Below are positions 1-52,968 of a stretch of 52,968 nucleotides of DNA, one piece after another; the stretch's first letter is position 1; each line of letters opens with the position of its first letter. The translations under genes and the position numbers were made by a program. A model generated the notes under the pieces. That model was not told the DNA's origin, ran no database searches, and saw only the letters and a list, made by a program, of their open reading frames with translations. This DNA is from Candidatus Dormiibacterota bacterium (lineage in GTDB: Bacteria > Chloroflexota > Dormibacteria > Dormibacterales > Dormibacteraceae), in NCBI GenBank assembly GCA_003151935.1, contig PLYZ01000060.1, forward strand, positions 64,625-117,592. The letters run 5' to 3'.

Positions 1-5
1 TCGCC

Positions 6-458
6 GTGACTTCGCGGGGGCCCCTTCATGAAGCGTGGGCCAGCCTGTTCAGGATCGCCGTCGGACTGTTCTGGCTCTATTACGCAAGCCAGAAGTGGCA
101 GGGCGTCGGATGGATGCACAGCCTTATCATCTCGACCGCGAAGGCAAACCCAATCCCGGGCTTGCACGAGTTCCTCACTCAGGTGGCAGTGCCGAACTGG
201 TTCCTGTTCGCTGTCGCGCAGGGCGCGGGTGAGACAGTCGCCGCGGTCTTTCTCATCCTCGGGCTCGCGACGCGGTGGGCAGGAATCCTCGGACTGCTGC
301 TCGCGATCAACCTGGCCCTGACGGTCGCGTTCGCGGCCGATCCCGGGTTCCGCTTTCTCTACTACCTGGCCGTACTCATCAACGGCCAGGTGATCGTCTC
401 CGGCCCCGGCCCGTTTGCTTTGTCGCGATTCGGTTGGGTTCCCGGCTTCCTGCGCTGA
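6..458 (+). CDS. DoxX-like integral membrane protein
   Basis: The 150-residue product is almost entirely hydrophobic, with about four predicted membrane helices (near residues 12-28, 63-85, 88-110 and 114-134). Gly and small residues around the first helix and the pattern RIAVGLFWLYYASQKW resemble the DoxX/DoxD-like membrane family, whose members are linked to respiratory or thiol redox roles, though substrates are mostly unknown. The GTG at 6 is the first start in the window. Only five bases precede it, so a longer N-terminus outside the window is possible. The 3' end overlaps the next gene, a lipoprotein read in another frame, suggesting co-transcription. Confidence 0.6.
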   Translation: MTSRGPLHEAWASLFRIAVGLFWLYYASQKWQGVGWMHSLIISTAKANPIPGLHEFLTQVAVPNWFLFAVAQGAGETVAAVFLILGLATRWAGILGLLLAINLALTVAFAADPGFRFLYYLAVLINGQVIVSGPGPFALSRFGWVPGFLR

Positions 459-934
459 CCGCGATCGCGCTCACGGGGCTCCTGTGCGCTTGCGCACCGG
501 CTGCGACCGTTTCACGCGCTTCACCGTCCCCGCAGGCGACCGGCTGCCGGTCCGGCCCGCCTGAGGCCGGCATCCACAACCCCGACCGGCTGCAAGTCCT
601 CGACTCCTGCAAGCACGCCGAGGGCATCGCGGTGGACGTCGCCCACGAAGACGACGGCGACTATCACGTCTGGTTCCATGCCGATCCCGGCTACGAATAC
701 TTGCTCAATCCGCAGAACCATTTCCAGGCGAAGCCGGCCATGCTGGCTGAGATCACTCCTGACTGTGCACCCTCCACCAATCCTCCGGACGCGCAGTCAG
801 CCGCTCGATGTCCGAGATCAAACCTGCCCATCCCGAAGCTCGGCGACCACATCGCGATCGACGGGCCATGGGTGCTGGACACCGACCACGGCTGGCGAGA
901 GATTCACCCGGTCGACTCGATCCAGATACGCTAG
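434..934 (+). CDS. Predicted lipoprotein of unknown function
   Basis: I place the start at the TTG at 434, inside the end of the preceding membrane-protein gene. It gives a short positively charged N-terminus, a hydrophobic stretch (ALTAIALTGLL) and a lipobox-like LCAC around residue 16, so the 166-residue product would be anchored to the outer face of the membrane. The mature part has several Cys and aromatic residues (for example DYHVWFHADPGYEY) but I recognise no family. The frame stays open further 5', but that part is the antisense-like shadow of the upstream gene. The following gene starts 5 bp after this stop. Confidence 0.5.
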   Translation: MGSRLPALTAIALTGLLCACAPAATVSRASPSPQATGCRSGPPEAGIHNPDRLQVLDSCKHAEGIAVDVAHEDDGDYHVWFHADPGYEYLLNPQNHFQAKPAMLAEITPDCAPSTNPPDAQSAARCPRSNLPIPKLGDHIAIDGPWVLDTDHGWREIHPVDSIQIR

Positions 935-939
935 ACGTC

Positions 940-1380
940 GTGAGCATCGACGCCGACGGCTATGGGTTCCCTGAACACCAGCGCACGCTTGCACGCCTTA
1001 TGGAGGACGTGAGGGTGCTATCCCCTGCTGGAGTGGAGCGGGTGGCTCGCGGATGGGATCTGCACGTAGGGCCCAAGGCTCTCCAGGCTTTCCTCGACGC
1101 GGAGAAGGCGGCGACGCATGCCATCGAGCAGGCAGATCGCGGCACTGCTTGGGACCTGGTGAGGAGCTCCCTCTTCGGGCTGACCGAGTCGGGGGACGCG
1201 CTGGTCTCGTGGAAGGCGGAGCACGGCGAGACCGGACACAAGGCTGAGAGGGCCGCGTTCGCGGCGGCGCTCGGGCTCGTCGCGAGCAACCTGATCGACA
1301 AAGAGCAAGCCGCCAACCTCATGCGTCCAATGGCGGAAGCGCTGCCCTGGCTGCTGCCAGAACAAACCCCCGCGACCTAG
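940..1380 (+). CDS. Hypothetical helical protein
   Basis: This 146-residue, Ala/Glu-rich, soluble-looking protein has no recognised family. GTG at 940 follows the lipoprotein stop by 5 bp and gives a sensible N-terminus; longer starts would overlap the lipoprotein. The predicted structure is largely helical, with a conserved-looking middle part (AWDLVRSSLFGLTESGDALVSW is part of it in spirit, residues about 70-91). Its last 4 bp overlap the convergent P-loop kinase gene, so the two share a 3' end. It is probably the third gene of a short rightward unit with the DoxX-like protein and the lipoprotein. Confidence 0.45.
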   Translation: MSIDADGYGFPEHQRTLARLMEDVRVLSPAGVERVARGWDLHVGPKALQAFLDAEKAATHAIEQADRGTAWDLVRSSLFGLTESGDALVSWKAEHGETGHKAERAAFAAALGLVASNLIDKEQAANLMRPMAEALPWLLPEQTPAT

Positions 1381-1928
1381 CCGGTAGCCACCGGACCGAT
1401 CGATTCCAGCCAGCGCCTCGCTTCTGCGTGCGAGCGCAACCGGACGAAGGCGATGTCGCGCCACCTCGGATCGGCCATCCCGTCCAGGTAGCGCTGCACG
1501 AACTCGTCGTATTTGACCCAGGCCCAGAGGATGATGTTGTCGTCCGGGTCCAGCGACAAGAAGTTTGAAAGCGGCTCGCGATTCCCATTCCAAAGCAGCT
1601 CGCGCGACACGGCCCGGCGCACTGTCCTAGCGATCACCTGCAGCATCACGGTTCGCCTCGGGAGGTCTAGCCAGACGACCGTGTCGGCGCGCTGCCAGAC
1701 CGGACCTTCGATCACAAATCGCATGTAGTTGCCGTCGACCACCCAGCCGGGCTGGTCGGTCGCCCGCTCCACTTCGTCCATGAACTCGGCGTCCGGCCGC
1801 GGCCGCCAGCCCGGCTGGTGCATGTAAGCGTCCAGTTCGATGTAAGGCACCGCCAGCCGCTTTGCGATCGCTCGGGCGAGAGTGGATTTACCCGCGCCGC
1901 TGGAGCCCACGACGGAAACACGCCGCAC
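1377..1928 (-). CDS. P-loop kinase of the adenylate-kinase/FlaR-like type
   Basis: The 183-residue protein starts with beta-strand plus Walker A (GSSGAGKST, residues 8-16) directly after the N-terminus. Next come ELDAYMHQPGW, typical of the small adenylate-kinase-like or DNA-topology-modulation (FlaR-like) P-loop proteins, and then VVDGNYM and VVWLDLPRRTVM as the Walker B-like strand. These families phosphorylate small molecules or nucleotides; the actual substrate is unknown. It reads leftward, overlapping the convergent hypothetical gene by 4 bp. The next gene upstream on the same strand ends 21 bp before it, so it could be the last gene of the ilvE-reductase unit. Confidence 0.7.
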   Translation of the reverse strand: MRRVSVVGSSGAGKSTLARAIAKRLAVPYIELDAYMHQPGWRPRPDAEFMDEVERATDQPGWVVDGNYMRFVIEGPVWQRADTVVWLDLPRRTVMLQVIARTVRRAVSRELLWNGNREPLSNFLSLDPDDNIILWAWVKYDEFVQRYLDGMADPRWRDIAFVRLRSHAEARRWLESIGPVATG

Positions 1929-1949
1929 GGGCGCGAAGCTTAGGACCCG

Positions 1950-3176
1950 TTAGGACTCGGTGGCCGGAACCAGCTCCGCGAGGTCGACGTTCATGTCGGC
2001 GAGCGCCGCCTCGCTGATCGGCCTGCGACTTTCGACCAGCTTTCCGCCGAGCTCGTTGGTCTTCGAGTCGTTCATCGAGAGCACGGCTTCGATCATGCCG
2101 TCGCGAAGGTAAAAGACCGAGAACTTCAGGCCGTCGCGGTCCCCGCGCCACACGGTGCGGTCGTCGCCCGACCCGTGGCCGCGGTACTCGAGGTTCACGT
2201 CGTACTGGTCGGACCAGAAGTACGGTAGCTTCGTGTAGGGCTTGTCACCACCGGCGATGTTCTCCGCAATTCCGCGTCCCTGGTTCTTGGCGACCTCCCA
2301 GTGCTCGACGCGAATCGCCCGGCCGAGCACCGGGTGCTGGTGGAGCGCGATGTCTCCAGCGCAGTAGACGCCCTCGGCGGCCCGAAGCGCCTGGTCCACG
2401 CGAACGCCTCCGCCTTCGATGGTCAGGCCGAGGGCTTTCGGCAAATCCAGGTTGGGCTCGATGCCCACGGCCTCGAGGACCAGATCGGCCTCTTCGTTCC
2501 GGCCGTCCGAGAGGGTCACGCCCACGACCCGGTTTCCGTCGCTGTGCCATGTCTGGACCGTGGTGCCACAGCGCACGTCCACGCCTTTGGCGCGGTGGAT
2601 CGTGGCGTAGATATCGCCCACCTCGCGACCCAGCGCGCGGGAGAGGGGCACCGGTGCGGATTCGATCATCAACACCTCTTTGCCCATCTGCCTCGCCGAA
2701 GCCGCAACCTCGGCGCCGATGAATCCGGCTCCGATCAGCAGCAGCCGGGACGCGCGCTCGAGCGCCTGACGGAGGGCCTTGCTGTCCCGAAGCGAGCGAA
2801 GCGTGACCACGTTCTCGGCTCGTGGCACGTCGGGGAGGCGACGCGGGGTTCCACCGAGACCGAGTACGAGCGAGTCGAACTCGAGCTCGCCACCGCCGTC
2901 CACCGCAAGCTTGCCTCCGGAGACCGAGCCGCCGGTTACCTTCCGATTCAGCTGAAGCTCGATGCCCTGCTTCGTGTACTCGGATTCGTCGTGAAGGAAG
3001 ACCTTGGGCAGCTCGACCTCGCCGCGCAGAAACTCCTTGGACAGGTAGGGTCGGTCATAGGGGCGGTCGCGGTCGGCGCTGACGATCGTCACCATGCCAT
3101 CGAAGCCTCGCTTGCGAAGCGCGAACGCCGCCGCATCCCCGGCGCCGCCGCCACCCACGATGACGACCCTCTTCAC
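1950..3176 (-). CDS. FAD-dependent NAD(P)H reductase (ferredoxin-reductase/AIF family)
   Basis: The 408-residue flavoprotein has two Rossmann motifs: an FAD-binding GGGGAG at residues about 7-12 and an NAD(P)H-binding GAGFIGAE near residue 145. A typical late FAD motif (CAGDIA) lies near residue 270 and a C-terminal reductase-type domain follows. Such enzymes pass electrons from NAD(P)H to ferredoxins, rubredoxins or Rieske oxygenases; no such partner lies nearby. I choose the GTG at 3176 because it forms a GTGA overlap with the upstream ilvE stop and puts the Rossmann strand (VKRVVIVGGGG) at the N-terminus. An ATG 21 bp further upstream is possible. Coupled translation with ilvE is likely. 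Confidence 0.8.
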   Translation of the reverse strand: MKRVVIVGGGGAGDAAAFALRKRGFDGMVTIVSADRDRPYDRPYLSKEFLRGEVELPKVFLHDESEYTKQGIELQLNRKVTGGSVSGGKLAVDGGGELEFDSLVLGLGGTPRRLPDVPRAENVVTLRSLRDSKALRQALERASRLLLIGAGFIGAEVAASARQMGKEVLMIESAPVPLSRALGREVGDIYATIHRAKGVDVRCGTTVQTWHSDGNRVVGVTLSDGRNEEADLVLEAVGIEPNLDLPKALGLTIEGGGVRVDQALRAAEGVYCAGDIALHQHPVLGRAIRVEHWEVAKNQGRGIAENIAGGDKPYTKLPYFWSDQYDVNLEYRGHGSGDDRTVWRGDRDGLKFSVFYLRDGMIEAVLSMNDSKTNELGGKLVESRRPISEAALADMNVDLAELVPATES

Positions 3177-4285
3177 AGCGCCACAGGGTGCAGCCAACCG
3201 TGTGGATCGGGCGCAACCCCTCGCTGCAGGTCAACCAGCGACCGGCGCAAGCGCATCGTGAGGTCGCCCGGCTTTCCATCGCTCACGCTCCACGAACCGT
3301 GCGCCGACTTGACCGCGCCAACCGGGGTGATGACCGCCGCGGTGCCGCACGCGAAAACCTCGGTCAAGGATCCGTCGGCGCAGCCCGTGCGCCACTCTCC
3401 GGTGCTGATCTTTCCCTCCTCGGCCGCATATCCGAGGTCCTTGGCCAGCTGGAGGAGCGAGTCCCGCGTCACTCCCGGTAGGAGAGTGCCGGTCAGGGCC
3501 GGTGTGAGCAGCCGGGCATTGCGCCCGCTGCCGAATACGAAGCAGAGGTTCATCCCGCCCATCTCCTCGACCCACCGATGTTCTTGCGAGTCGACCCAGA
3601 CCACCTGGTCGCATCCCTGCTCCGCCGCCTGCGCCTGGGCGAGCAACCCGCCCGCGTAGTTGCCACCGGTCTTGGCCTCACCCGTTCCGCCCGGAGCCGC
3701 CCGGCTGAAATCCTCGGATAGCCAGACCGTGACCGGCTTGACTCCGCTTGGAAAATAGGAACCGGATGGCGATCCGATCAAGAGGAAAGTCACCTCGGCG
3801 GAGGGACGCACGCCAAGGCCAACCTCGCTGCCGAACATGAAGGGCCGCAGATACATGCTCTGTTCAGGCGCGGACGGCACCCACTCGCCGTCGATGGTCA
3901 TCAGCCGGTCGATCGCTTCGATGAACACACTCTCAGGCAGCTCAGGCAGGGCCATGCGGCGAGCCGACCGCCGGAATCGCGCGGCGTGGGCCTGAGGACG
4001 AAAGACTGATATCCCTCCGTCTTTCTGGCGAAAAGCCTTCAGGCCTTCGAAGACGGCCTGGGCGTAGTGCAGGACCGTGACGGCGGGGTCGAGCTGCAGT
4101 GGCGCGTAGCCACGAAGCTCGGCGTCGTGCCACCCGCGATCTCGGTTCCAATCGATGCGAACCATATGTTCGGTGAAGATCCGCCCGAACCCCGGATCGG
4201 CGAGTAGCCGCTTCCTTTGCTCGGGCGCCACCCTCCGCGCAGCGGCGGTGACGGTGAAGTGAAGAGCCGAGGTTTCAGTGCTCAC
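3173..4285 (-). CDS. ilvE: Branched-chain amino acid aminotransferase
   Basis: This is a full-length (370 residues) fold-type IV PLP transaminase. Visible family signatures are the YAQAVFEGLKAFR segment near residue 75, the PLP lysine region AKTGGNYAGG near residue 205, and EEMGGMNLCFVF followed by LTGTLLPGVTRDS. It interconverts Leu/Ile/Val with their 2-keto acids in the cytosol, using 2-oxoglutarate/glutamate. The start at 4285 gives the usual N-terminus for the group II (ilvE/BCAT-like) enzymes. It is the first gene of a leftward unit and its stop overlaps the FAD reductase start (GTGA). The 145 bp between it and the divergent phosphoglucomutase gene should hold both promoters. Confidence 0.9.
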   Translation of the reverse strand: MSTETSALHFTVTAAARRVAPEQRKRLLADPGFGRIFTEHMVRIDWNRDRGWHDAELRGYAPLQLDPAVTVLHYAQAVFEGLKAFRQKDGGISVFRPQAHAARFRRSARRMALPELPESVFIEAIDRLMTIDGEWVPSAPEQSMYLRPFMFGSEVGLGVRPSAEVTFLLIGSPSGSYFPSGVKPVTVWLSEDFSRAAPGGTGEAKTGGNYAGGLLAQAQAAEQGCDQVVWVDSQEHRWVEEMGGMNLCFVFGSGRNARLLTPALTGTLLPGVTRDSLLQLAKDLGYAAEEGKISTGEWRTGCADGSLTEVFACGTAAVITPVGAVKSAHGSWSVSDGKPGDLTMRLRRSLVDLQRGVAPDPHGWLHPVAL

Positions 4286-4430
4286 GAATGAAGATTAGCG
4301 ACCAAACAGGAGAGGCCGGGCGTCACCGCCCGCCTCGCGAGAGGAAGGAAGGGGTTATGCAAGAGGACGACCCGACCCGAACTGCATTCAAGTAGCGGCC
4401 GTCCGGCCCCTTTACGATCACCTCTCAGAG

Positions 4431-5186
4431 ATGGATCGCAGCTCGCTTGGACTTCCCCCGACCATCTCCGCCTGCCTCTTCGATCTCGACGGAGTCCTGA
4501 CCCAGACCGCCAAGGTGCACGCGAGGGCCTGGAAGGCAATGTTCGACGCGTACCTGAAGCAGCGGGCGGAGCAAACCGGAGAAACCTTCCGTCCGTTCGA
4601 TGAGGTCGCCGACTACGACGAGTACGTCGACGGCAAACCGAGAGGGGACGGCGTTCGTTCTTTTCTCGCAGCGCGCCACATCGCCCTGCCCGAAGGCTCG
4701 GAGGACGACCCGCCTGAGTCCGACACCGTCCACGGACTCGGCAATCGCAAGGACCAGCTGTTCCTGCACCTGATACGGACGCAGGGCGTAGAGGCCTATG
4801 AAGGATCCCTCCGGTACCTGAACGCCGCTCGCGACGCAGCGCTGAAGCTGGCTGTCGTGACGTCGAGCAAGAACTGCAGCGAGGTCCTTCGGGCCGCTCG
4901 TCTGGAGGGAATGTTCGATGCCCAGGTCGACGGCAACGTGGCCCAGGCCAAGAGATTGGCCGGCAAGCCGGCGCCGGACACGTACCAGGAGGCCGCACGC
5001 ATGTTGGGCGCGATTCCGTCCCAGTGTGCCGTCTACGAGGATGCCCTTGCCGGGGTCGAGGCCGGGCGGGCCGGTGGGTTCGGCCTGGTCGTGGGCGTGG
5101 ACCGCGTGGGCCAGGCGTCCGCCCTTCGCGAGCACGGAGCCGGCGTGGTCGTCAAGGATCTCTCGGACCTGATGAAACCGTCTTGA
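4431..5186 (+). CDS. pgmB: Beta-phosphoglucomutase-like HAD hydrolase
   Basis: The 251-residue HAD-superfamily protein has the catalytic FDLDGVLTQT motif (nucleophile Asp and general acid Asp around residues 18-20), the HARAWK cap region, motif II Ser (VVTSSKN) near residue 144, the Lys of GKPAPDTY near residue 182, and motif III VYEDALAGVEAG. This is the standard layout of beta-phosphoglucomutase, which converts beta-glucose-1-phosphate to glucose-6-phosphate. The insertion after the cap (residues 40-90) is typical of the larger actinobacterial forms. Its stop overlaps the TTG start of the GH65 phosphorylase, whose product would be its substrate, which supports the assignment. Confidence 0.85.
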   Translation: MDRSSLGLPPTISACLFDLDGVLTQTAKVHARAWKAMFDAYLKQRAEQTGETFRPFDEVADYDEYVDGKPRGDGVRSFLAARHIALPEGSEDDPPESDTVHGLGNRKDQLFLHLIRTQGVEAYEGSLRYLNAARDAALKLAVVTSSKNCSEVLRAARLEGMFDAQVDGNVAQAKRLAGKPAPDTYQEAARMLGAIPSQCAVYEDALAGVEAGRAGGFGLVVGVDRVGQASALREHGAGVVVKDLSDLMKPS

Positions 5187-7570
5187 TCCACAACAAAGGC
5201 TTCACCTGCGAGCCATGGACCGTGCGCGAGGTTGGCTTGAACCTCGAGCTGCTCGGCCAGACCGAGTCGATCTTCGCGCTGTCCAACGGCCACATCGGGT
5301 GGCGGGCAAACCTGGATGAGGGCGAGCCTCACGTGCTGTTGGGTTCCTACCTCAACGCTTTCTACGAGGAGATCCCCTTGCCCTACGCCGAGACGGCTTT
5401 TGGGTATCCGGAGGCCGGCCAGGCGATCGTGAACGTCACCGACGGCAAAATCATCCGCCTGCTCGTCGATGACGAACCATTTGACATCCGCTACGGAAAT
5501 CTGCACTCGCACGAACGGGTACTCGACCTGAGAGCCGGCGTGTTGCGACGGACGCTGGAATGGGAGTCGCCGGCCCATCGCCTGATCAGGATCCGTTCGA
5601 CACGCCTGGTCTCACTCGTGCACCGCGCGCTGGCCGCGATCCTTTATGAGGTGGAACCGGTCGACGGACCGGCGGACCTCGTGATTCAGTCCGAGCTGGT
5701 CGCCAACGAGCCGGTGGGCGACCTCACCGGCAGAGATCCACGCGCCGCCGCTGCGTCCGCAACGCCGCTCTCTCCGCAGTTCGCCGGGCATGAAGGCCTG
5801 CGCGCCATCCTCGTGCACTCGACCAACAAAAGCGGGCTCACGGTGGCTGCCGGGATGGACCACGTAGTCGGCGGTCCCCGTGGAAGCCAGGTCACCTCTG
5901 AAAGTACGGACGATGCCGCGCGGGTCACCGTGACGGCGCGCCTGGCTCGCGGACAGCGCCTGAGCGTGGTCAAGTTCGTCGCCTACGGGTGGTCGAGCCA
6001 GAGGTCGGTGCCGGCACTGCGCTCGCAGATCGACGGCGCGCTCGCGACCGCCCTCGACCATGGCTGGAAGGGCCTGGCGGCTGCGCAAAAGAAGTACCTG
6101 ACGGAGTTCTGGGCTCGCGCCGACGTCGAGTTGAAGGGCGACCCCGAGGTCCAGCAGGCCATTCGGTTTGCCCTGTTCCATGTGCTGCAGTCCGCGGCGA
6201 GGGCGGAGCAGCGCGCGATTCCGGCCAAGGGCCTGACCGGCCCCGGATATGACGGACACACATTCTGGGACACCGAAACGTTCGTCCTTCCTATGCTGAC
6301 CTACACGGTGCCAGGCGCGGCGGCCGACATGCTGCGATGGCGATTCCAGATCCTGGACATGGCGCGCAAGCGCGCGAAGGATCTCGGCTTCAAGGGGGCG
6401 GCGTTCCCGTGGCGGACGATTCACGGCGAGGAGTGCTCTGGCTACTGGCCCGCCTCAACCGCGGCCTTTCACATCAATGCCGACATCGCCGACGGCGTGC
6501 TGAGGTATGTCAGCGCCACCAACGACATGCCGTTCGAGGAAACGGTCGGAGTCGAGCTCTTGGTCGAAACGGCAAGACTCTGGATCTCGCTGGGGCACCA
6601 CGACCGGGACGGCCATTTCCGGATCGACGGCGTCACCGGCCCGGACGAATACAGCGCCCTGGCCGACAACAACCTCTATACGAACCTGATGGCGCAGCGA
6701 AACCTGGTCGCGGCGGCCGATGCCGTCGCTCGCCATGGCAGCGTGGCGAAACGGCTCAAGGTGAGCGCCGCCGAGGCGAAAGCGTGGCGCCGGGCGGCTG
6801 AGCGCATGTTCATCCCGTACGACGACGAGCTCGAGGTCCACCCGCAGGCGAGCGACTTCACCGAGCACGAACGGTGGAACTTCAGAAAGACCAGGCCCGA
6901 CCAGTACCCGCTGTTCCTGCATTTCCCCTATTTCGACCTGTATCGAAAGCAGGTCGTCAAGCAGGCGGACCTCGTGCTTGCGATGCACCTCCGGGGCGAC
7001 GCTTTCACCCAGGCTCAGAAGGCCAGGAACTTCGCCTATTACGAGGCGCTGACCGTCCGCGACTCCTCGCTCTCCTCCTCCACGCAATCGATCATCGCGG
7101 CCGAGGTCGGTCACCTCCAGCTGGCTCATGACTACCTCGGCGAAGCGGCGCTGATGGATCTCAACGACCTCGAGCACAACGTACGCGATGGGGTGCACAT
7201 GGGCTCGCTTGCGGGAGCGTGGCTGGCGGTGGTCGCTGGCCTCGGCGGCATGCGCCACCACGGGGATGCGCTTGGTTTCGCTCCCCGCCTGCCGCCTGGA
7301 ATCCAGGGCTTGAGCTTCCGCGTGACCTTCCTCGACCGCTTGATCAGGGTCACGGTCGGTCGCGGGCGCGCGACCTACACGCTCCTGGGCGGTAAGCCGA
7401 TTGCATTCGAGCACTACGGAAAGAAGCTGCGGCTGACGGCGCGGAGCCCGGTCGGGCTCCCGATTCCGAGGATCCTGCCACTGCCCGAACCCAAACAACC
7501 ATATGGCCGAGCCCCCGCTCGTCGTGGGCAAGAGAAGCCATGCGAGCTACGACATAGAGGGGCCAGATGA
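5183..7570 (+). CDS. Glycoside hydrolase family 65 disaccharide phosphorylase
   Basis: The 795-residue enzyme belongs to GH65 (maltose, trehalose, kojibiose or nigerose phosphorylases). It would split a glucose disaccharide with phosphate to glucose plus beta-glucose-1-phosphate, handed to the adjacent pgmB product. The N-terminal beta-sandwich starts with LGQTESIFALSNGHIGWRAN, followed by the (alpha/alpha)6 barrel with FWDTETFVLP and the catalytic acid Glu489 in GVTGPDEY. The TTG at 5183 is chosen because it overlaps the pgmB stop as TTGA and leaves the conserved N-terminus intact; the open frame continues upstream but only inside pgmB. The C-terminus ends in a Pro/Arg-rich tail of about 25 residues. 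Substrate specificity cannot be read from sequence. Confidence 0.88.
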   Translation: MIHNKGFTCEPWTVREVGLNLELLGQTESIFALSNGHIGWRANLDEGEPHVLLGSYLNAFYEEIPLPYAETAFGYPEAGQAIVNVTDGKIIRLLVDDEPFDIRYGNLHSHERVLDLRAGVLRRTLEWESPAHRLIRIRSTRLVSLVHRALAAILYEVEPVDGPADLVIQSELVANEPVGDLTGRDPRAAAASATPLSPQFAGHEGLRAILVHSTNKSGLTVAAGMDHVVGGPRGSQVTSESTDDAARVTVTARLARGQRLSVVKFVAYGWSSQRSVPALRSQIDGALATALDHGWKGLAAAQKKYLTEFWARADVELKGDPEVQQAIRFALFHVLQSAARAEQRAIPAKGLTGPGYDGHTFWDTETFVLPMLTYTVPGAAADMLRWRFQILDMARKRAKDLGFKGAAFPWRTIHGEECSGYWPASTAAFHINADIADGVLRYVSATNDMPFEETVGVELLVETARLWISLGHHDRDGHFRIDGVTGPDEYSALADNNLYTNLMAQRNLVAAADAVARHGSVAKRLKVSAAEAKAWRRAAERMFIPYDDELEVHPQASDFTEHERWNFRKTRPDQYPLFLHFPYFDLYRKQVVKQADLVLAMHLRGDAFTQAQKARNFAYYEALTVRDSSLSSSTQSIIAAEVGHLQLAHDYLGEAALMDLNDLEHNVRDGVHMGSLAGAWLAVVAGLGGMRHHGDALGFAPRLPPGIQGLSFRVTFLDRLIRVTVGRGRATYTLLGGKPIAFEHYGKKLRLTARSPVGLPIPRILPLPEPKQPYGRAPARRGQEKPCELRHRGAR

Positions 7571-7857
7571 GTGGGCAGGACTCGAATCAAAACTTCCGGG
7601 ACTCGGTCGCGCTCTCGATGCTGGCCGATCCTCGGCCGACCCTGGAGAACCTCGCCCGCAACACCGGCCTCCCCTACGAGGAGGTCGTCCATCACGCCCT
7701 CGTCCGGTATGCGGCTTCAGGCGCAGAAGCCCTGCTGGCGTGGGATCCACATGCGCTGCGCGAGCTGATCGCCGCCCGCAAAGCGGAGGACTGGGTGAAA
7801 GTCGGATCGATCATCGACTGGCTCGAGGCAGGCCTCGAGTCGACGGACTGGCACTGA
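7567..7857 (+). CDS. Small hypothetical protein coupled to GH65
   Basis: This 96-residue acidic, helical protein starts at an ATG that overlaps the GH65 stop (ATGA), so it is translated as the third gene of the pgmB-GH65 unit. The N-terminal half (LENLARNTGLPYEEVVHHALVRYA) reads like a helix-turn-helix or antitoxin-like fold, but I do not recognise a defined family. It ends 4 bp before the convergent PP-loop gene. A role tied to disaccharide phosphorolysis is only inferred from position. Confidence 0.6.
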   Translation: MSGQDSNQNFRDSVALSMLADPRPTLENLARNTGLPYEEVVHHALVRYAASGAEALLAWDPHALRELIAARKAEDWVKVGSIIDWLEAGLESTDWH

Positions 7858-7861
7858 GCCG

Positions 7862-8524
7862 CTAGGGGACTCCGCCGGTCAGATCGAGCTGGGCAAAACC
7901 GGCTTCGACACGGCGCTCACCCGCCATCCACCTCACCGGTCGCGTGAAGACGGGACCGGCGTAGGCGAAGGAGTGGTATTCGCCGTTCTCGCCACAGGCA
8001 TCGACGCCGGTCTTCGCGATGTCGGAAGCGAAGAGCTTATCGGTCACGCGGCCCAGCCAGGACTCATCCAGCTTCGCCACCTCGACACAGGTGAGTACGG
8101 CACGCCCGCCGGAGGATATGAAGTCACGCAGCAATGCCTCCGGCGGCTCGCCCCAGATGGGTTCGACGTGCTCCAGGCCGGCAGCAGTGACCCGCTCCTC
8201 ATACCAGGCCCTGACGTCGACCAGGTGGATGTCGCCGAACACCAGGCCGGTGAACCCCTCGGCCCTGAGCGAGGAGAGCTCACGACTCAGGTTCGCCTCC
8301 ATCCCCGGCCAGCTGGTGGGTATCGCTTGGAGGTCGATTCCAATCGCCGCCCCCTGGGCTTCCAGCATCTCGACCCGTGTGGCGTGAAAGCGAACGCGCC
8401 CGGTCGCCGAGTCGTAGAACGAGATCAGTCGGGCGACGTCGATTCCCGACCGCCTCGCGCGGTCCAGGGCAAGCGCGCTGTCCTTGCCACCCGACCACAT
8501 CAACGCATATTGCTTACGACTCAT
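7862..8524 (-). CDS. Dph6-like PP-loop ATP-binding protein
   Basis: The 220-residue protein has the PP-loop SGGKDSALAL at residues 10-19, then SFYDSATGRVRFHA and a GLVFGDIHLVD segment. This is the pattern of the diphthine-ammonia ligase-like ATP_bind_4 family; bacterial members are thought to adenylate and amidate unknown substrates. I use the ATG at 8524 (MSRKQYALMWSGGKDS), which places the PP-loop strand at the usual position; an ATG 18 bp upstream would add only MPCLWP. Near the C-terminus CGENGEYHSF is the typical family motif. It is convergent with the GH65 unit and has no obvious operon partner. Confidence 0.75.
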   Translation of the reverse strand: MSRKQYALMWSGGKDSALALDRARRSGIDVARLISFYDSATGRVRFHATRVEMLEAQGAAIGIDLQAIPTSWPGMEANLSRELSSLRAEGFTGLVFGDIHLVDVRAWYEERVTAAGLEHVEPIWGEPPEALLRDFISSGGRAVLTCVEVAKLDESWLGRVTDKLFASDIAKTGVDACGENGEYHSFAYAGPVFTRPVRWMAGERRVEAGFAQLDLTGGVP

Positions 8525-8752
8525 CGGCCACAAGCATGGCAATCGGCACGGCTGAACGAACCGGGTCTAGATAGGGTGGTCCAGCTTGCGCCAGGTGCCC
8601 TCTCGGTCTTTGAGCTCAGAAGCTGAGAGGGTGCCAGCGATCGGGGGAGTTCCAGGCATCGCGGATTCAAAGACCGCGCGAGCGCCCTGTATTCCGGCCG
8701 ACATGACATGCACGCGGGACGGCGACAGCCGGAATCGGGAGAATTGCGCGCA

Positions 8753-9553
8753 GTGAACCGAAGCTCGCGAGCCGTCAGAAAGGTACCGGCCATCAGCGCT
8801 CACTTCTGGGCGGTCAAGATCCTCACGACGGCCATGGGCGAGGCGCTGTCCGACTACCTCGTCCACACGATCGACCCCTACGTTGCGGTCGGCATCGGCG
8901 GGGCCGGACTGCTCGCAGGCCTCTCACTGCAGTTCTTCGTCCGCAGGTACGTCGCGCCCGCTTACTGGTTTGCGGTCGCGATGGTGGCGGTCTTCGGCAC
9001 CATGTGCGCGGATGCCGCCCACATCGAGCTGAAGATTCCGTATGCGATCTCCGCGGCGCTGTGCGCGGCCGGGCTCGCGGGCATCTTCATCGTCTGGTAC
9101 CTGACCGAGAGAACGCTATCCATCCACAGCATCAATACGTGGCGACGGGAGATGTTCTACTGGGCGGCAGTGCTCGCCACGTTTGCGATGGGCACGGCAG
9201 TCGGAGACATGAGCGCGTACACCCTGCACCTCGGCTGGCTGACGTCGGGCCTGGTGTTCACGGTCATCTTTGCGGTTCCGATGCTTGCTCGCCGCCTTTT
9301 CGGACTCAACGAGGTTTTCGCCTTCTGGTTCGCGTACATCATCACCCGGCCGCTTGGCGCGTCTTACGCGGACTGGCTCGGGGTGCCGCAGAGCCTGGGC
9401 GGTCTCAACTACGGGCGCGGAACGGTAGCCGTCGGCCTGACGATCGCGATCATCGCGTGGGTCGGCTACCTGTGGGTCACGAAGGTCGACGTGGAACGCG
9501 GATCTGCGGCGCCGGCAAGCGCATCAAGCCCCGCCTTCTCAGACGGAGCTTGA
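8753..9553 (+). CDS. COG4705-type polytopic membrane protein
   Basis: About seven membrane helices follow the N-terminal RKVPAISAHFWAVKILTTAMGE motif (part of residues 8-28), which matches the uncharacterised COG4705 family of membrane-anchored proteins. Conserved features include a second repeat with YWAAVLATFAMGTAVGD, and the ITRPLGASYADWLG segment near the C-terminus. These proteins are built from two related halves and often sit near redox or metal-stress genes; their function is unknown. The GTG at 8753 is preferred because the family usually begins close to this point; an ATG at 8708 would add 15 residues with no family match. Confidence 0.7.
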   Translation: MNRSSRAVRKVPAISAHFWAVKILTTAMGEALSDYLVHTIDPYVAVGIGGAGLLAGLSLQFFVRRYVAPAYWFAVAMVAVFGTMCADAAHIELKIPYAISAALCAAGLAGIFIVWYLTERTLSIHSINTWRREMFYWAAVLATFAMGTAVGDMSAYTLHLGWLTSGLVFTVIFAVPMLARRLFGLNEVFAFWFAYIITRPLGASYADWLGVPQSLGGLNYGRGTVAVGLTIAIIAWVGYLWVTKVDVERGSAAPASASSPAFSDGA

Positions 9554-9572
9554 CGGCTCGCGCGGAGTCTCG

Positions 9573-9872
9573 TTAGGGGTAGCTGACCACTGTGACCGGC
9601 GTACTCACGTTGGTGATGATCGACGGTCCGCCTGCGTCGTTGACGACATTCAAGATGCCGCCCATCCCATGCGTGGCGTCGAGGAAGACTGTCAGCAGGT
9701 CGTGCAGGCTTCCTGTTGGGAGAGTTGCCGGCACCTCGAAAGCGTGTGCCGCATACATGCGCTCGACGTGCCTTCCAAGCCGAAAGGAGGGCGCGACCAA
9801 GAAGCCGAGGGCCCGTTCGTGTTCCCGCCCGAAAAACGTCCGTGCCGCAAACGAGGTCTCCCTGACACGCAT
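9573..9872 (-). pseudogene. C-terminal remnant of a second GH55-like beta-helix protein
   Basis: From about residue 42 the 99-residue frame is clearly related to the end of the large exported protein at 10059-12248: AHAFEVPATLPTG aligns with DAEAYEAPTT, and both end with a GGP motif and VVSYP plus stop. The first 40 residues (to about 9750) do not fit the family and probably come from an out-of-frame stretch. With no signal peptide or beta-helix body, it is a leftover tail of a paralogue, not a working gene. Confidence 0.55.
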
Positions 9873-9919
9873 CGTCCCGGCGCCCTCGGGGCACGCCCGT
9901 CAGGCTACCGGTCGGACGG

Positions 9920-9952
9920 TCACGGGAAGCTGACCACGTCCACCCGGATAAC
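9920..9952 (-). pseudogene. Third copy of the GH55-like C-terminal tail
   Basis: Read leftward this short stretch encodes VIRVDVVSFP and a stop, nearly the same as VIPVDVVSYP plus stop at the end of the gene at 10059 and TPVTVVSYP plus stop at 9573. It sits just past the terminator hairpin of the intact gene, so only the last ten or so codons of this copy remain. Confidence 0.4.
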
Positions 9953-9958
9953 CAAGAA

Positions 9959-9989
9959 GAGAGCCGGGGGCCTGGGGCCCCCGGCTCTC
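9959..9989 (-). terminator. Strong hairpin terminator after the GH55-like gene
   Basis: A perfect 14-bp GC-rich stem (GAGAGCCGGGGGCC and its complement) with a 3-base loop lies 70 bp beyond the GH55-like stop. In the leftward direction it is followed by a TTCTTGGTT stretch. It is well placed to end the whole saccharide operon. Confidence 0.75.
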
Positions 9990-10058
9990 GCTCCTGGGTC
10001 TTGTCAGTGGGCCTGCCCCGTGTCGTGGGCAGGCACCGCTGCCAGTCTTAGGCTCGCG

Positions 10059-12240
<2,182 letters not shown>

Positions 12241-12248
<8 letters not shown>

Positions 12249-12357
12249 CGTCGAGTGCCTCCCTGTAAGCGCTTACATACCTCCCCACCATCGAGGCGCC
12301 GGCCACGACGGCGCCGGTCACAAGAATCGAATGCAATCGGGAAAGGAACGCGCGCAT
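12241..12357 (-). CDS. Possible 38-residue membrane leader protein before the GH55-like gene
   Basis: A short frame starts at ATG 12357, six bases after a good GAGGAG ribosome-binding site, and ends with TAA at 12241, overlapping the GH55-like start by 8 bp. The product has a basic N-terminus (MRAFLSRLHS), one hydrophobic helix (ILVTGAVVAGASMV) and a charged tail (YREALDDD), as expected for a small single-pass membrane protein. The 14-bp LacI-type operator lies inside this frame as codons for YVSAY. It may be a real small protein coupled to the glucanase, or an untranslated leader with a chance frame. Confidence 0.35.
12264..12277. promoter_or_regulatory. LacI-family operator before the GH55-like gene
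   Basis: TGTAAGCGCTTACA is a perfect 14-bp palindrome 16 bp upstream of the GH55-like start. The same half-sites form the double operator at the lacI promoter (22349-22376), so the LacI protein of this locus most likely binds here too. It lies downstream of any promoter in the 12.3-12.4 kb gap, so it would block initiation or elongation. Confidence 0.8.
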
Positions 12358-12434
12358 GGTCATCTCCTCAACTCCGGATCAAACTGAACCCACCGCAGCT
12401 CGGGCCCAACTGCCCAACCTCGCTCCCGTCTACC

Positions 12435-14888
12435 TCATCGCATCACCACCTCGCTGCTCAACCTGAGGTCTCGCGAGGAGCGGCCGGCCCGCAGGGTGTA
12501 CGTGCCAGGGCGCCAGGCCCAGGTGCGGCTCGTCTCGTCGAAGCGCGCGAAAGAACGGCCGGGCAGTGTCAGCCGCACCTCGGCCACCGCTCCCGCCTCA
12601 GCGTCGACCGTGCCAAACGCCGCCAGGACACGGAGCGGCCGGCGCGGGTCGTCGTCCGGCGCCTCTAGGTAGACCTGCACAACCTCGCGACCGCGGCGCT
12701 TGCCCGAGTTGCGGACCGTCACTGCGCAAGCGAAGTCCTCGCCCGCGGTGATCGACTCGGCGTCGGGAACGAGCGACTCGTAGGTCCAGTCGGTGTAGCC
12801 CAGTCCGTGGCCGAAGGCGAAGTGCGGGTCGGTACCGGTCCGGTCGTACCCCCGGTAGCCGACGAGCAAGCCCTCGCGGTAAACGAGGTCGCCTGCCTCC
12901 GGGTGAGCGCGGAGGACCGGCGAATCCACCTCCTTGCGAGGCACCGTGACGGGAAGCCGTCCAGCCGGCTCGGCGACACCGAGCAGTGTGTCCGCCAGCG
13001 CCTCCCCAAACGCCTGGCCGGGAAACCAAACCTGGATGACGGCCGCGACCTGATCTGCCCACGGCATCAGCACGGGCAGGCCGGAGTTGACCACGACGAC
13101 CGTGTTTGGATTGGCGGCGGCGACTCTCCTCACCAACTCGTCCTGCCGGCCCGGAAGCACCATCGTGTCCTTGTCGTAACCCTCGCTCTCGGTACCTTCG
13201 GCCGAACCGATCACGACCACGGCAACGTCAGCATCGTCCGCGGCCTGGACCGCCTCTTCAATCAATTCCTCGTCGTCCAGCTGCGGCGCGATGCCCAGCC
13301 GCATGGTCACGAATCGTTTCTCGGGCTGGTAGTCGAGGCGCACATCCACCTCGCGTCCAGCTTCGAGGCTGATCGGCACTCGCAGCTCAGGTGGACGTCC
13401 GAGAGCCTCGACCGTTTCGCCGGGAAAGAGGCTTGTTGCTTCGGCGAGCAGGGAACCGTTAACGGTCACGCGCATGCGCCCGGCTCCGGCTGCGCCGAGG
13501 ACGTGTGGCCCATCGGCCTCTGGACGAAACACAGCTCGCATGACGACCTCAGAGCCGGGGACGTGCACAGCCGCGGGCAGGCCGTCCCACCACGTGGCGA
13601 CGCCGCTCGGGATGGGAGCGTCATAGACGACTTCGCCATCGGGTTTCCGAATCTCGAGGCGGGCGCCCGGCTTTCCGCTGACCGGGTCGCGCAGCGTTCC
13701 GTCCAGTGGGGTGGGAACAGTCGCACTCGTGAGACAGCCCTGGTGCAACGTGACCGTGGTCGCGTCTCCGAGGGCCCGCCGGAGCGATTCAGCCAGGTTG
13801 ACGCGGACCGAGGGCAGCACGCGGACGCTGCCGCCACCTTGCGTCTGCGGCTCGATCGCGTTGGGTCCGATAAGGGCAAGGCTTCTCACGTTGGCTTTCT
13901 TCAGCGGCAGCAGACCGAGCCGGTTGCTCAGCAGCACAAACGACCGCGACGTGACCCTCGAGAGCAGGCTGGGATCAATCAACTCTGGAGCTGCTGCGGC
14001 CCCGCTTCCGTTGAAGCCGCCGAGCCGGCGCGCGAGCGAGAAGATGCGCGAGACCTTGTCGTCGATCTCGGCCTCGGGCACTGCGCCGTTGCGAACAGCA
14101 GCGACCAGCTTGTCTCCCCATGGGCCGTCCGGTCCGGGCATCACAAGGTCGAGTCCGGCCAGCGCGCTGGGCACAGTCGTCGTCGTGGCGGACCAGTCGG
14201 AGATCACCACCCCAGTGAACCCCCAGTCCGACTTGAGAACGTCGTGCAGCAGGATCGCGTTGGCCGTCATGGTCGGCCCGTTGACGGCGTTGTAAGCGGC
14301 CATCACGAGAAAGACGCCGGCTTCCCCGACGCAAGCTTCGAACGGCGGAAGGTATAGCTCCCTCAGCACGCCCTCGGAAATTCGGGCGACGTACGACCGC
14401 CGCTCGGTCTCCGAGTCGTTGGCCACATAGTGCTTCGCAGTGGCGCCAACGCCGGCCCGCTGTACGCCACGCACGTAGGCCACAGCAATGCGCGAGGTCA
14501 GCAACGGGTCTTCCGAGAAGCATTCGAAACCGCGGCCGCTGAGCGGGGTACGGATGATGTTCATGGTGGGAGCGAGGAGAACGTCCACCCCTTTGCTGCG
14601 GGCTTCGTGACCAAGAGCCGTCGCGATCTCCTCGATGAGATCCACGTCCCAGGTCGCGGCGAGGGCGACGGGGCAAGGCAACGATGTTGATGGATTGGAA
14701 GGATCGAAGCGCGCGCCTCTAACCCCGGCCGGGCCGTCGGAAGTAATCAGCGGACGCAATCCGACCAGGCTCTCGCCGTGCAGCGCCCAGGAGTCAGCGC
14801 CAGTCAACAAACGGACCTTCTGCTCCAGGGTGAGACGGGCAACCAGGCCCGACTCGTCGCTGCGGACGCCTGTGGGGACAACGGTCAT
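12435..14888 (-). CDS. Glycoside hydrolase family 3 beta-glucosidase
   Basis: The 817-residue enzyme has the GH3 barrel with the KHY motif at residues 152-154 and the nucleophile Asp231 in GVVISDWS. The alpha/beta sandwich follows (VIGSAEGTESEGYDK near residue 550), with a PA14-like insert (residues about 380-510) and a C-terminal fibronectin-III-like domain ending near residue 800. There is no signal peptide, so it probably acts on imported oligosaccharides. The ATG at 14888 is chosen because AAGGAGAT lies 6-7 bases upstream; an upstream ATG would add 13 residues and bury that site. The domain order is that of bacterial beta-glucosidases of the BglX/barley-like group. Neighbouring transporter and LacI repressor support a role in beta-glucan oligosaccharide breakdown. 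Confidence 0.88.
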   Translation of the reverse strand: MTVVPTGVRSDESGLVARLTLEQKVRLLTGADSWALHGESLVGLRPLITSDGPAGVRGARFDPSNPSTSLPCPVALAATWDVDLIEEIATALGHEARSKGVDVLLAPTMNIIRTPLSGRGFECFSEDPLLTSRIAVAYVRGVQRAGVGATAKHYVANDSETERRSYVARISEGVLRELYLPPFEACVGEAGVFLVMAAYNAVNGPTMTANAILLHDVLKSDWGFTGVVISDWSATTTTVPSALAGLDLVMPGPDGPWGDKLVAAVRNGAVPEAEIDDKVSRIFSLARRLGGFNGSGAAAAPELIDPSLLSRVTSRSFVLLSNRLGLLPLKKANVRSLALIGPNAIEPQTQGGGSVRVLPSVRVNLAESLRRALGDATTVTLHQGCLTSATVPTPLDGTLRDPVSGKPGARLEIRKPDGEVVYDAPIPSGVATWWDGLPAAVHVPGSEVVMRAVFRPEADGPHVLGAAGAGRMRVTVNGSLLAEATSLFPGETVEALGRPPELRVPISLEAGREVDVRLDYQPEKRFVTMRLGIAPQLDDEELIEEAVQAADDADVAVVVIGSAEGTESEGYDKDTMVLPGRQDELVRRVAAANPNTVVVVNSGLPVLMPWADQVAAVIQVWFPGQAFGEALADTLLGVAEPAGRLPVTVPRKEVDSPVLRAHPEAGDLVYREGLLVGYRGYDRTGTDPHFAFGHGLGYTDWTYESLVPDAESITAGEDFACAVTVRNSGKRRGREVVQVYLEAPDDDPRRPLRVLAAFGTVDAEAGAVAEVRLTLPGRSFARFDETSRTWAWRPGTYTLRAGRSSRDLRLSSEVVMR

Positions 14889-14914
14889 GGACGATCTCCT
14901 TGGGTGCGGGTGAG

Positions 14915-14941
14915 TCGCGGCCGGCACGATGCCGGCCGCGA
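14915..14941. terminator. GC-rich hairpin between binding-protein and GH3 genes
   Basis: A perfect 12-bp stem (TCGCGGCCGGCA) with a CGA loop fills most of the 73 bp between the binding-protein stop and the GH3 start. No T-run follows in the leftward direction. It may work as a partial terminator or mRNA-stabilising hairpin that keeps binding-protein expression above that of the enzyme. Confidence 0.55.
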
Positions 14942-14961
14942 TGCATCTACGGTCTGAACGG

Positions 14962-16755
14962 TTAGGAAACTGGCTTCAGCTGCATGAGGATGTACGGCAT
15001 CTGCGGGTCGCTTGGCGACGGGTTCATGTAGGGGTGCGATTGGTTGGGCCAGCCGGTGTACTTGGCGCTGCTGAAGACGTTCCAGTCGGCACCGTAGAGA
15101 AGTGGAGCCTCAGGAACTTGGTCAGACATGATCTTCTCGAGCGACTGGACGATTGGGTAGAGAGTTGCGGTGTCGCTGGGATCGGTGCTCTCGTACTTCC
15201 GAAGAGCGGCGTCGGCCGCCGGGCTGGAGAAGCCCTGGAAGTGCGCGACCGAGTTCACGTCTGTGCTGTCGAACCAGTTCTGGAACTGGATGTAGGGGAT
15301 GCTGCCGCCGTTGCCCCAATGGATTGCCGTCTGCCACTGAGAGGGCTGTGAGGTGATGTTGGTGTTCCAGTCCGAGTAGCCCTGGGCCGGCTTGGTGGTG
15401 ACGTCCATGCCCAGTGGCTGGAGCTCCTGCGACATCAGGGCTGCGTTTTCCCAGTAGTCGGAGAAGGGAACGGGGTCGTACACCGAGAACTTGATGATCT
15501 GGCCGCCCTTGGTCCAGCAGTTGGCGGTGTTGCTGCCGTCACAGTTCCCGCCCGACTTGAAGGTCCCGGTGCTGCTGTCGTAGCGAGACGTGGCAGGAGC
15601 GTTCCAGCCGCCTGCCTTGAGGATGTCGTAAACGTCCATCCCTGCCGGCAAGCTGTCGGCCTTGGCCGTGGCCGCGTCCGGCACGTTGCCGCCGAGCGAC
15701 AGGTCGCCCTTGAGCGTGCCGTCAGACGGAAGGAAGGCATTCTGGTTGGGGAGGATTAGTCCGCTCGATGAGCTCGCGGGGTTCTCGTAGCCCGACTCGC
15801 CCAGCAGGGCCAGAGCGTTGCGGTCGACGCCGTAGCTGACGGCCTTGCGGACCGCCACGTCACCGATGCCTGTGGCGCCCCCGTAGCCGGGGTTCAGGTT
15901 GAACCAGAGCGTGACGGTGCTGCCCGCGGCAAACCAGGCGTGGTTGGTCAGAGGGTTGAGGTTGACGTAGTTGGCGTACACGTTCGGGATGTCGTTTCCC
16001 GCCCAGTCCAGCTGGCCGCTTACGAGCGCATCACTCGCGGCAGCATTGGTCGCGATGGAAGGGGTGTCGATCTCGGATTCCGGCGGAGTCCCACCCCAGT
16101 AGTTCGGGTTGGGCTTCCACTTGATCAGCGAGCTCGAATAGCTCGCCAGCACGAAGGGCCCTGTGCCCACCGGGACCTTGATCGTCATCGTCGGGTTGGC
16201 AGCGATCTGGTTCGCGACCGACGCCTTGAGCATGAACGTGTTGCTGAGGATGTTGAACAGTCCTGTGTACTGCGCTGACGCGAAGTGGAGGGTCACGGTG
16301 TTGCCGTTGACCGTCGGGTCCGACGCCTGGGTCGGGACGCCGCGGGTGTTGGCCTTCGGGTTCTCCATCATCTTGAAGGTGGCTGTGACGTCGGCCGGAC
16401 CGAATGCCGAGCCGTCGCTGAACTTCACGTTCTGACGGATCGTGATCTGCAGGTCCTTACCGCTGTTCTGGAAGGCGTACGCGGTCGCCAGCCATGGGTG
16501 GGTGCCGGCCGCGGTGGCATCGAGCTGGTTGAACTCGATCAGTGGCTCGTTGACCAGGCTCCTCGTGCCCATTTGGGACGTGACCGAGTTGTTGTCGTAG
16601 GGGTTGAAGTCTTCCGAGAAGGTGACCCCGGTGGTCGGCTCAGCGATGAGCGCTTTGCCTCCCGCCGTAGTCGCGTTGTTGTTCGATTGGCAGCTGCTCA
16701 CGATCAGGGCGAGGGTCGCCGCCCCGAGCATGCTTTTGAAGAGTCGTCGATTCAT
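14962..16755 (-). CDS. ABC transporter substrate-binding lipoprotein (family 5)
   Basis: The 597-residue protein is an extracytoplasmic solute-binding protein of the DppA/OppA type. It has a lipoprotein signal (MNRRLFKSMLGAATLALIV then SSC, lipid Cys at about residue 22) and family features such as LVNEPLIEF, FSDGSAFGPADVTATF and the long middle domain. ATG 16755 is preferred because GGAGGTGA lies 7 bases upstream; earlier in-frame starts lack this and would hide the signal. Family 5 proteins bind peptides, nickel or oligosaccharides. The LacI repressor, GH3 and GH55-like neighbours make a beta-gluco-oligosaccharide more likely here. It is the fifth gene of the leftward operon, 177 bp after the second ATPase gene. 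Confidence 0.85.
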   Translation of the reverse strand: MNRRLFKSMLGAATLALIVSSCQSNNNATTAGGKALIAEPTTGVTFSEDFNPYDNNSVTSQMGTRSLVNEPLIEFNQLDATAAGTHPWLATAYAFQNSGKDLQITIRQNVKFSDGSAFGPADVTATFKMMENPKANTRGVPTQASDPTVNGNTVTLHFASAQYTGLFNILSNTFMLKASVANQIAANPTMTIKVPVGTGPFVLASYSSSLIKWKPNPNYWGGTPPESEIDTPSIATNAAASDALVSGQLDWAGNDIPNVYANYVNLNPLTNHAWFAAGSTVTLWFNLNPGYGGATGIGDVAVRKAVSYGVDRNALALLGESGYENPASSSSGLILPNQNAFLPSDGTLKGDLSLGGNVPDAATAKADSLPAGMDVYDILKAGGWNAPATSRYDSSTGTFKSGGNCDGSNTANCWTKGGQIIKFSVYDPVPFSDYWENAALMSQELQPLGMDVTTKPAQGYSDWNTNITSQPSQWQTAIHWGNGGSIPYIQFQNWFDSTDVNSVAHFQGFSSPAADAALRKYESTDPSDTATLYPIVQSLEKIMSDQVPEAPLLYGADWNVFSSAKYTGWPNQSHPYMNPSPSDPQMPYILMQLKPVS

Positions 16756-16843
16756 AGATCTGTCACCTCCGTGACGCGCGTCCTGAGGGTCGCGCAATGC
16801 TGACGGCTGCCTGCACATGACCACAACCTTGTACACAGGCCCG

Positions 16844-16861
16844 AGCAGGGACCGCCCTGCT
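16844..16861. other. Short inverted repeat in the ATPase/binding-protein gap
   Basis: AGCAGGG and its complement flank a 4-base loop within the 177-bp gap. The rest of the gap shows no LacI-type operator. It could be a weak attenuator or chance; a separate promoter for the binding protein is possible but I cannot identify one. Confidence 0.3.
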
Positions 16862-16932
16862 GATGGCTCCATCGGCTCCCAGCGCCGGCGGGGACCGAAA
16901 CGCCGCAGTTACATCCATCCTTCCTCACCTCT

Positions 16933-18000
16933 TTATTGAGTCTTTGCCGAGTGATCTGCCACGGGGCGAAACAGGCCGTTTTCGTCGGCGCCTCGTTGGG
17001 CGGAATCGGCGTGAAGCCAACACGCCGCGATGTGGCCCGACGAGACGGCAAAGCTCGGCGGGACCTGGCGCTTGCAGATGTCCATCGCGTAAGGGCACCG
17101 CGGGTGGAACCGGCAGCCGCTTGGGGGGGCGAGTAGGCTTGGCGGCCCTCCGCGTCCGGCGAGCTTCGGCGCTTCGCCTCGATCCGGGTCCGGGGCGGCC
17201 GAGAGCAGGAGCTGCGTGTACGGATGTGCCGCGTGGTCGGTGAGGCTGACGCTGGGCGCCGCCTCGACAAGCTGTCCTGCGTACATCACGATGATCGTGT
17301 CGGCCAGGTAGCGGGCCGAGGCGATGTCGTGGGTGACGTACAGGATCGCCAGGTGCTCGCGGTCGCGCAGGTCGGCGAGCAGGTTGAGCACGCCCAGACG
17401 GATGGAGACGTCGAGCATCGAGACGGGCTCGTCGGCAAGCAGCACGCGCGGCCGAACTGCCAGGGCGCGGGCAATCGAGACCCGCTGCCGCTGCCCGCCG
17501 GAAAGCTCGTACGGAAACTTGCGGAGGTAGTGCGCGGCCGGCTCCAGGGCCACGCGGCGCAACAGCTCTTCGGCCGCCTGCTCGACGTGGCCGTCGGCGA
17601 TGTGATGAATCTCCAGGGGCCGGACCAGCTGGTGACGCACGCGATGCACCGGGTTCAGCGACGCGAACGGGTCCTGGAAGACCATCTGCACCTTTGCCGC
17701 GTAGGACTTCGGCCTGCCCTTGGGAGCCGGGACGCCGTCCAGCAGCACCTCTCCCGTGTCTGGCTTGATGATATTGGCCAGCATTCGGGCGATGGTCGTT
17801 TTGCCGGCGCCGCTTTCACCGACCAGCGCGGTGACCTTCCCCGCGTCGAGCCGGACCGTGACCGACTCTACCGCGTGCACCCGAGCTTTTCGGGCCAGCG
17901 GCCCACGACCGCGCTTGACCCAGAAAGACTTTGTGAGCTCGCGACCCTCGAGTACCGCGGCTGTGTGCGTCGTGGATTCCACCGGCGCTGTTCCGTTCAC
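16933..18000 (-). CDS. Oligopeptide/oligosaccharide ABC transporter ATPase (OppF type)
   Basis: The 355-residue nucleotide-binding subunit has Walker A GESGAGKTT (residues 61-69), the signature ELSGGQRQRVS, Walker B VLLADEP and the C-terminal CRFHPRCPYAMDIC motif typical of the Opp/Dpp subfamily; that Cys cluster can hold an iron-sulfur centre. It energises import together with the ATPase half of the upstream fusion protein. The start is GTG at 18000, overlapping the fusion gene stop as GTGA. The C-terminal 40 residues (SAQRGADENG and beyond) are a family-variable tail. Confidence 0.88.
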   Translation of the reverse strand: MNGTAPVESTTHTAAVLEGRELTKSFWVKRGRGPLARKARVHAVESVTVRLDAGKVTALVGESGAGKTTIARMLANIIKPDTGEVLLDGVPAPKGRPKSYAAKVQMVFQDPFASLNPVHRVRHQLVRPLEIHHIADGHVEQAAEELLRRVALEPAAHYLRKFPYELSGGQRQRVSIARALAVRPRVLLADEPVSMLDVSIRLGVLNLLADLRDREHLAILYVTHDIASARYLADTIIVMYAGQLVEAAPSVSLTDHAAHPYTQLLLSAAPDPDRGEAPKLAGRGGPPSLLAPPSGCRFHPRCPYAMDICKRQVPPSFAVSSGHIAACWLHADSAQRGADENGLFRPVADHSAKTQ

Positions 18001-20207
18001 AGCTCGCTCACCCGCGTGGCGGCGTCCATGCGCTCGGGCCTCCTCGAGGCCGGGTCGGGTTGGGCGAGCTCCGCGGGAACGACCGCGTCACCCGCGTGCA
18101 GCCAGCAGGCCACCTCCCGATCCGATCCGTTCAGCTGCGCAAGCTGCGGCCGTTCTTCGCTGCAGCGCTGCATCGCCCAGCGGCAGCGCGGATGAAAGGC
18201 ACAGCCCGAGGGGAGGTCCCGCAGGTCGGGCGGTGAGCCCGGAATCCCTTCCATCGCAACGCGAGCCCCATGCAGCGGCGGAAAGCAGTGGAGCAGACCG
18301 TGGGTGTACGGCAGTCGCGGCGCATGGAACAGCGAGGCCGCCGGCGCACGCTCCATCAGCCGGCCCGCGTACATCACCGCGATCTCGTCGGCGAGCTCGA
18401 CCAGGAGCGACAGGTCGTGAGTGATGAACAGGGTCGCGAAACCGATCCGGTCGCGCAGGCCGATCAGCTCTTCGAGGATCTCTCGCTGGGTGACCACGTC
18501 CAGCGCGGTGGTCGGCTCGTCGAGGATGATCACCTGCGGCTCGAGGGCGATCGCCATGGCGATCATTGCGCGCTGGCGCATACCACCTGAAAGCTCGTGG
18601 GCGTAGCTGCGCAGGCGGTCCGCGTTCATCCCCACCATTTCGAGCAGCTCCCCGGCCCTGTTCCACCGCTCGTCATGAGAAAGGTGCGGGCGATGGACGC
18701 GAAGAAGGTCGTCGAACTGCGCGCCGATCGTGATCACTGGATTGAGCGAGTCCAGTGCGCTCTGTAGAACTACCGCGATCTCGGACCACCGCACTTCGCG
18801 CAGCTGCCGCTGGCCGGCCGCAAGCAGGTCGATCGTGCCGGTGGGCCCATCCCCGCTGATCGGCTTGGAATGGAAGAGGACCTGGCCGGCCGTGATCACG
18901 CCCGGAGGTCGAAGCAGGCGGATGGCGGAAAGCGCAAGGGTTGTCTTGCCGCTGCCGCTCTCGCCGGCAAGGCCGAGGACCTGGCCGCGGCGAAGCACGA
19001 GGTCGCAGTCCATGACCGCGTGAACGGCGTCGTCACCGACGCCGTAGTCGACGCAGAGGCCGCGGATCTCTAGGACCGGGTCTGCTGCGCTCGCGTGGGC
19101 GACCTTGCTCGCCGGGCTGGGCGCATCCCATACTGAGCGCGCGACAGGAGTCAGGCCGAGCCTGGAGCTGGCGCTGATTCCAGCCTTACGTGCCGCTTTC
19201 CGGGAAAGGCCCGCGCTCCGCAGCCTCGGGTTGATGAACTCGTCGATACCAAAGTTCAGAAGCGCCAGGCCTGTGCCGAGCAGCGCTACCGCGATGCCGG
19301 GCGGAGCCCACCACCACCACCAGCCGCCGCGCACGGCGTTGTTGGCGAAACCCTCGCGCAGCATCTCGCCCCAGTTCCAGAGGCCGGGGGGATAAGAGGT
19401 CGGCGACCCGGCGAGGCCCAGGAACGCGATCGCCACGTAGGCGCCGATGGCGGCCAGGGTCGTGAACAAGAACGACGCGGCGACGATCGGAACGAGGTTG
19501 GGCAGGACCTCGACCATGATGATGCGCAGGCGCCCCTCACCTGACACCCTCGCCGCTTCGACGAAGTCGCGGTTGCGCAGCGACAGGGTCTGCGCTCGCA
19601 GCGTGCGCGCGCTGTAGGCCCAGGTCGTGACGGCGATGATCGCGCCGACCAGGAGGATGCTCGAGCCGGCAGACGGCACGTAATCCGCGAGCACGATGAG
19701 CAGCGGAAGGCCAGGGATCGCGAGAAAAACGTTCGCCACCAGCGACAGGCCTTCGTCGGTGCCTCCTCCGACGTAACCCGCGGTCACCCCAAACAGGACC
19801 GACAGGACCGTGGCGATCGCGGCGGCAAGCAGGCCGACGAAGAGAGTCGCCTGCGTGGAGGCGAGCACCTGGGACAGCGCATCCTGGGCGAAGACCGTGG
19901 TGCCGAGCCAGTGCGCGGCCGATGGCGGCAGCGGGAGCGGGTAGTAGTTCGCCGGGAACGGGGTGCCCGGTCCGGTCCCGGCGACCAACACATGCTGGAC
20001 CCAGTTCTTCTCGTCGGTCGCGTTGGGCGAGTAGGGCGCCGCCCATCTGCCGATGACGGCGACGACCCCGAAAAGTCCCATGATGACCAGGCCCGCAATG
20101 ACCTTCGGCGAGCGCGGCAGGCGGAGAATCCTCGTCCGGTGAAACGCCACGCTGCCCGGGCCGCCGGCGGGCGCGACTTCGGTGAGAGACGTGGGAGCGA
20201 TCGTCAT
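17997..20207 (-). CDS. Permease-ATPase fusion subunit (DppC + DppD in one chain)
   Basis: The 736-residue protein joins an inner-membrane permease (residues about 1-330, six helices, with the ATPase-coupling loop ARVSGEGRLRIIMVEVLPN) to a complete ATPase. The ATPase part has Walker A GESGSGKTT near residue 410, the signature LSGGMRQRAMIA, Walker B VIILDEP and the C-terminal CAFHPRCRWAM motif. Separate DppC and DppD genes are usual, but this fusion is known in several actinobacterial transporters. ATG 20207 follows the stop of the first permease by 4 bp; a longer start inside that gene is unlikely. The C-terminus overlaps the next ATPase gene (GTGA). Together the four proteins make a complete importer with two different ATPases. 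Confidence 0.85.
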   Translation of the reverse strand: MTIAPTSLTEVAPAGGPGSVAFHRTRILRLPRSPKVIAGLVIMGLFGVVAVIGRWAAPYSPNATDEKNWVQHVLVAGTGPGTPFPANYYPLPLPPSAAHWLGTTVFAQDALSQVLASTQATLFVGLLAAAIATVLSVLFGVTAGYVGGGTDEGLSLVANVFLAIPGLPLLIVLADYVPSAGSSILLVGAIIAVTTWAYSARTLRAQTLSLRNRDFVEAARVSGEGRLRIIMVEVLPNLVPIVAASFLFTTLAAIGAYVAIAFLGLAGSPTSYPPGLWNWGEMLREGFANNAVRGGWWWWWAPPGIAVALLGTGLALLNFGIDEFINPRLRSAGLSRKAARKAGISASSRLGLTPVARSVWDAPSPASKVAHASAADPVLEIRGLCVDYGVGDDAVHAVMDCDLVLRRGQVLGLAGESGSGKTTLALSAIRLLRPPGVITAGQVLFHSKPISGDGPTGTIDLLAAGQRQLREVRWSEIAVVLQSALDSLNPVITIGAQFDDLLRVHRPHLSHDERWNRAGELLEMVGMNADRLRSYAHELSGGMRQRAMIAMAIALEPQVIILDEPTTALDVVTQREILEELIGLRDRIGFATLFITHDLSLLVELADEIAVMYAGRLMERAPAASLFHAPRLPYTHGLLHCFPPLHGARVAMEGIPGSPPDLRDLPSGCAFHPRCRWAMQRCSEERPQLAQLNGSDREVACWLHAGDAVVPAELAQPDPASRRPERMDAATRVSEL

Positions 20208-20211
20208 CTCT

Positions 20212-21204
20212 TCACGCGATCTGCCGCGCCCTCGGGTCGATGAGCACATAGACGACGTCAGCCAGCAGGTTGGCGGCGAGCACGATCAAGGTGATCACCA
20301 CGAAGATTCCCTGGACCAGCGAGTAGTCCAGCTTTCCGAGCGCGTCGTTCAGGTGATAGCCGATGCCCGGATAGTTGAAGACGATCTCGACCAGGATCTG
20401 TCCGGAGACGACCAGGCTGATGGCGATCGTGAAGTTGGAGACCACCGGCAGGAGCGCGTTGCGCGCCGCGTACCAGATCACCGTTCGGGTGTGCAGGCCT
20501 TTGGCCGCGGCCATCAGGACGAAGTCCTCGTCCATGGTCGTGATCACCTGGTTCCGCATCGCCACGAGGAAGCCGGCGATCGACGCCAGGACTACCGTCG
20601 CGACCGGAAGGATCGCGTGGGCGATGACGCTGGAGATGTAGGGACCGTTGAACCCGGGCGTAACTGTGTAGATGTCGTACCCGAACAGGCTCGGCAGCCA
20701 GCGGAGCATCGTCCCCGTCTGGCCGAAGATCAGAACCAGCACAAGGGCGAGGAAGAAGTAGGGAATCGCCTGGAAGAACGTGGCGCCAGGCATGATCCAA
20801 TCGATCCACGAGCCGCGGCGCCAGGCGACAAACGTGCCGATGGTCGTGCCGGCGACAAAGCTGATGGTTGTCGCCAGCCCCAGCACAGCCAGGGTCCACG
20901 GAAGGTAGGAGAGGATCAGGCTGCCGACCGGTGCGTTTTCCGACCACGAATGCCCGAGGTTGCCGTGGGAAAGGTTGCCGATGTACTCGACGTATTGGTC
21001 CCACAGGCTCTTGTGGACGTCGAAACCGAGCTGCTCCTCGACCGCGAGCACGCACTGCGAGTTGCAGTTGCCCGATTGCGAGGCTCTCGCGACCGCGCCG
21101 GCGACCGGGTTGCCAGGCACCACACGAGGGAGGAGAAAGCTCACGGTGATCGCCACCCAGGCGGCCAGAAAGTAGACGGCCAACCTGCGCAGGACGGCAC
21201 TCAT
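20212..21204 (-). CDS. ABC transporter permease (DppB type)
   Basis: This 330-residue inner-membrane subunit has about six helices. The N-terminal LRRLAVYFLAAWVAITVSFLL and PRVVPGNP motifs are typical of DppB/OppB permeases, as is the coupling loop MAAAKGLHTRTVIWYAARNAL near residue 230. A long periplasmic loop after the first helix (residues 35-105) contains two Cys (GNCNSQCVL), possibly a disulfide. The ATG at 21204 overlaps the lacI stop (ATGA), so repressor and transporter are translated together; the frame extends 21 codons into lacI without a better start. Confidence 0.87.
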   Translation of the reverse strand: MSAVLRRLAVYFLAAWVAITVSFLLPRVVPGNPVAGAVARASQSGNCNSQCVLAVEEQLGFDVHKSLWDQYVEYIGNLSHGNLGHSWSENAPVGSLILSYLPWTLAVLGLATTISFVAGTTIGTFVAWRRGSWIDWIMPGATFFQAIPYFFLALVLVLIFGQTGTMLRWLPSLFGYDIYTVTPGFNGPYISSVIAHAILPVATVVLASIAGFLVAMRNQVITTMDEDFVLMAAAKGLHTRTVIWYAARNALLPVVSNFTIAISLVVSGQILVEIVFNYPGIGYHLNDALGKLDYSLVQGIFVVITLIVLAANLLADVVYVLIDPRARQIA

Positions 21205-22307
21205 CCCTTCTGACCGTCCCTGGCGGCAAGCGCCGCGCTCGACGCCGGCGACGATCCGGAGGCGCAACCGCAGCTCTCGCGGACGACGAGCTCGACAGGG
21301 AGGACGGTGTCTGGCTTACCGCCGCCTGCGCTGATCCGCGAGTAGAGAATTTCGAACGCCTTCGCGCCGAGCTCCTGCATGGGCTGGCGAATCGTGGTCA
21401 AGGGCGGATGCAGGTGGCGAGCCACCGGCACGTCGTCGAAGCCGGTGATCGCGACGTCCTGCGGTACCCGGATGCCGCGCTGAGCGAGTGCATGCATCAC
21501 CCCCAGGGCGGTCTGGTCGTTGGCGCACAGGATGGCCCGCGGCAGCTTTCGGCCGGCGTTCAGCAGAGACGCGACCACGTTAGCCCCTCCCGCGGCGCTG
21601 TAGTTGCCTTGCCAGGCCGGCCCCGTCTCGATCTCGGCGCCCGCCGCGACGGCCTCCGCTTCGAATGCGCGCAAGCGTGTCCGGTTGTCGGGGCTGTCGG
21701 CACGGCCGGTGACATAGCCGAGGCTCCGATACCCGTGGTCTATGACCATGTGACGGACCAGCGCCCGGATCCCGAACTCGTTGTCGCAGCGAACGTTCAA
21801 GGACGTGGGGGTGGGGCTCCCGGCCAGGGTCACGACCGGGACCATGTCAGCCAGTCGTGCGATTCCGACCGCCGAGAGCATCCGGTCGTGGAGGATGAGT
21901 CCGTCCGCCTTTCCCGCAAGCGCGGCGATGCGTGCCGCCACGTTGTCGTCGTTGAATCCGACGGAACTTATCAATAGATCGAATCCGCGACGTTGGGCCC
22001 CCACCTCGATGCCGCGGTTGATGACATCGATGTAGAGAAAGCTCTCGTCTTCGCCCTCGAAGAGTTCTTCACCGCCACGCCGGAAGACGACGCCGACCAC
22101 CTCTTTCAGCCCGTTGGAGAGGGCTCGCGCGGCGCCGTCAGGCACGAAGCTCAGCTCGCGCACCGCCTGCATCACGCGCTCGCGGGTCTCGGCACGGGGG
22201 CTGCCCAGCCCGTTGAGGACTCGGGATACGGAGGCGATGGAGACGCCCGCGCGGCTGGCGACGTCGTAGATCGTCAGCGTCGCTCTGGCCTTCTTCGGCT
22301 CCGCCAA
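21201..22307 (-). CDS. LacI-family transcriptional repressor
   Basis: The 368-residue regulator has the LacI helix-turn-helix (TIYDVASRAGVSIASVSRVLNG, part of residues 12-33) with the hinge helix ARALSNGLK. The periplasmic-binding-protein-like sensor domain has FDLLISSV, ILCANDQTALGVMHAL and GFDDVPVARHLHPPLTTIRQP. In family terms it would release DNA on binding an oligosaccharide. It sits at the head of the transporter-glycosidase operon and next to a 28-bp palindrome made of two LacI half-site pairs, so it probably represses its own operon. The C-terminal tail (CGCASGSSPASSAA) is low-complexity. The first gene of the operon being the repressor means negative autoregulation. Confidence 0.9.
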   Translation of the reverse strand: MAEPKKARATLTIYDVASRAGVSIASVSRVLNGLGSPRAETRERVMQAVRELSFVPDGAARALSNGLKEVVGVVFRRGGEELFEGEDESFLYIDVINRGIEVGAQRRGFDLLISSVGFNDDNVAARIAALAGKADGLILHDRMLSAVGIARLADMVPVVTLAGSPTPTSLNVRCDNEFGIRALVRHMVIDHGYRSLGYVTGRADSPDNRTRLRAFEAEAVAAGAEIETGPAWQGNYSAAGGANVVASLLNAGRKLPRAILCANDQTALGVMHALAQRGIRVPQDVAITGFDDVPVARHLHPPLTTIRQPMQELGAKAFEILYSRISAGGGKPDTVLPVELVVRESCGCASGSSPASSAALAARDGQKG

Positions 22308-22348
22308 TTCGCCTTGATCCCCATCCTTCGGCTCCGTTTGGCTGGCTC

Positions 22349-22376
22349 TGTAAGCGCTTACCGGTAAGCGCTTACA
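22349..22376. promoter_or_regulatory. Double LacI operator, 28-bp perfect palindrome
   Basis: Two 14-bp units, TGTAAGCGCTTACC and GGTAAGCGCTTACA, abut to form one perfect palindrome 42 bp upstream of lacI. Each contains the classical LacI/CcpA-type centre AAGCGCTT. Two repressor dimers could bind side by side. The site overlaps the last codon and stop of the upstream MOSC frame. Confidence 0.9.
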
Positions 22377-23117
22377 GCACCCTAGCGCAAGAAGTTCTTC
22401 GTGTCAAGTTCACGAAGCCTGAGCGCGAAACCAGTGGCATGCGCACGCGGTGCGGCGCCCGCTCTTTCAGGTAGGCCGCCCGCAATTCCTGCCGAACCCG
22501 TGGCATTAGCTCACCGACCGCAGCCAGCTCAAGGGCCGCGGTCCGATCCTTTGAACGGTTGCGATAGACATTGGCCGTGTGGGCCACCGTCCACGCCGGG
22601 TTTGGACGCTCTTGCAGCGTGAACTCTTGCCCCGCCTCGACCGGTCCCTCGGCGAGCACGAGCACATACCAGCCGTGCCTACCGGTGGCCTCGACCCTTT
22701 TCACGAGGTCGGGGCGGTTCCAATGGAATCCGATCTTGAAGCAGGGACCGCGTGGAGTCGAGGCCTGGATCGAAGCGCCACCAATTCGATAGACGTCCCC
22801 GATGCACACGTCCAGCTCGGTCTTGCCTTCGATCGTGAAGTTCTCGCCGAATCCCCATAGGGCATCTCAAAACCCAACTCATTCCTCCACGCGGGGTAGT
22901 GATCGGCCGAATAACAGAGCACAGCGAGGTGCGGGCCGCCGTGCACGCGCGGGTCGGCTTGTCTGTCTCCGTCGAGGTTGGACTTACGCAGAGAAACCGG
23001 GCCCAGGACGGGCGCCTTCCAGAACGCGGTGCGAACCATCTCATCACCACGGCGGTGGATCATGGGGCGGCCCACCTGGATGGAAACCAACCTCGGCACG
23101 ACCTGGAGTATGTACAT
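22372..23117 (-). pseudogene. MOSC-domain protein with one-base frameshift
   Basis: The first frame (23117 to about 22855) starts MYILQVVPRLVSIQVG and carries the MOSC pattern HGGPHLAVLCYSADHYPAWRNELG then EMPYG. The second frame (about 22855 to 22372) continues with GENFTIEGK-type sequence, DVYRIGGASIQASTPRGPCFKIG and RHGWYVLVL. A single missing G in the run at 22853-22856 separates them; adding one G would restore a YiiM-like protein of about 247 residues. MOSC proteins bind molybdenum cofactor for sulfur transfer or N-hydroxylated-compound reduction. Because the break is in a homopolymer, a sequencing error is as likely as a real mutation. It is divergent from the PNPOx-like gene by only 20 bp. 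Confidence 0.75.
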
Positions 23118-23137
23118 TTTCAGACTGCCGATAGCCG

Positions 23138-23620
23138 ATGCAATGGGATGAGTTCGTCACCGCAGCACCTGAGCTGGCGCATCTCGGTCGTCTGAGGTTC
23201 GATGAACAACAGCTGTGCATGCTCGGCACTCTGCGGCGGGATGGGTCGCCCCGCATCAGTCCATGTGAGATGGATTTCACCGCGGGCGAATTGCTGCTGG
23301 GCATGATGTGGCAATCGCCCAAAGCGCTCGACCTTCTCCGCGATACGCGCTGCGTTTTACACAGCTGCACGTCTGATCGGGCCGGATCGGAAGGCGACTT
23401 CAAGCTCTACGGCACGGCGCGGCACATTGAGGAGGCGCCTCTTCGCGATGCGTATAAGGCTGCCATTCAAGTGCGCATCAAGTGGACGCCGCCCGAGCCC
23501 TTCCACGTGTTCGCGATTGAAATCAGCTCGGCAGCCTACGTCCTGTTCGGCGACGACCGCTTCTGGATGACATGGGATCCGGCTCGCGGTTCACGTCGCG
23601 GAAAACAGAAGGAGGTGTAG
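23138..23620 (+). CDS. Pyridoxamine 5'-phosphate oxidase-like flavin-binding protein
   Basis: The 160-residue protein has the split-barrel pattern LCMLGTLRRDGSPRISPCEMDF near residues 26-48 and a second strand set with FKLYGTARHIEE, followed by FAIEISSAAYVLFGDDRFWM. This matches the PNPOx-like family; members bind FMN, F420 or heme, and many are of unknown function. The start ATG lies 20 bp from the divergent MOSC start, so the promoters must overlap the coding ends. The Lys/Arg-rich C-terminus (RGSRRGKQKEV) is variable in the family. Confidence 0.75.
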   Translation: MQWDEFVTAAPELAHLGRLRFDEQQLCMLGTLRRDGSPRISPCEMDFTAGELLLGMMWQSPKALDLLRDTRCVLHSCTSDRAGSEGDFKLYGTARHIEEAPLRDAYKAAIQVRIKWTPPEPFHVFAIEISSAAYVLFGDDRFWMTWDPARGSRRGKQKEV

Positions 23621-23733
23621 GCCCTTCGCTCTTGCGCCCCGCGTCTTCTAGAAGGCGCTCGATCCGCTTGCGCGAGCCTACACCTACCTCGTTGTAACGA
23701 AAACGGGTATCGGGAGACAGGAATAATGAGCCC

Positions 23734-24747
23734 TTGAACCGCTACCAGATCGGGCTTTTCGTCGTGGTCGGGGTGATCATCGCGGCGGCCGTCATCGCGG
23801 CCGTCCAGTCGAGCGGCGACACGACTGCCCAGTCGACCAACAATTCGATCTCACAACCCACCGCCGGCGCGATTGATCCTGACCTCATCGCTGTTGCCCA
23901 GCGCCCGAACGCCCCTGCCTTCACCGGCCTCGCCGGATGGCTCAACAGCCCGCCGCTGACGGTCTCCGGCCTGCAGGGCAGGGTCGTCCTCATCGACTTC
24001 TGGACCTACTCCTGCGTCAACTGCGTTCGGACCCTTCCACACCTCCAGTCGCTGCAGGCCAAGTACGGCGGAAAAGGGTTGACCATCATCGGGATGCACT
24101 CGCCCGAGTTCGACTTCGAGAAGTCTCTGTCGAACGTAACCGCCGCCGTCAAGCGGCTGGACGTCACCTGGCCGGTGGCGCTCGACTCCAACATGGCCAC
24201 CTGGAACGCGTACTCGAATCAGTACTGGCCCGCCGAGTACCTGATCGACCAGCAGGGACGCATCGCCTACTACCACCCAGGCGAGGGCGACAACGACACC
24301 ACCGAGCGAGCCATCGTCTCCCTCCTTGGCACCGGCGGGACGGTCGCCGTGGAGACGCCTCCCGCGCAAGACAGCCAGCAGACCCCTGAGCTGTACGCGG
24401 GCAGCGAACGCGCGACGCCGGGCCAGATTCAGCTGCAAGGTTCGTGGCAGGACCATGGTCAGTACGTCGAGTCGACCGGAGCAGCCACCGCCCAGCTTCA
24501 GTTCCACGCCCAGGAGGTGTACATCGTCGCGGAGGCGGCGGGCACCCAGCCGCTGACTGTGCTGGTCACGCTCGACGGCAAACCGGTCCCCGCCGCGGAC
24601 CGTGGCCCCGATCTCAGCTCGAGCAGCACCTTGACCATCGGCCGGAGCGACCTCTTCCACGTCCTCACCGGCACGACCGGGCGAGACGGAACCATCGTGC
24701 TCAGCGTCACCGCCGGATTCCGCCTCTACACCTTCACATTCGGTTAG
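23734..24747 (+). CDS. Membrane-anchored thioredoxin-like protein (TlpA/DipZ type)
   Basis: The 337-residue protein has an N-terminal anchor helix (IGLFVVVGVIIAAAVIAAV). An extracytoplasmic thioredoxin fold follows, with the redox motif CVNC in FWTYSCVNCVRTLP near residues 91-96 and the AEYLIDQQGRIAYYHPGEG segment. The last 120 residues form a beta-rich domain like the C-terminal part of DipZ. It would reduce or oxidise extracellular protein thiols, drawing electrons from the CcdA protein encoded 8 bp downstream. The start is TTG at 23734; the ATG at 23726 ends at once in a stop. The short gap to ccdA supports an operon. Confidence 0.8.
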   Translation: MNRYQIGLFVVVGVIIAAAVIAAVQSSGDTTAQSTNNSISQPTAGAIDPDLIAVAQRPNAPAFTGLAGWLNSPPLTVSGLQGRVVLIDFWTYSCVNCVRTLPHLQSLQAKYGGKGLTIIGMHSPEFDFEKSLSNVTAAVKRLDVTWPVALDSNMATWNAYSNQYWPAEYLIDQQGRIAYYHPGEGDNDTTERAIVSLLGTGGTVAVETPPAQDSQQTPELYAGSERATPGQIQLQGSWQDHGQYVESTGAATAQLQFHAQEVYIVAEAAGTQPLTVLVTLDGKPVPAADRGPDLSSSSTLTIGRSDLFHVLTGTTGRDGTIVLSVTAGFRLYTFTFG

Positions 24748-24755
24748 CGACAGTA

Positions 24756-25481
24756 ATGCCTGGCCTTTTGGCCCTGGTGACGACCTTCTCTGCCGGTCTC
24801 GCCTCCTTCATTGCGCCGTGCACGCTGCCGCTCGTCCCTGCCTATCTGGCATACGCGGGCGGCATGGTCGGAATGGACCTGACCGACACAGCCACGCGGG
24901 AGCGGGCCCGAGGCCGCCTCCTGGCAGGGACACTTCTGTTCGTCCTTGGCTTCGGCATCGTCTTCGTTCTGCTCGGCATCGCCGCGGGCGGCATTGGACA
25001 CGCCGTCCACTCATGGGCCACCGCCGTCCAGGTCGTCGGCGGACTCCTGCTGACGGTCTTCGGCCTCCTGATGGCCGGCGTGCTCCGCCTGCCAGGAGCT
25101 GACAGCACCTTCCGGTTCGAAATGCCGCAGCGTTTTCGCTCACTGGGCATACCGGCGGCCCTGCCATTCGGGGTCGTGTTCGGAATCGGTTGGACGCCGT
25201 GCGTGGGGCCGCTGCTCGGTACGGCGCTGTCGCTCGCCGCCATCTCTGGAGTGGCGGTTCAGGGAGCGATCCTGCTCGCCGCCTACGCGCTGGGTCTCGG
25301 ACTTCCCTTCGTGGTGGTCGCTCTCGCGTGGGCATCGTTCCCCGGTGTCGCGCGCGGCCTCGGGCGCTTTGGCGCCGCCAGCTCGCGAGTTGCGGGCCTC
25401 GTGATCGCCGCGCTCGGGATCGCGCTGGCGACGGGCCTGTACTCACACCTCACGTCGTTCCTGGCCCAGTACTCCTTGTAG
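24756..25481 (+). CDS. ccdA: CcdA-family transmembrane thiol transporter
   Basis: The 241-residue protein has six membrane helices and the two conserved Cys motifs of CcdA/DsbD-beta proteins: ASFIAPCTLPLVPAYLAYAGG near the N-terminus and IGWTPCVGPLLG in the middle. It moves electrons from cytosolic thioredoxin across the membrane to the TlpA-like protein encoded just upstream. ATG 24756 is 8 bp after that gene's stop; longer in-frame starts lie inside it and are rejected. Its end overlaps an SDR fragment on the other strand. Confidence 0.87.
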   Translation: MPGLLALVTTFSAGLASFIAPCTLPLVPAYLAYAGGMVGMDLTDTATRERARGRLLAGTLLFVLGFGIVFVLLGIAAGGIGHAVHSWATAVQVVGGLLLTVFGLLMAGVLRLPGADSTFRFEMPQRFRSLGIPAALPFGVVFGIGWTPCVGPLLGTALSLAAISGVAVQGAILLAAYALGLGLPFVVVALAWASFPGVARGLGRFGAASSRVAGLVIAALGIALATGLYSHLTSFLAQYSL

Positions 25482-25655
25482 CCGAAGCTGGTCAGGCATG
25501 CTTGAGCGGCGGAGCGTCTCGGTCAGATCATCCAACGGACGCTGGTTGACTCCAACTACGGCTCCTTCAGTCGCCAACCTGACGGCGGTCGCCTGACCGA
25601 TCTCCGTGGTGGCACCCGTGACGAACGCGACCTTGCCTACGAACCGCTTCTCCAT
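25443..25655 (-). pseudogene. N-terminal fragment of a short-chain dehydrogenase
   Basis: The first 48 residues (FVGKVAFVTGATTEIGQATA, then LATEGAVVGVNQR) are the Rossmann start of an SDR protein, with a TGATTEIG variant of TGxxxGIG. The frame then leaves the family and stops after 70 residues, inside the 3' end of ccdA. The catalytic Ser-Tyr-Lys part is missing, so this is a relic. Confidence 0.65.
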
Positions 25656-25707
25656 CCCATCCTCCGATGAATCAATGCCTTGCGGGGCCCACGTACTCCC
25701 CGTGCCA

Positions 25708-26640
25708 TTAGCGGGCGGCGTCTCCTCGCCGAAACTCGCGCGTCAATTCCTCGAGCTTGTGGAGCAGGTCGTCCTCGAGCTTGACGTCGGCGGCAGCCAG
25801 CGTGTCGTCCAGCTGGTCCGGACGGCTCGCGCCGAGGATGGGCGCGGTGACGGCAGGCTGGGCGAGGACCCAGGCCACGGCCAGCGTCGCCGGCTTGATT
25901 CCGGCCTCTTTGGCGAGCTTTTGGAATGCTTCCACCGCATCGAACTCGCGCTCGTGCCAGTACCGATCCTGGTACATCGGGCCCGCGTTGGGGATGGTGA
26001 ACCGGGTGCCCTGTGCAGGTGTCTGTCCGCGGCCGTGCTTGCCAGAGAGCATCCCGCCCGCCAGCGGGTTGTACGGGATCACCCCGAGTCCCTCTTCGAG
26101 GCAAAGCGGAAACAGGTCACGCTCGAACTCGCGAAACAGCAGGTTGTAGCGCGGCTGCACCGAATCGAAGCGCGCGAGCCCGAGTGTTTCGCTGCGACCA
26201 AGCGCGCGGGCGAGCCGGTAGGCGAGGAAGTTGGAGCAGCCGATGTACCGCACCTTGCCCGACTGGACCAGGTCGTCCAGAGCTCCGAGCGTTTCATCGA
26301 TTGGGGTCTCGGGGTCGTCCTGATGCAACTGGTAGAGGTCGATGTAGTCAGTGCCAAGGCGGCGCAGCGAAGCGTCGATGGCGTCGATGACGTGGCGCCG
26401 GTTGTTGCCGACATCCCACGCTCGCGAGCCGGTGCGCCCGAAGCACTTCGTGGCCAGCACGAACTCGTGACGCCTGCCCTTGAGCCAGCGCCCAACAATT
26501 TCTTCGGTCGTGCCGGCCAGGTCGACACCACCGCCCAGCGGGTAGACGTCCGCGGTGTCGATGAAGGTGATCCCTCCGCCCGCTGCTCGATCGAGAACGG
26601 TTCTGGCCGCCAGCTCGTCGATCTGCAGGCCAAAGGTCAT
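25708..26640 (-). CDS. Aldo/keto reductase with no clear start codon
   Basis: The body is a standard NADPH-dependent (alpha/beta)8 oxidoreductase: ITFIDTADVYPLGG with catalytic Asp and Tyr near residues 28-33, VLATKCFGR with the Lys, YIDLYQLHQDDPETPIDETL, YIGCSNFLAYRLA and the cofactor motif near ILGASRPDQLDDTL. The first ATG is at 26640, but the family N-terminus continues upstream in the same frame (26641-26700 encodes HTRLGRTGLKVSRLCLGT) where only ATA/ATC codons precede it. Either a rare start is used or the start was lost. About 310 residues are open from the ATG; 331 or so would be the family length. Confidence 0.8.
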   Translation of the reverse strand: MTFGLQIDELAARTVLDRAAGGGITFIDTADVYPLGGGVDLAGTTEEIVGRWLKGRRHEFVLATKCFGRTGSRAWDVGNNRRHVIDAIDASLRRLGTDYIDLYQLHQDDPETPIDETLGALDDLVQSGKVRYIGCSNFLAYRLARALGRSETLGLARFDSVQPRYNLLFREFERDLFPLCLEEGLGVIPYNPLAGGMLSGKHGRGQTPAQGTRFTIPNAGPMYQDRYWHEREFDAVEAFQKLAKEAGIKPATLAVAWVLAQPAVTAPILGASRPDQLDDTLAAADVKLEDDLLHKLEELTREFRRGDAAR

Positions 26641-26711
26641 AGTCCCGAGGCAGAGCCGTGAGACCTTCAGACCGGTGCGGCCAAGCCTCGTGTGTTGGAT
26701 GGCGATGTGGA

Positions 26712-26834
26712 TTATCCCCGGTCTAGGTTTGTGAGCCCGGTCAGACGATGCATGACCGGTGCGATCGCAGCGTAGAAGTCGGCGTAAACCGAGTGGTATC
26801 TCTGGTACAGCTCGCGGCGATCCGGATTGGGCAT
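26712..26834 (-). pseudogene. C-terminal remnant of an FGGY sugar kinase
   Basis: Leftward reading from the ATG at 26834 gives 40 residues including ELYQRYHSVYADFYAAIAP and VMHRLTGL. This matches the last helices of xylulokinase-like FGGY kinases in my recollection of the family. The frame is open only to about 26870, so the ATPase body is gone. It overlaps the unread 5' part of the aldo/keto reductase gene. Confidence 0.45.
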
Positions 26835-26986
26835 GTCCTCCTCGGGATGAAGTTGTACGAGCTCACACGCGCCTCATCACGAGGGTAGGGCTCCACTCTC
26901 CCGAATGGCACGACCTATACGCCACGATCATCCGAGCCGTGACGGCGACCAGGTAGGCGCCCCCGACGAGAGGGTATGAGAGCCGG

Positions 26987-27154
26987 CTAGTACGTCGCCT
27001 TTGGGACTTCGCTGGCGGCGGACTCTTCGGGCGTGTCGCCAACCAGGTCCGGCGTCTCGAGGTTGTCATCCACGCCCGTCGGGTGCGCCCGCTCCATGTG
27101 CTTTTGTAGATCTTCTGAGTTCTCGACGTCCTGGCCGCAGATGTCGCACTCCAT
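26987..27154 (-). CDS. Small C2H2 zinc-finger protein
   Basis: The 55-residue product begins MECDICGQDVENSEDLQKHM and continues ERAH, giving CX2C-X12-H-X4-H, a classical C2H2 finger. The second half is acidic (DDNLETPDLVGDTPEES). I choose ATG 27154 because GGGGG lies 6-10 bases upstream and the finger starts at once; the open frame upstream (to 27346) is Arg-rich noise. Small bacterial proteins of this kind are common in actinobacterial-type genomes and have no settled role; nucleic-acid or protein binding is the usual guess. Confidence 0.75.
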   Translation of the reverse strand: MECDICGQDVENSEDLQKHMERAHPTGVDDNLETPDLVGDTPEESAASEVPKATY

Positions 27155-27545
27155 GATTGCCCCCTTCGCGAAAAGATCTTTGGGCCAAGCCGAAGGGGCG
27201 GTCTTGCGACGGCACCCCCTCTGCCTGACTGGATCACGGTTGCCGATCGCCCATAACAAAAGCAGCAACCTCGTGCCCGGTCGGGACGGAGCCGGCTGCC
27301 TCGGGGTGGGACGGGCCCGGACTGCGCGCAAAGCTGGTAGGCTCACCCGACGAAGACGGGGTGATCGGTGGCCTCCCCTGGTCCTTCATGGCGGGGTGAT
27401 CGGTTGGGCGTGCTTGTTCCGAGGGAACCGGCGCTGCTTTGACAGAGGGGAATATCTCGTGTACGCCAATACCGTCCACCACGTCGGTCGAGCCCAGCAC
27501 ACCAAGCTCGTCCAGCTCACGTTTGACGCGCGGAGCTGACCCGAG
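27155..27545. other. Gap of 391 bp without a recognised gene
   Basis: I see only a short direct repeat (GGGGTGATCGGT at 27359 and again at 27393) and no coding sequence I can support. The gap separates the divergent zinc-finger and alpha/beta-hydrolase genes and should hold both promoters. Confidence 0.5.
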
Positions 27546-28535
27546 ATGCCACTTCACAAGATCAACGGCCAGTGGATCAACTACGAGGACACCGGTGGGA
27601 ACCTGCCGCCTGTCGTCCTGGCACACGGGTTGCTGATGGATCACGAGATGTTCGCCCCGCAACTCGACGCTCTCGCCTCTCTGTACCGGATCATCACGTG
27701 GGACGCCCGCTGCCACGGCGAGACCGAAACGACGGATGACCCATTCACGTACTGGGACCTGGCCGATGATCTGAGAGGGTTGCTCGACCATCTGGGCATC
27801 GCGCGGGCGGTGATCGGCGGAATGAGCCAAGGCGGTTTTGTGGCTCTCCGTTTCGCGCTCGCACACCCCGAGCGGGTGGCAGGGCTGATCTTGCTCAGCA
27901 CGCAGGCCGGCGCCGAAGCTCCCGAGCAAATCGCGATCTACGGTTCGATGCTCGACGTGTGGGAGGCCGAGGGTTTGAACGACCAGCTGGCAGAGATGAT
28001 CGCCGCGATCATCCTCGGCCACGAGTGGTCGGGCCGCGAAGCGTGGATCACGAAGTGGCGGCAGCTGCCGCGCTCACTCCTGCGCCCAGCGTTCAATGCG
28101 CTGACCGGCCGGGAGGACATCCACGATCGGCTCGGCGAGATCAAGGCCCCTGCCCTGGTGATTCACGGAACGGCCGATGCCGCGATCGACATCGAGCTGG
28201 CTCAGCGGCTGTGCTCCGGGCTGGCCAACTGCCAGCAGCTGGTCACGATCGAGGGAGGCGGCCACGCTTGCAATCTCACTCACCCGCAGCTGGTGAATCT
28301 GGCCGTGCAGCGGTACCTGGTCGAACTTCCCCTCGAGACGCCTCGGGGACCTGAGCGGCGAGGCGAAAGCCGGCGCTCGGAAATCACGCGCCGGCTCGGT
28401 GAGAGAAGGGATCCGGTTCGCGCGGGGGCAGGGCGCCGAGTCCTCTTTCCCTTCGACAGGAGGTCCGCCGAACGGCGCCGCAAGGAGCGCCGCCAAGCCT
28501 GGCCAGTCCACAGTCAAAGGACGGCCAAGACCTAA
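27546..28535 (+). CDS. Alpha/beta hydrolase with Arg-rich C-terminal tail
   Basis: Residues 1-265 are a normal alpha/beta hydrolase: oxyanion region VVLAHGLLMDHEMF, nucleophile elbow GGMSQGGF (Ser near 97), acid Asp in HGTADAAID and His in EGGGHACNL. This family includes esterases, lactonases and haloperoxidase-like enzymes; substrate is unknown. After residue 262 the chain continues for some 65 residues rich in Arg (GPERRGESRRSEITRRLGERR and further RRSAERRRKERRQ), not part of the fold. The tail may bind nucleic acid or membranes, or come from read-through into a neighbouring sequence. GC-rich codons continue through the tail. Confidence 0.8.
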   Translation: MPLHKINGQWINYEDTGGNLPPVVLAHGLLMDHEMFAPQLDALASLYRIITWDARCHGETETTDDPFTYWDLADDLRGLLDHLGIARAVIGGMSQGGFVALRFALAHPERVAGLILLSTQAGAEAPEQIAIYGSMLDVWEAEGLNDQLAEMIAAIILGHEWSGREAWITKWRQLPRSLLRPAFNALTGREDIHDRLGEIKAPALVIHGTADAAIDIELAQRLCSGLANCQQLVTIEGGGHACNLTHPQLVNLAVQRYLVELPLETPRGPERRGESRRSEITRRLGERRDPVRAGAGRRVLFPFDRRSAERRRKERRQAWPVHSQRTAKT

Positions 28536-28599
28536 ACCAACACCGCGCTCGATGGGTGCGGCGGCCGATCAGCGCGTTGCCGCCGGCCTCTCGCTGCAA

Positions 28600-28910
28600 C
28601 TGGACCAGGCACTCGAAAGGCAGAGCGAAGACGCCCGCATGCCGGAAAGCCACATTCGTCAGTCCAGCCGAGCGGGCAACCTTGCCTGGCCTTGGCGATC
28701 GACTCATCGGAGACATCGACCGACATGAATTGCGCGTCCGGGCCCCGCTTGGCCAGCGTGACCGTCTGGGCGCCGATGCCACACCCAACCTCGAGCACCA
28801 GGCTCCCGCCACGATATTCGGTGTCGGAGTGCAGCAGGGTGACCAGGTTCCGGCTTGATCCTGCAGGCGTTCGCTCTCCCGCGGGTGATAGCCGTGTACC
28901 CACGTTTTGG
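28600..28910 (-). pseudogene. Broken SAM-dependent methyltransferase
   Basis: Pieces of a class I methyltransferase are spread over three frames: WVHGYHPRESERLQDQAG (from about 28905), LVTLLHSDTEYRGGSLVLEVGCGIGAQ with motif I GCGIG, then FMSVDVSDESIAKA, and after another shift VARSAGLTNVAFRHAGVFALPFE. At least two frameshifts and a missing C-terminal half show that it is not functional. Confidence 0.65.
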
Positions 28911-28918
28911 CGCCCAGG

Positions 28919-29260
28919 CTAGTGCCACGAATCGCGGCCGCGGCGGATCAACAGCAGAACGCCAAGCACAATCACAAGACTGGGCCACAGCACGTCACCC
29001 CTCAACCAGCTGAGCAGGCCCAGGTTCTGGAGCAGGTAGTAGGCGCCGATCAGGACCAGGGCTGCCCCCCAGAACCATGGCCTCACTCCACCACCACCCC
29101 AAGCCCATGGGCCGTACCAACCGCCCGCCGAGTGATCGTGCAAAAGGTCCCGCTGCTGGCGACGCCATGCGCGCCATTCATCGCGCGACGCGCCCGGACC
29201 TGGCGGCCTGGGTGGCTCGGCAGGCGGAGGCGTAACGCTGTTCGGGGGCTCGGTGGCCAT
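28919..29260 (-). CDS. Small membrane protein with Pro-rich head
   Basis: The 113-residue protein starts MATEPPNSVTPPPAEPP, has an Arg/Trp-rich middle (SRDEWRAWRRQQRD, then GGWYGPWAWGGGG) and two membrane helices (FWGAALVLIGAYYLLQNLGL and LWPSLVIVLGVLLLI). The helix pair WFWGAALVLIGAYYLLQNLG-type plus VLWPSLVIVLGVLLL resembles the LiaF/LiaI-like transmembrane region found in many small stress-associated proteins. ATG 29260 is chosen over the ATG at 29293, which only adds MDRNLRRSIAT. Confidence 0.6.
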   Translation of the reverse strand: MATEPPNSVTPPPAEPPRPPGPGASRDEWRAWRRQQRDLLHDHSAGGWYGPWAWGGGGVRPWFWGAALVLIGAYYLLQNLGLLSWLRGDVLWPSLVIVLGVLLLIRRGRDSWH

Positions 29261-29503
29261 CGTGGCGATGCTACGCCTGAGGTTTCTGTCCATGAGCAGG
29301 CAAATCGCCGATCTGCATCTCGACAGTGGGGTAGGGTCCGTTAGGAGGTCCTGGAAATATCAGCTCGTAAAACTGCACCCGCCCCGTTCGACAACCCTGG
29401 CGACGGGCCCATCGACGATTGCCTCTCGATCCGTAAGGGCATTCTATTCGTCGAAGGCTGCGACGCAAGCGAGCTCGCAGAGCGCTTCGGCACCCCGCTC
29501 TAC

Positions 29504-30808
29504 GTGATGTCAGAGGACCAGCTCAGGCGAAACGTGAGAGCCTTCCAGGCTGAATTCCGGCGAGGCTGGCCTGACGGGCCGGTCGTCATCATGCCCTCGA
29601 TCAAAGCGAACTACGGGCTCGCTCTTCGCCGGATTCTCACCGAGGAGGGAGCTGGATGCGACACCTTCGGGACGGGTGAGCTCCAGGCCGCCCTCTCGAC
29701 CGGCGTACCTCCGGACCTCATCTCGTTCAATGGGAGTTCGAAGACCGAGCAAATCCTCGTCCGCGCCGTAGCTGCGGGAGTGCGAATCACTCTCGACTCG
29801 GTCCGTGAGGTCGAGCTGGTGATCGCCGCAGCCGAGAGCGCAGGCCGGACGGCGCGGGTGCGGCTGCGGGTGAGGCCTGACTTTGATATCGACGCCCGTT
29901 CGGACTTCTTTTCTGGCCCCGTCTCCGTGCGTACGGCGTCCCAGATGTACAAGCCGGGCATCCCGACCGAGAGCCTGGCCGGTGCTGCTCGCCGTTTGCT
30001 CGCCGCAACGGGGATCGAGCTGACGGGGGTGATGATGCACGCCGGCCGCCAAACGACCAACCTTCGCGTGTGGAGCCGCATCATGCAGCGCTTTGTCGAA
30101 GTTATTGGTTCGTTGCGCGATGCAACTGGCGGCTGGCAACCGAGTGAGATCGATATTGGCGGTGGTTTCGCCGTCCCGCGTGATCCGTTCGGGCGAAGCG
30201 ACCGGCGTCGACTCTCCGCGCCGCACGCTCCGTCGATCGCGCAGTACGCGCAAGCCATAACCAGAACACTGCGTGAGGAGCTGACACGAATCGGCATATC
30301 GACGGCGATCAGGCTTGAGGTCGAACCTGGACGCAGCATCTACGGCAACGCTGGAATCCACCTGGCCTCGGTGACGAACATCAAGCGCCAGACCGCGCCG
30401 GTGGACTACACGTGGGTTGAGACCGACACGTCGGATTCGTTTCTGCCGGACGTCAACCTGGAGCGCAACCGATGGACCGTGTGTGTCGCGGGTCGCGCGT
30501 CGGATCGCCCTGCCATGGTCGCCGACGTCGTCGGGATCTCCTGCAACTTCGACGTCATCGTGCCGGCTGCGAACCTGCCTGAAGTCCGCGTTGGAGACAC
30601 CCTGGCATTCATCGACACCGGCGCCTATCAGGACGCCAACGCGACGAACTTCAACGCGTTGCCGAGGCCGGCGACGGTGCTGGTCACCGGCGATCAGTCC
30701 GAGATCGTCAAGCGTGCAGAGACTATTGGTGATGTATTCGCTCGCGATGTCATTCCGCGGCGGCTTGCAGGGGCGGTAAACGACACTCATATCGGCTTCG
30801 GGGAATGA
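29504..30808 (+). CDS. PLP-dependent decarboxylase of the LysA/ornithine type
   Basis: The 434-residue fold-III enzyme has the PLP lysine in VIMPSIKANYGLALRR, the phosphate-binding glycines IDIGGGFAVPRD and the EPGRS motif, plus GDTLAFIDTGAYQDANATNFN near the C-terminus. It is closest to diaminopimelate-decarboxylase-like proteins, but the canonical CxSxD motif is GISCNFD, so the true substrate may differ. The family N-terminus (GILFVEGCDASELAERFGTPLYV) lies upstream of the ATG at 29504 in the same frame. The only well-placed start there is ATA at 29357, 7 bases after AGGAGGT; no ATG/GTG/TTG is available. The stop overlaps the next gene (ATGA). Confidence 0.78.
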   Translation: MMSEDQLRRNVRAFQAEFRRGWPDGPVVIMPSIKANYGLALRRILTEEGAGCDTFGTGELQAALSTGVPPDLISFNGSSKTEQILVRAVAAGVRITLDSVREVELVIAAAESAGRTARVRLRVRPDFDIDARSDFFSGPVSVRTASQMYKPGIPTESLAGAARRLLAATGIELTGVMMHAGRQTTNLRVWSRIMQRFVEVIGSLRDATGGWQPSEIDIGGGFAVPRDPFGRSDRRRLSAPHAPSIAQYAQAITRTLREELTRIGISTAIRLEVEPGRSIYGNAGIHLASVTNIKRQTAPVDYTWVETDTSDSFLPDVNLERNRWTVCVAGRASDRPAMVADVVGISCNFDVIVPAANLPEVRVGDTLAFIDTGAYQDANATNFNALPRPATVLVTGDQSEIVKRAETIGDVFARDVIPRRLAGAVNDTHIGFGE

Positions 30809-31260
30809 CCGTTTCCCGGATCGATCATGTCGGCATCACAGTGTCCGATTTGGACCGGGCGCTTGGCTTTTACCGGGACGTCCTTGGCTTACGTGTGATC
30901 GCAGACGCAACCGTCACCGAACCGGAGGTCGCTGAGCTGCTCGGACTGGATTCGGTCCAGCTACGCATCGCCGACCTTGATTCCGGCGATGGGCGGATCG
31001 TCGAGTTGATCCAGTACGTCCAGCCCAAGGGCCGGCGCATCGCGTATGAGAGCTCCGATTCTGCGACTGCGCATATCGCGTTCACCGTCGACGATCTCGC
31101 CGCCCTGCGCGACCGCCTCACGAGTGCGGGCGCCACCATGGTGTCGCGTCAGCCGATCACGATCAACGAGCCAGGCGGGGCATTTGACGGTGCGATTTGT
31201 TTCTATGTGCGAGACCCCGACGGCGTAATCCTTGAACTGGTCCAACGGCGCACCGACTGA
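30805..31260 (+). CDS. VOC-family (glyoxalase-like) protein
   Basis: This 151-residue protein has two beta-alpha-beta-beta-beta modules with RIDHVGITVSDLDRALGFYRDVLG at the start, a metal-ligand His in this segment, AHIAFTVDDL in the middle and the Glu ligand in VILELVQ near the end. It resembles methylmalonyl-CoA epimerase or ring-cleavage-type VOC enzymes; substrate is unknown. It overlaps the LysA-like decarboxylase stop by ATGA, so both are made together and may work in one pathway on an amino-acid-derived product. Confidence 0.75.
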   Translation: MTVSRIDHVGITVSDLDRALGFYRDVLGLRVIADATVTEPEVAELLGLDSVQLRIADLDSGDGRIVELIQYVQPKGRRIAYESSDSATAHIAFTVDDLAALRDRLTSAGATMVSRQPITINEPGGAFDGAICFYVRDPDGVILELVQRRTD

Positions 31261-31269
31261 CCCTCCTGA

Positions 31270-31567
31270 TCGACCCGCACCGGTTGCCTTGAGTTTGCCC
31301 AAGCACTTTGAAGCAGCTCGTGCCACCTCCACAACCCGCCCGCCGCGCGTCCGGCCAAGGAGGCCGCGTTAGCGTGCTCGCTGCGTTAGATAAGTCGTAC
31401 CTGGCGAGTAGGGGCTTGCCGTCTTCGGGATCAAGGCCGATGAGCTGGTCGGCATCGTAAGTGCGCCGAGACAGCGCGCGTTCAAGATGACTCAGCGCCG
31501 AGTTGGTTGCACCCCTGATGGGTAACCCGACCGGCTCCACTGAAGGTACGGTAGTTGAGGCGCGCAC
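31270..31567 (-). pseudogene. N-terminal fragment of threonine synthase
   Basis: From GTG 31567 the frame reads SALSHLERALSRRTYDADQL then DPEDGKPLLARYDL, which is the zinc-ribbon-derived start of threonine-synthase-like PLP enzymes (with the Cys lost). After a frameshift near 31370 the sequence LAGRAAGLWRWHELLQ follows, matching the next part of the family. The PLP domain is absent. It lies between the VOC gene and the M23 peptidase gene. Confidence 0.5.
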
Positions 31568-31589
31568 CCGTTCGACGATGCTGTGACCG

Positions 31590-32558
31590 TTAACAGCCGA
31601 TCAACGGACCTGGTGCGGTCGGCATGCCGCCGACTTCGAGTTGAAAGTGAAGATGTGCGCCGATCGAGAGACCTGTACTACCGACATAGCCGACCTTCTC
31701 GCCCTGCTGAACTTCCTGCCCAACAGCTATCGCCACCTGCGACATGTGAGCATAGATCTCGACCAGGCCGAAACTGTCGGTGACCTCAACCCGGATCCCG
31801 AAGTAGTCGGCGGGACCTGCTGCAGTCACTTTTCCACCGGCCGCCGCGACCATGGGCGTGCCGTAGCCGGCCAGTAAATCGATCCCGGTGTGGAAATGCA
31901 GATAACCGCCGAAGGGCGGTTCTATAGCGAACGACGTCGGTCCGAACTGCTGGATGATCGGAGCACCGGCAATCGGACATAGGAACTGGCCGGGGTCGAC
32001 CGGGTCGGCCGGCACACCTGTGCTCAGGTTCGGACCCTGGGCGGGATCGACGGGAATCACAAGCACCGAGCCGGGCGTCAGGTGCGGACCCCGAATTCCA
32101 TTGAAGCCGAGCACGGTGCTGACATCCACGCCGTAGGCGGCGGCGAGGCCCGCCGGCGTGTCCCCCCTCCTCACGACGACCACGACGCCCGGCACCGGTG
32201 CCACATTGACGGATCGTCCCACCACGAGAGGCATGCGCAGGCCTGGGTTCGACCAGACGATGTACCTCCAGGGAAGGTTGTACTGCCGGCCGATGCTTTC
32301 CAGGGTGTCTCCCTGCACGACCATGTGCACGATTGGAGCGTGGCTTACGAGCGGCGATGTCGGAATGGAAACCGGTTTGATGATGACGCTGTCACGGCCC
32401 AGCGAGATGTCGCCGACCACACCTTCGTCAGCAGCAGCCGCAGTGACTGCAGCCGGGTGGAAATTCGGAAAGACGTTTCGGTCCATGACGGTGTAGCTGG
32501 ATATGGCTAACGCTATCGCGAGCACCACGGCGTGGGTCATGTAGCGATCGATGCGCAA
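31590..32558 (-). CDS. Exported LysM-M23 peptidoglycan endopeptidase
   Basis: The 322-residue protein has an N-terminal membrane helix or signal (THAVVLAIALAISSYTV) and two LysM cell-wall-binding modules (VVQGDTLESIGRQYNLPW near residue 80 and VVRRGDTPAGLAAAYGVD near 130). An M23 zinc peptidase follows, with HFHTGID (His and Asp ligands), YAHMS and HLHF near the C-terminus. It would cut cross-links in peptidoglycan outside the cell. It reads leftward toward the threonine-synthase relic and is the last ordinary chromosomal gene before the tRNA-Sec-derived sites begin 100 bp upstream of it. Confidence 0.88.
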   Translation of the reverse strand: MRIDRYMTHAVVLAIALAISSYTVMDRNVFPNFHPAAVTAAAADEGVVGDISLGRDSVIIKPVSIPTSPLVSHAPIVHMVVQGDTLESIGRQYNLPWRYIVWSNPGLRMPLVVGRSVNVAPVPGVVVVVRRGDTPAGLAAAYGVDVSTVLGFNGIRGPHLTPGSVLVIPVDPAQGPNLSTGVPADPVDPGQFLCPIAGAPIIQQFGPTSFAIEPPFGGYLHFHTGIDLLAGYGTPMVAAAGGKVTAAGPADYFGIRVEVTDSFGLVEIYAHMSQVAIAVGQEVQQGEKVGYVGSTGLSIGAHLHFQLEVGGMPTAPGPLIGC

Positions 32559-32660
32559 CGACTACCCCCCGGTTTCCTTCTCGCGTGCCCCAGACGCTGA
32601 AGACCCAAATCACCCTACCAAACCTGCGGCAAGAGTGTCAACGCGCGCGATCGCCAAATC

Positions 32661-32731
32661 TGGCGGGGATGGATGGGAATCGAATCCACCCAGGACGCTC
32701 AGCAGCGCCCCGCAAACGGTTTTGAAGACCG
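32661..32731 (-). pseudogene. tRNA-Sec(UCA) 3' half, site A
   Basis: Read leftward this holds the anticodon stem-loop (CGGT-CTTCAAA-ACCG, anticodon TCA), a long variable arm (stem about GGGCGC/GCGTCC), the T arm with TTCGATT, an 8-base acceptor strand CCATCCCC and GCCA. The 8-base acceptor and long variable arm are diagnostic of bacterial tRNA-Sec. No complementary 5' half (GGGGATGG) follows the anticodon; mobile-element-like sequence replaces it. The T stem has one mismatch compared with the copy at 38201, so this half is decaying. Confidence 0.8.
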
Positions 32732-32856
32732 CGGACCTGACATCCACAGGCGTCCATCGACGTCCGCTGCAGTTCGATCGCGTGCCCTTCAGATTCCAGG
32801 ATCGCCTGCCTTAGTCCACCGGCGTCCGCCGCGTTGGCTGTCTTCTTGGCTGTCAG
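32717..32856. other. att-like site A: tRNA-Sec core plus 125-bp right arm
   Basis: The 15-bp core CGGTTTTGAAGACCG at 32717-32731 is followed by an arm of 125 bp rich in CGTCC-type motifs, ending in two direct TTGGCTGTC copies spaced 3 bp (32834-32842 and 32846-32854) and AG. Arm length and 9-mer placement match sites B, C and D although the sequences in between differ. It is the left end of the array: chromosome and tRNA 3' half on one side, cargo on the other. Confidence 0.75.
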
Positions 32857-32879
32857 CGATTGCATCGAGAGAGGACTCT

Positions 32880-33149
32880 TTCTTCCCGTCACTCATATCT
32901 GGACCGTTTCAACACGGCCTGGTTCTGGTTCTCAGCTTCTCGATCGCCTCGAGCCTGGTCGCCGCCGCAGCTTCAGCGCTCAGAGGCGGCCACTTCGCCC
33001 ACCAGGAAGCTGAACCGATGCCACTACGGGAGGCTCCTGTGGGCCTAGCGAAGAAGGGGGGCCGGCTGATCGCTGCACCCAGGGCCCCTGCCTTCAGTGG
33101 GGTCGAGACCGTGCTTTTCAAGGTGGACAAGACGAGCCGCCCCGCGTAG
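32880..33149 (+). pseudogene. C-terminal remnant of an MFS efflux transporter
   Basis: Two frames together read YLDRFNTAWFWF then LSFSIASSLVAAAASALRGGHF and AHQEAEP, resembling the last membrane helix and tail of DHA2-type MFS exporters. The joined sequence needs a frameshift near 32930 and has no upstream body. It fills most of the gap between site A and the histidine kinase. Confidence 0.35.
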
Positions 33150-33163
33150 CAATGTAACCACCC

Positions 33164-34591
33164 ATGGGCGCCATGAGAGAGCACGTCGACCAGCGGCCAG
33201 GCCACCGCGATCCGTTCGTACAGCGAAGTACAGACGCAGCCGGGGACAAGGCCTCCCAATCGAGCCCGTCAGCTTCGGGTATCACGTCCAGGGATCTGGA
33301 TGTCGAGGCTCGGTTCAGGCTGGGCCAGGCGCTCACCGCTCGCGTCAGCGATGTCACTCATCTGACCGAGGCCATGGCGGCGAAGGCAAATCTCATCGAG
33401 CTGACCTCGCGCCGCTTCACCAAGCCACTCCGGCACATCCGCAACCTCTCGACCCGCCTTTACGCGGAGTGGTTGACTAATGGATCGGTCATGACCGCGA
33501 AGCAGCGGGACTTCATCAGTCGCCTGGGAGTCATGGCGGCTGTCGATGGTCTCTCGGTCGGCGAGCTGACGCGCTCCTATCTCTTCTTTCGTGACGCGAC
33601 CCTCCGCGTGCTGGATCAAGAAATCGCTCGTCTGGGCACCCCGGCCGCGGTCGTTACCGAAGCCCGATCCGTCGTTCGCGCCACCAATGACTCGGCCATT
33701 GTGCGAATGGCTCGGGCATACGACGCGCGTATGCAATCAGACAAGTTCCGCGCGCTCGCCGCCGGTAAGGCGCTTCGCGACAGTGAGACCCAGCTGAAGG
33801 CGGCGGTGGTCGACATATCCGACAAGAACGCCCAGCTCATCGAAGCAAGCCGGCAACAGTCGAGCTTCATCGCCAACATGAGCCACGAGCTGCGGACCCC
33901 ACTGACCGGGATCCTCGGCTTCACCGAGCTCCTGCTCGCGGACGCGGGCAGCCCGCTCAGCGACGAGCAGCGTCAGGCCGTCCTGGAGATCGAGACCAGC
34001 GGGCACGTGCTGCTTACCCTGCTGAACGACATCCTCGACGAATCGAAGATCGAGGCAGGGCAGATGTCGTTGGAAGTTGGATGCGTCGACCTCAAAGACC
34101 TGGTCGACTCTGTCCTGTTGGCCATGCGCGAGCTCGCCGATCGCAAGTCGCTCTACCTGGTCGCTTCAGTGCCCGAAGCCGCCCAGGCGCTCGGCGACCC
34201 GTTTCGATTGAAGCAGGTCATGACCAACCTGCTGGGCAACGCGATCAAGTTCACCGCGACGGGCGGCGTCACGATCGCCTGCACCGCTGTGGGGGAGTCC
34301 TGGCGAGTCAGCGTGACTGACACCGGGATCGGGATGAGCGAACAAACCAGGGCGCGTCTATTCCAGAAGTTCAAGCAGGCCGACTCCAGCATGACCCGCC
34401 GATTTGGCGGGACCGGTCTCGGGTTGGCGATTGCCCAGAGCCTGGTGGCGCTGCATGGAGGCGAGATACACCAGGACTCGACGTTGGGGCGAGGCAGCAC
34501 CTTCTGGTTCGTGCTCCCGGCCTTCGTCGAATCAAACCGGATCGAGCCGGCCGCCAGCACTTCTCCGCACACTCTTGCTTCGCCGGTATGA
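33164..34591 (+). CDS. Cytosolic sensor histidine kinase with RsbR-like helical input
   Basis: The 475-residue kinase has an N-terminal disordered part (1-45) and an all-helical domain (about 50-200, with YAEWLTNGSVMTAKQRDF and LTRSYLFFRDATLRVLDQEI) that resembles RsbRD/PucR-like sensor helices. A short coiled coil (205-235) follows. HisKA has the phospho-acceptor His241 in NMSHELRTPL, and the ATPase domain has NLLGNAIKFT, DTGIGM and GGTGLGLAI. No membrane helix is present, so it senses an internal signal or a protein partner. ATG 33164 is used; ATG 33173 is equally possible. It is the main gene of the A-B block, with no response regulator beside it. Confidence 0.85.
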   Translation: MGAMREHVDQRPGHRDPFVQRSTDAAGDKASQSSPSASGITSRDLDVEARFRLGQALTARVSDVTHLTEAMAAKANLIELTSRRFTKPLRHIRNLSTRLYAEWLTNGSVMTAKQRDFISRLGVMAAVDGLSVGELTRSYLFFRDATLRVLDQEIARLGTPAAVVTEARSVVRATNDSAIVRMARAYDARMQSDKFRALAAGKALRDSETQLKAAVVDISDKNAQLIEASRQQSSFIANMSHELRTPLTGILGFTELLLADAGSPLSDEQRQAVLEIETSGHVLLTLLNDILDESKIEAGQMSLEVGCVDLKDLVDSVLLAMRELADRKSLYLVASVPEAAQALGDPFRLKQVMTNLLGNAIKFTATGGVTIACTAVGESWRVSVTDTGIGMSEQTRARLFQKFKQADSSMTRRFGGTGLGLAIAQSLVALHGGEIHQDSTLGRGSTFWFVLPAFVESNRIEPAASTSPHTLASPV

Positions 34592-34881
34592 CGGAATCAG
34601 CTCCGCCTTCCAATCCTTTCGAAGGATGCTTTCTTCACAGACCAAGCAGAGCTCACTGACCTCGCTGGTCTGGGCGACGCGGCCGTCTTGAGCTTGGACT
34701 GCCCTTTGGAGTATTAGAAAAGCGGTACATCGATCGCCAAGGCACCCGACACCCGTGGCATCGCGGCCTGGAGGCGCCCTCCACCCATTCACTAAGCCTC
34801 GACTCCAGTAACCCTGTGCCCCGCCCGCCAGCCGCATTGGTGACCTCGGACACGTGTGGCCCTAAGGATCAAACGCGTGCG

Positions 34882-35550
34882 TCACACCTGCAGATCGGTA
34901 GCTACGGGATGACCGCCCCACCGAGACCGGCGCTCGGCTACCAATTCTGCGAGCGCGGGCTCGGCCTCGATGGACGCCCACCACTCCGTCCAGGTCTCCA
35001 CGCCGGGTCCTCGCGGATCGTCCGCGGCGCTCTCACGAATGCGGTTCACCGCGCTTGCGATCCGGGATTGGTCGTGGTCGAAGGTCAAATGATCGCCGTT
35101 GATGAACACTCCGCCCGGACGGAGTACGTGCGTTAGCCGCACAAACAGCCCAAACAGTTCGTCCGGTGAGAGCCAGTGCAGCGCCGTTGTAGATATGGCG
35201 GCGTCCGCCGCCCCGTTCAGGCCGATGCGTTTGACGAGTTCGGAATCGCGCAAGTCAGCGTCCACCCACCGGATGCGCCCCCCGCGGTCGCCGACCGCCC
35301 GCCGACCCACCTCAAGCAGAAGTGGGTCAGCGTCCAACGCAACTACGTGCGCGCCTGGGAGTCGGTCGGCGACACGTTGCGCCAGCGACCCTGGTCCGCA
35401 ACCCAAGTCGATCACGGTCGGCGCGGCCCCTACCATCGCGCGGAGGATGTCGATCATCACGCCGAACCGGGACTCGCGCTCGGGTAGGTAAAGGCCTTGC
35501 TGTGCCTCCCAGCGTTGGAACCAGCCCTCCCAGTCAGCCACCTCAGTCAT
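34882..35550 (-). CDS. SAM-dependent methyltransferase, possibly shortened at its end
   Basis: The 222-residue class I methyltransferase has motif I VIDLGCGPGSLAQ near residue 49, the acidic loop ALDADPLLL, motif ISTTALHWL and VLRPGGVFINGDHL. The family (trans-aconitate/ubiE-like) usually continues for another 40-50 residues after the point where this frame ends (GGHPVATDLQV), so the C-terminus seems cut. ATG 35550 is chosen since the domain starts there; the open frame runs further upstream without similarity. Substrate is unknown. It is convergent with the kinase and ends the A-B cargo. Confidence 0.7.
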   Translation of the reverse strand: MTEVADWEGWFQRWEAQQGLYLPERESRFGVMIDILRAMVGAAPTVIDLGCGPGSLAQRVADRLPGAHVVALDADPLLLEVGRRAVGDRGGRIRWVDADLRDSELVKRIGLNGAADAAISTTALHWLSPDELFGLFVRLTHVLRPGGVFINGDHLTFDHDQSRIASAVNRIRESAADDPRGPGVETWTEWWASIEAEPALAELVAERRSRWGGHPVATDLQV

Positions 35551-35860
35551 CCTAGGTCGCTGAGCGGGTCTGATTCGGTCAACGCCGCGTCGCGATTGCT
35601 GCCGATAATCTGAAAGTATCGACACCGGTGGGTTGAAGGTGGTCACAGAACGACGAGTGCCAGGCCTGGGCGGACAAATCGGCGTGATCGCGATCGCGGC
35701 CGGGCCAACCTGATAGAAGCAGAAGTCCGGGGACTGAGCGAGAGTCCTCACGCCGGGCTCGCGATACGGCCGCACTATCGGCAGCACGACAGTCCGGCCC
35801 TTTACTCACCTGAGTCTTCTATTAGATGACGCGCACGGACGATGCGAACTCCACGAACGA

Positions 35861-36169
35861 TTAGAAAACCGCGGGAGGGTCTCCAAGAGTCTTCGAGGGT
35901 TCCGACCAGGCCTTCGTTGTTGGGAGAGGCTGCCACGGCGACTTGGCTGTCATTGGCTGTCATTCGGTCGATGCCATGGACGTTTGTGGACAAAAGCGAT
36001 CTTGGGCGGACGTCAGTGGACAGCCTCCCACGGTTTTGAAGACCGCCGGGCTGGCATCCGCAGACGTCTGTTGGCGTTCGCTGAAGTTCAACCACGGAAG
36101 TCGCAATTCCGCATACGTCCGCTATCGTCCCCAGTCGTTCGCCGGCTTGGCTGTTATCTTGGCTGTCAG
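35861..36169. other. att-like site B with both arms
   Basis: The core CGGTTTTGAAGACCG is at 36031-36045. The right arm (124 bp) ends with TTGGCTGTT and TTGGCTGTC spaced 3 bp, then AG at 36169. The left arm (35861-36030) has two TTGGCTGTC copies spaced 1 bp (35943-35951, 35953-35961) and, at its start, AAAACCGCGGGAGG, an inverted near-copy (13 of 14) of the core flank CCTCCCACGGTTTT. The left arm is clearly related to that of site D. No tRNA sequence is present, so B resembles a free-element attachment site (attP). Confidence 0.7.
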
Positions 36170-36393
36170 GAGCCAGCGAACCTTGCGGCTGACAGATCAA
36201 TGCCGCACGATCAGCCACCGCGTACCCATTCGTGAACCAGACATGCTCTGAGGTCGGCCAGCGTTAGTTTTCGGCGGCATCGAGATCGCTTTCCTTGATA
36301 TTTTGCTGAAATTCTTATGTCCTCTAGCGGACGCTCACTTCTGTCGGGCTGGGGCCCGATTCTGATTGCCGACGTGAACCCAAGGAGATTGGA

Positions 36394-36555
36394 ATGCAAG
36401 ACAGGATGAAAGGCAAAGCCGAGGAGATCAAGGGCAAGGTCACCGGCGATAAGGGTCTTCAAGTCAAGGGCAAATCCCGGCAGAAGGTGGGCAGGGTCAA
36501 AGAGGCTGCCAAGTCCATCGCTTACGACGTGGAGCACTCCAAGAAAAAGCGATAG
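36394..36555 (+). CDS. CsbD-family stress protein
   Basis: The 53-residue, Lys-rich product starts MQDRMKGKAEEIKGKVTGDK and continues KGKSRQKVGRVKEAAK, the hallmark of CsbD-like general-stress proteins (small, soluble, helical, function unknown; often under stress sigma factors). AAGGAG lies 8 bases before the ATG. It is first of three small rightward genes in the B-C block. The 220 bp upstream contains an AT-richer stretch (near 36290) that may hold its promoter. Confidence 0.85.
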   Translation: MQDRMKGKAEEIKGKVTGDKGLQVKGKSRQKVGRVKEAAKSIAYDVEHSKKKR

Positions 36556-36657
36556 GAGCGAATTTTGCTGAACCTGTTATGGCATGTGCACGATCCTCGA
36601 GTCGAACAGAGCCCGCTGGTTTGGAGAAAACCAACTTAAGCTCCAGGAGGTGCTGAG

Positions 36658-36813
36658 ATGATCCACGCCTTATTGGTTGTTGCAGTCATCCTCTTCGTGC
36701 TCTGGCTGGTGTTCCACGCCACCGGAGGTCTGGTCAACCTGATCTGGCTGGCGATTATCGTGCTAGTCGTACTCTGGCTGTTCGGTTTCGTTCGCGGTCG
36801 CTCGGCACGCTAG
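36658..36813 (+). CDS. Lmo0937-like small membrane protein
   Basis: The 51-residue product has two membrane helices (LLVVAVILFVLWLVFHA and NLIWLAIIVLVVLWLFGFV) separated by TGGLV and a basic tail RGRSAR. This is the pattern of the Lmo0937/DUF5670 family of tiny membrane proteins, which often accompany CsbD. AGGAGG lies 8 bases upstream of the ATG. It follows csbD by 102 bp and likely belongs to the same stress cassette. Confidence 0.8.
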   Translation: MIHALLVVAVILFVLWLVFHATGGLVNLIWLAIIVLVVLWLFGFVRGRSAR

Positions 36814-36919
36814 AGATGGCTAAGCGCCCGCCGAATGGTAGCCTCGCAAGGTCATCTGGCGCCCTGGGTCGCTGAACCGAATTGTTGACTTTGCAGCGGG
36901 CGACGAGAAGGGAGACCTC

Positions 36920-37222
36920 ATGAAGGCTGCTTTCGATACCAACGTTCTCAAGCAGGTCGCAATCGAGATTGAAAACATCAAGGCCGAGTACGGTGGCGTC
37001 GTGTCCGATGAGTCCATCGATCTTGTCGCAGGCGAATCCCTCCAAAAGCTTGCCGGTTCGAAAGTTCCGCAGTTTGTCCCCCTGTTCGTCGGTCGGTTTA
37101 CGCGGGAGCGACTTCAGGAGCTCACGGGCCTACGACCCCATCCACGATTCAGTCTGCTGGCAAGACTGGGTGCTAGCGATTCGCGGCCGCCGTCTGCAGC
37201 TTTCGTACTAAGTATCCCTTAG
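36920..37222 (+). CDS. Three-helix-bundle domain protein
   Basis: Residues 5-72 (ESIDLVAGESLQKLAGSKVP and FVPLFVGRFTRERLQEL) match the small three-helix bundle dimerisation domain that elsewhere precedes arsenate-reductase-like phosphatases or stands alone. The last 28 residues (HPRFSLLARLGASDSRPP) do not fit and may be the product of truncation by the following intron-like sequence. GAAGGGAG precedes the ATG by 5-6 bases. Function is unknown. Confidence 0.55.
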   Translation: MKAAFDTNVLKQVAIEIENIKAEYGGVVSDESIDLVAGESLQKLAGSKVPQFVPLFVGRFTRERLQELTGLRPHPRFSLLARLGASDSRPPSAAFVLSIP

Positions 37223-37254
37223 CAATCCCCTTACGCCCGACCCGAGCGATAGAG

Positions 37255-37325
37255 GACGGGCCCCCGGGCTCTCTCAGAACCGGGCGTAAACCTCTCGGCT
37301 TACCCGGCTCCCACTACCCAAACCG
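37255..37325 (-). mobile_element. Possible group II intron relic
   Basis: Read leftward, GGGAGCCGGGTAAGCC, a GAGAGG loop and TTTACGCCCGGTTCTGAGAG form a hairpin that closely resembles a conserved element beside intron-encoded reverse transcriptases in bacterial group II introns. No reverse transcriptase or catalytic domain V was recognised in the window. Identification rests on memory of the element's shape. Confidence 0.35.
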
Positions 37326-37494
37326 GTTGGTTTACCCCGACCGCCCAGTGAGCGAAGAGGTTCGGCTCCCGCCGCGCGGCGGCGGCCAGAAACCTCCAGG
37401 CACGTAACTTGCTGGTTCGAAACCGCTTGTACTGCCTCGACCACGGAAGCGATTGCACGCTCCGCTTCTCGCCTCAGCATCGGCGCCAGCGGTC

Positions 37495-37944
37495 CTAGCA
37501 AGGGAGGCTTGGTGAGCCGATGCCGGGCTCCGCTCCGGCGAATATCAGGCCAGCGGCGCAGTATCGCCACGGCTGGTAGTCCTGACTAATTCGGTACACG
37601 GCCGTGTCCCCGGGGAGAGTGATGTAGACACCCCACTGCAACTCGCCGTTGCTGTACATACCCAAAGCTGCGTAGCACGGGTTGCCTTGGGACGGACCAG
37701 TAGCGCCAACCTGTAGTTCGAACTTGACGCTACCGTGGCAATGAACCGCGGTGACAGAAACCCCGGGAACGTCAACCAGCGGGCTATCCCAAAACGTGTC
37801 AGCTGCCGCTCCATCCGGCAACGAGCCGGGTACGTTCGCCTGTAATTGGGTTCCCGTCCCGAAGGCGTCGGTGACGCCTGCAACCACGACTGCGACCACC
37901 AGAGCCACGATCGAGACAATGACCGCCCCGGTCCGGAGCCGCAT
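37495..37944 (-). CDS. Exported protein of unknown function
   Basis: The 149-residue protein has a basic start and a strong hydrophobic helix (VIVSIVALVVAVVVAGV) as signal peptide or anchor. A 115-residue outer domain with four Cys (including VTAVHCHGSVKF, GNPCYAAL, WRYCAAG and the C-terminal Cys) suggests two disulfides. I recognise no family. It is the only leftward gene of the B-C block and its start lies 156 bp from the partial arm near 38100. Confidence 0.55.
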   Translation of the reverse strand: MRLRTGAVIVSIVALVVAVVVAGVTDAFGTGTQLQANVPGSLPDGAAADTFWDSPLVDVPGVSVTAVHCHGSVKFELQVGATGPSQGNPCYAALGMYSNGELQWGVYITLPGDTAVYRISQDYQPWRYCAAGLIFAGAEPGIGSPSLPC

Positions 37945-38099
37945 GCATGGAGTCTAGGGCCCCTAGCCGTCCGTCCGGCTCTCCCAGGCTGCCTCCTAAT
38001 GGCTGGGAATCTAGCCTGTTAAGGCGCGGCGGTTCCGGCCGCCAAGGGCGGCCCCCGCCAATAGAGCGTGGTCCCGCCGCCGCGTACCAACGGTGAGTC

Positions 38100-38190
38100 T
38101 TGTGTCGGACTGGATTTGGACTTGCATCCACTCTCGTCCACGAAAGGGCGCTTACGTCCGCCGCTGTGGCTGTCAACTTGGCTGTCACAA
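38100..38190. other. Partial att right arm without core (C0)
   Basis: This stretch has the CATCC/CGTCC/CGTCCGCC spacing of the right arms and ends with TGGCTGTC and TTGGCTGTC spaced 3 bp (38167-38188), but no CGGTTTTGAAGACCG lies upstream. It abuts the tRNA-Sec half of site C, marking a junction between two inserted units. Confidence 0.5.
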
Positions 38191-38200
38191 CTACTCGAGT

Positions 38201-38272
38201 TGGCGGGGATGGATGGGAATCGAACCCACCCAGGACGCCTCAGCAGCGCCCCGCAAACGGTTTTGAAGACCG
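38201..38272 (-). pseudogene. tRNA-Sec(UCA) 3' half, site C
   Basis: This second copy is nearly identical to the one at 32661. It has anticodon loop CTTCAAA, variable arm GGGCGC/GCGTCC with a 7-base loop, perfect T arm GTGGG-TTCGATT-CCCAT, acceptor strand CCATCCCC and encoded GCCA. As in site A there is no 5' half beyond the anticodon stem. The better pairing suggests a younger copy. Confidence 0.8.
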
Positions 38273-38396
38273 GAGGGCGCGAGTCCGCCACCGTCCATTA
38301 GGGTCCGGACAAAGTCGATCACAAGAGTCGGCGTTCCATCAGCGTCCGCTTTCGTCCATAGCCGTCCGCCAGCTTGGCTGTCATCTTGGCTGTCAG
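38258..38396. other. att-like site C: tRNA-Sec core plus 124-bp right arm
   Basis: The core CGGTTTTGAAGACCG is at 38258-38272. The 124-bp arm carries CGTCC motifs at spacings shared with sites A, B and D and ends in two TTGGCTGTC copies spaced 3 bp (38374-38382, 38386-38394) and AG. It forms the left edge of the 12.7-kb signalling block. Confidence 0.75.
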
Positions 38397-38530
38397 GTGC
38401 AGTGAAGTTGACGATAGTTCGGATTGTCGGGAGCCGATGATGAGTCTTTCCCGCGGATCAGGGGCGATTGCAGTTCAGGTCGTCGCCCAGGCGGTCAGAT
38501 TTCCGCTGCATATGGATAGAATCCAGCGCT

Positions 38531-38986
38531 ATGGATCAACCGGCGGCAGAGCGCGATTCGCTCATGAAGGCCATCAAGGTAGAGCTGAAACAGCAGCTCT
38601 GGACTGAATCACGGGCGCGGCCGACGTACGGGCGGTATCTCTCGTTATTCACTCTTAACCCCGAGCCCATGTGGGTCTACGACGTCGATACCCTTGAAAT
38701 CCTCGATGTCAACGAGGCGGCAACCCATAGATACGGGTACTCACGCGCCGAATTTCTCGCCCTGACCATCAAGTCCTTGCGACCAGCGGAAGACGTGCCA
38801 AAGTTCATGGAGCTACTCGCTGAGACCCCGAACTTCGATCGAAGCGGACCGTGGCGCCACCTGCTGAAGGGCGGGATGATCATCCAGGTTCTCATAACGT
38901 CGCACTCGGTCAAGTTCGGAGACCGAAATACGCGCTTAGTGATGGCCGAGAGTCTTACTCACGACCCCGACTTGGAGATCGAGTGA
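38531..38986 (+). CDS. Single PAS-domain protein
   Basis: The 151-residue protein is essentially one PAS domain (residues about 35-140): FTLNPEPMWVYDVDTLEILDVNEAA, then YGYSRAEFLAL and a PEDVPKFMEL-like segment. It lacks any output domain, so it may bind a small ligand and act on one of the nearby kinases. ATG 38531 was chosen; ATG 38564 (MKAIKVELK) is also possible and neither has a clear ribosome site. It is the first gene right of site C. Confidence 0.7.
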   Translation: MDQPAAERDSLMKAIKVELKQQLWTESRARPTYGRYLSLFTLNPEPMWVYDVDTLEILDVNEAATHRYGYSRAEFLALTIKSLRPAEDVPKFMELLAETPNFDRSGPWRHLLKGGMIIQVLITSHSVKFGDRNTRLVMAESLTHDPDLEIE

Positions 38987-39039
38987 ACCGAACAGCATGA
39001 CCTTAGTCTCGGTTCGTCCGTAGCTCGTGCGTTAAGACT

Positions 39040-39390
39040 TCAACAACCGCCGGGTCCCCACTGCTTGCCCGCGCCATCACTGAGGATCATCCTCGACCAG
39101 GGCAGGCATGAGCGGACGCTGGTCAAGACGCTCCCGAAGTCAACGACGCTGCGGCTCACGCGATCCAGCTTCGTCACGATCAGCGCATCGGCCCGTCGAT
39201 CTGCCAGATCCTTCAGCACCTCTTCGAGCTGCGGACGGCCGTTGGTCCTATTACCGCCGGCCACACCCGTATACACGGTCATGAGCTGCCACCCGCGGCG
39301 CTGAGCCTCTGCCTCAATCGCAGACCGCTGTGCTTCCAAGTCGAGACCGCATCGTCCCTGCTCATCCGTCGAGACTCGGATCCGTTGAGC
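39040..39390 (-). pseudogene. Truncated serine recombinase (resolvase N-terminal domain)
   Basis: The leftward frame reads RVSTDEQGRCGLDLEAQRSA with the catalytic Ser in RVST, then AEAQRRGWQL, GGNRTNGRPQLEEVL and DALIVTKLDRVSRSVVDFG. These are the core motifs of large serine recombinases/resolvases. After DFGSVL the frame leaves the family and stops, and the DNA-binding part is absent; no clear start codon precedes RVST. The enzyme is dead, but it shows that the block carried recombination genes. Confidence 0.7.
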
Positions 39391-39513
39391 TGTGCCGGCG
39401 TCCCCTTTGTTAGCCCTTTCTCCTGGGAAACGGACGCTCCTGGCTTGGAGTCCGTTAATTCAGCATTCAAATTATTCACTAATTTGTTAATTATCCCAGA
39501 CGGTTCGAATAGG

Positions 39514-40086
39514 ATGGCTAGCGTGAGCTCGCTTGCACGGGCTCTGAATCAATTGACGGTGCGGTCTTTGAGGTCAGGGTCGGGTAGAGACGTTTCAATT
39601 TGGGGGTTACCCCAGCACTCGGCGGTCGGGGATGGTGTCAGAGCTGGAACGCCGCGCTCTGGGGACAATTGCGAGACCCTAACCCCAGATCACAGATCGG
39701 GCAGTGGGTATTCGGAGACTCGAACCGGTACTGCAGGCCGAGAGCTTGCCGTTTATGCAGTTCAACTCAGCCGTGCCTTCGAGTTTCGCGAATCAATCGT
39801 TCAGCCCGAATTGGAGAGTTGCAGTACGCCTCTCGATTCGCACGTATCGGAGGATGCGAGGGGATTAGGACAACCTCGGTTCGCGATTTCGGTCTTGATC
39901 GTGACGGCACTATTGATGACCGCGCCGAGCCTCATCGCTGGAATCACCATGCTCAACAGTTCTTTCGACCTGAGTTACGGATGGTCAAAGCAAGCCTCGG
40001 ATCTCAGCTTGGGGGTGAGCTGCGCGGGCTTGCTGGTCGCCATTGCACTCGCTTTGATGGTCTGGAAGGGCCCCAGGGAGCAATGA
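39514..40086 (+). CDS. Hypothetical protein with two C-terminal membrane helices
   Basis: From ATG 39514 the 190-residue product has a low-complexity soluble part and two hydrophobic segments (FAISVLIVTALLMTAPSLIAG and LSLGVSCAGLLVAIALALMV) at the end. The first 110 residues show no family and odd composition, so the true start could be later. It ends 19 bp before the Ser/Thr-kinase fusion gene and may be its membrane partner. Confidence 0.4.
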   Translation: MASVSSLARALNQLTVRSLRSGSGRDVSIWGLPQHSAVGDGVRAGTPRSGDNCETLTPDHRSGSGYSETRTGTAGRELAVYAVQLSRAFEFRESIVQPELESCSTPLDSHVSEDARGLGQPRFAISVLIVTALLMTAPSLIAGITMLNSSFDLSYGWSKQASDLSLGVSCAGLLVAIALALMVWKGPREQ

Positions 40087-40105
40087 CAAATCCGGGCTGG
40101 AGTCA

Positions 40106-41968
40106 ATGAGCCTGTCCCCAGGTGTCGCGCTCGGCCCCTACAGAATTCTTGAGCGTCTTGGCCGGGGCGGTATGGCTACCGTCTACAAGGCTCATCACCC
40201 GGCGCTCGATCGCTACGTCGCAATCAAGGTGCTGCCCGAGTTCTTCGCTGAAGATGACGCCTATCGCGATCGGTTTCAACAAGAGGCAAGATCGGTTGCT
40301 CGACTCAAACATCCCAACATTCTCAATGTCTTCGACTATGGTCAGACCGACGAAATCACATACCTCGTTTTGGAGTTGGTCGAAGGCGGAACTCTGGCTC
40401 AGATTCTCGGCAGCCCGATGGAACTCGAAGACGTTGTACGAATCTTGCGGCCTCTTGCAAGTGCCCTTGATCACGCTCACTCTCAGGGAATTCTTCACCG
40501 CGACATCAAGCCCTCCAACATCCTCATCCAGAAAGATGGGGCCCCGGTGCTTGCCGACTTCGGTCTAGCCAGAATGACAAGTTCCGTCCGGAGACTCACC
40601 GCCAGTGGCACCGTGATGGGCACTCCGGAATACATGTCACCTGAGCAGGTCGTCGGTGAGGCGATCGGCTCAACTTCCGACCTGTACTCGTTTGCGGTGG
40701 TGGCCTACGAGATGTTGACCGGGCGGGTTCCGTTTCAAGCCGATACACCAGCAGCCGTGCTGCTATCGCACATAAATAAGGACATGCCGCCGACTCGTGA
40801 GCTAGTCGGAGAGCTTTCCGCGCATGTCGAAGATGCCCTGCGGAAAGGGCTTGCCAAGGCGCCTGGCGACCGCTATGCAAACGCGAGTCAGTTCGTCGCG
40901 GCCCTCACGCCGGCAGCATGGCCGAGCCGAACCGACCTGTCGGCTCAAGACAGCGGATTGGCTCCGCAAGGACAGGGCGCAGCCGTCGGGAGCCTTCCCT
41001 TGGTTCTGGTTGTCGACGATGGCCTCGCCAACCGACAGCTAATCGAGGCTTACCTGGCGGACCTGGACTGCCAGGTCAAGTTGGCGGGGGACGGACCAAG
41101 TGCTCTCACGATCATTGAGTGTTCGCAGCCGAGCCTAGTGCTGCTCGATGTCCAAATGCCAGGGATCGACGGATATGAAGTCTGCCGGCAAATCAAGGCG
41201 CGGCCGCGAGGCCGGCTCTTGCCGGTGGTAATGATCACCTCGCTTGATCGAACAGAAGACCGGGTGAGGGCTCTGGAATCCGGAGCCGACGATTTCATGA
41301 CCAAGCCAGTGCAGAGAGTCGAGCTCGTGGCCCGGGTCAGGTCGGCACTCAGACTGAAGGCGGTTTACAACACCCTCGACAGTGCCGAGCACGTGATCTT
41401 CGCCTTGGCAGCAGCAGTCGAGGCAAAGGACCCGTACACGGGCAAACACACCCAGCGGGTTGCCGAATCCGCCCGCCAACTAGGAATGCGAATGGGACTC
41501 CCGGAGCCGGCATTGGAGGCCCTGTATCGCGGAGGCATCATCCATGACATCGGCAAGATTGGCGTGCCGGACGCAGTTCTGCTCAAGCCGGGTCCTCTTG
41601 ATCCCGAGGAGTCGGCACAAATGCGCGCGCACACTGTCATCGGCGAAGGTATCGTCAGCCCTTTACGGTCTGGCTTCAATCTCCTCCCGATCATCAGGCA
41701 TCACCACGAACACTTCGACGGCAATGGGTATCCCGATGGTCTGCGTGGGGCCGCGATCCCACGGCTCGCCCGAATTGTGGCTGTCTGCGATGCATATGAC
41801 GCCTTGGTTAACGACCGACCGTATCGAGAGCGCCGCACGGTGGCCGAAGCAATCGCGACCTTGAAGGAGGGTGCCGGCAAGCAATGGGATCCCGAGGTGG
41901 TTGGCCTGTTTACAAAAGAGATCGCTAACGGGCACGAGTCCCGGCCCGGTCTAGAGGCATTGTCTTAA
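40106..41968 (+). CDS. Ser/Thr protein kinase-REC-HD-GYP fusion
   Basis: The 620-residue protein joins three signalling modules. A Hanks-type kinase (residues 8-265) has glycine loop GRGGMATV at 19-26, Lys41 in VAIKVL, HRD at 131-133 and DFG at 151-153. A receiver domain (298-418) has Asp304/305, phospho-acceptor Asp348 in LLDVQMPG and Lys400. A complete HD-GYP phosphodiesterase (about 425-612) has H448, HD at 480-481 in IIHDIGK and GYP at 541-543. All catalytic residues appear present. It could link protein phosphorylation and two-component input to cyclic-di-GMP breakdown. No membrane helix is present, so it is cytosolic. RR and hybrid-kinase genes follow within 30 bp. Confidence 0.88.
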   Translation: MSLSPGVALGPYRILERLGRGGMATVYKAHHPALDRYVAIKVLPEFFAEDDAYRDRFQQEARSVARLKHPNILNVFDYGQTDEITYLVLELVEGGTLAQILGSPMELEDVVRILRPLASALDHAHSQGILHRDIKPSNILIQKDGAPVLADFGLARMTSSVRRLTASGTVMGTPEYMSPEQVVGEAIGSTSDLYSFAVVAYEMLTGRVPFQADTPAAVLLSHINKDMPPTRELVGELSAHVEDALRKGLAKAPGDRYANASQFVAALTPAAWPSRTDLSAQDSGLAPQGQGAAVGSLPLVLVVDDGLANRQLIEAYLADLDCQVKLAGDGPSALTIIECSQPSLVLLDVQMPGIDGYEVCRQIKARPRGRLLPVVMITSLDRTEDRVRALESGADDFMTKPVQRVELVARVRSALRLKAVYNTLDSAEHVIFALAAAVEAKDPYTGKHTQRVAESARQLGMRMGLPEPALEALYRGGIIHDIGKIGVPDAVLLKPGPLDPEESAQMRAHTVIGEGIVSPLRSGFNLLPIIRHHHEHFDGNGYPDGLRGAAIPRLARIVAVCDAYDALVNDRPYRERRTVAEAIATLKEGAGKQWDPEVVGLFTKEIANGHESRPGLEALS

Positions 41969-41996
41969 CGGTGTCTTCAAGTTAGGTGGGCTCAAA

Positions 41997-42416
41997 TTGA
42001 CCGCCCGCATCCTGATCGTTGACGACGAGCCAAGCAATGTCCTTCTTCTAGAGACGTTTCTGACTGACTCCGCCCACGAAATCCGCAGCCTCACTGACTC
42101 GCACCAGGTGGAGCAAGCTTTTGCAGAGTTCGACCCGGACATCGTCCTCTTGGACCTGCATATGCCAGAGCCTGATGGTCTGGAAATTCTGCGGCGCCTG
42201 CGTAGCGCTCGGGCGAGTTTAGGTTTCCTCCCGGTTGTCATGCTTACTGCCGACACGGGACGCGTCGCACGTAACAGCGCCCTCCTTCTGGGCGCGGATG
42301 ACTTCCTGACCAAGCCGCTCGACAGATCCGAGGTCGTGCTGCGAGTGCGCAACCTGTTGCGGACACGGAGGTTGTATCAGGAATTGGCAGAGTCGAAGGC
42401 GGCCAAGGACTCGTGA
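41997..42416 (+). CDS. Single-domain response regulator
   Basis: The 139-residue receiver protein starts at TTG 41997. It has Asp9/Asp10 in LIVDDEPSN, phospho-acceptor Asp53 in LLDLHMPEPDG, Thr in VVMLTAD and Lys106 in FLTKPL, with a short helical tail (LYQELAESKAAKDS). With no output domain it would relay phosphate or act by binding a partner. Its stop overlaps the next hybrid kinase start (GTGA), so it is translated together with its likely kinase. Confidence 0.85.
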   Translation: MTARILIVDDEPSNVLLLETFLTDSAHEIRSLTDSHQVEQAFAEFDPDIVLLDLHMPEPDGLEILRRLRSARASLGFLPVVMLTADTGRVARNSALLLGADDFLTKPLDRSEVVLRVRNLLRTRRLYQELAESKAAKDS

Positions 42417-44995
42417 AGCAGCTTGTTCAGGACTTGCAGGCCGCGGACGCGCTCGCGTTCGTTCTACTCGGCCTTGCAACGGCGGTGACTTGGCTTAGAC
42501 ATCGCGATCGCTCAATCGGCTGGGTTGCGCTTGCGATCGTCTTGTTATCGCTCGCCATTCTGCTGGGAAGCGCGCCCGCGCTGGCGGTCACGGCTTTCAT
42601 GGGCAGCGCGTATGCCCTTCTCCGCTACCGAGACGCGCTGATCCCGCTCCATCAGCGCTGGCACATGGTGGCCATAGTGTTCATGGTGGCAGCCGTGGGT
42701 TCGCTGCTCATAACCGACTTCCTGGTTCGTTCAGGTGCGACCCGGAACAGTCTGGTGATTGGGGCAGGGATCGCATTCGTCTTGGTGTGGGCAATCTCCA
42801 TCGTTGAGCCAATCGTCCGTTTCTGGCTTGTGTCTCGCCACTTGCCAGCAATACAGGCGTGGCGACTGCGGTCTCTGAGTTTTGGGTTTGGCGGACTGGT
42901 GGCAGTGGTGCTGTTAGCTGTCGTCACAGGCGCGTTCGCGACCAACCCATTGGTGCAGATCTTGCTTGGGTTGGTCGTTTTGGCAATCGTTCCGCTTCTC
43001 TATGTGAGCTTTTCGCCGCCATCTTGGCTTCGGCGCCAATGGCGCGCGACAGAGGAGGAAGCGCTACGCCAGGTCATGCAAGACTTACTGGGGCTCGAGG
43101 GCGATCGGGATACCGTTATTGACCGAGTTTTGGATTCCGCCGCCAGGCTTGTGGGCGCGAGTGCGGCAGTAGCAATCGATCCCATCGGTACACCAGTCGT
43201 CTCTCATGGCCTCGATCCTGCGGCCCTTACGGCACTTGGGGACCGCTTAGCAGCCACCGAATCTGGCCAGGGTTTTATTTTGGTCAACGGGTCCCAGCGT
43301 GCGACCATGACGTTCCCGCTTTCATTGATTGGCGGTCGAGCTACTCGCTTGGTGTTGATTGCGGGGGCCTTCACGCCAACCTTCGGACCAGATGAGTCGA
43401 GCCGGGCGAATCAAGTCGTAACGGCAATGGCAACCGCGATGGATCGTTTGAACGTGATTGACCGGTTAGAGGCAACCAATGTCCAGTTGATCGAGGCCAA
43501 CCGCCATAAGAGCTTGTTCCTGGCCAACATGAGCCACGAACTCAGGACGCCGCTCAATGCAATCCTGGGGTTCTCGGAGCTGCTCAGCGATGACACGACC
43601 GGGCGCTTTGACTCGGACACAAAACGCCGCTTCCTAAACCAGATCCACAGTAGCGGCGAGCATCTGCTTGGGCTAATCAACGACATTCTCGACCTGTCCA
43701 AGGTGGAAGCCGGCCAGATGGAGCTGCACAAAGAGCGCAATCACGTCAGAGAGATTCTTGAGGCTGTGCTGGCCACCATCGAGCCCTTGGCGCGGACTAA
43801 AGGCATTCGTGTTGAGAGCGAATCGGATGAACTCGACCTCGTTGCGGATGCGGCCAAGCTGAGGCAGATGCTCTTGAACCTCCTTTCCAATGCAATCAAG
43901 TTCACGCCAGCGGGCGGTCGCGTGTCCATCCGGGCACAAGCAGCCGGACCTTGGATCGATATTTCGGTCACCGATACAGGCATTGGGATCGCTAAGGCGG
44001 ACTTCGGCCGTCTCTTCAGCGAGTTCCAGCAGCTGGATGCCGGCCCGGGACGCGAACAGGAAGGAACCGGCCTCGGGCTCGCACTTACCAAACGTTTCGC
44101 CGAGTTGCATGGTGGACAGATAAGCGTGCAAAGCGAGCAGGGAAAAGGCAGCACCTTTGTCCTGCGATTGCCGGCGGAAACTGAACTATCGACCGTGGAG
44201 CCCGCCCACCCCCCACTCGCGATCCGATCCACCGACCCCACCCGGCCATTGATTCTCCTAGTCGAAGACAACCCGGAAGCCGCCGAGATTCTGGCTCGGC
44301 ATCTTGATGGGGGTGGATTCCGGATAGAGGTCGCTCGAACCGGAATCGAGGCCGTGGCAATGGCGCGTGAACTCAAGCCGGTCGCCATAACCCTTGACAT
44401 CCTCCTTCCGGAGATTGACGGTTGGGAAGTCCTCACCCGGCTGAAGGCCGACGAATTGACTCGCAATATCCCGGTGGTTGTAGTGACCGTCATCGACAAT
44501 CCCACGCTGGGTCGCGCATTGGGCGCTCTGGACTACTTCGTCAAACCGGTGGATAGTGGCGCCTTGCTCTCACGCTTGGGTGAGTACACATTTACCACCA
44601 AGGTCCAAACAGAGAACATCCGGGTGCTTGTAGTGGATGACGAACCCGCGAACCTGGATCTGCTTGGGGCCTTGTTGGAACCAGCCGGCTTCACTGTCCT
44701 GAGGGCCGCGGGCGGTGAGGAGGGAATCGATATGGCGAAATCCCAGATTCCTAATCTGATACTCCTCGACCTCATGATGCCGCGAGTCACAGGATTTGAT
44801 GTCGTCGAAGCTCTTCGGGCGGATGAAACCACCCGCCCCATACCGGTGATGGTGCTGACTGCCAAAGAACTCACTGTGGCTGACAAGCGGGCGCTCAATG
44901 GCCAGGTTGCGGCGATCTTTCAACGCCAGTCGGTTGCGGGTGCCGAGCTGGTGGCCTGGATTCGAGAACTCGTTGCTAAGAGGCGCCAATCATGA
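42413..44995 (+). CDS. Membrane hybrid histidine kinase with two receiver domains
   Basis: The 860-residue protein has six or seven N-terminal membrane helices (1-205), a GAF-like region (215-350), HisKA with His375 in NMSHELRTPLNAIL, an ATPase domain (about 475-590, NLLSNAIKFT, DTGIGI, GTGLGLAL) and two receivers (612-730 and 736-855). Receiver 1 has the full acid/Asp/Lys set (VEDN, LDILLP, FVKPV). Receiver 2 has DD and LLDLMMP but AIFQRQS where a Lys is expected, so phosphate handling may differ. GTG 42413 overlaps the RR stop. It is the central sensor of the island. Confidence 0.87.
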   Translation: MKQLVQDLQAADALAFVLLGLATAVTWLRHRDRSIGWVALAIVLLSLAILLGSAPALAVTAFMGSAYALLRYRDALIPLHQRWHMVAIVFMVAAVGSLLITDFLVRSGATRNSLVIGAGIAFVLVWAISIVEPIVRFWLVSRHLPAIQAWRLRSLSFGFGGLVAVVLLAVVTGAFATNPLVQILLGLVVLAIVPLLYVSFSPPSWLRRQWRATEEEALRQVMQDLLGLEGDRDTVIDRVLDSAARLVGASAAVAIDPIGTPVVSHGLDPAALTALGDRLAATESGQGFILVNGSQRATMTFPLSLIGGRATRLVLIAGAFTPTFGPDESSRANQVVTAMATAMDRLNVIDRLEATNVQLIEANRHKSLFLANMSHELRTPLNAILGFSELLSDDTTGRFDSDTKRRFLNQIHSSGEHLLGLINDILDLSKVEAGQMELHKERNHVREILEAVLATIEPLARTKGIRVESESDELDLVADAAKLRQMLLNLLSNAIKFTPAGGRVSIRAQAAGPWIDISVTDTGIGIAKADFGRLFSEFQQLDAGPGREQEGTGLGLALTKRFAELHGGQISVQSEQGKGSTFVLRLPAETELSTVEPAHPPLAIRSTDPTRPLILLVEDNPEAAEILARHLDGGGFRIEVARTGIEAVAMARELKPVAITLDILLPEIDGWEVLTRLKADELTRNIPVVVVTVIDNPTLGRALGALDYFVKPVDSGALLSRLGEYTFTTKVQTENIRVLVVDDEPANLDLLGALLEPAGFTVLRAAGGEEGIDMAKSQIPNLILLDLMMPRVTGFDVVEALRADETTRPIPVMVLTAKELTVADKRALNGQVAAIFQRQSVAGAELVAWIRELVAKRRQS

Positions 44996-45384
44996 GAATC
45001 GAATCAATCCAAACGCGGGTGATACTCGCGGTTGAAGACAATGAAGCAAACCGGATTCTGATTCAGGCTGTTCTTGAGAGACTTGGACACGTGGTGTTGC
45101 TGGCTGGCTCGGCCAGCGAAGCGATTTCCAGAATTGAACACCGGCGTCCGGATCTCATCCTGATGGACATCCAGCTTCCAGGTCAGGATGGCCTCGCACT
45201 GACACGGCGACTCAAGGCGGATCCAGAATTTGCCCCGATTCCCGTGGTAGCGATTACGGCGCACGCGATGGCGAGTGATCGCCAGGACTGTTTGGATGCC
45301 GGCTGTGCAGGCTACATCGCCAAGCCATTTAATACACGGACCTTAGGTGCACAAATCCAGGAATTTCTCCAACCGGCTTCGTAG
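44992..45384 (+). CDS. Single-domain response regulator (CheY/DivK-like)
   Basis: The 130-residue protein has AVEDNEANRILI (acidic pair), LILMDIQLPGQDG with the phospho-acceptor Asp, VVAITAHAM and YIAKPF, the pattern of DivK-like receivers that follow hybrid kinases. It overlaps the kinase stop by ATGA. It probably accepts phosphate from the hybrid kinase encoded upstream. The 123 bp after it contain no other gene. Confidence 0.87.
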   Translation: MRIESIQTRVILAVEDNEANRILIQAVLERLGHVVLLAGSASEAISRIEHRRPDLILMDIQLPGQDGLALTRRLKADPEFAPIPVVAITAHAMASDRQDCLDAGCAGYIAKPFNTRTLGAQIQEFLQPAS

Positions 45385-45507
45385 CCTGATCGTGTGTTGT
45401 GGCGCTCCCGGGTTAGGGCGACAGGGATCAAGAGATTCATCGGCCCTAGCCATGATGGGCCCCACGCCTAATATGCGGTCCGAACCAATGACAGGAGGCC
45501 TCCGCCT

Positions 45508-47562
45508 TTGACGACACCTATACGCAGGGGCCGACAACGGACCGCGGCTCGGCGAGAGCGAGAGCGTGAGCATCTCGAGGCACTTCACGAAGTGGCGGTT
45601 TCCTCGAGCGGTCTCCTAGACCCCTCGACGCTCGGCCGCCTTGTAGTCGATCGAGCTCGTATTTTGCTAGGGGGCGATGACGCCACGCTGCTGTGGTGGG
45701 ACCCAGCAGTGAATGGGCTGCGCGTGTTGGCCGATACCTTTCTGCGGCCGTTCCCAAGGATTGTGGCAGTCGGAGAGGGCACTGCCGGAATCGCCTTCGA
45801 GCGTGGCGAACAGGTGCTTGTCGAGGATTACCCGGGCTGGAAGTACGCCGTCCCCGACGCCTTGGCGCGCGGAATGAAAAGCGTGATAGCGATGCCTCTC
45901 CTGGTCCAGGCGAGGCCTGTTGGCGCCCTCACGTTGTCGTTCACAACACCGCGCCGATTCGAGGCCGAGGATCTAAGACTCCTGTCACTTCTGGCGGCTC
46001 AAGTCGCGCCCGCGCTCGAGGCAGCCAGGCTCCACGATGCGGTGCTGCAAATCAGCTCCGAGCTGCGGGAGGCAAGCGCAGCCAAGAGCAAGTTCCTCGC
46101 CAACATGAGTCACGAATTGCGAACCCCGCTAAATGCAATTCTTGGGTTCGCAGAGTTGCTCATCGACGAGCCTCAAGGCGATTATGAGGCTGACCGCCGA
46201 AAGCAGTTCCTCGAACAAATCTATAAGAGCGGCAAGCACCTGCTCGATCTCATCAACGACATCCTCGACCTGGCGAAGGTGGAAGCCGGTCAGATGGACC
46301 TGAGACGATTGGCTTTCAGTCTCCGGGGCGTGGTTCGCTCTGCTATCGATACGGTGCAGCCGTTGGCCGCGGCAAAGAAGCTCAGCTTGATTGTTGAGCA
46401 GACCGCCGACACGGCCCTGTTCGCTGATCAGGGCAAGGTGAGCCAGATGCTCCTGAACCTGCTCTCCAATGCCATCAAATTCACGCCCGAAGGCGGCCGG
46501 ATCACTGTCGCGGTCGCAGAACTCGACAACGAAGTCCGCCTTTCAGTTGCAGACACCGGGATAGGCATTACCGCCGCTGACCAGGAGAAATTGTTTGTCG
46601 AGTTCCAGCAGGTTGGTGAACGGCCTTCCGGCGAGCAGCAGGGCACTGGACTTGGCCTGGCTCTGACCAGGCGATTGGCCGAACTCCACGGAGGGAGGGT
46701 ATGGGTTGAGAGTGAGCCAGGCGCGGGGAGCCGCTTTTACATCGCGTTGCCTCTGAAGAGTCAGTCTGATGCGCTTCTCGAAGCGGATGCCGTGGCTACA
46801 CGAGAGTCAGACGGCCCACTCGTAATGGTCGTGGAGGACCAGAACAGCGCGGCAGCCCTGCTGTCGATCACTTTGCGGCGGGCCGGCTACCAGGTGAAGG
46901 TTGTGCGGAGCGGCGCCGATGTCTTGGAGAGCGCGGTTCGGCTCCGCCCAGACGCCATCACGCTCGACATCCTGTTACCAGGTGTCGACGGTTGGGAGAT
47001 CCTCCGCTCCCTGAAAGAGTCGCCGGAGACAAGAAACATTCCGGTCGTCGTTGTGTTTGTGCTCGATGACCGCTCGTTGGGCTTCGCTCTGGGCGCAGAC
47101 GACTACCTGGTGAAGCCGGCCCCGAGAGAGAAGCTCTTGGAGTTCGTAACCCGCCACACCTTAGTTAGAAAGCACGGCGAGCGCGCGGTCAGAATCCTCG
47201 CTGTCGATGACGACGCGGTTGCGCTCCAACTCTTGAGGGATAGCTTGGCTCCACAGTTCACCTTGCTAACTGCTGAGGATGGGGTTACTGGCATCGATAT
47301 GGCGCGATCTGAGCGCCCAGACGCGGTCATCCTTGATCTCCTGATGCCGATGATGAGCGGCTTTGAGGTAGCCGCGGCCCTCAAGTCAGATCCGAATACG
47401 CGAGACATTCCAATCCTGATTCTCACCGCCAAAAATCTGACCGTTGACGACAAGGCACAGCTGAACGGAAATGTGAACAGAGTCATGCAAAAGGGTCAGG
47501 CCGGAGCATCCGAACTCTTGACCTGGCTGAAGCGGCAGCCGGCCCGCCACCAGGGCTCATGA
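45508..47562 (+). CDS. GAF hybrid histidine kinase with two receiver domains
   Basis: The 684-residue cytosolic kinase has a GAF domain (about 25-175, with VAVGEGTAGIAFERGEQVL and SVIAMPLLVQARPVGALTL), HisKA with His202 in NMSHELRTPLNAIL, an ATPase domain (300-415) and two receivers (436-550 and 560-675). Receiver 1 has VVEDQN, LDILLPGVDG and LVKPA; receiver 2 has VDDDA, LDLLMP and a Lys in VMQKG. Its kinase and receiver layout closely resembles the membrane kinase upstream, pointing to an old duplication with a swapped sensor. The start is TTG 45508, 9 bases after AGGAGG. Confidence 0.87.
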   Translation: MTTPIRRGRQRTAARREREREHLEALHEVAVSSSGLLDPSTLGRLVVDRARILLGGDDATLLWWDPAVNGLRVLADTFLRPFPRIVAVGEGTAGIAFERGEQVLVEDYPGWKYAVPDALARGMKSVIAMPLLVQARPVGALTLSFTTPRRFEAEDLRLLSLLAAQVAPALEAARLHDAVLQISSELREASAAKSKFLANMSHELRTPLNAILGFAELLIDEPQGDYEADRRKQFLEQIYKSGKHLLDLINDILDLAKVEAGQMDLRRLAFSLRGVVRSAIDTVQPLAAAKKLSLIVEQTADTALFADQGKVSQMLLNLLSNAIKFTPEGGRITVAVAELDNEVRLSVADTGIGITAADQEKLFVEFQQVGERPSGEQQGTGLGLALTRRLAELHGGRVWVESEPGAGSRFYIALPLKSQSDALLEADAVATRESDGPLVMVVEDQNSAAALLSITLRRAGYQVKVVRSGADVLESAVRLRPDAITLDILLPGVDGWEILRSLKESPETRNIPVVVVFVLDDRSLGFALGADDYLVKPAPREKLLEFVTRHTLVRKHGERAVRILAVDDDAVALQLLRDSLAPQFTLLTAEDGVTGIDMARSERPDAVILDLLMPMMSGFEVAAALKSDPNTRDIPILILTAKNLTVDDKAQLNGNVNRVMQKGQAGASELLTWLKRQPARHQGS

Positions 47563-48288
47563 AAGGTTGCGAAGGCGCCTCGGGACCTATGACCGACGCG
47601 GCCGGCTGCAAGACGTGGAACCGGCATGAGTTCAACAATGGGGCCCAATTCGCACCCGAGACCATCTGCTTCAGAATCAGCTCGCCGTCCCCCCTCGTCT
47701 TGCGCTGGTCGCCTGACTTCGGGATGTTCTGCTGTTAGTCGGACATCAAGCTCGAATGAGACCATTCCAGCTAGAGGAGCCAGGCCGACCTGGCGAGTTG
47801 TCCAATTGGCCCTGACTTGGAGCAACTTCCCTTTCCACGCAGCGATCTCGTCGGTCAGTGAGCCGTGCCTGCGCACGTGTTGATGTGCACCCGACTGGAT
47901 ATACACCACGGGGAACTCGAAATCCCACCCGGCGCTCTTCTATCGCATTCGAGCCATCTGAATCACTGTGAAGCGAGCCAACAAACCCAGGGTGCCCGGT
48001 TTCTTTAGATACCCGGCCTACGACTTCGGACGACCTGAGTCGATACGCATAAGGGTTGCGCTCAGGCCGACAGGAGGCCAGAAGATCCGCTTTGCGGGCT
48101 GGGTAGAGCCGACCGTTCGCGCACGTTCTATACGACTCGCTGAAGACTTCATTCGTCGACTTCGGACGACAGTCTCGCAAATGGCGATTTGATCGCTGCA
48201 TACACCACAGAATCGCGTGCGATCGGTACTGCAAGGCCGTGACGCAGCGTATAGGCGACATCCGCGTCGGTTGAGGGCTAGAGCGGGC
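47563..48288. other. 726-bp gap with no recognised gene
   Basis: This gap between convergent kinase units contains only frames without family resemblance. The best is 74 codons at 47968-48192 (GTG start, basic), with a 14-bp direct repeat CGACTTCGGACGAC inside it. I see no RNA gene. It may be the decayed remains of inserted genes. Confidence 0.4.
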
Positions 48289-48687
48289 TCAAAGCTCCAG
48301 CGCCTCATCCAGCCGCGATAAGAGTTCGCGGGGCGAGAACGGTTTGGTCAGGTAAAAGTCAGCACCGGCGGCCACCCCGGCCGTCATGTCCGAAGCCAAG
48401 GCCGACGCCGTGAGAAGGATCACTTTGGTGCCGGCGAGATTGGGGTCCGATCTGATAGCACGCAAGATGTCCAGGCCTGTGCGTCCGGGCATTCGGACAT
48501 CCAGAAGCACGAGCGAGGGCCGGTGCTCTTGAATCAGAGACCAAGCTTCATCACCATCGCATGCTTCCACGACGTTGTAGTCGTCAGCTCCGATGGTTGC
48601 CTGTACTAGTAGTCGAACGCTCGGTTCGTCGTCGGCGATGATCACGGTGCGGCGGCTGCGCGTGGAGCTGGGAGGCTTGCTTGCCAC
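48289..48687 (-). CDS. Single-domain response regulator
   Basis: This 132-residue receiver has IIADDEPSV, LVLLDVRMPGRTG with the phospho-acceptor Asp, ILLTASALASDM and YLTKPF. It begins with GTG whose first base is the last base of the hybrid kinase stop (TAGTG), so kinase and regulator are translated as a pair. No output domain is present, as in the other regulators of the island. Confidence 0.87.
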   Translation of the reverse strand: MASKPPSSTRSRRTVIIADDEPSVRLLVQATIGADDYNVVEACDGDEAWSLIQEHRPSLVLLDVRMPGRTGLDILRAIRSDPNLAGTKVILLTASALASDMTAGVAAGADFYLTKPFSPRELLSRLDEALEL

Positions 48688-50513
48688 TAGCGCGACTCGC
48701 GCAGATTGAGAGCCTGTGCGACAAACAGAGCAGCCTCCTTGGCAGCGCCGGAATGCTTCTTGAGCACTGCCACGACACCTGAGGTCCGCAAAGCAAGCGT
48801 TTCTCTTGCCTCGAGCTCCTTGATGGAGACCACAACCACAGGCAGTTCCATGCCTTGAGAGGAGCGCAATCGGGCCAGGAAGTCCTCGCCACTAGCCCCC
48901 GGTAGCATGAGGTCAAGTACGACGGCACGCGGGGTCATCTGACCCATCAGACGATCGGCTGTCTCAGCATCCGGAGCCCACACCGAGCTCAGTCCGTAGA
49001 CCGCGAGCTCGGCTTCAAGCAGCCGAGCAAAACCGACATCGTCCTCGACCAGTAGAACATCTCCCGATTTGGCCTCTGCGGTGATGATCCGCAATGTGAA
49101 GTAAAAGCGCGAACCCTGCCCAAGTCCTGCCGACTCGGCCCCGACTCGGCCGCTGTGCGCCTCGATGATTCGTCGGCTTATGGCAAGGCCCAAGCCGGTG
49201 CCCGATATTTGTCGGCGGTCTTGGTTCGCGACACGGTAGAACTTGTTGAAGAGTTTTGGTAGTGCCTCAGCTGGGATGCCAAGACCGTGGTCCTGAATCG
49301 AAACTTCAACGACATCGGCAATGACCCCCGCCCGCACATTAATTGGCCCTCCGCCAGGCGAGTATTTGCGAGCGTTAGACAGCATATTTATCAGGACTTG
49401 GAGGATTGCATTGGTATCTGCAATCACCAGCGGGAGATCGCTTGGCAGGTCGACGTCGATTGGCGTTCCTGGATCATCGCCAGCAGTCGCGATTGCGCGG
49501 GCGATCACTGTTCGCAGATCGGCCGGACCGAGATCCAGCTTCTTATAGCCGCCCTCTAAACCTTGGAGGTCAAGGAAGTCATTGATAAGATCGGTCAGCC
49601 GCCGGCCCTCCTTGAGCATCGTCCCCAGGTACTGCTTTCGTTGTGCCTCGGAGACCACGCGCTCTAGGAGCAGTTCTGTAAATCCGACAAGACTTGCGAG
49701 TGGTGTTCGCAGCTCGTGGCTGACCATCCCGATCAGTTCATCCTTGGCTCGGTCCAACTCTTTCGCGGCAGTGATGTCGTGCAGCACTATCACTGACCCG
49801 ACCTGCCCGCCGTCTGACGGCAATACCGCCGGTGAGACCGTGACATCTATCTCGCGTCGGGGCTCGAGAATCACCATTGGAAAGTTGGTGGTCCCCCCGG
49901 GGTCGAATGCTTGCTGGAGGTGGGAACGAACACTCGGGTAATCGTCCACTCGCGCAGCCAGCGCTTCACCGAGCTGTCGTGCTGGAAGACCCAATGCCTT
50001 CTCCGCTTGAATGCCTGTCAAGCGGCTGGCTTCTTTGTTCCAATGTGCCACCACGAGTTCGCGATCGACCAGGACCACTCCTACGCCGATGGCGTCCACA
50101 AGGGCCGTGAGTAATGCCAGTCGAGTAGCAGCAGCGAGGTTTGCCTTTCTTAGCTCGCCCTCTGCTTCGACCTCTTGCGTGATGTCGCGCGCCACCGCGT
50201 AGATCATTTGGGGGGACGCTGCGGGCATCGCTGCCCACTCCAGCCAACGGTAGGTGCCGTCTCGGCACTCATAACGATTTCTGAAATGGACGGTGGTTGA
50301 TCCTTGGGTGAGCTTTCCGGCTTCAGCTACAGTTGCGGATCGGTCCTCGGGGTGGACGAAATCCAGATAAGGTCGCGCCATCAACTCGTCTTGTGTGAAT
50401 CCAAGCGTCCGAGTCCATGCACTATTGATGCGCTTGAAGTAGCCGTCAAAACCTGCCAGGCAAAGCATGTCGACGGACAGATTGAAAAAGCTCTCGTACG
50501 TATCGTCGGTCAC
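48687..50513 (-). CDS. PAS-PAS hybrid histidine kinase with one receiver
   Basis: The 608-residue cytosolic kinase has PAS1 (5-115, FFNLSVDMLCLAGFDGYFKRIN and the PAC RYECRDGTYRWLEW), PAS2 (135-255), HisKA with His266 in MVSHELRTPLASL, an ATPase domain (about 365-475, NMLSNARKYSPGGG, DHGLGIP, GTGLGLAI) and one receiver (487-600) with VEDDV, VLDLMLPGASG and a Lys in VLKKHSG. It is oriented opposite to the other kinases of the block, with its own regulator. PAS1 has features of heme/flavin-free PAS domains, so the signal is unknown. Confidence 0.87.
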   Translation of the reverse strand: MTDDTYESFFNLSVDMLCLAGFDGYFKRINSAWTRTLGFTQDELMARPYLDFVHPEDRSATVAEAGKLTQGSTTVHFRNRYECRDGTYRWLEWAAMPAASPQMIYAVARDITQEVEAEGELRKANLAAATRLALLTALVDAIGVGVVLVDRELVVAHWNKEASRLTGIQAEKALGLPARQLGEALAARVDDYPSVRSHLQQAFDPGGTTNFPMVILEPRREIDVTVSPAVLPSDGGQVGSVIVLHDITAAKELDRAKDELIGMVSHELRTPLASLVGFTELLLERVVSEAQRKQYLGTMLKEGRRLTDLINDFLDLQGLEGGYKKLDLGPADLRTVIARAIATAGDDPGTPIDVDLPSDLPLVIADTNAILQVLINMLSNARKYSPGGGPINVRAGVIADVVEVSIQDHGLGIPAEALPKLFNKFYRVANQDRRQISGTGLGLAISRRIIEAHSGRVGAESAGLGQGSRFYFTLRIITAEAKSGDVLLVEDDVGFARLLEAELAVYGLSSVWAPDAETADRLMGQMTPRAVVLDLMLPGASGEDFLARLRSSQGMELPVVVVSIKELEARETLALRTSGVVAVLKKHSGAAKEAALFVAQALNLRESR

Positions 50514-50767
50514 GTTCGTGGGAAGGCTCAGCCTAGCGTGTTGTCACCCAAATGAACTGCTTGAACGTATCGGAACGATCTCGCATCACAATTCACCACG
50601 CCCCGACCGATAGCCACGCGGCGTGGGGGATCGCAACCCGGCCTGGATCCCCACATCGAGCTAAGACAGAGATTCGCGAGCGCCAGGGGCCGGGCTCAGA
50701 CCCGGGGTAGGTGGAGGGCGGTGTCTTGGCGTACCCGTGCACCTAGCGCAGGTAAAGTGCTCACGCG

Positions 50768-51077
50768 TTTTAGAAAACCGCGGGAGGGTTCCAACTGTTT
50801 TCGCTGGTTCCGACCAGGCCTTCTTGTAGGAGAGGCCACTACGGCCAACTCGGCTGTCATTGGCTGTCATTCGGTCGATGCAATGGACGTTGGTGGACAA
50901 AAGCGATCTTGGGCGGACGTCCGTGGACGACCTCCCACGGTTTTGAAGACCGCGGGGCTAACGTCCGTGAGTGTCCGTTAGAGACCGCGTTAGGTTCATT
51001 CGAGTGAGGCGGCAATCCGTGGTCGTCCGCCTTCGCCCGCAGTCATCCGCCGGCTTGGCTGTCTTCTTGGCTGTCAG
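50768..51077. other. att-like site D with both arms
   Basis: The core CGGTTTTGAAGACCG is at 50938-50952. The right arm (125 bp) ends in two TTGGCTGTC copies spaced 3 bp (51055-51063, 51067-51075) and AG. The left arm has TCGGCTGTC and TTGGCTGTC spaced 1 bp (50850-50858, 50860-50868) and starts with AAAACCGCGGGAGG near 50774, inverted relative to the core flank. It is similar to site B along its whole length, with about 2 bp difference in spacing. It closes the signalling block. Confidence 0.72.
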
Positions 51078-51235
51078 AGATGGTGGACATCAAAGACCTT
51101 TCGACATCATTCCGCGCGGCGCTGGTCATGAGGGCGGTGCGGAAGCACACCGACCACGGAGCAGGCATGGCGCCAACGCGCCATCATCTATCTGTGGCGA
51201 GGCTGCTGGGCGTCCGGGGAAGACCACGCTTGCAA

Positions 51236-52105
51236 ATGCGCCAGTTGATCGGCGGCCCTTCCCCGGTGCTGGCTCCGGGATGCTACGACGCTCTCAGTGC
51301 TCGGCTCGTCGAGGAGGCGGGCTTCCCGGCCGCTTACATGACTGGCTTCGGTTCCGCGGCCAGTTACTTGGGGAGGCCCGACGTTGGGCTGATGACGATG
51401 GCGGAGATGGTCGACAACGCTCGCCGCATCGTCGATGCGGTCGACATCCCGGTGATCGCCGACGCCGACACTGGGTACGGCAACCCGATCAACGTCATCC
51501 GGACCGTTCAGGCGTACGAGAGGGCGGGGGTCGCGGCGATCCACATAGAGGACCAGGTGGCGCCGAAGAAGTGCGGGCACATGGAAGGCAAACAGGTGAT
51601 TTCGCCCGAGGAAATGGCAGCCAAGATCCGCGCTGCGGCTGACGCGCGCAACTCCCCAGACTTCCTGCTCATCGCTCGAACCGACGCCCGCGCAGTCGAG
51701 GGCCTGGACGCCGCAATCGAACGGGCACGGCTCTACCGGGAGGCCGGCGCCGACATTCTTTTCGTCGAGGCGCCTCAATCGGAGGCGGAGATACGCGCCG
51801 TCGCAGCCGCTTTCCCGCAGGTCCCGCTTCTTTTCAACTACGCGGAGGGGGGCAAGACACCAGCGGTTGCACACAGCCTGCTCATAGAGCTGGGCTTCGC
51901 TATCATCATCTTTCCGATCAGCACGATGCTCGCGGCGACCAAGGCTATGCGCGGCGTGCTCAAAAGGATCAAAGAGGACGGCTCTCCGATCGGCGTCCTC
52001 TCCGACCTTCCCCGGTTCGGCGACTTCGTTGACTTCATCGGATTACCTGAGATTCTTGAGCTTGAGCAGCGGTACAAAGTTGTAGACATGGAGGGGGACC
52101 AATGA
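51236..52105 (+). CDS. Isocitrate lyase/PEP mutase family enzyme
   Basis: The 289-residue TIM-barrel protein has APGCYDALSARLVEEAGF, VIADADTGYGNP with the metal-binding Asp residues, IHIEDQVAPKKCGHMEGK with the KKCGH active-site loop, and LIARTDARAVEGLD. These are features of methylisocitrate-lyase-like enzymes, which cleave C-C bonds next to carboxylates; the exact substrate is unknown. I choose ATG 51236 (MRQLIGGPSPVLAPG), near the family start. The frame is open from ATG 51080, only 3 bp after site D, so an upstream start would include sequence from the att arm boundary. The stop overlaps the next gene (ATGA). Confidence 0.8.
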   Translation: MRQLIGGPSPVLAPGCYDALSARLVEEAGFPAAYMTGFGSAASYLGRPDVGLMTMAEMVDNARRIVDAVDIPVIADADTGYGNPINVIRTVQAYERAGVAAIHIEDQVAPKKCGHMEGKQVISPEEMAAKIRAAADARNSPDFLLIARTDARAVEGLDAAIERARLYREAGADILFVEAPQSEAEIRAVAAAFPQVPLLFNYAEGGKTPAVAHSLLIELGFAIIIFPISTMLAATKAMRGVLKRIKEDGSPIGVLSDLPRFGDFVDFIGLPEILELEQRYKVVDMEGDQ

Positions 52106-52524
52106 GCGAGACGTTTAACAAGCCCAGCATCAGCACCGAGTCGGCGCATCGGATCGTCGCCGCAGCGGAAGCAAAGGCGAAAGCGATGGCTCATCCATTC
52201 GTGATCGCCGTCTGCGACGAGAGCGGCGTGCTGAAGGCCTTCAGCCGGATGGATGGTGCCGCCCTCCTCAGCGTTCAAATCGCCCAGGACAAGGCCTACA
52301 CCGCGGTCGGCTTCGGCCTATCTACCGACGGCTGGCACGAGTTCATCAAGAACGACCCGCCGCTGGCGGCCGGCGCCGTCGGAGGGATTGACCGGCTCGT
52401 CGTCTTTGGAGGGGGATACCCGATCAAGGCCGGCGACGTGATCATTGGCGCGATCGGCGTCAGCGGGGGCCACTACAAGCAAGACATGGAGGTGGCCCAG
52501 GCAGGGCTCGCGGCTGTGCGCTAG
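52102..52524 (+). CDS. GlcG/HbpS-like heme-binding family protein
   Basis: The 140-residue protein belongs to the DUF336 family (GlcG, HbpS, corrinoid-adenosyltransferase-like fold): FVIAVCDESGVLKAFSRMDGA, IAQDKAYTAVGFG, and the C-terminal GGGYPIKAGDVIIGAIGVSGG. Members bind heme or degradation products, or assist metabolic enzymes of unknown detail. The start overlaps the lyase stop by ATGA, so the two are co-translated and may work on the same substrate. Confidence 0.82.
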   Translation: MSETFNKPSISTESAHRIVAAAEAKAKAMAHPFVIAVCDESGVLKAFSRMDGAALLSVQIAQDKAYTAVGFGLSTDGWHEFIKNDPPLAAGAVGGIDRLVVFGGGYPIKAGDVIIGAIGVSGGHYKQDMEVAQAGLAAVR

Positions 52525-52579
52525 CCTGGCGCCGGAGCCTTACGCTCAAGATCCCGAAGCCGGTGCGACGGCGAGCGTC

Positions 52580-52760
52580 CCGATCGATCCTGGCGGTCCA
52601 AGCAATTCCAGGCGAGGTTGGTCTGCCCGCCCACAAACCATCGGAAGTAGCGCCCGCGCTCATCGGGCTTGTGCGGGTCCCATTCGAACACCCGATCCCA
52701 TAGCCGGTGCCAGGGCAGGGTGTAGGAGGGCAAGAGTTGATCTGGTCCGGGCGGAGGGAC
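52580..52760 (-). pseudogene. Fragment of an acetyl/propionyl-CoA synthetase
   Basis: A short stretch (LWDRVFEWDPHKPDERGRYF, then RWFVGGQTNLAWNCLDRQ) matches the N-terminal region of AMP-forming acyl-CoA synthetases, especially the WFVGGxTNLAxNxLDR motif. Upstream residues up to 52943 do not fit in this frame, and downstream the frame ends at 52521 within a few codons of the family match. The catalytic body is absent. Confidence 0.5.
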
Positions 52761-52968
52761 TGTTGCCGCCCAGCAACTGGTCATCGTCCGCTGCTTCGAA
52801 GACGCCGCGAAGCTGGACAGCAACCTGGGGCGCGGCGCGCATGTACGTGCCTCAAACGTGGTCAGGCCCGAGGTCGAGGTGGTGGCCGGCGGCGTGACTG
52901 GGGCGTGACCGAAGGCGGCCAATGCGTTGGGCGAGTGAGCCATGGTGGCAACTTCGTGTCGAGATCAC

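Follow-up and report, generated by a model that had tools for sequence, protein, structure and literature searches.

The gene at positions 40106-41968 (+ strand) of the DNA analyzed here, a stretch of 52,968 nucleotides (the window) from a 2.94-Mb Chloroflexota genome, joins a Ser/Thr kinase, a receiver and an HD-GYP phosphodiesterase in a single protein that has full-length orthologues. Sequence comparisons indicate that this fusion is a response regulator of the RpfG type that was extended N-terminally by a soluble, PknB-like Ser/Thr kinase, and that the architecture is recurrent, having arisen at least twice.

Three conserved signaling domains in one reading frame

The original prediction had placed the three domains in one protein, and this is borne out by a 620-aa frame that runs from ATG to stop without an internal stop codon (ORF translation) and carries three Pfam matches, all far over their cut-offs: from N- to C-terminus, Pkinase at residues 12-258 (40139-40879; 6e-50), Response_reg at residues 300-412 (41003-41341; 5.9e-28) and HD_5 at residues 435-598 (41408-41899; 3.9e-36), all on the + strand. 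The residues that had been named as catalytic (K41, D133 and D151; D348 and K400; H480-D481 and GYP541-543) are present at exactly those positions. Colinear orthologues in assemblies made independently exclude the objection raised with the prediction, a hidden frame error joining separate genes, and their occurrence in many genomes likewise rules out an assembly chimera.

The kinase matches PF00069 with 170.5 bits against a cut-off of 31.7 and has the invariant K41, D133 and D151 of Hanks-type Ser/Thr kinases, within an HRD at 131-133 and a DFG at 151-153, together with E60, N138 and the activation-loop residue T165. Its closest solved structures are PknB, PknE and PknA of Mycobacterium (about 36% identity), with which it shares its catalytic motifs; T165, invariant in 20 sequences, aligns with the first member of the Thr pair in the activation loop of PknB, which we take to be T171 in PknB numbering. 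It differs from these kinases in having no PASTA sensor domains (Pfam) and in sharing its chain with a receiver and a phosphodiesterase. The receiver (PF00072) has the acid pair D304-D305, the phospho-acceptor D348, T378 and K400, all invariant in the same 20 sequences. The HD-GYP domain, with its HD, HHE and GYP motifs, adds D442, H448, K484, H509, H533-H534 and D562; across 20 distinct full-length sequences the catalytic and phospho-acceptor sites of the protein are invariant except for D442, which is E in one. Alignment to PmGH (4mcw) predicts H448, H480, D481, H509, H533, H534 and D562 as metal ligands and places Y444 at the position of the PmGH ligand E185. Bellini et al. predicted a binuclear center for the Y/F subgroup of HD-GYP proteins (PMC4159591), and from Y444 a metal site of this type is predicted here. 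All three active sites thus look intact, and the joining of three signaling modules that had been proposed is real and conserved.

Over nine orthologue pairs, dN/dS was 0.06-0.16 for the kinase, 0.03-0.12 for the receiver and 0.04-0.14 for HD-GYP, indicating that all three modules are kept by purifying selection, while values for the linker between kinase and receiver were mostly above those of the domains. A dead kinase is ruled out by the intact residues together with the low dN/dS. The linker (residues 259-299; 40880-41002, +) is weakly conserved, 38-44 aa long in orthologues and predicted to be disordered at 271-294. In an AlphaFold2 model (mean pLDDT 86.4, pTM 0.50) the linker and the activation loop are disordered, and an unbroken helix (residues 404-441; 41315-41428, +; 25 of 38 positions invariant) runs from the last helix of the receiver into HD-GYP, less confidently around 421-440 (pLDDT 62-76). 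The continuous helix and the disordered linker lead to the prediction that receiver and HD-GYP are mechanically coupled and that the kinase is tethered. A Foldseek search gave matches to the kinase domain only, among the 50 matches listed, and so was uninformative about domain arrangement.

A conserved operon with a hybrid histidine kinase

At most full-length orthologous loci the fusion gene, usually the first of a conserved operon, lies only a few bases from the hybrid histidine kinase gene downstream of it, after which comes a single-domain receiver gene. The corresponding genes of the window lie at 42413-44995 (+), encoding a hybrid histidine kinase with a hydrophobic N-terminus, HisKA, HATPase and two receivers, and at 44992-45384 (+), encoding the receiver that is the third member of the cassette. 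The locus is unlike its orthologues in two respects: a single-domain receiver gene (41997-42416, +), not seen between the fusion and histidine kinase genes in orthologous loci, is inserted there, and a second, co-directional hybrid kinase gene (45508-47562, +; GAF-HisKA-HATPase-REC-REC), not seen in orthologous cassettes, lies downstream. The histidine kinase at 42413-44995 is also divergent (50-56% identity) and is the likely phosphodonor for the receiver of the fusion.

RpfG, too, has a hybrid histidine kinase encoded next door. With RpfG and PA4781-type response regulators the fusion further shares the REC-HD-GYP core and an intact metal site; it differs from them in that a Hanks kinase on a flexible linker has been added at the N-terminus, so that the receiver is internal rather than N-terminal and HD-GYP is not the sole catalytic domain on the chain. 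Because of this extra domain we class the fusion as a variant of the RpfG type rather than as a plain member.

Operons of the same family that have no kinase domain (e.g., L117, L119 and L121) encode a REC-HD-GYP protein about 75% identical to that of the fusion, followed in unchanged order by a homologous hybrid kinase of the same type and a receiver. Since these sister operons carry plain REC-HD-GYP in the same slot, REC-HD-GYP together with the hybrid kinase is the core, to which the Ser/Thr kinase has been added. The genes upstream differ: a PAS-GAF-GAF-LuxR regulator at the three fusion loci checked versus an HTH-TPR regulator at the two kinase-free operons checked. Upstream of the operon in the window is a short PAS-domain ORF (38468-38986, +; 172 aa), which could be a remnant of the PAS-GAF-GAF-LuxR regulator or an unrelated gene. 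Kinase decay was considered for the stops upstream of three kinase-free paralogues (G033, G016 and G026) and rejected, as the REC-HD-GYP genes at these places are ordinary and stand alone; a kinase frame was not detected next to any of them.

Distribution and origins of the architecture

A protein search covering 42 genomes from the Chloroflexota family to which the window belongs (E<=1e-165) matched the fusion at 23 places in 22 genomes, belonging to 4 of 14 genera. Kinase and receiver are covered in all 22 genomes and most matches reach through HD-GYP; 20 of the 23 extend across all three domains, ending no earlier than residue 604, and the other three are truncated. The fusion is present in all listed genomes of genus g9; genera g1, g2 and g3 have it in part of their genomes, the two other g1 genomes being without it. 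Outside the family, no full-length match was found in a sample of 400 Chloroflexota genomes (E<=1e-90, top three candidates per genome scored).

The expectation that the architecture is rare therefore holds within Chloroflexota, where it is confined to one family in this sample, and fails for Gemmataceae, where it is common: of the 95 genomes searched, 69 matched at E<=1e-85, and in about 64, an approximate count based on best E-values of about 1e-150 or lower, the match is long enough to run from kinase to HD-GYP. At four planctomycete loci a single frame contains the three Pfam domains; in a sample of the phylum, with two candidates scored per genome, the query genome was the sole match. The Gemmataceae proteins (about 700-850 aa) have the same domain order as the Chloroflexota fusion but about 100-160 extra residues N-terminal to the kinase in the open frames examined, and the receiver and HD motifs are degenerate in some members. 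In two of these, L030 and L041 (Fimbriiglobus), the kinase is intact, whereas the receiver acid pair and the HD motif (H to Y/F, K to L) are degenerate, and their HD-GYP domains are likely to be catalytically dead.

In a kinase-domain tree all Chloroflexota fusions form one clade (support 100/99), which adjoins other kinases of the same phylum and lies far from the planctomycete fusions. In the REC-HD-GYP tree they are mixed with kinase-free paralogues of the family, requiring three changes, although their grouping in one clade is not rejected (p-AU 0.27). The receiver-HD-GYP half of the window's protein is closer to kinase-free paralogues than to other fusions, which counts against the explanation that we prefer below. 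The simplest reading of the two trees for Chloroflexota would be a single fusion event, after which the kinase was lost or the REC-HD-GYP half exchanged. A REC-HD-GYP clade shared by Chloroflexota and planctomycete fusions is rejected (p-AU 5.65e-05), and this together with the separate kinase clades rules out a common origin with the Gemmataceae fusions, both halves of which are of separate origin; the architecture thus arose at least twice. That it appeared separately in Gemmataceae suggests that the combination is useful.

It had also been asked whether many identical architectures were already characterized. The architecture does recur, but no characterized Pkinase-REC-HD-GYP protein was found in the open-access literature searched, and the main text of a survey of Planctomycetota kinases (PMC11032199) makes no mention of HD-GYP. 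The fusion is no isolated curiosity: it is conserved, a variant of the RpfG kind, and uncharacterized in that literature.

A proposed two-output model and its alternatives

The explanation that we prefer, while giving it slightly less than an even chance, is that one histidine kinase signal operates both an HD-GYP switch and, as a second output, a flexibly tethered Ser/Thr kinase. The adjacent membrane-anchored hybrid histidine kinase would phosphorylate D348 of the receiver, which would reorient or dimerize the protein; the unbroken helix would pass this change on and open the HD-GYP site for cyclic-di-GMP hydrolysis. The kinase, on its tether of roughly 40 aa, would be activated probably in trans, as receiver-driven dimerization would pair two kinases for trans-autophosphorylation at T165. 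A single signal would in this way lower cyclic-di-GMP and turn on Ser/Thr phosphorylation of other proteins. The enzymatic activities, the direction of the signal, the coupling by dimerization, the kinase step and the substrates are what we infer here. There is precedent in PA4781, a REC-HD-GYP protein whose receiver masks the active site while unphosphorylated and which is activated by phosphorylation (PMC3774798), and eight GGDEF domains are encoded in the window's genome, so that cyclic-di-GMP is probably made in this organism; on these two grounds the route from hybrid kinase through D348 to HD-GYP would be the core pathway. Two fusion loci count against this explanation: at L095/L011 only a receiver is present and no hybrid kinase was detected adjacent, and at L116/L135 none was detected within the stretch covered.

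The sequence does not reveal the order of events, and the kinase might act on the receiver or the HD-GYP domain of its own chain instead. This main rival, which we consider rather unlikely, makes the kinase an input that phosphorylates Ser/Thr residues on the receiver, linker or HD-GYP domain, in cis or in trans, and thereby gates the phosphodiesterase, so that cyclic-di-GMP hydrolysis would be controlled by this kinase as well as by the histidine kinase. The kinase does lie N-terminal to the receiver, the usual place of input domains, kinase-free paralogues retain an otherwise similar REC-HD-GYP, and several Ser/Thr residues outside the kinase are conserved (T399, S413, T445 and S522). However, most conserved Ser/Thr residues of the receiver and HD-GYP are in or beside functional motifs, so that phosphorylation is unnecessary as an explanation, the linker has no conserved Ser/Thr in 20 aligned sequences, and no preferred kinase-receiver interface is predicted, given the low pTM and the disordered linker.

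It is improbable that the two effectors are merely co-expressed on one chain and act independently, without regulatory coupling. The flexible, fast-evolving linker is compatible with such an arrangement, as is the existence in the same family of standalone REC-HD-GYP paralogues and of kinases of other architecture; nevertheless, the fusion persists in every g9 genome searched and in some of the three other genera, its active sites are under purifying selection, and the same domain order has a second, separate origin in Gemmataceae.

For HD-GYP proteins a preference for pGpG or cGAMP is also possible, which, like the PDB match named below, counts against the two-output explanation. We give little credence to a fusion without cyclic-di-GMP control, its HD-GYP being mainly a protein-interaction module or a pGpG/cGAMP hydrolase (a reading compatible with the kinase as input or as output), for although the best PDB sequence match is a 3'3'-cGAMP phosphodiesterase, Y444 replaces the bridging Glu of PmGH as in the predicted binuclear subgroup, and the degenerate HD motifs of some Gemmataceae fusions imply that catalysis is dispensable in some such proteins, no aligned Chloroflexota orthologue has lost any of the HD, HH, K and GYP residues and the genome encodes its GGDEF domains.

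The two-output explanation can be extended, speculatively, to an uncharacterized class of response regulators in which one His-Asp signal has two outputs on one chain, a Ser/Thr kinase acting via receiver-mediated dimerization and the breakdown of cyclic-di-GMP, and which Chloroflexota and Gemmataceae would have reached independently; we regard this as possible but doubtful. Two-component, Ser/Thr kinase and cyclic-di-GMP signaling are usually studied as separate layers, and the fusion protein holds all three. With its defined operon, a likely histidine kinase partner and natural kinase-free sister operons as controls, it offers a direct route to how these layers are wired.

Other features of the window

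A 729-aa ORF without a Pfam match (10059-12248, -) adjoins a GH3 glycosidase gene and an oligopeptide-type ABC transporter cluster. Upstream of the fusion operon are a match to group II intron domain V (37249-37312, -; RF00029, 47.5 bits) and a tRNA-Sec candidate with a UCA anticodon (38205-38297, -; ARAGORN). The latter scores 36.9 bits in Rfam (E 2.9e-05), under the gathering score of 47, and is probably a selenocysteine tRNA; the genome also encodes SelA (E 4.7e-121), and together these suggest that it may use selenocysteine.
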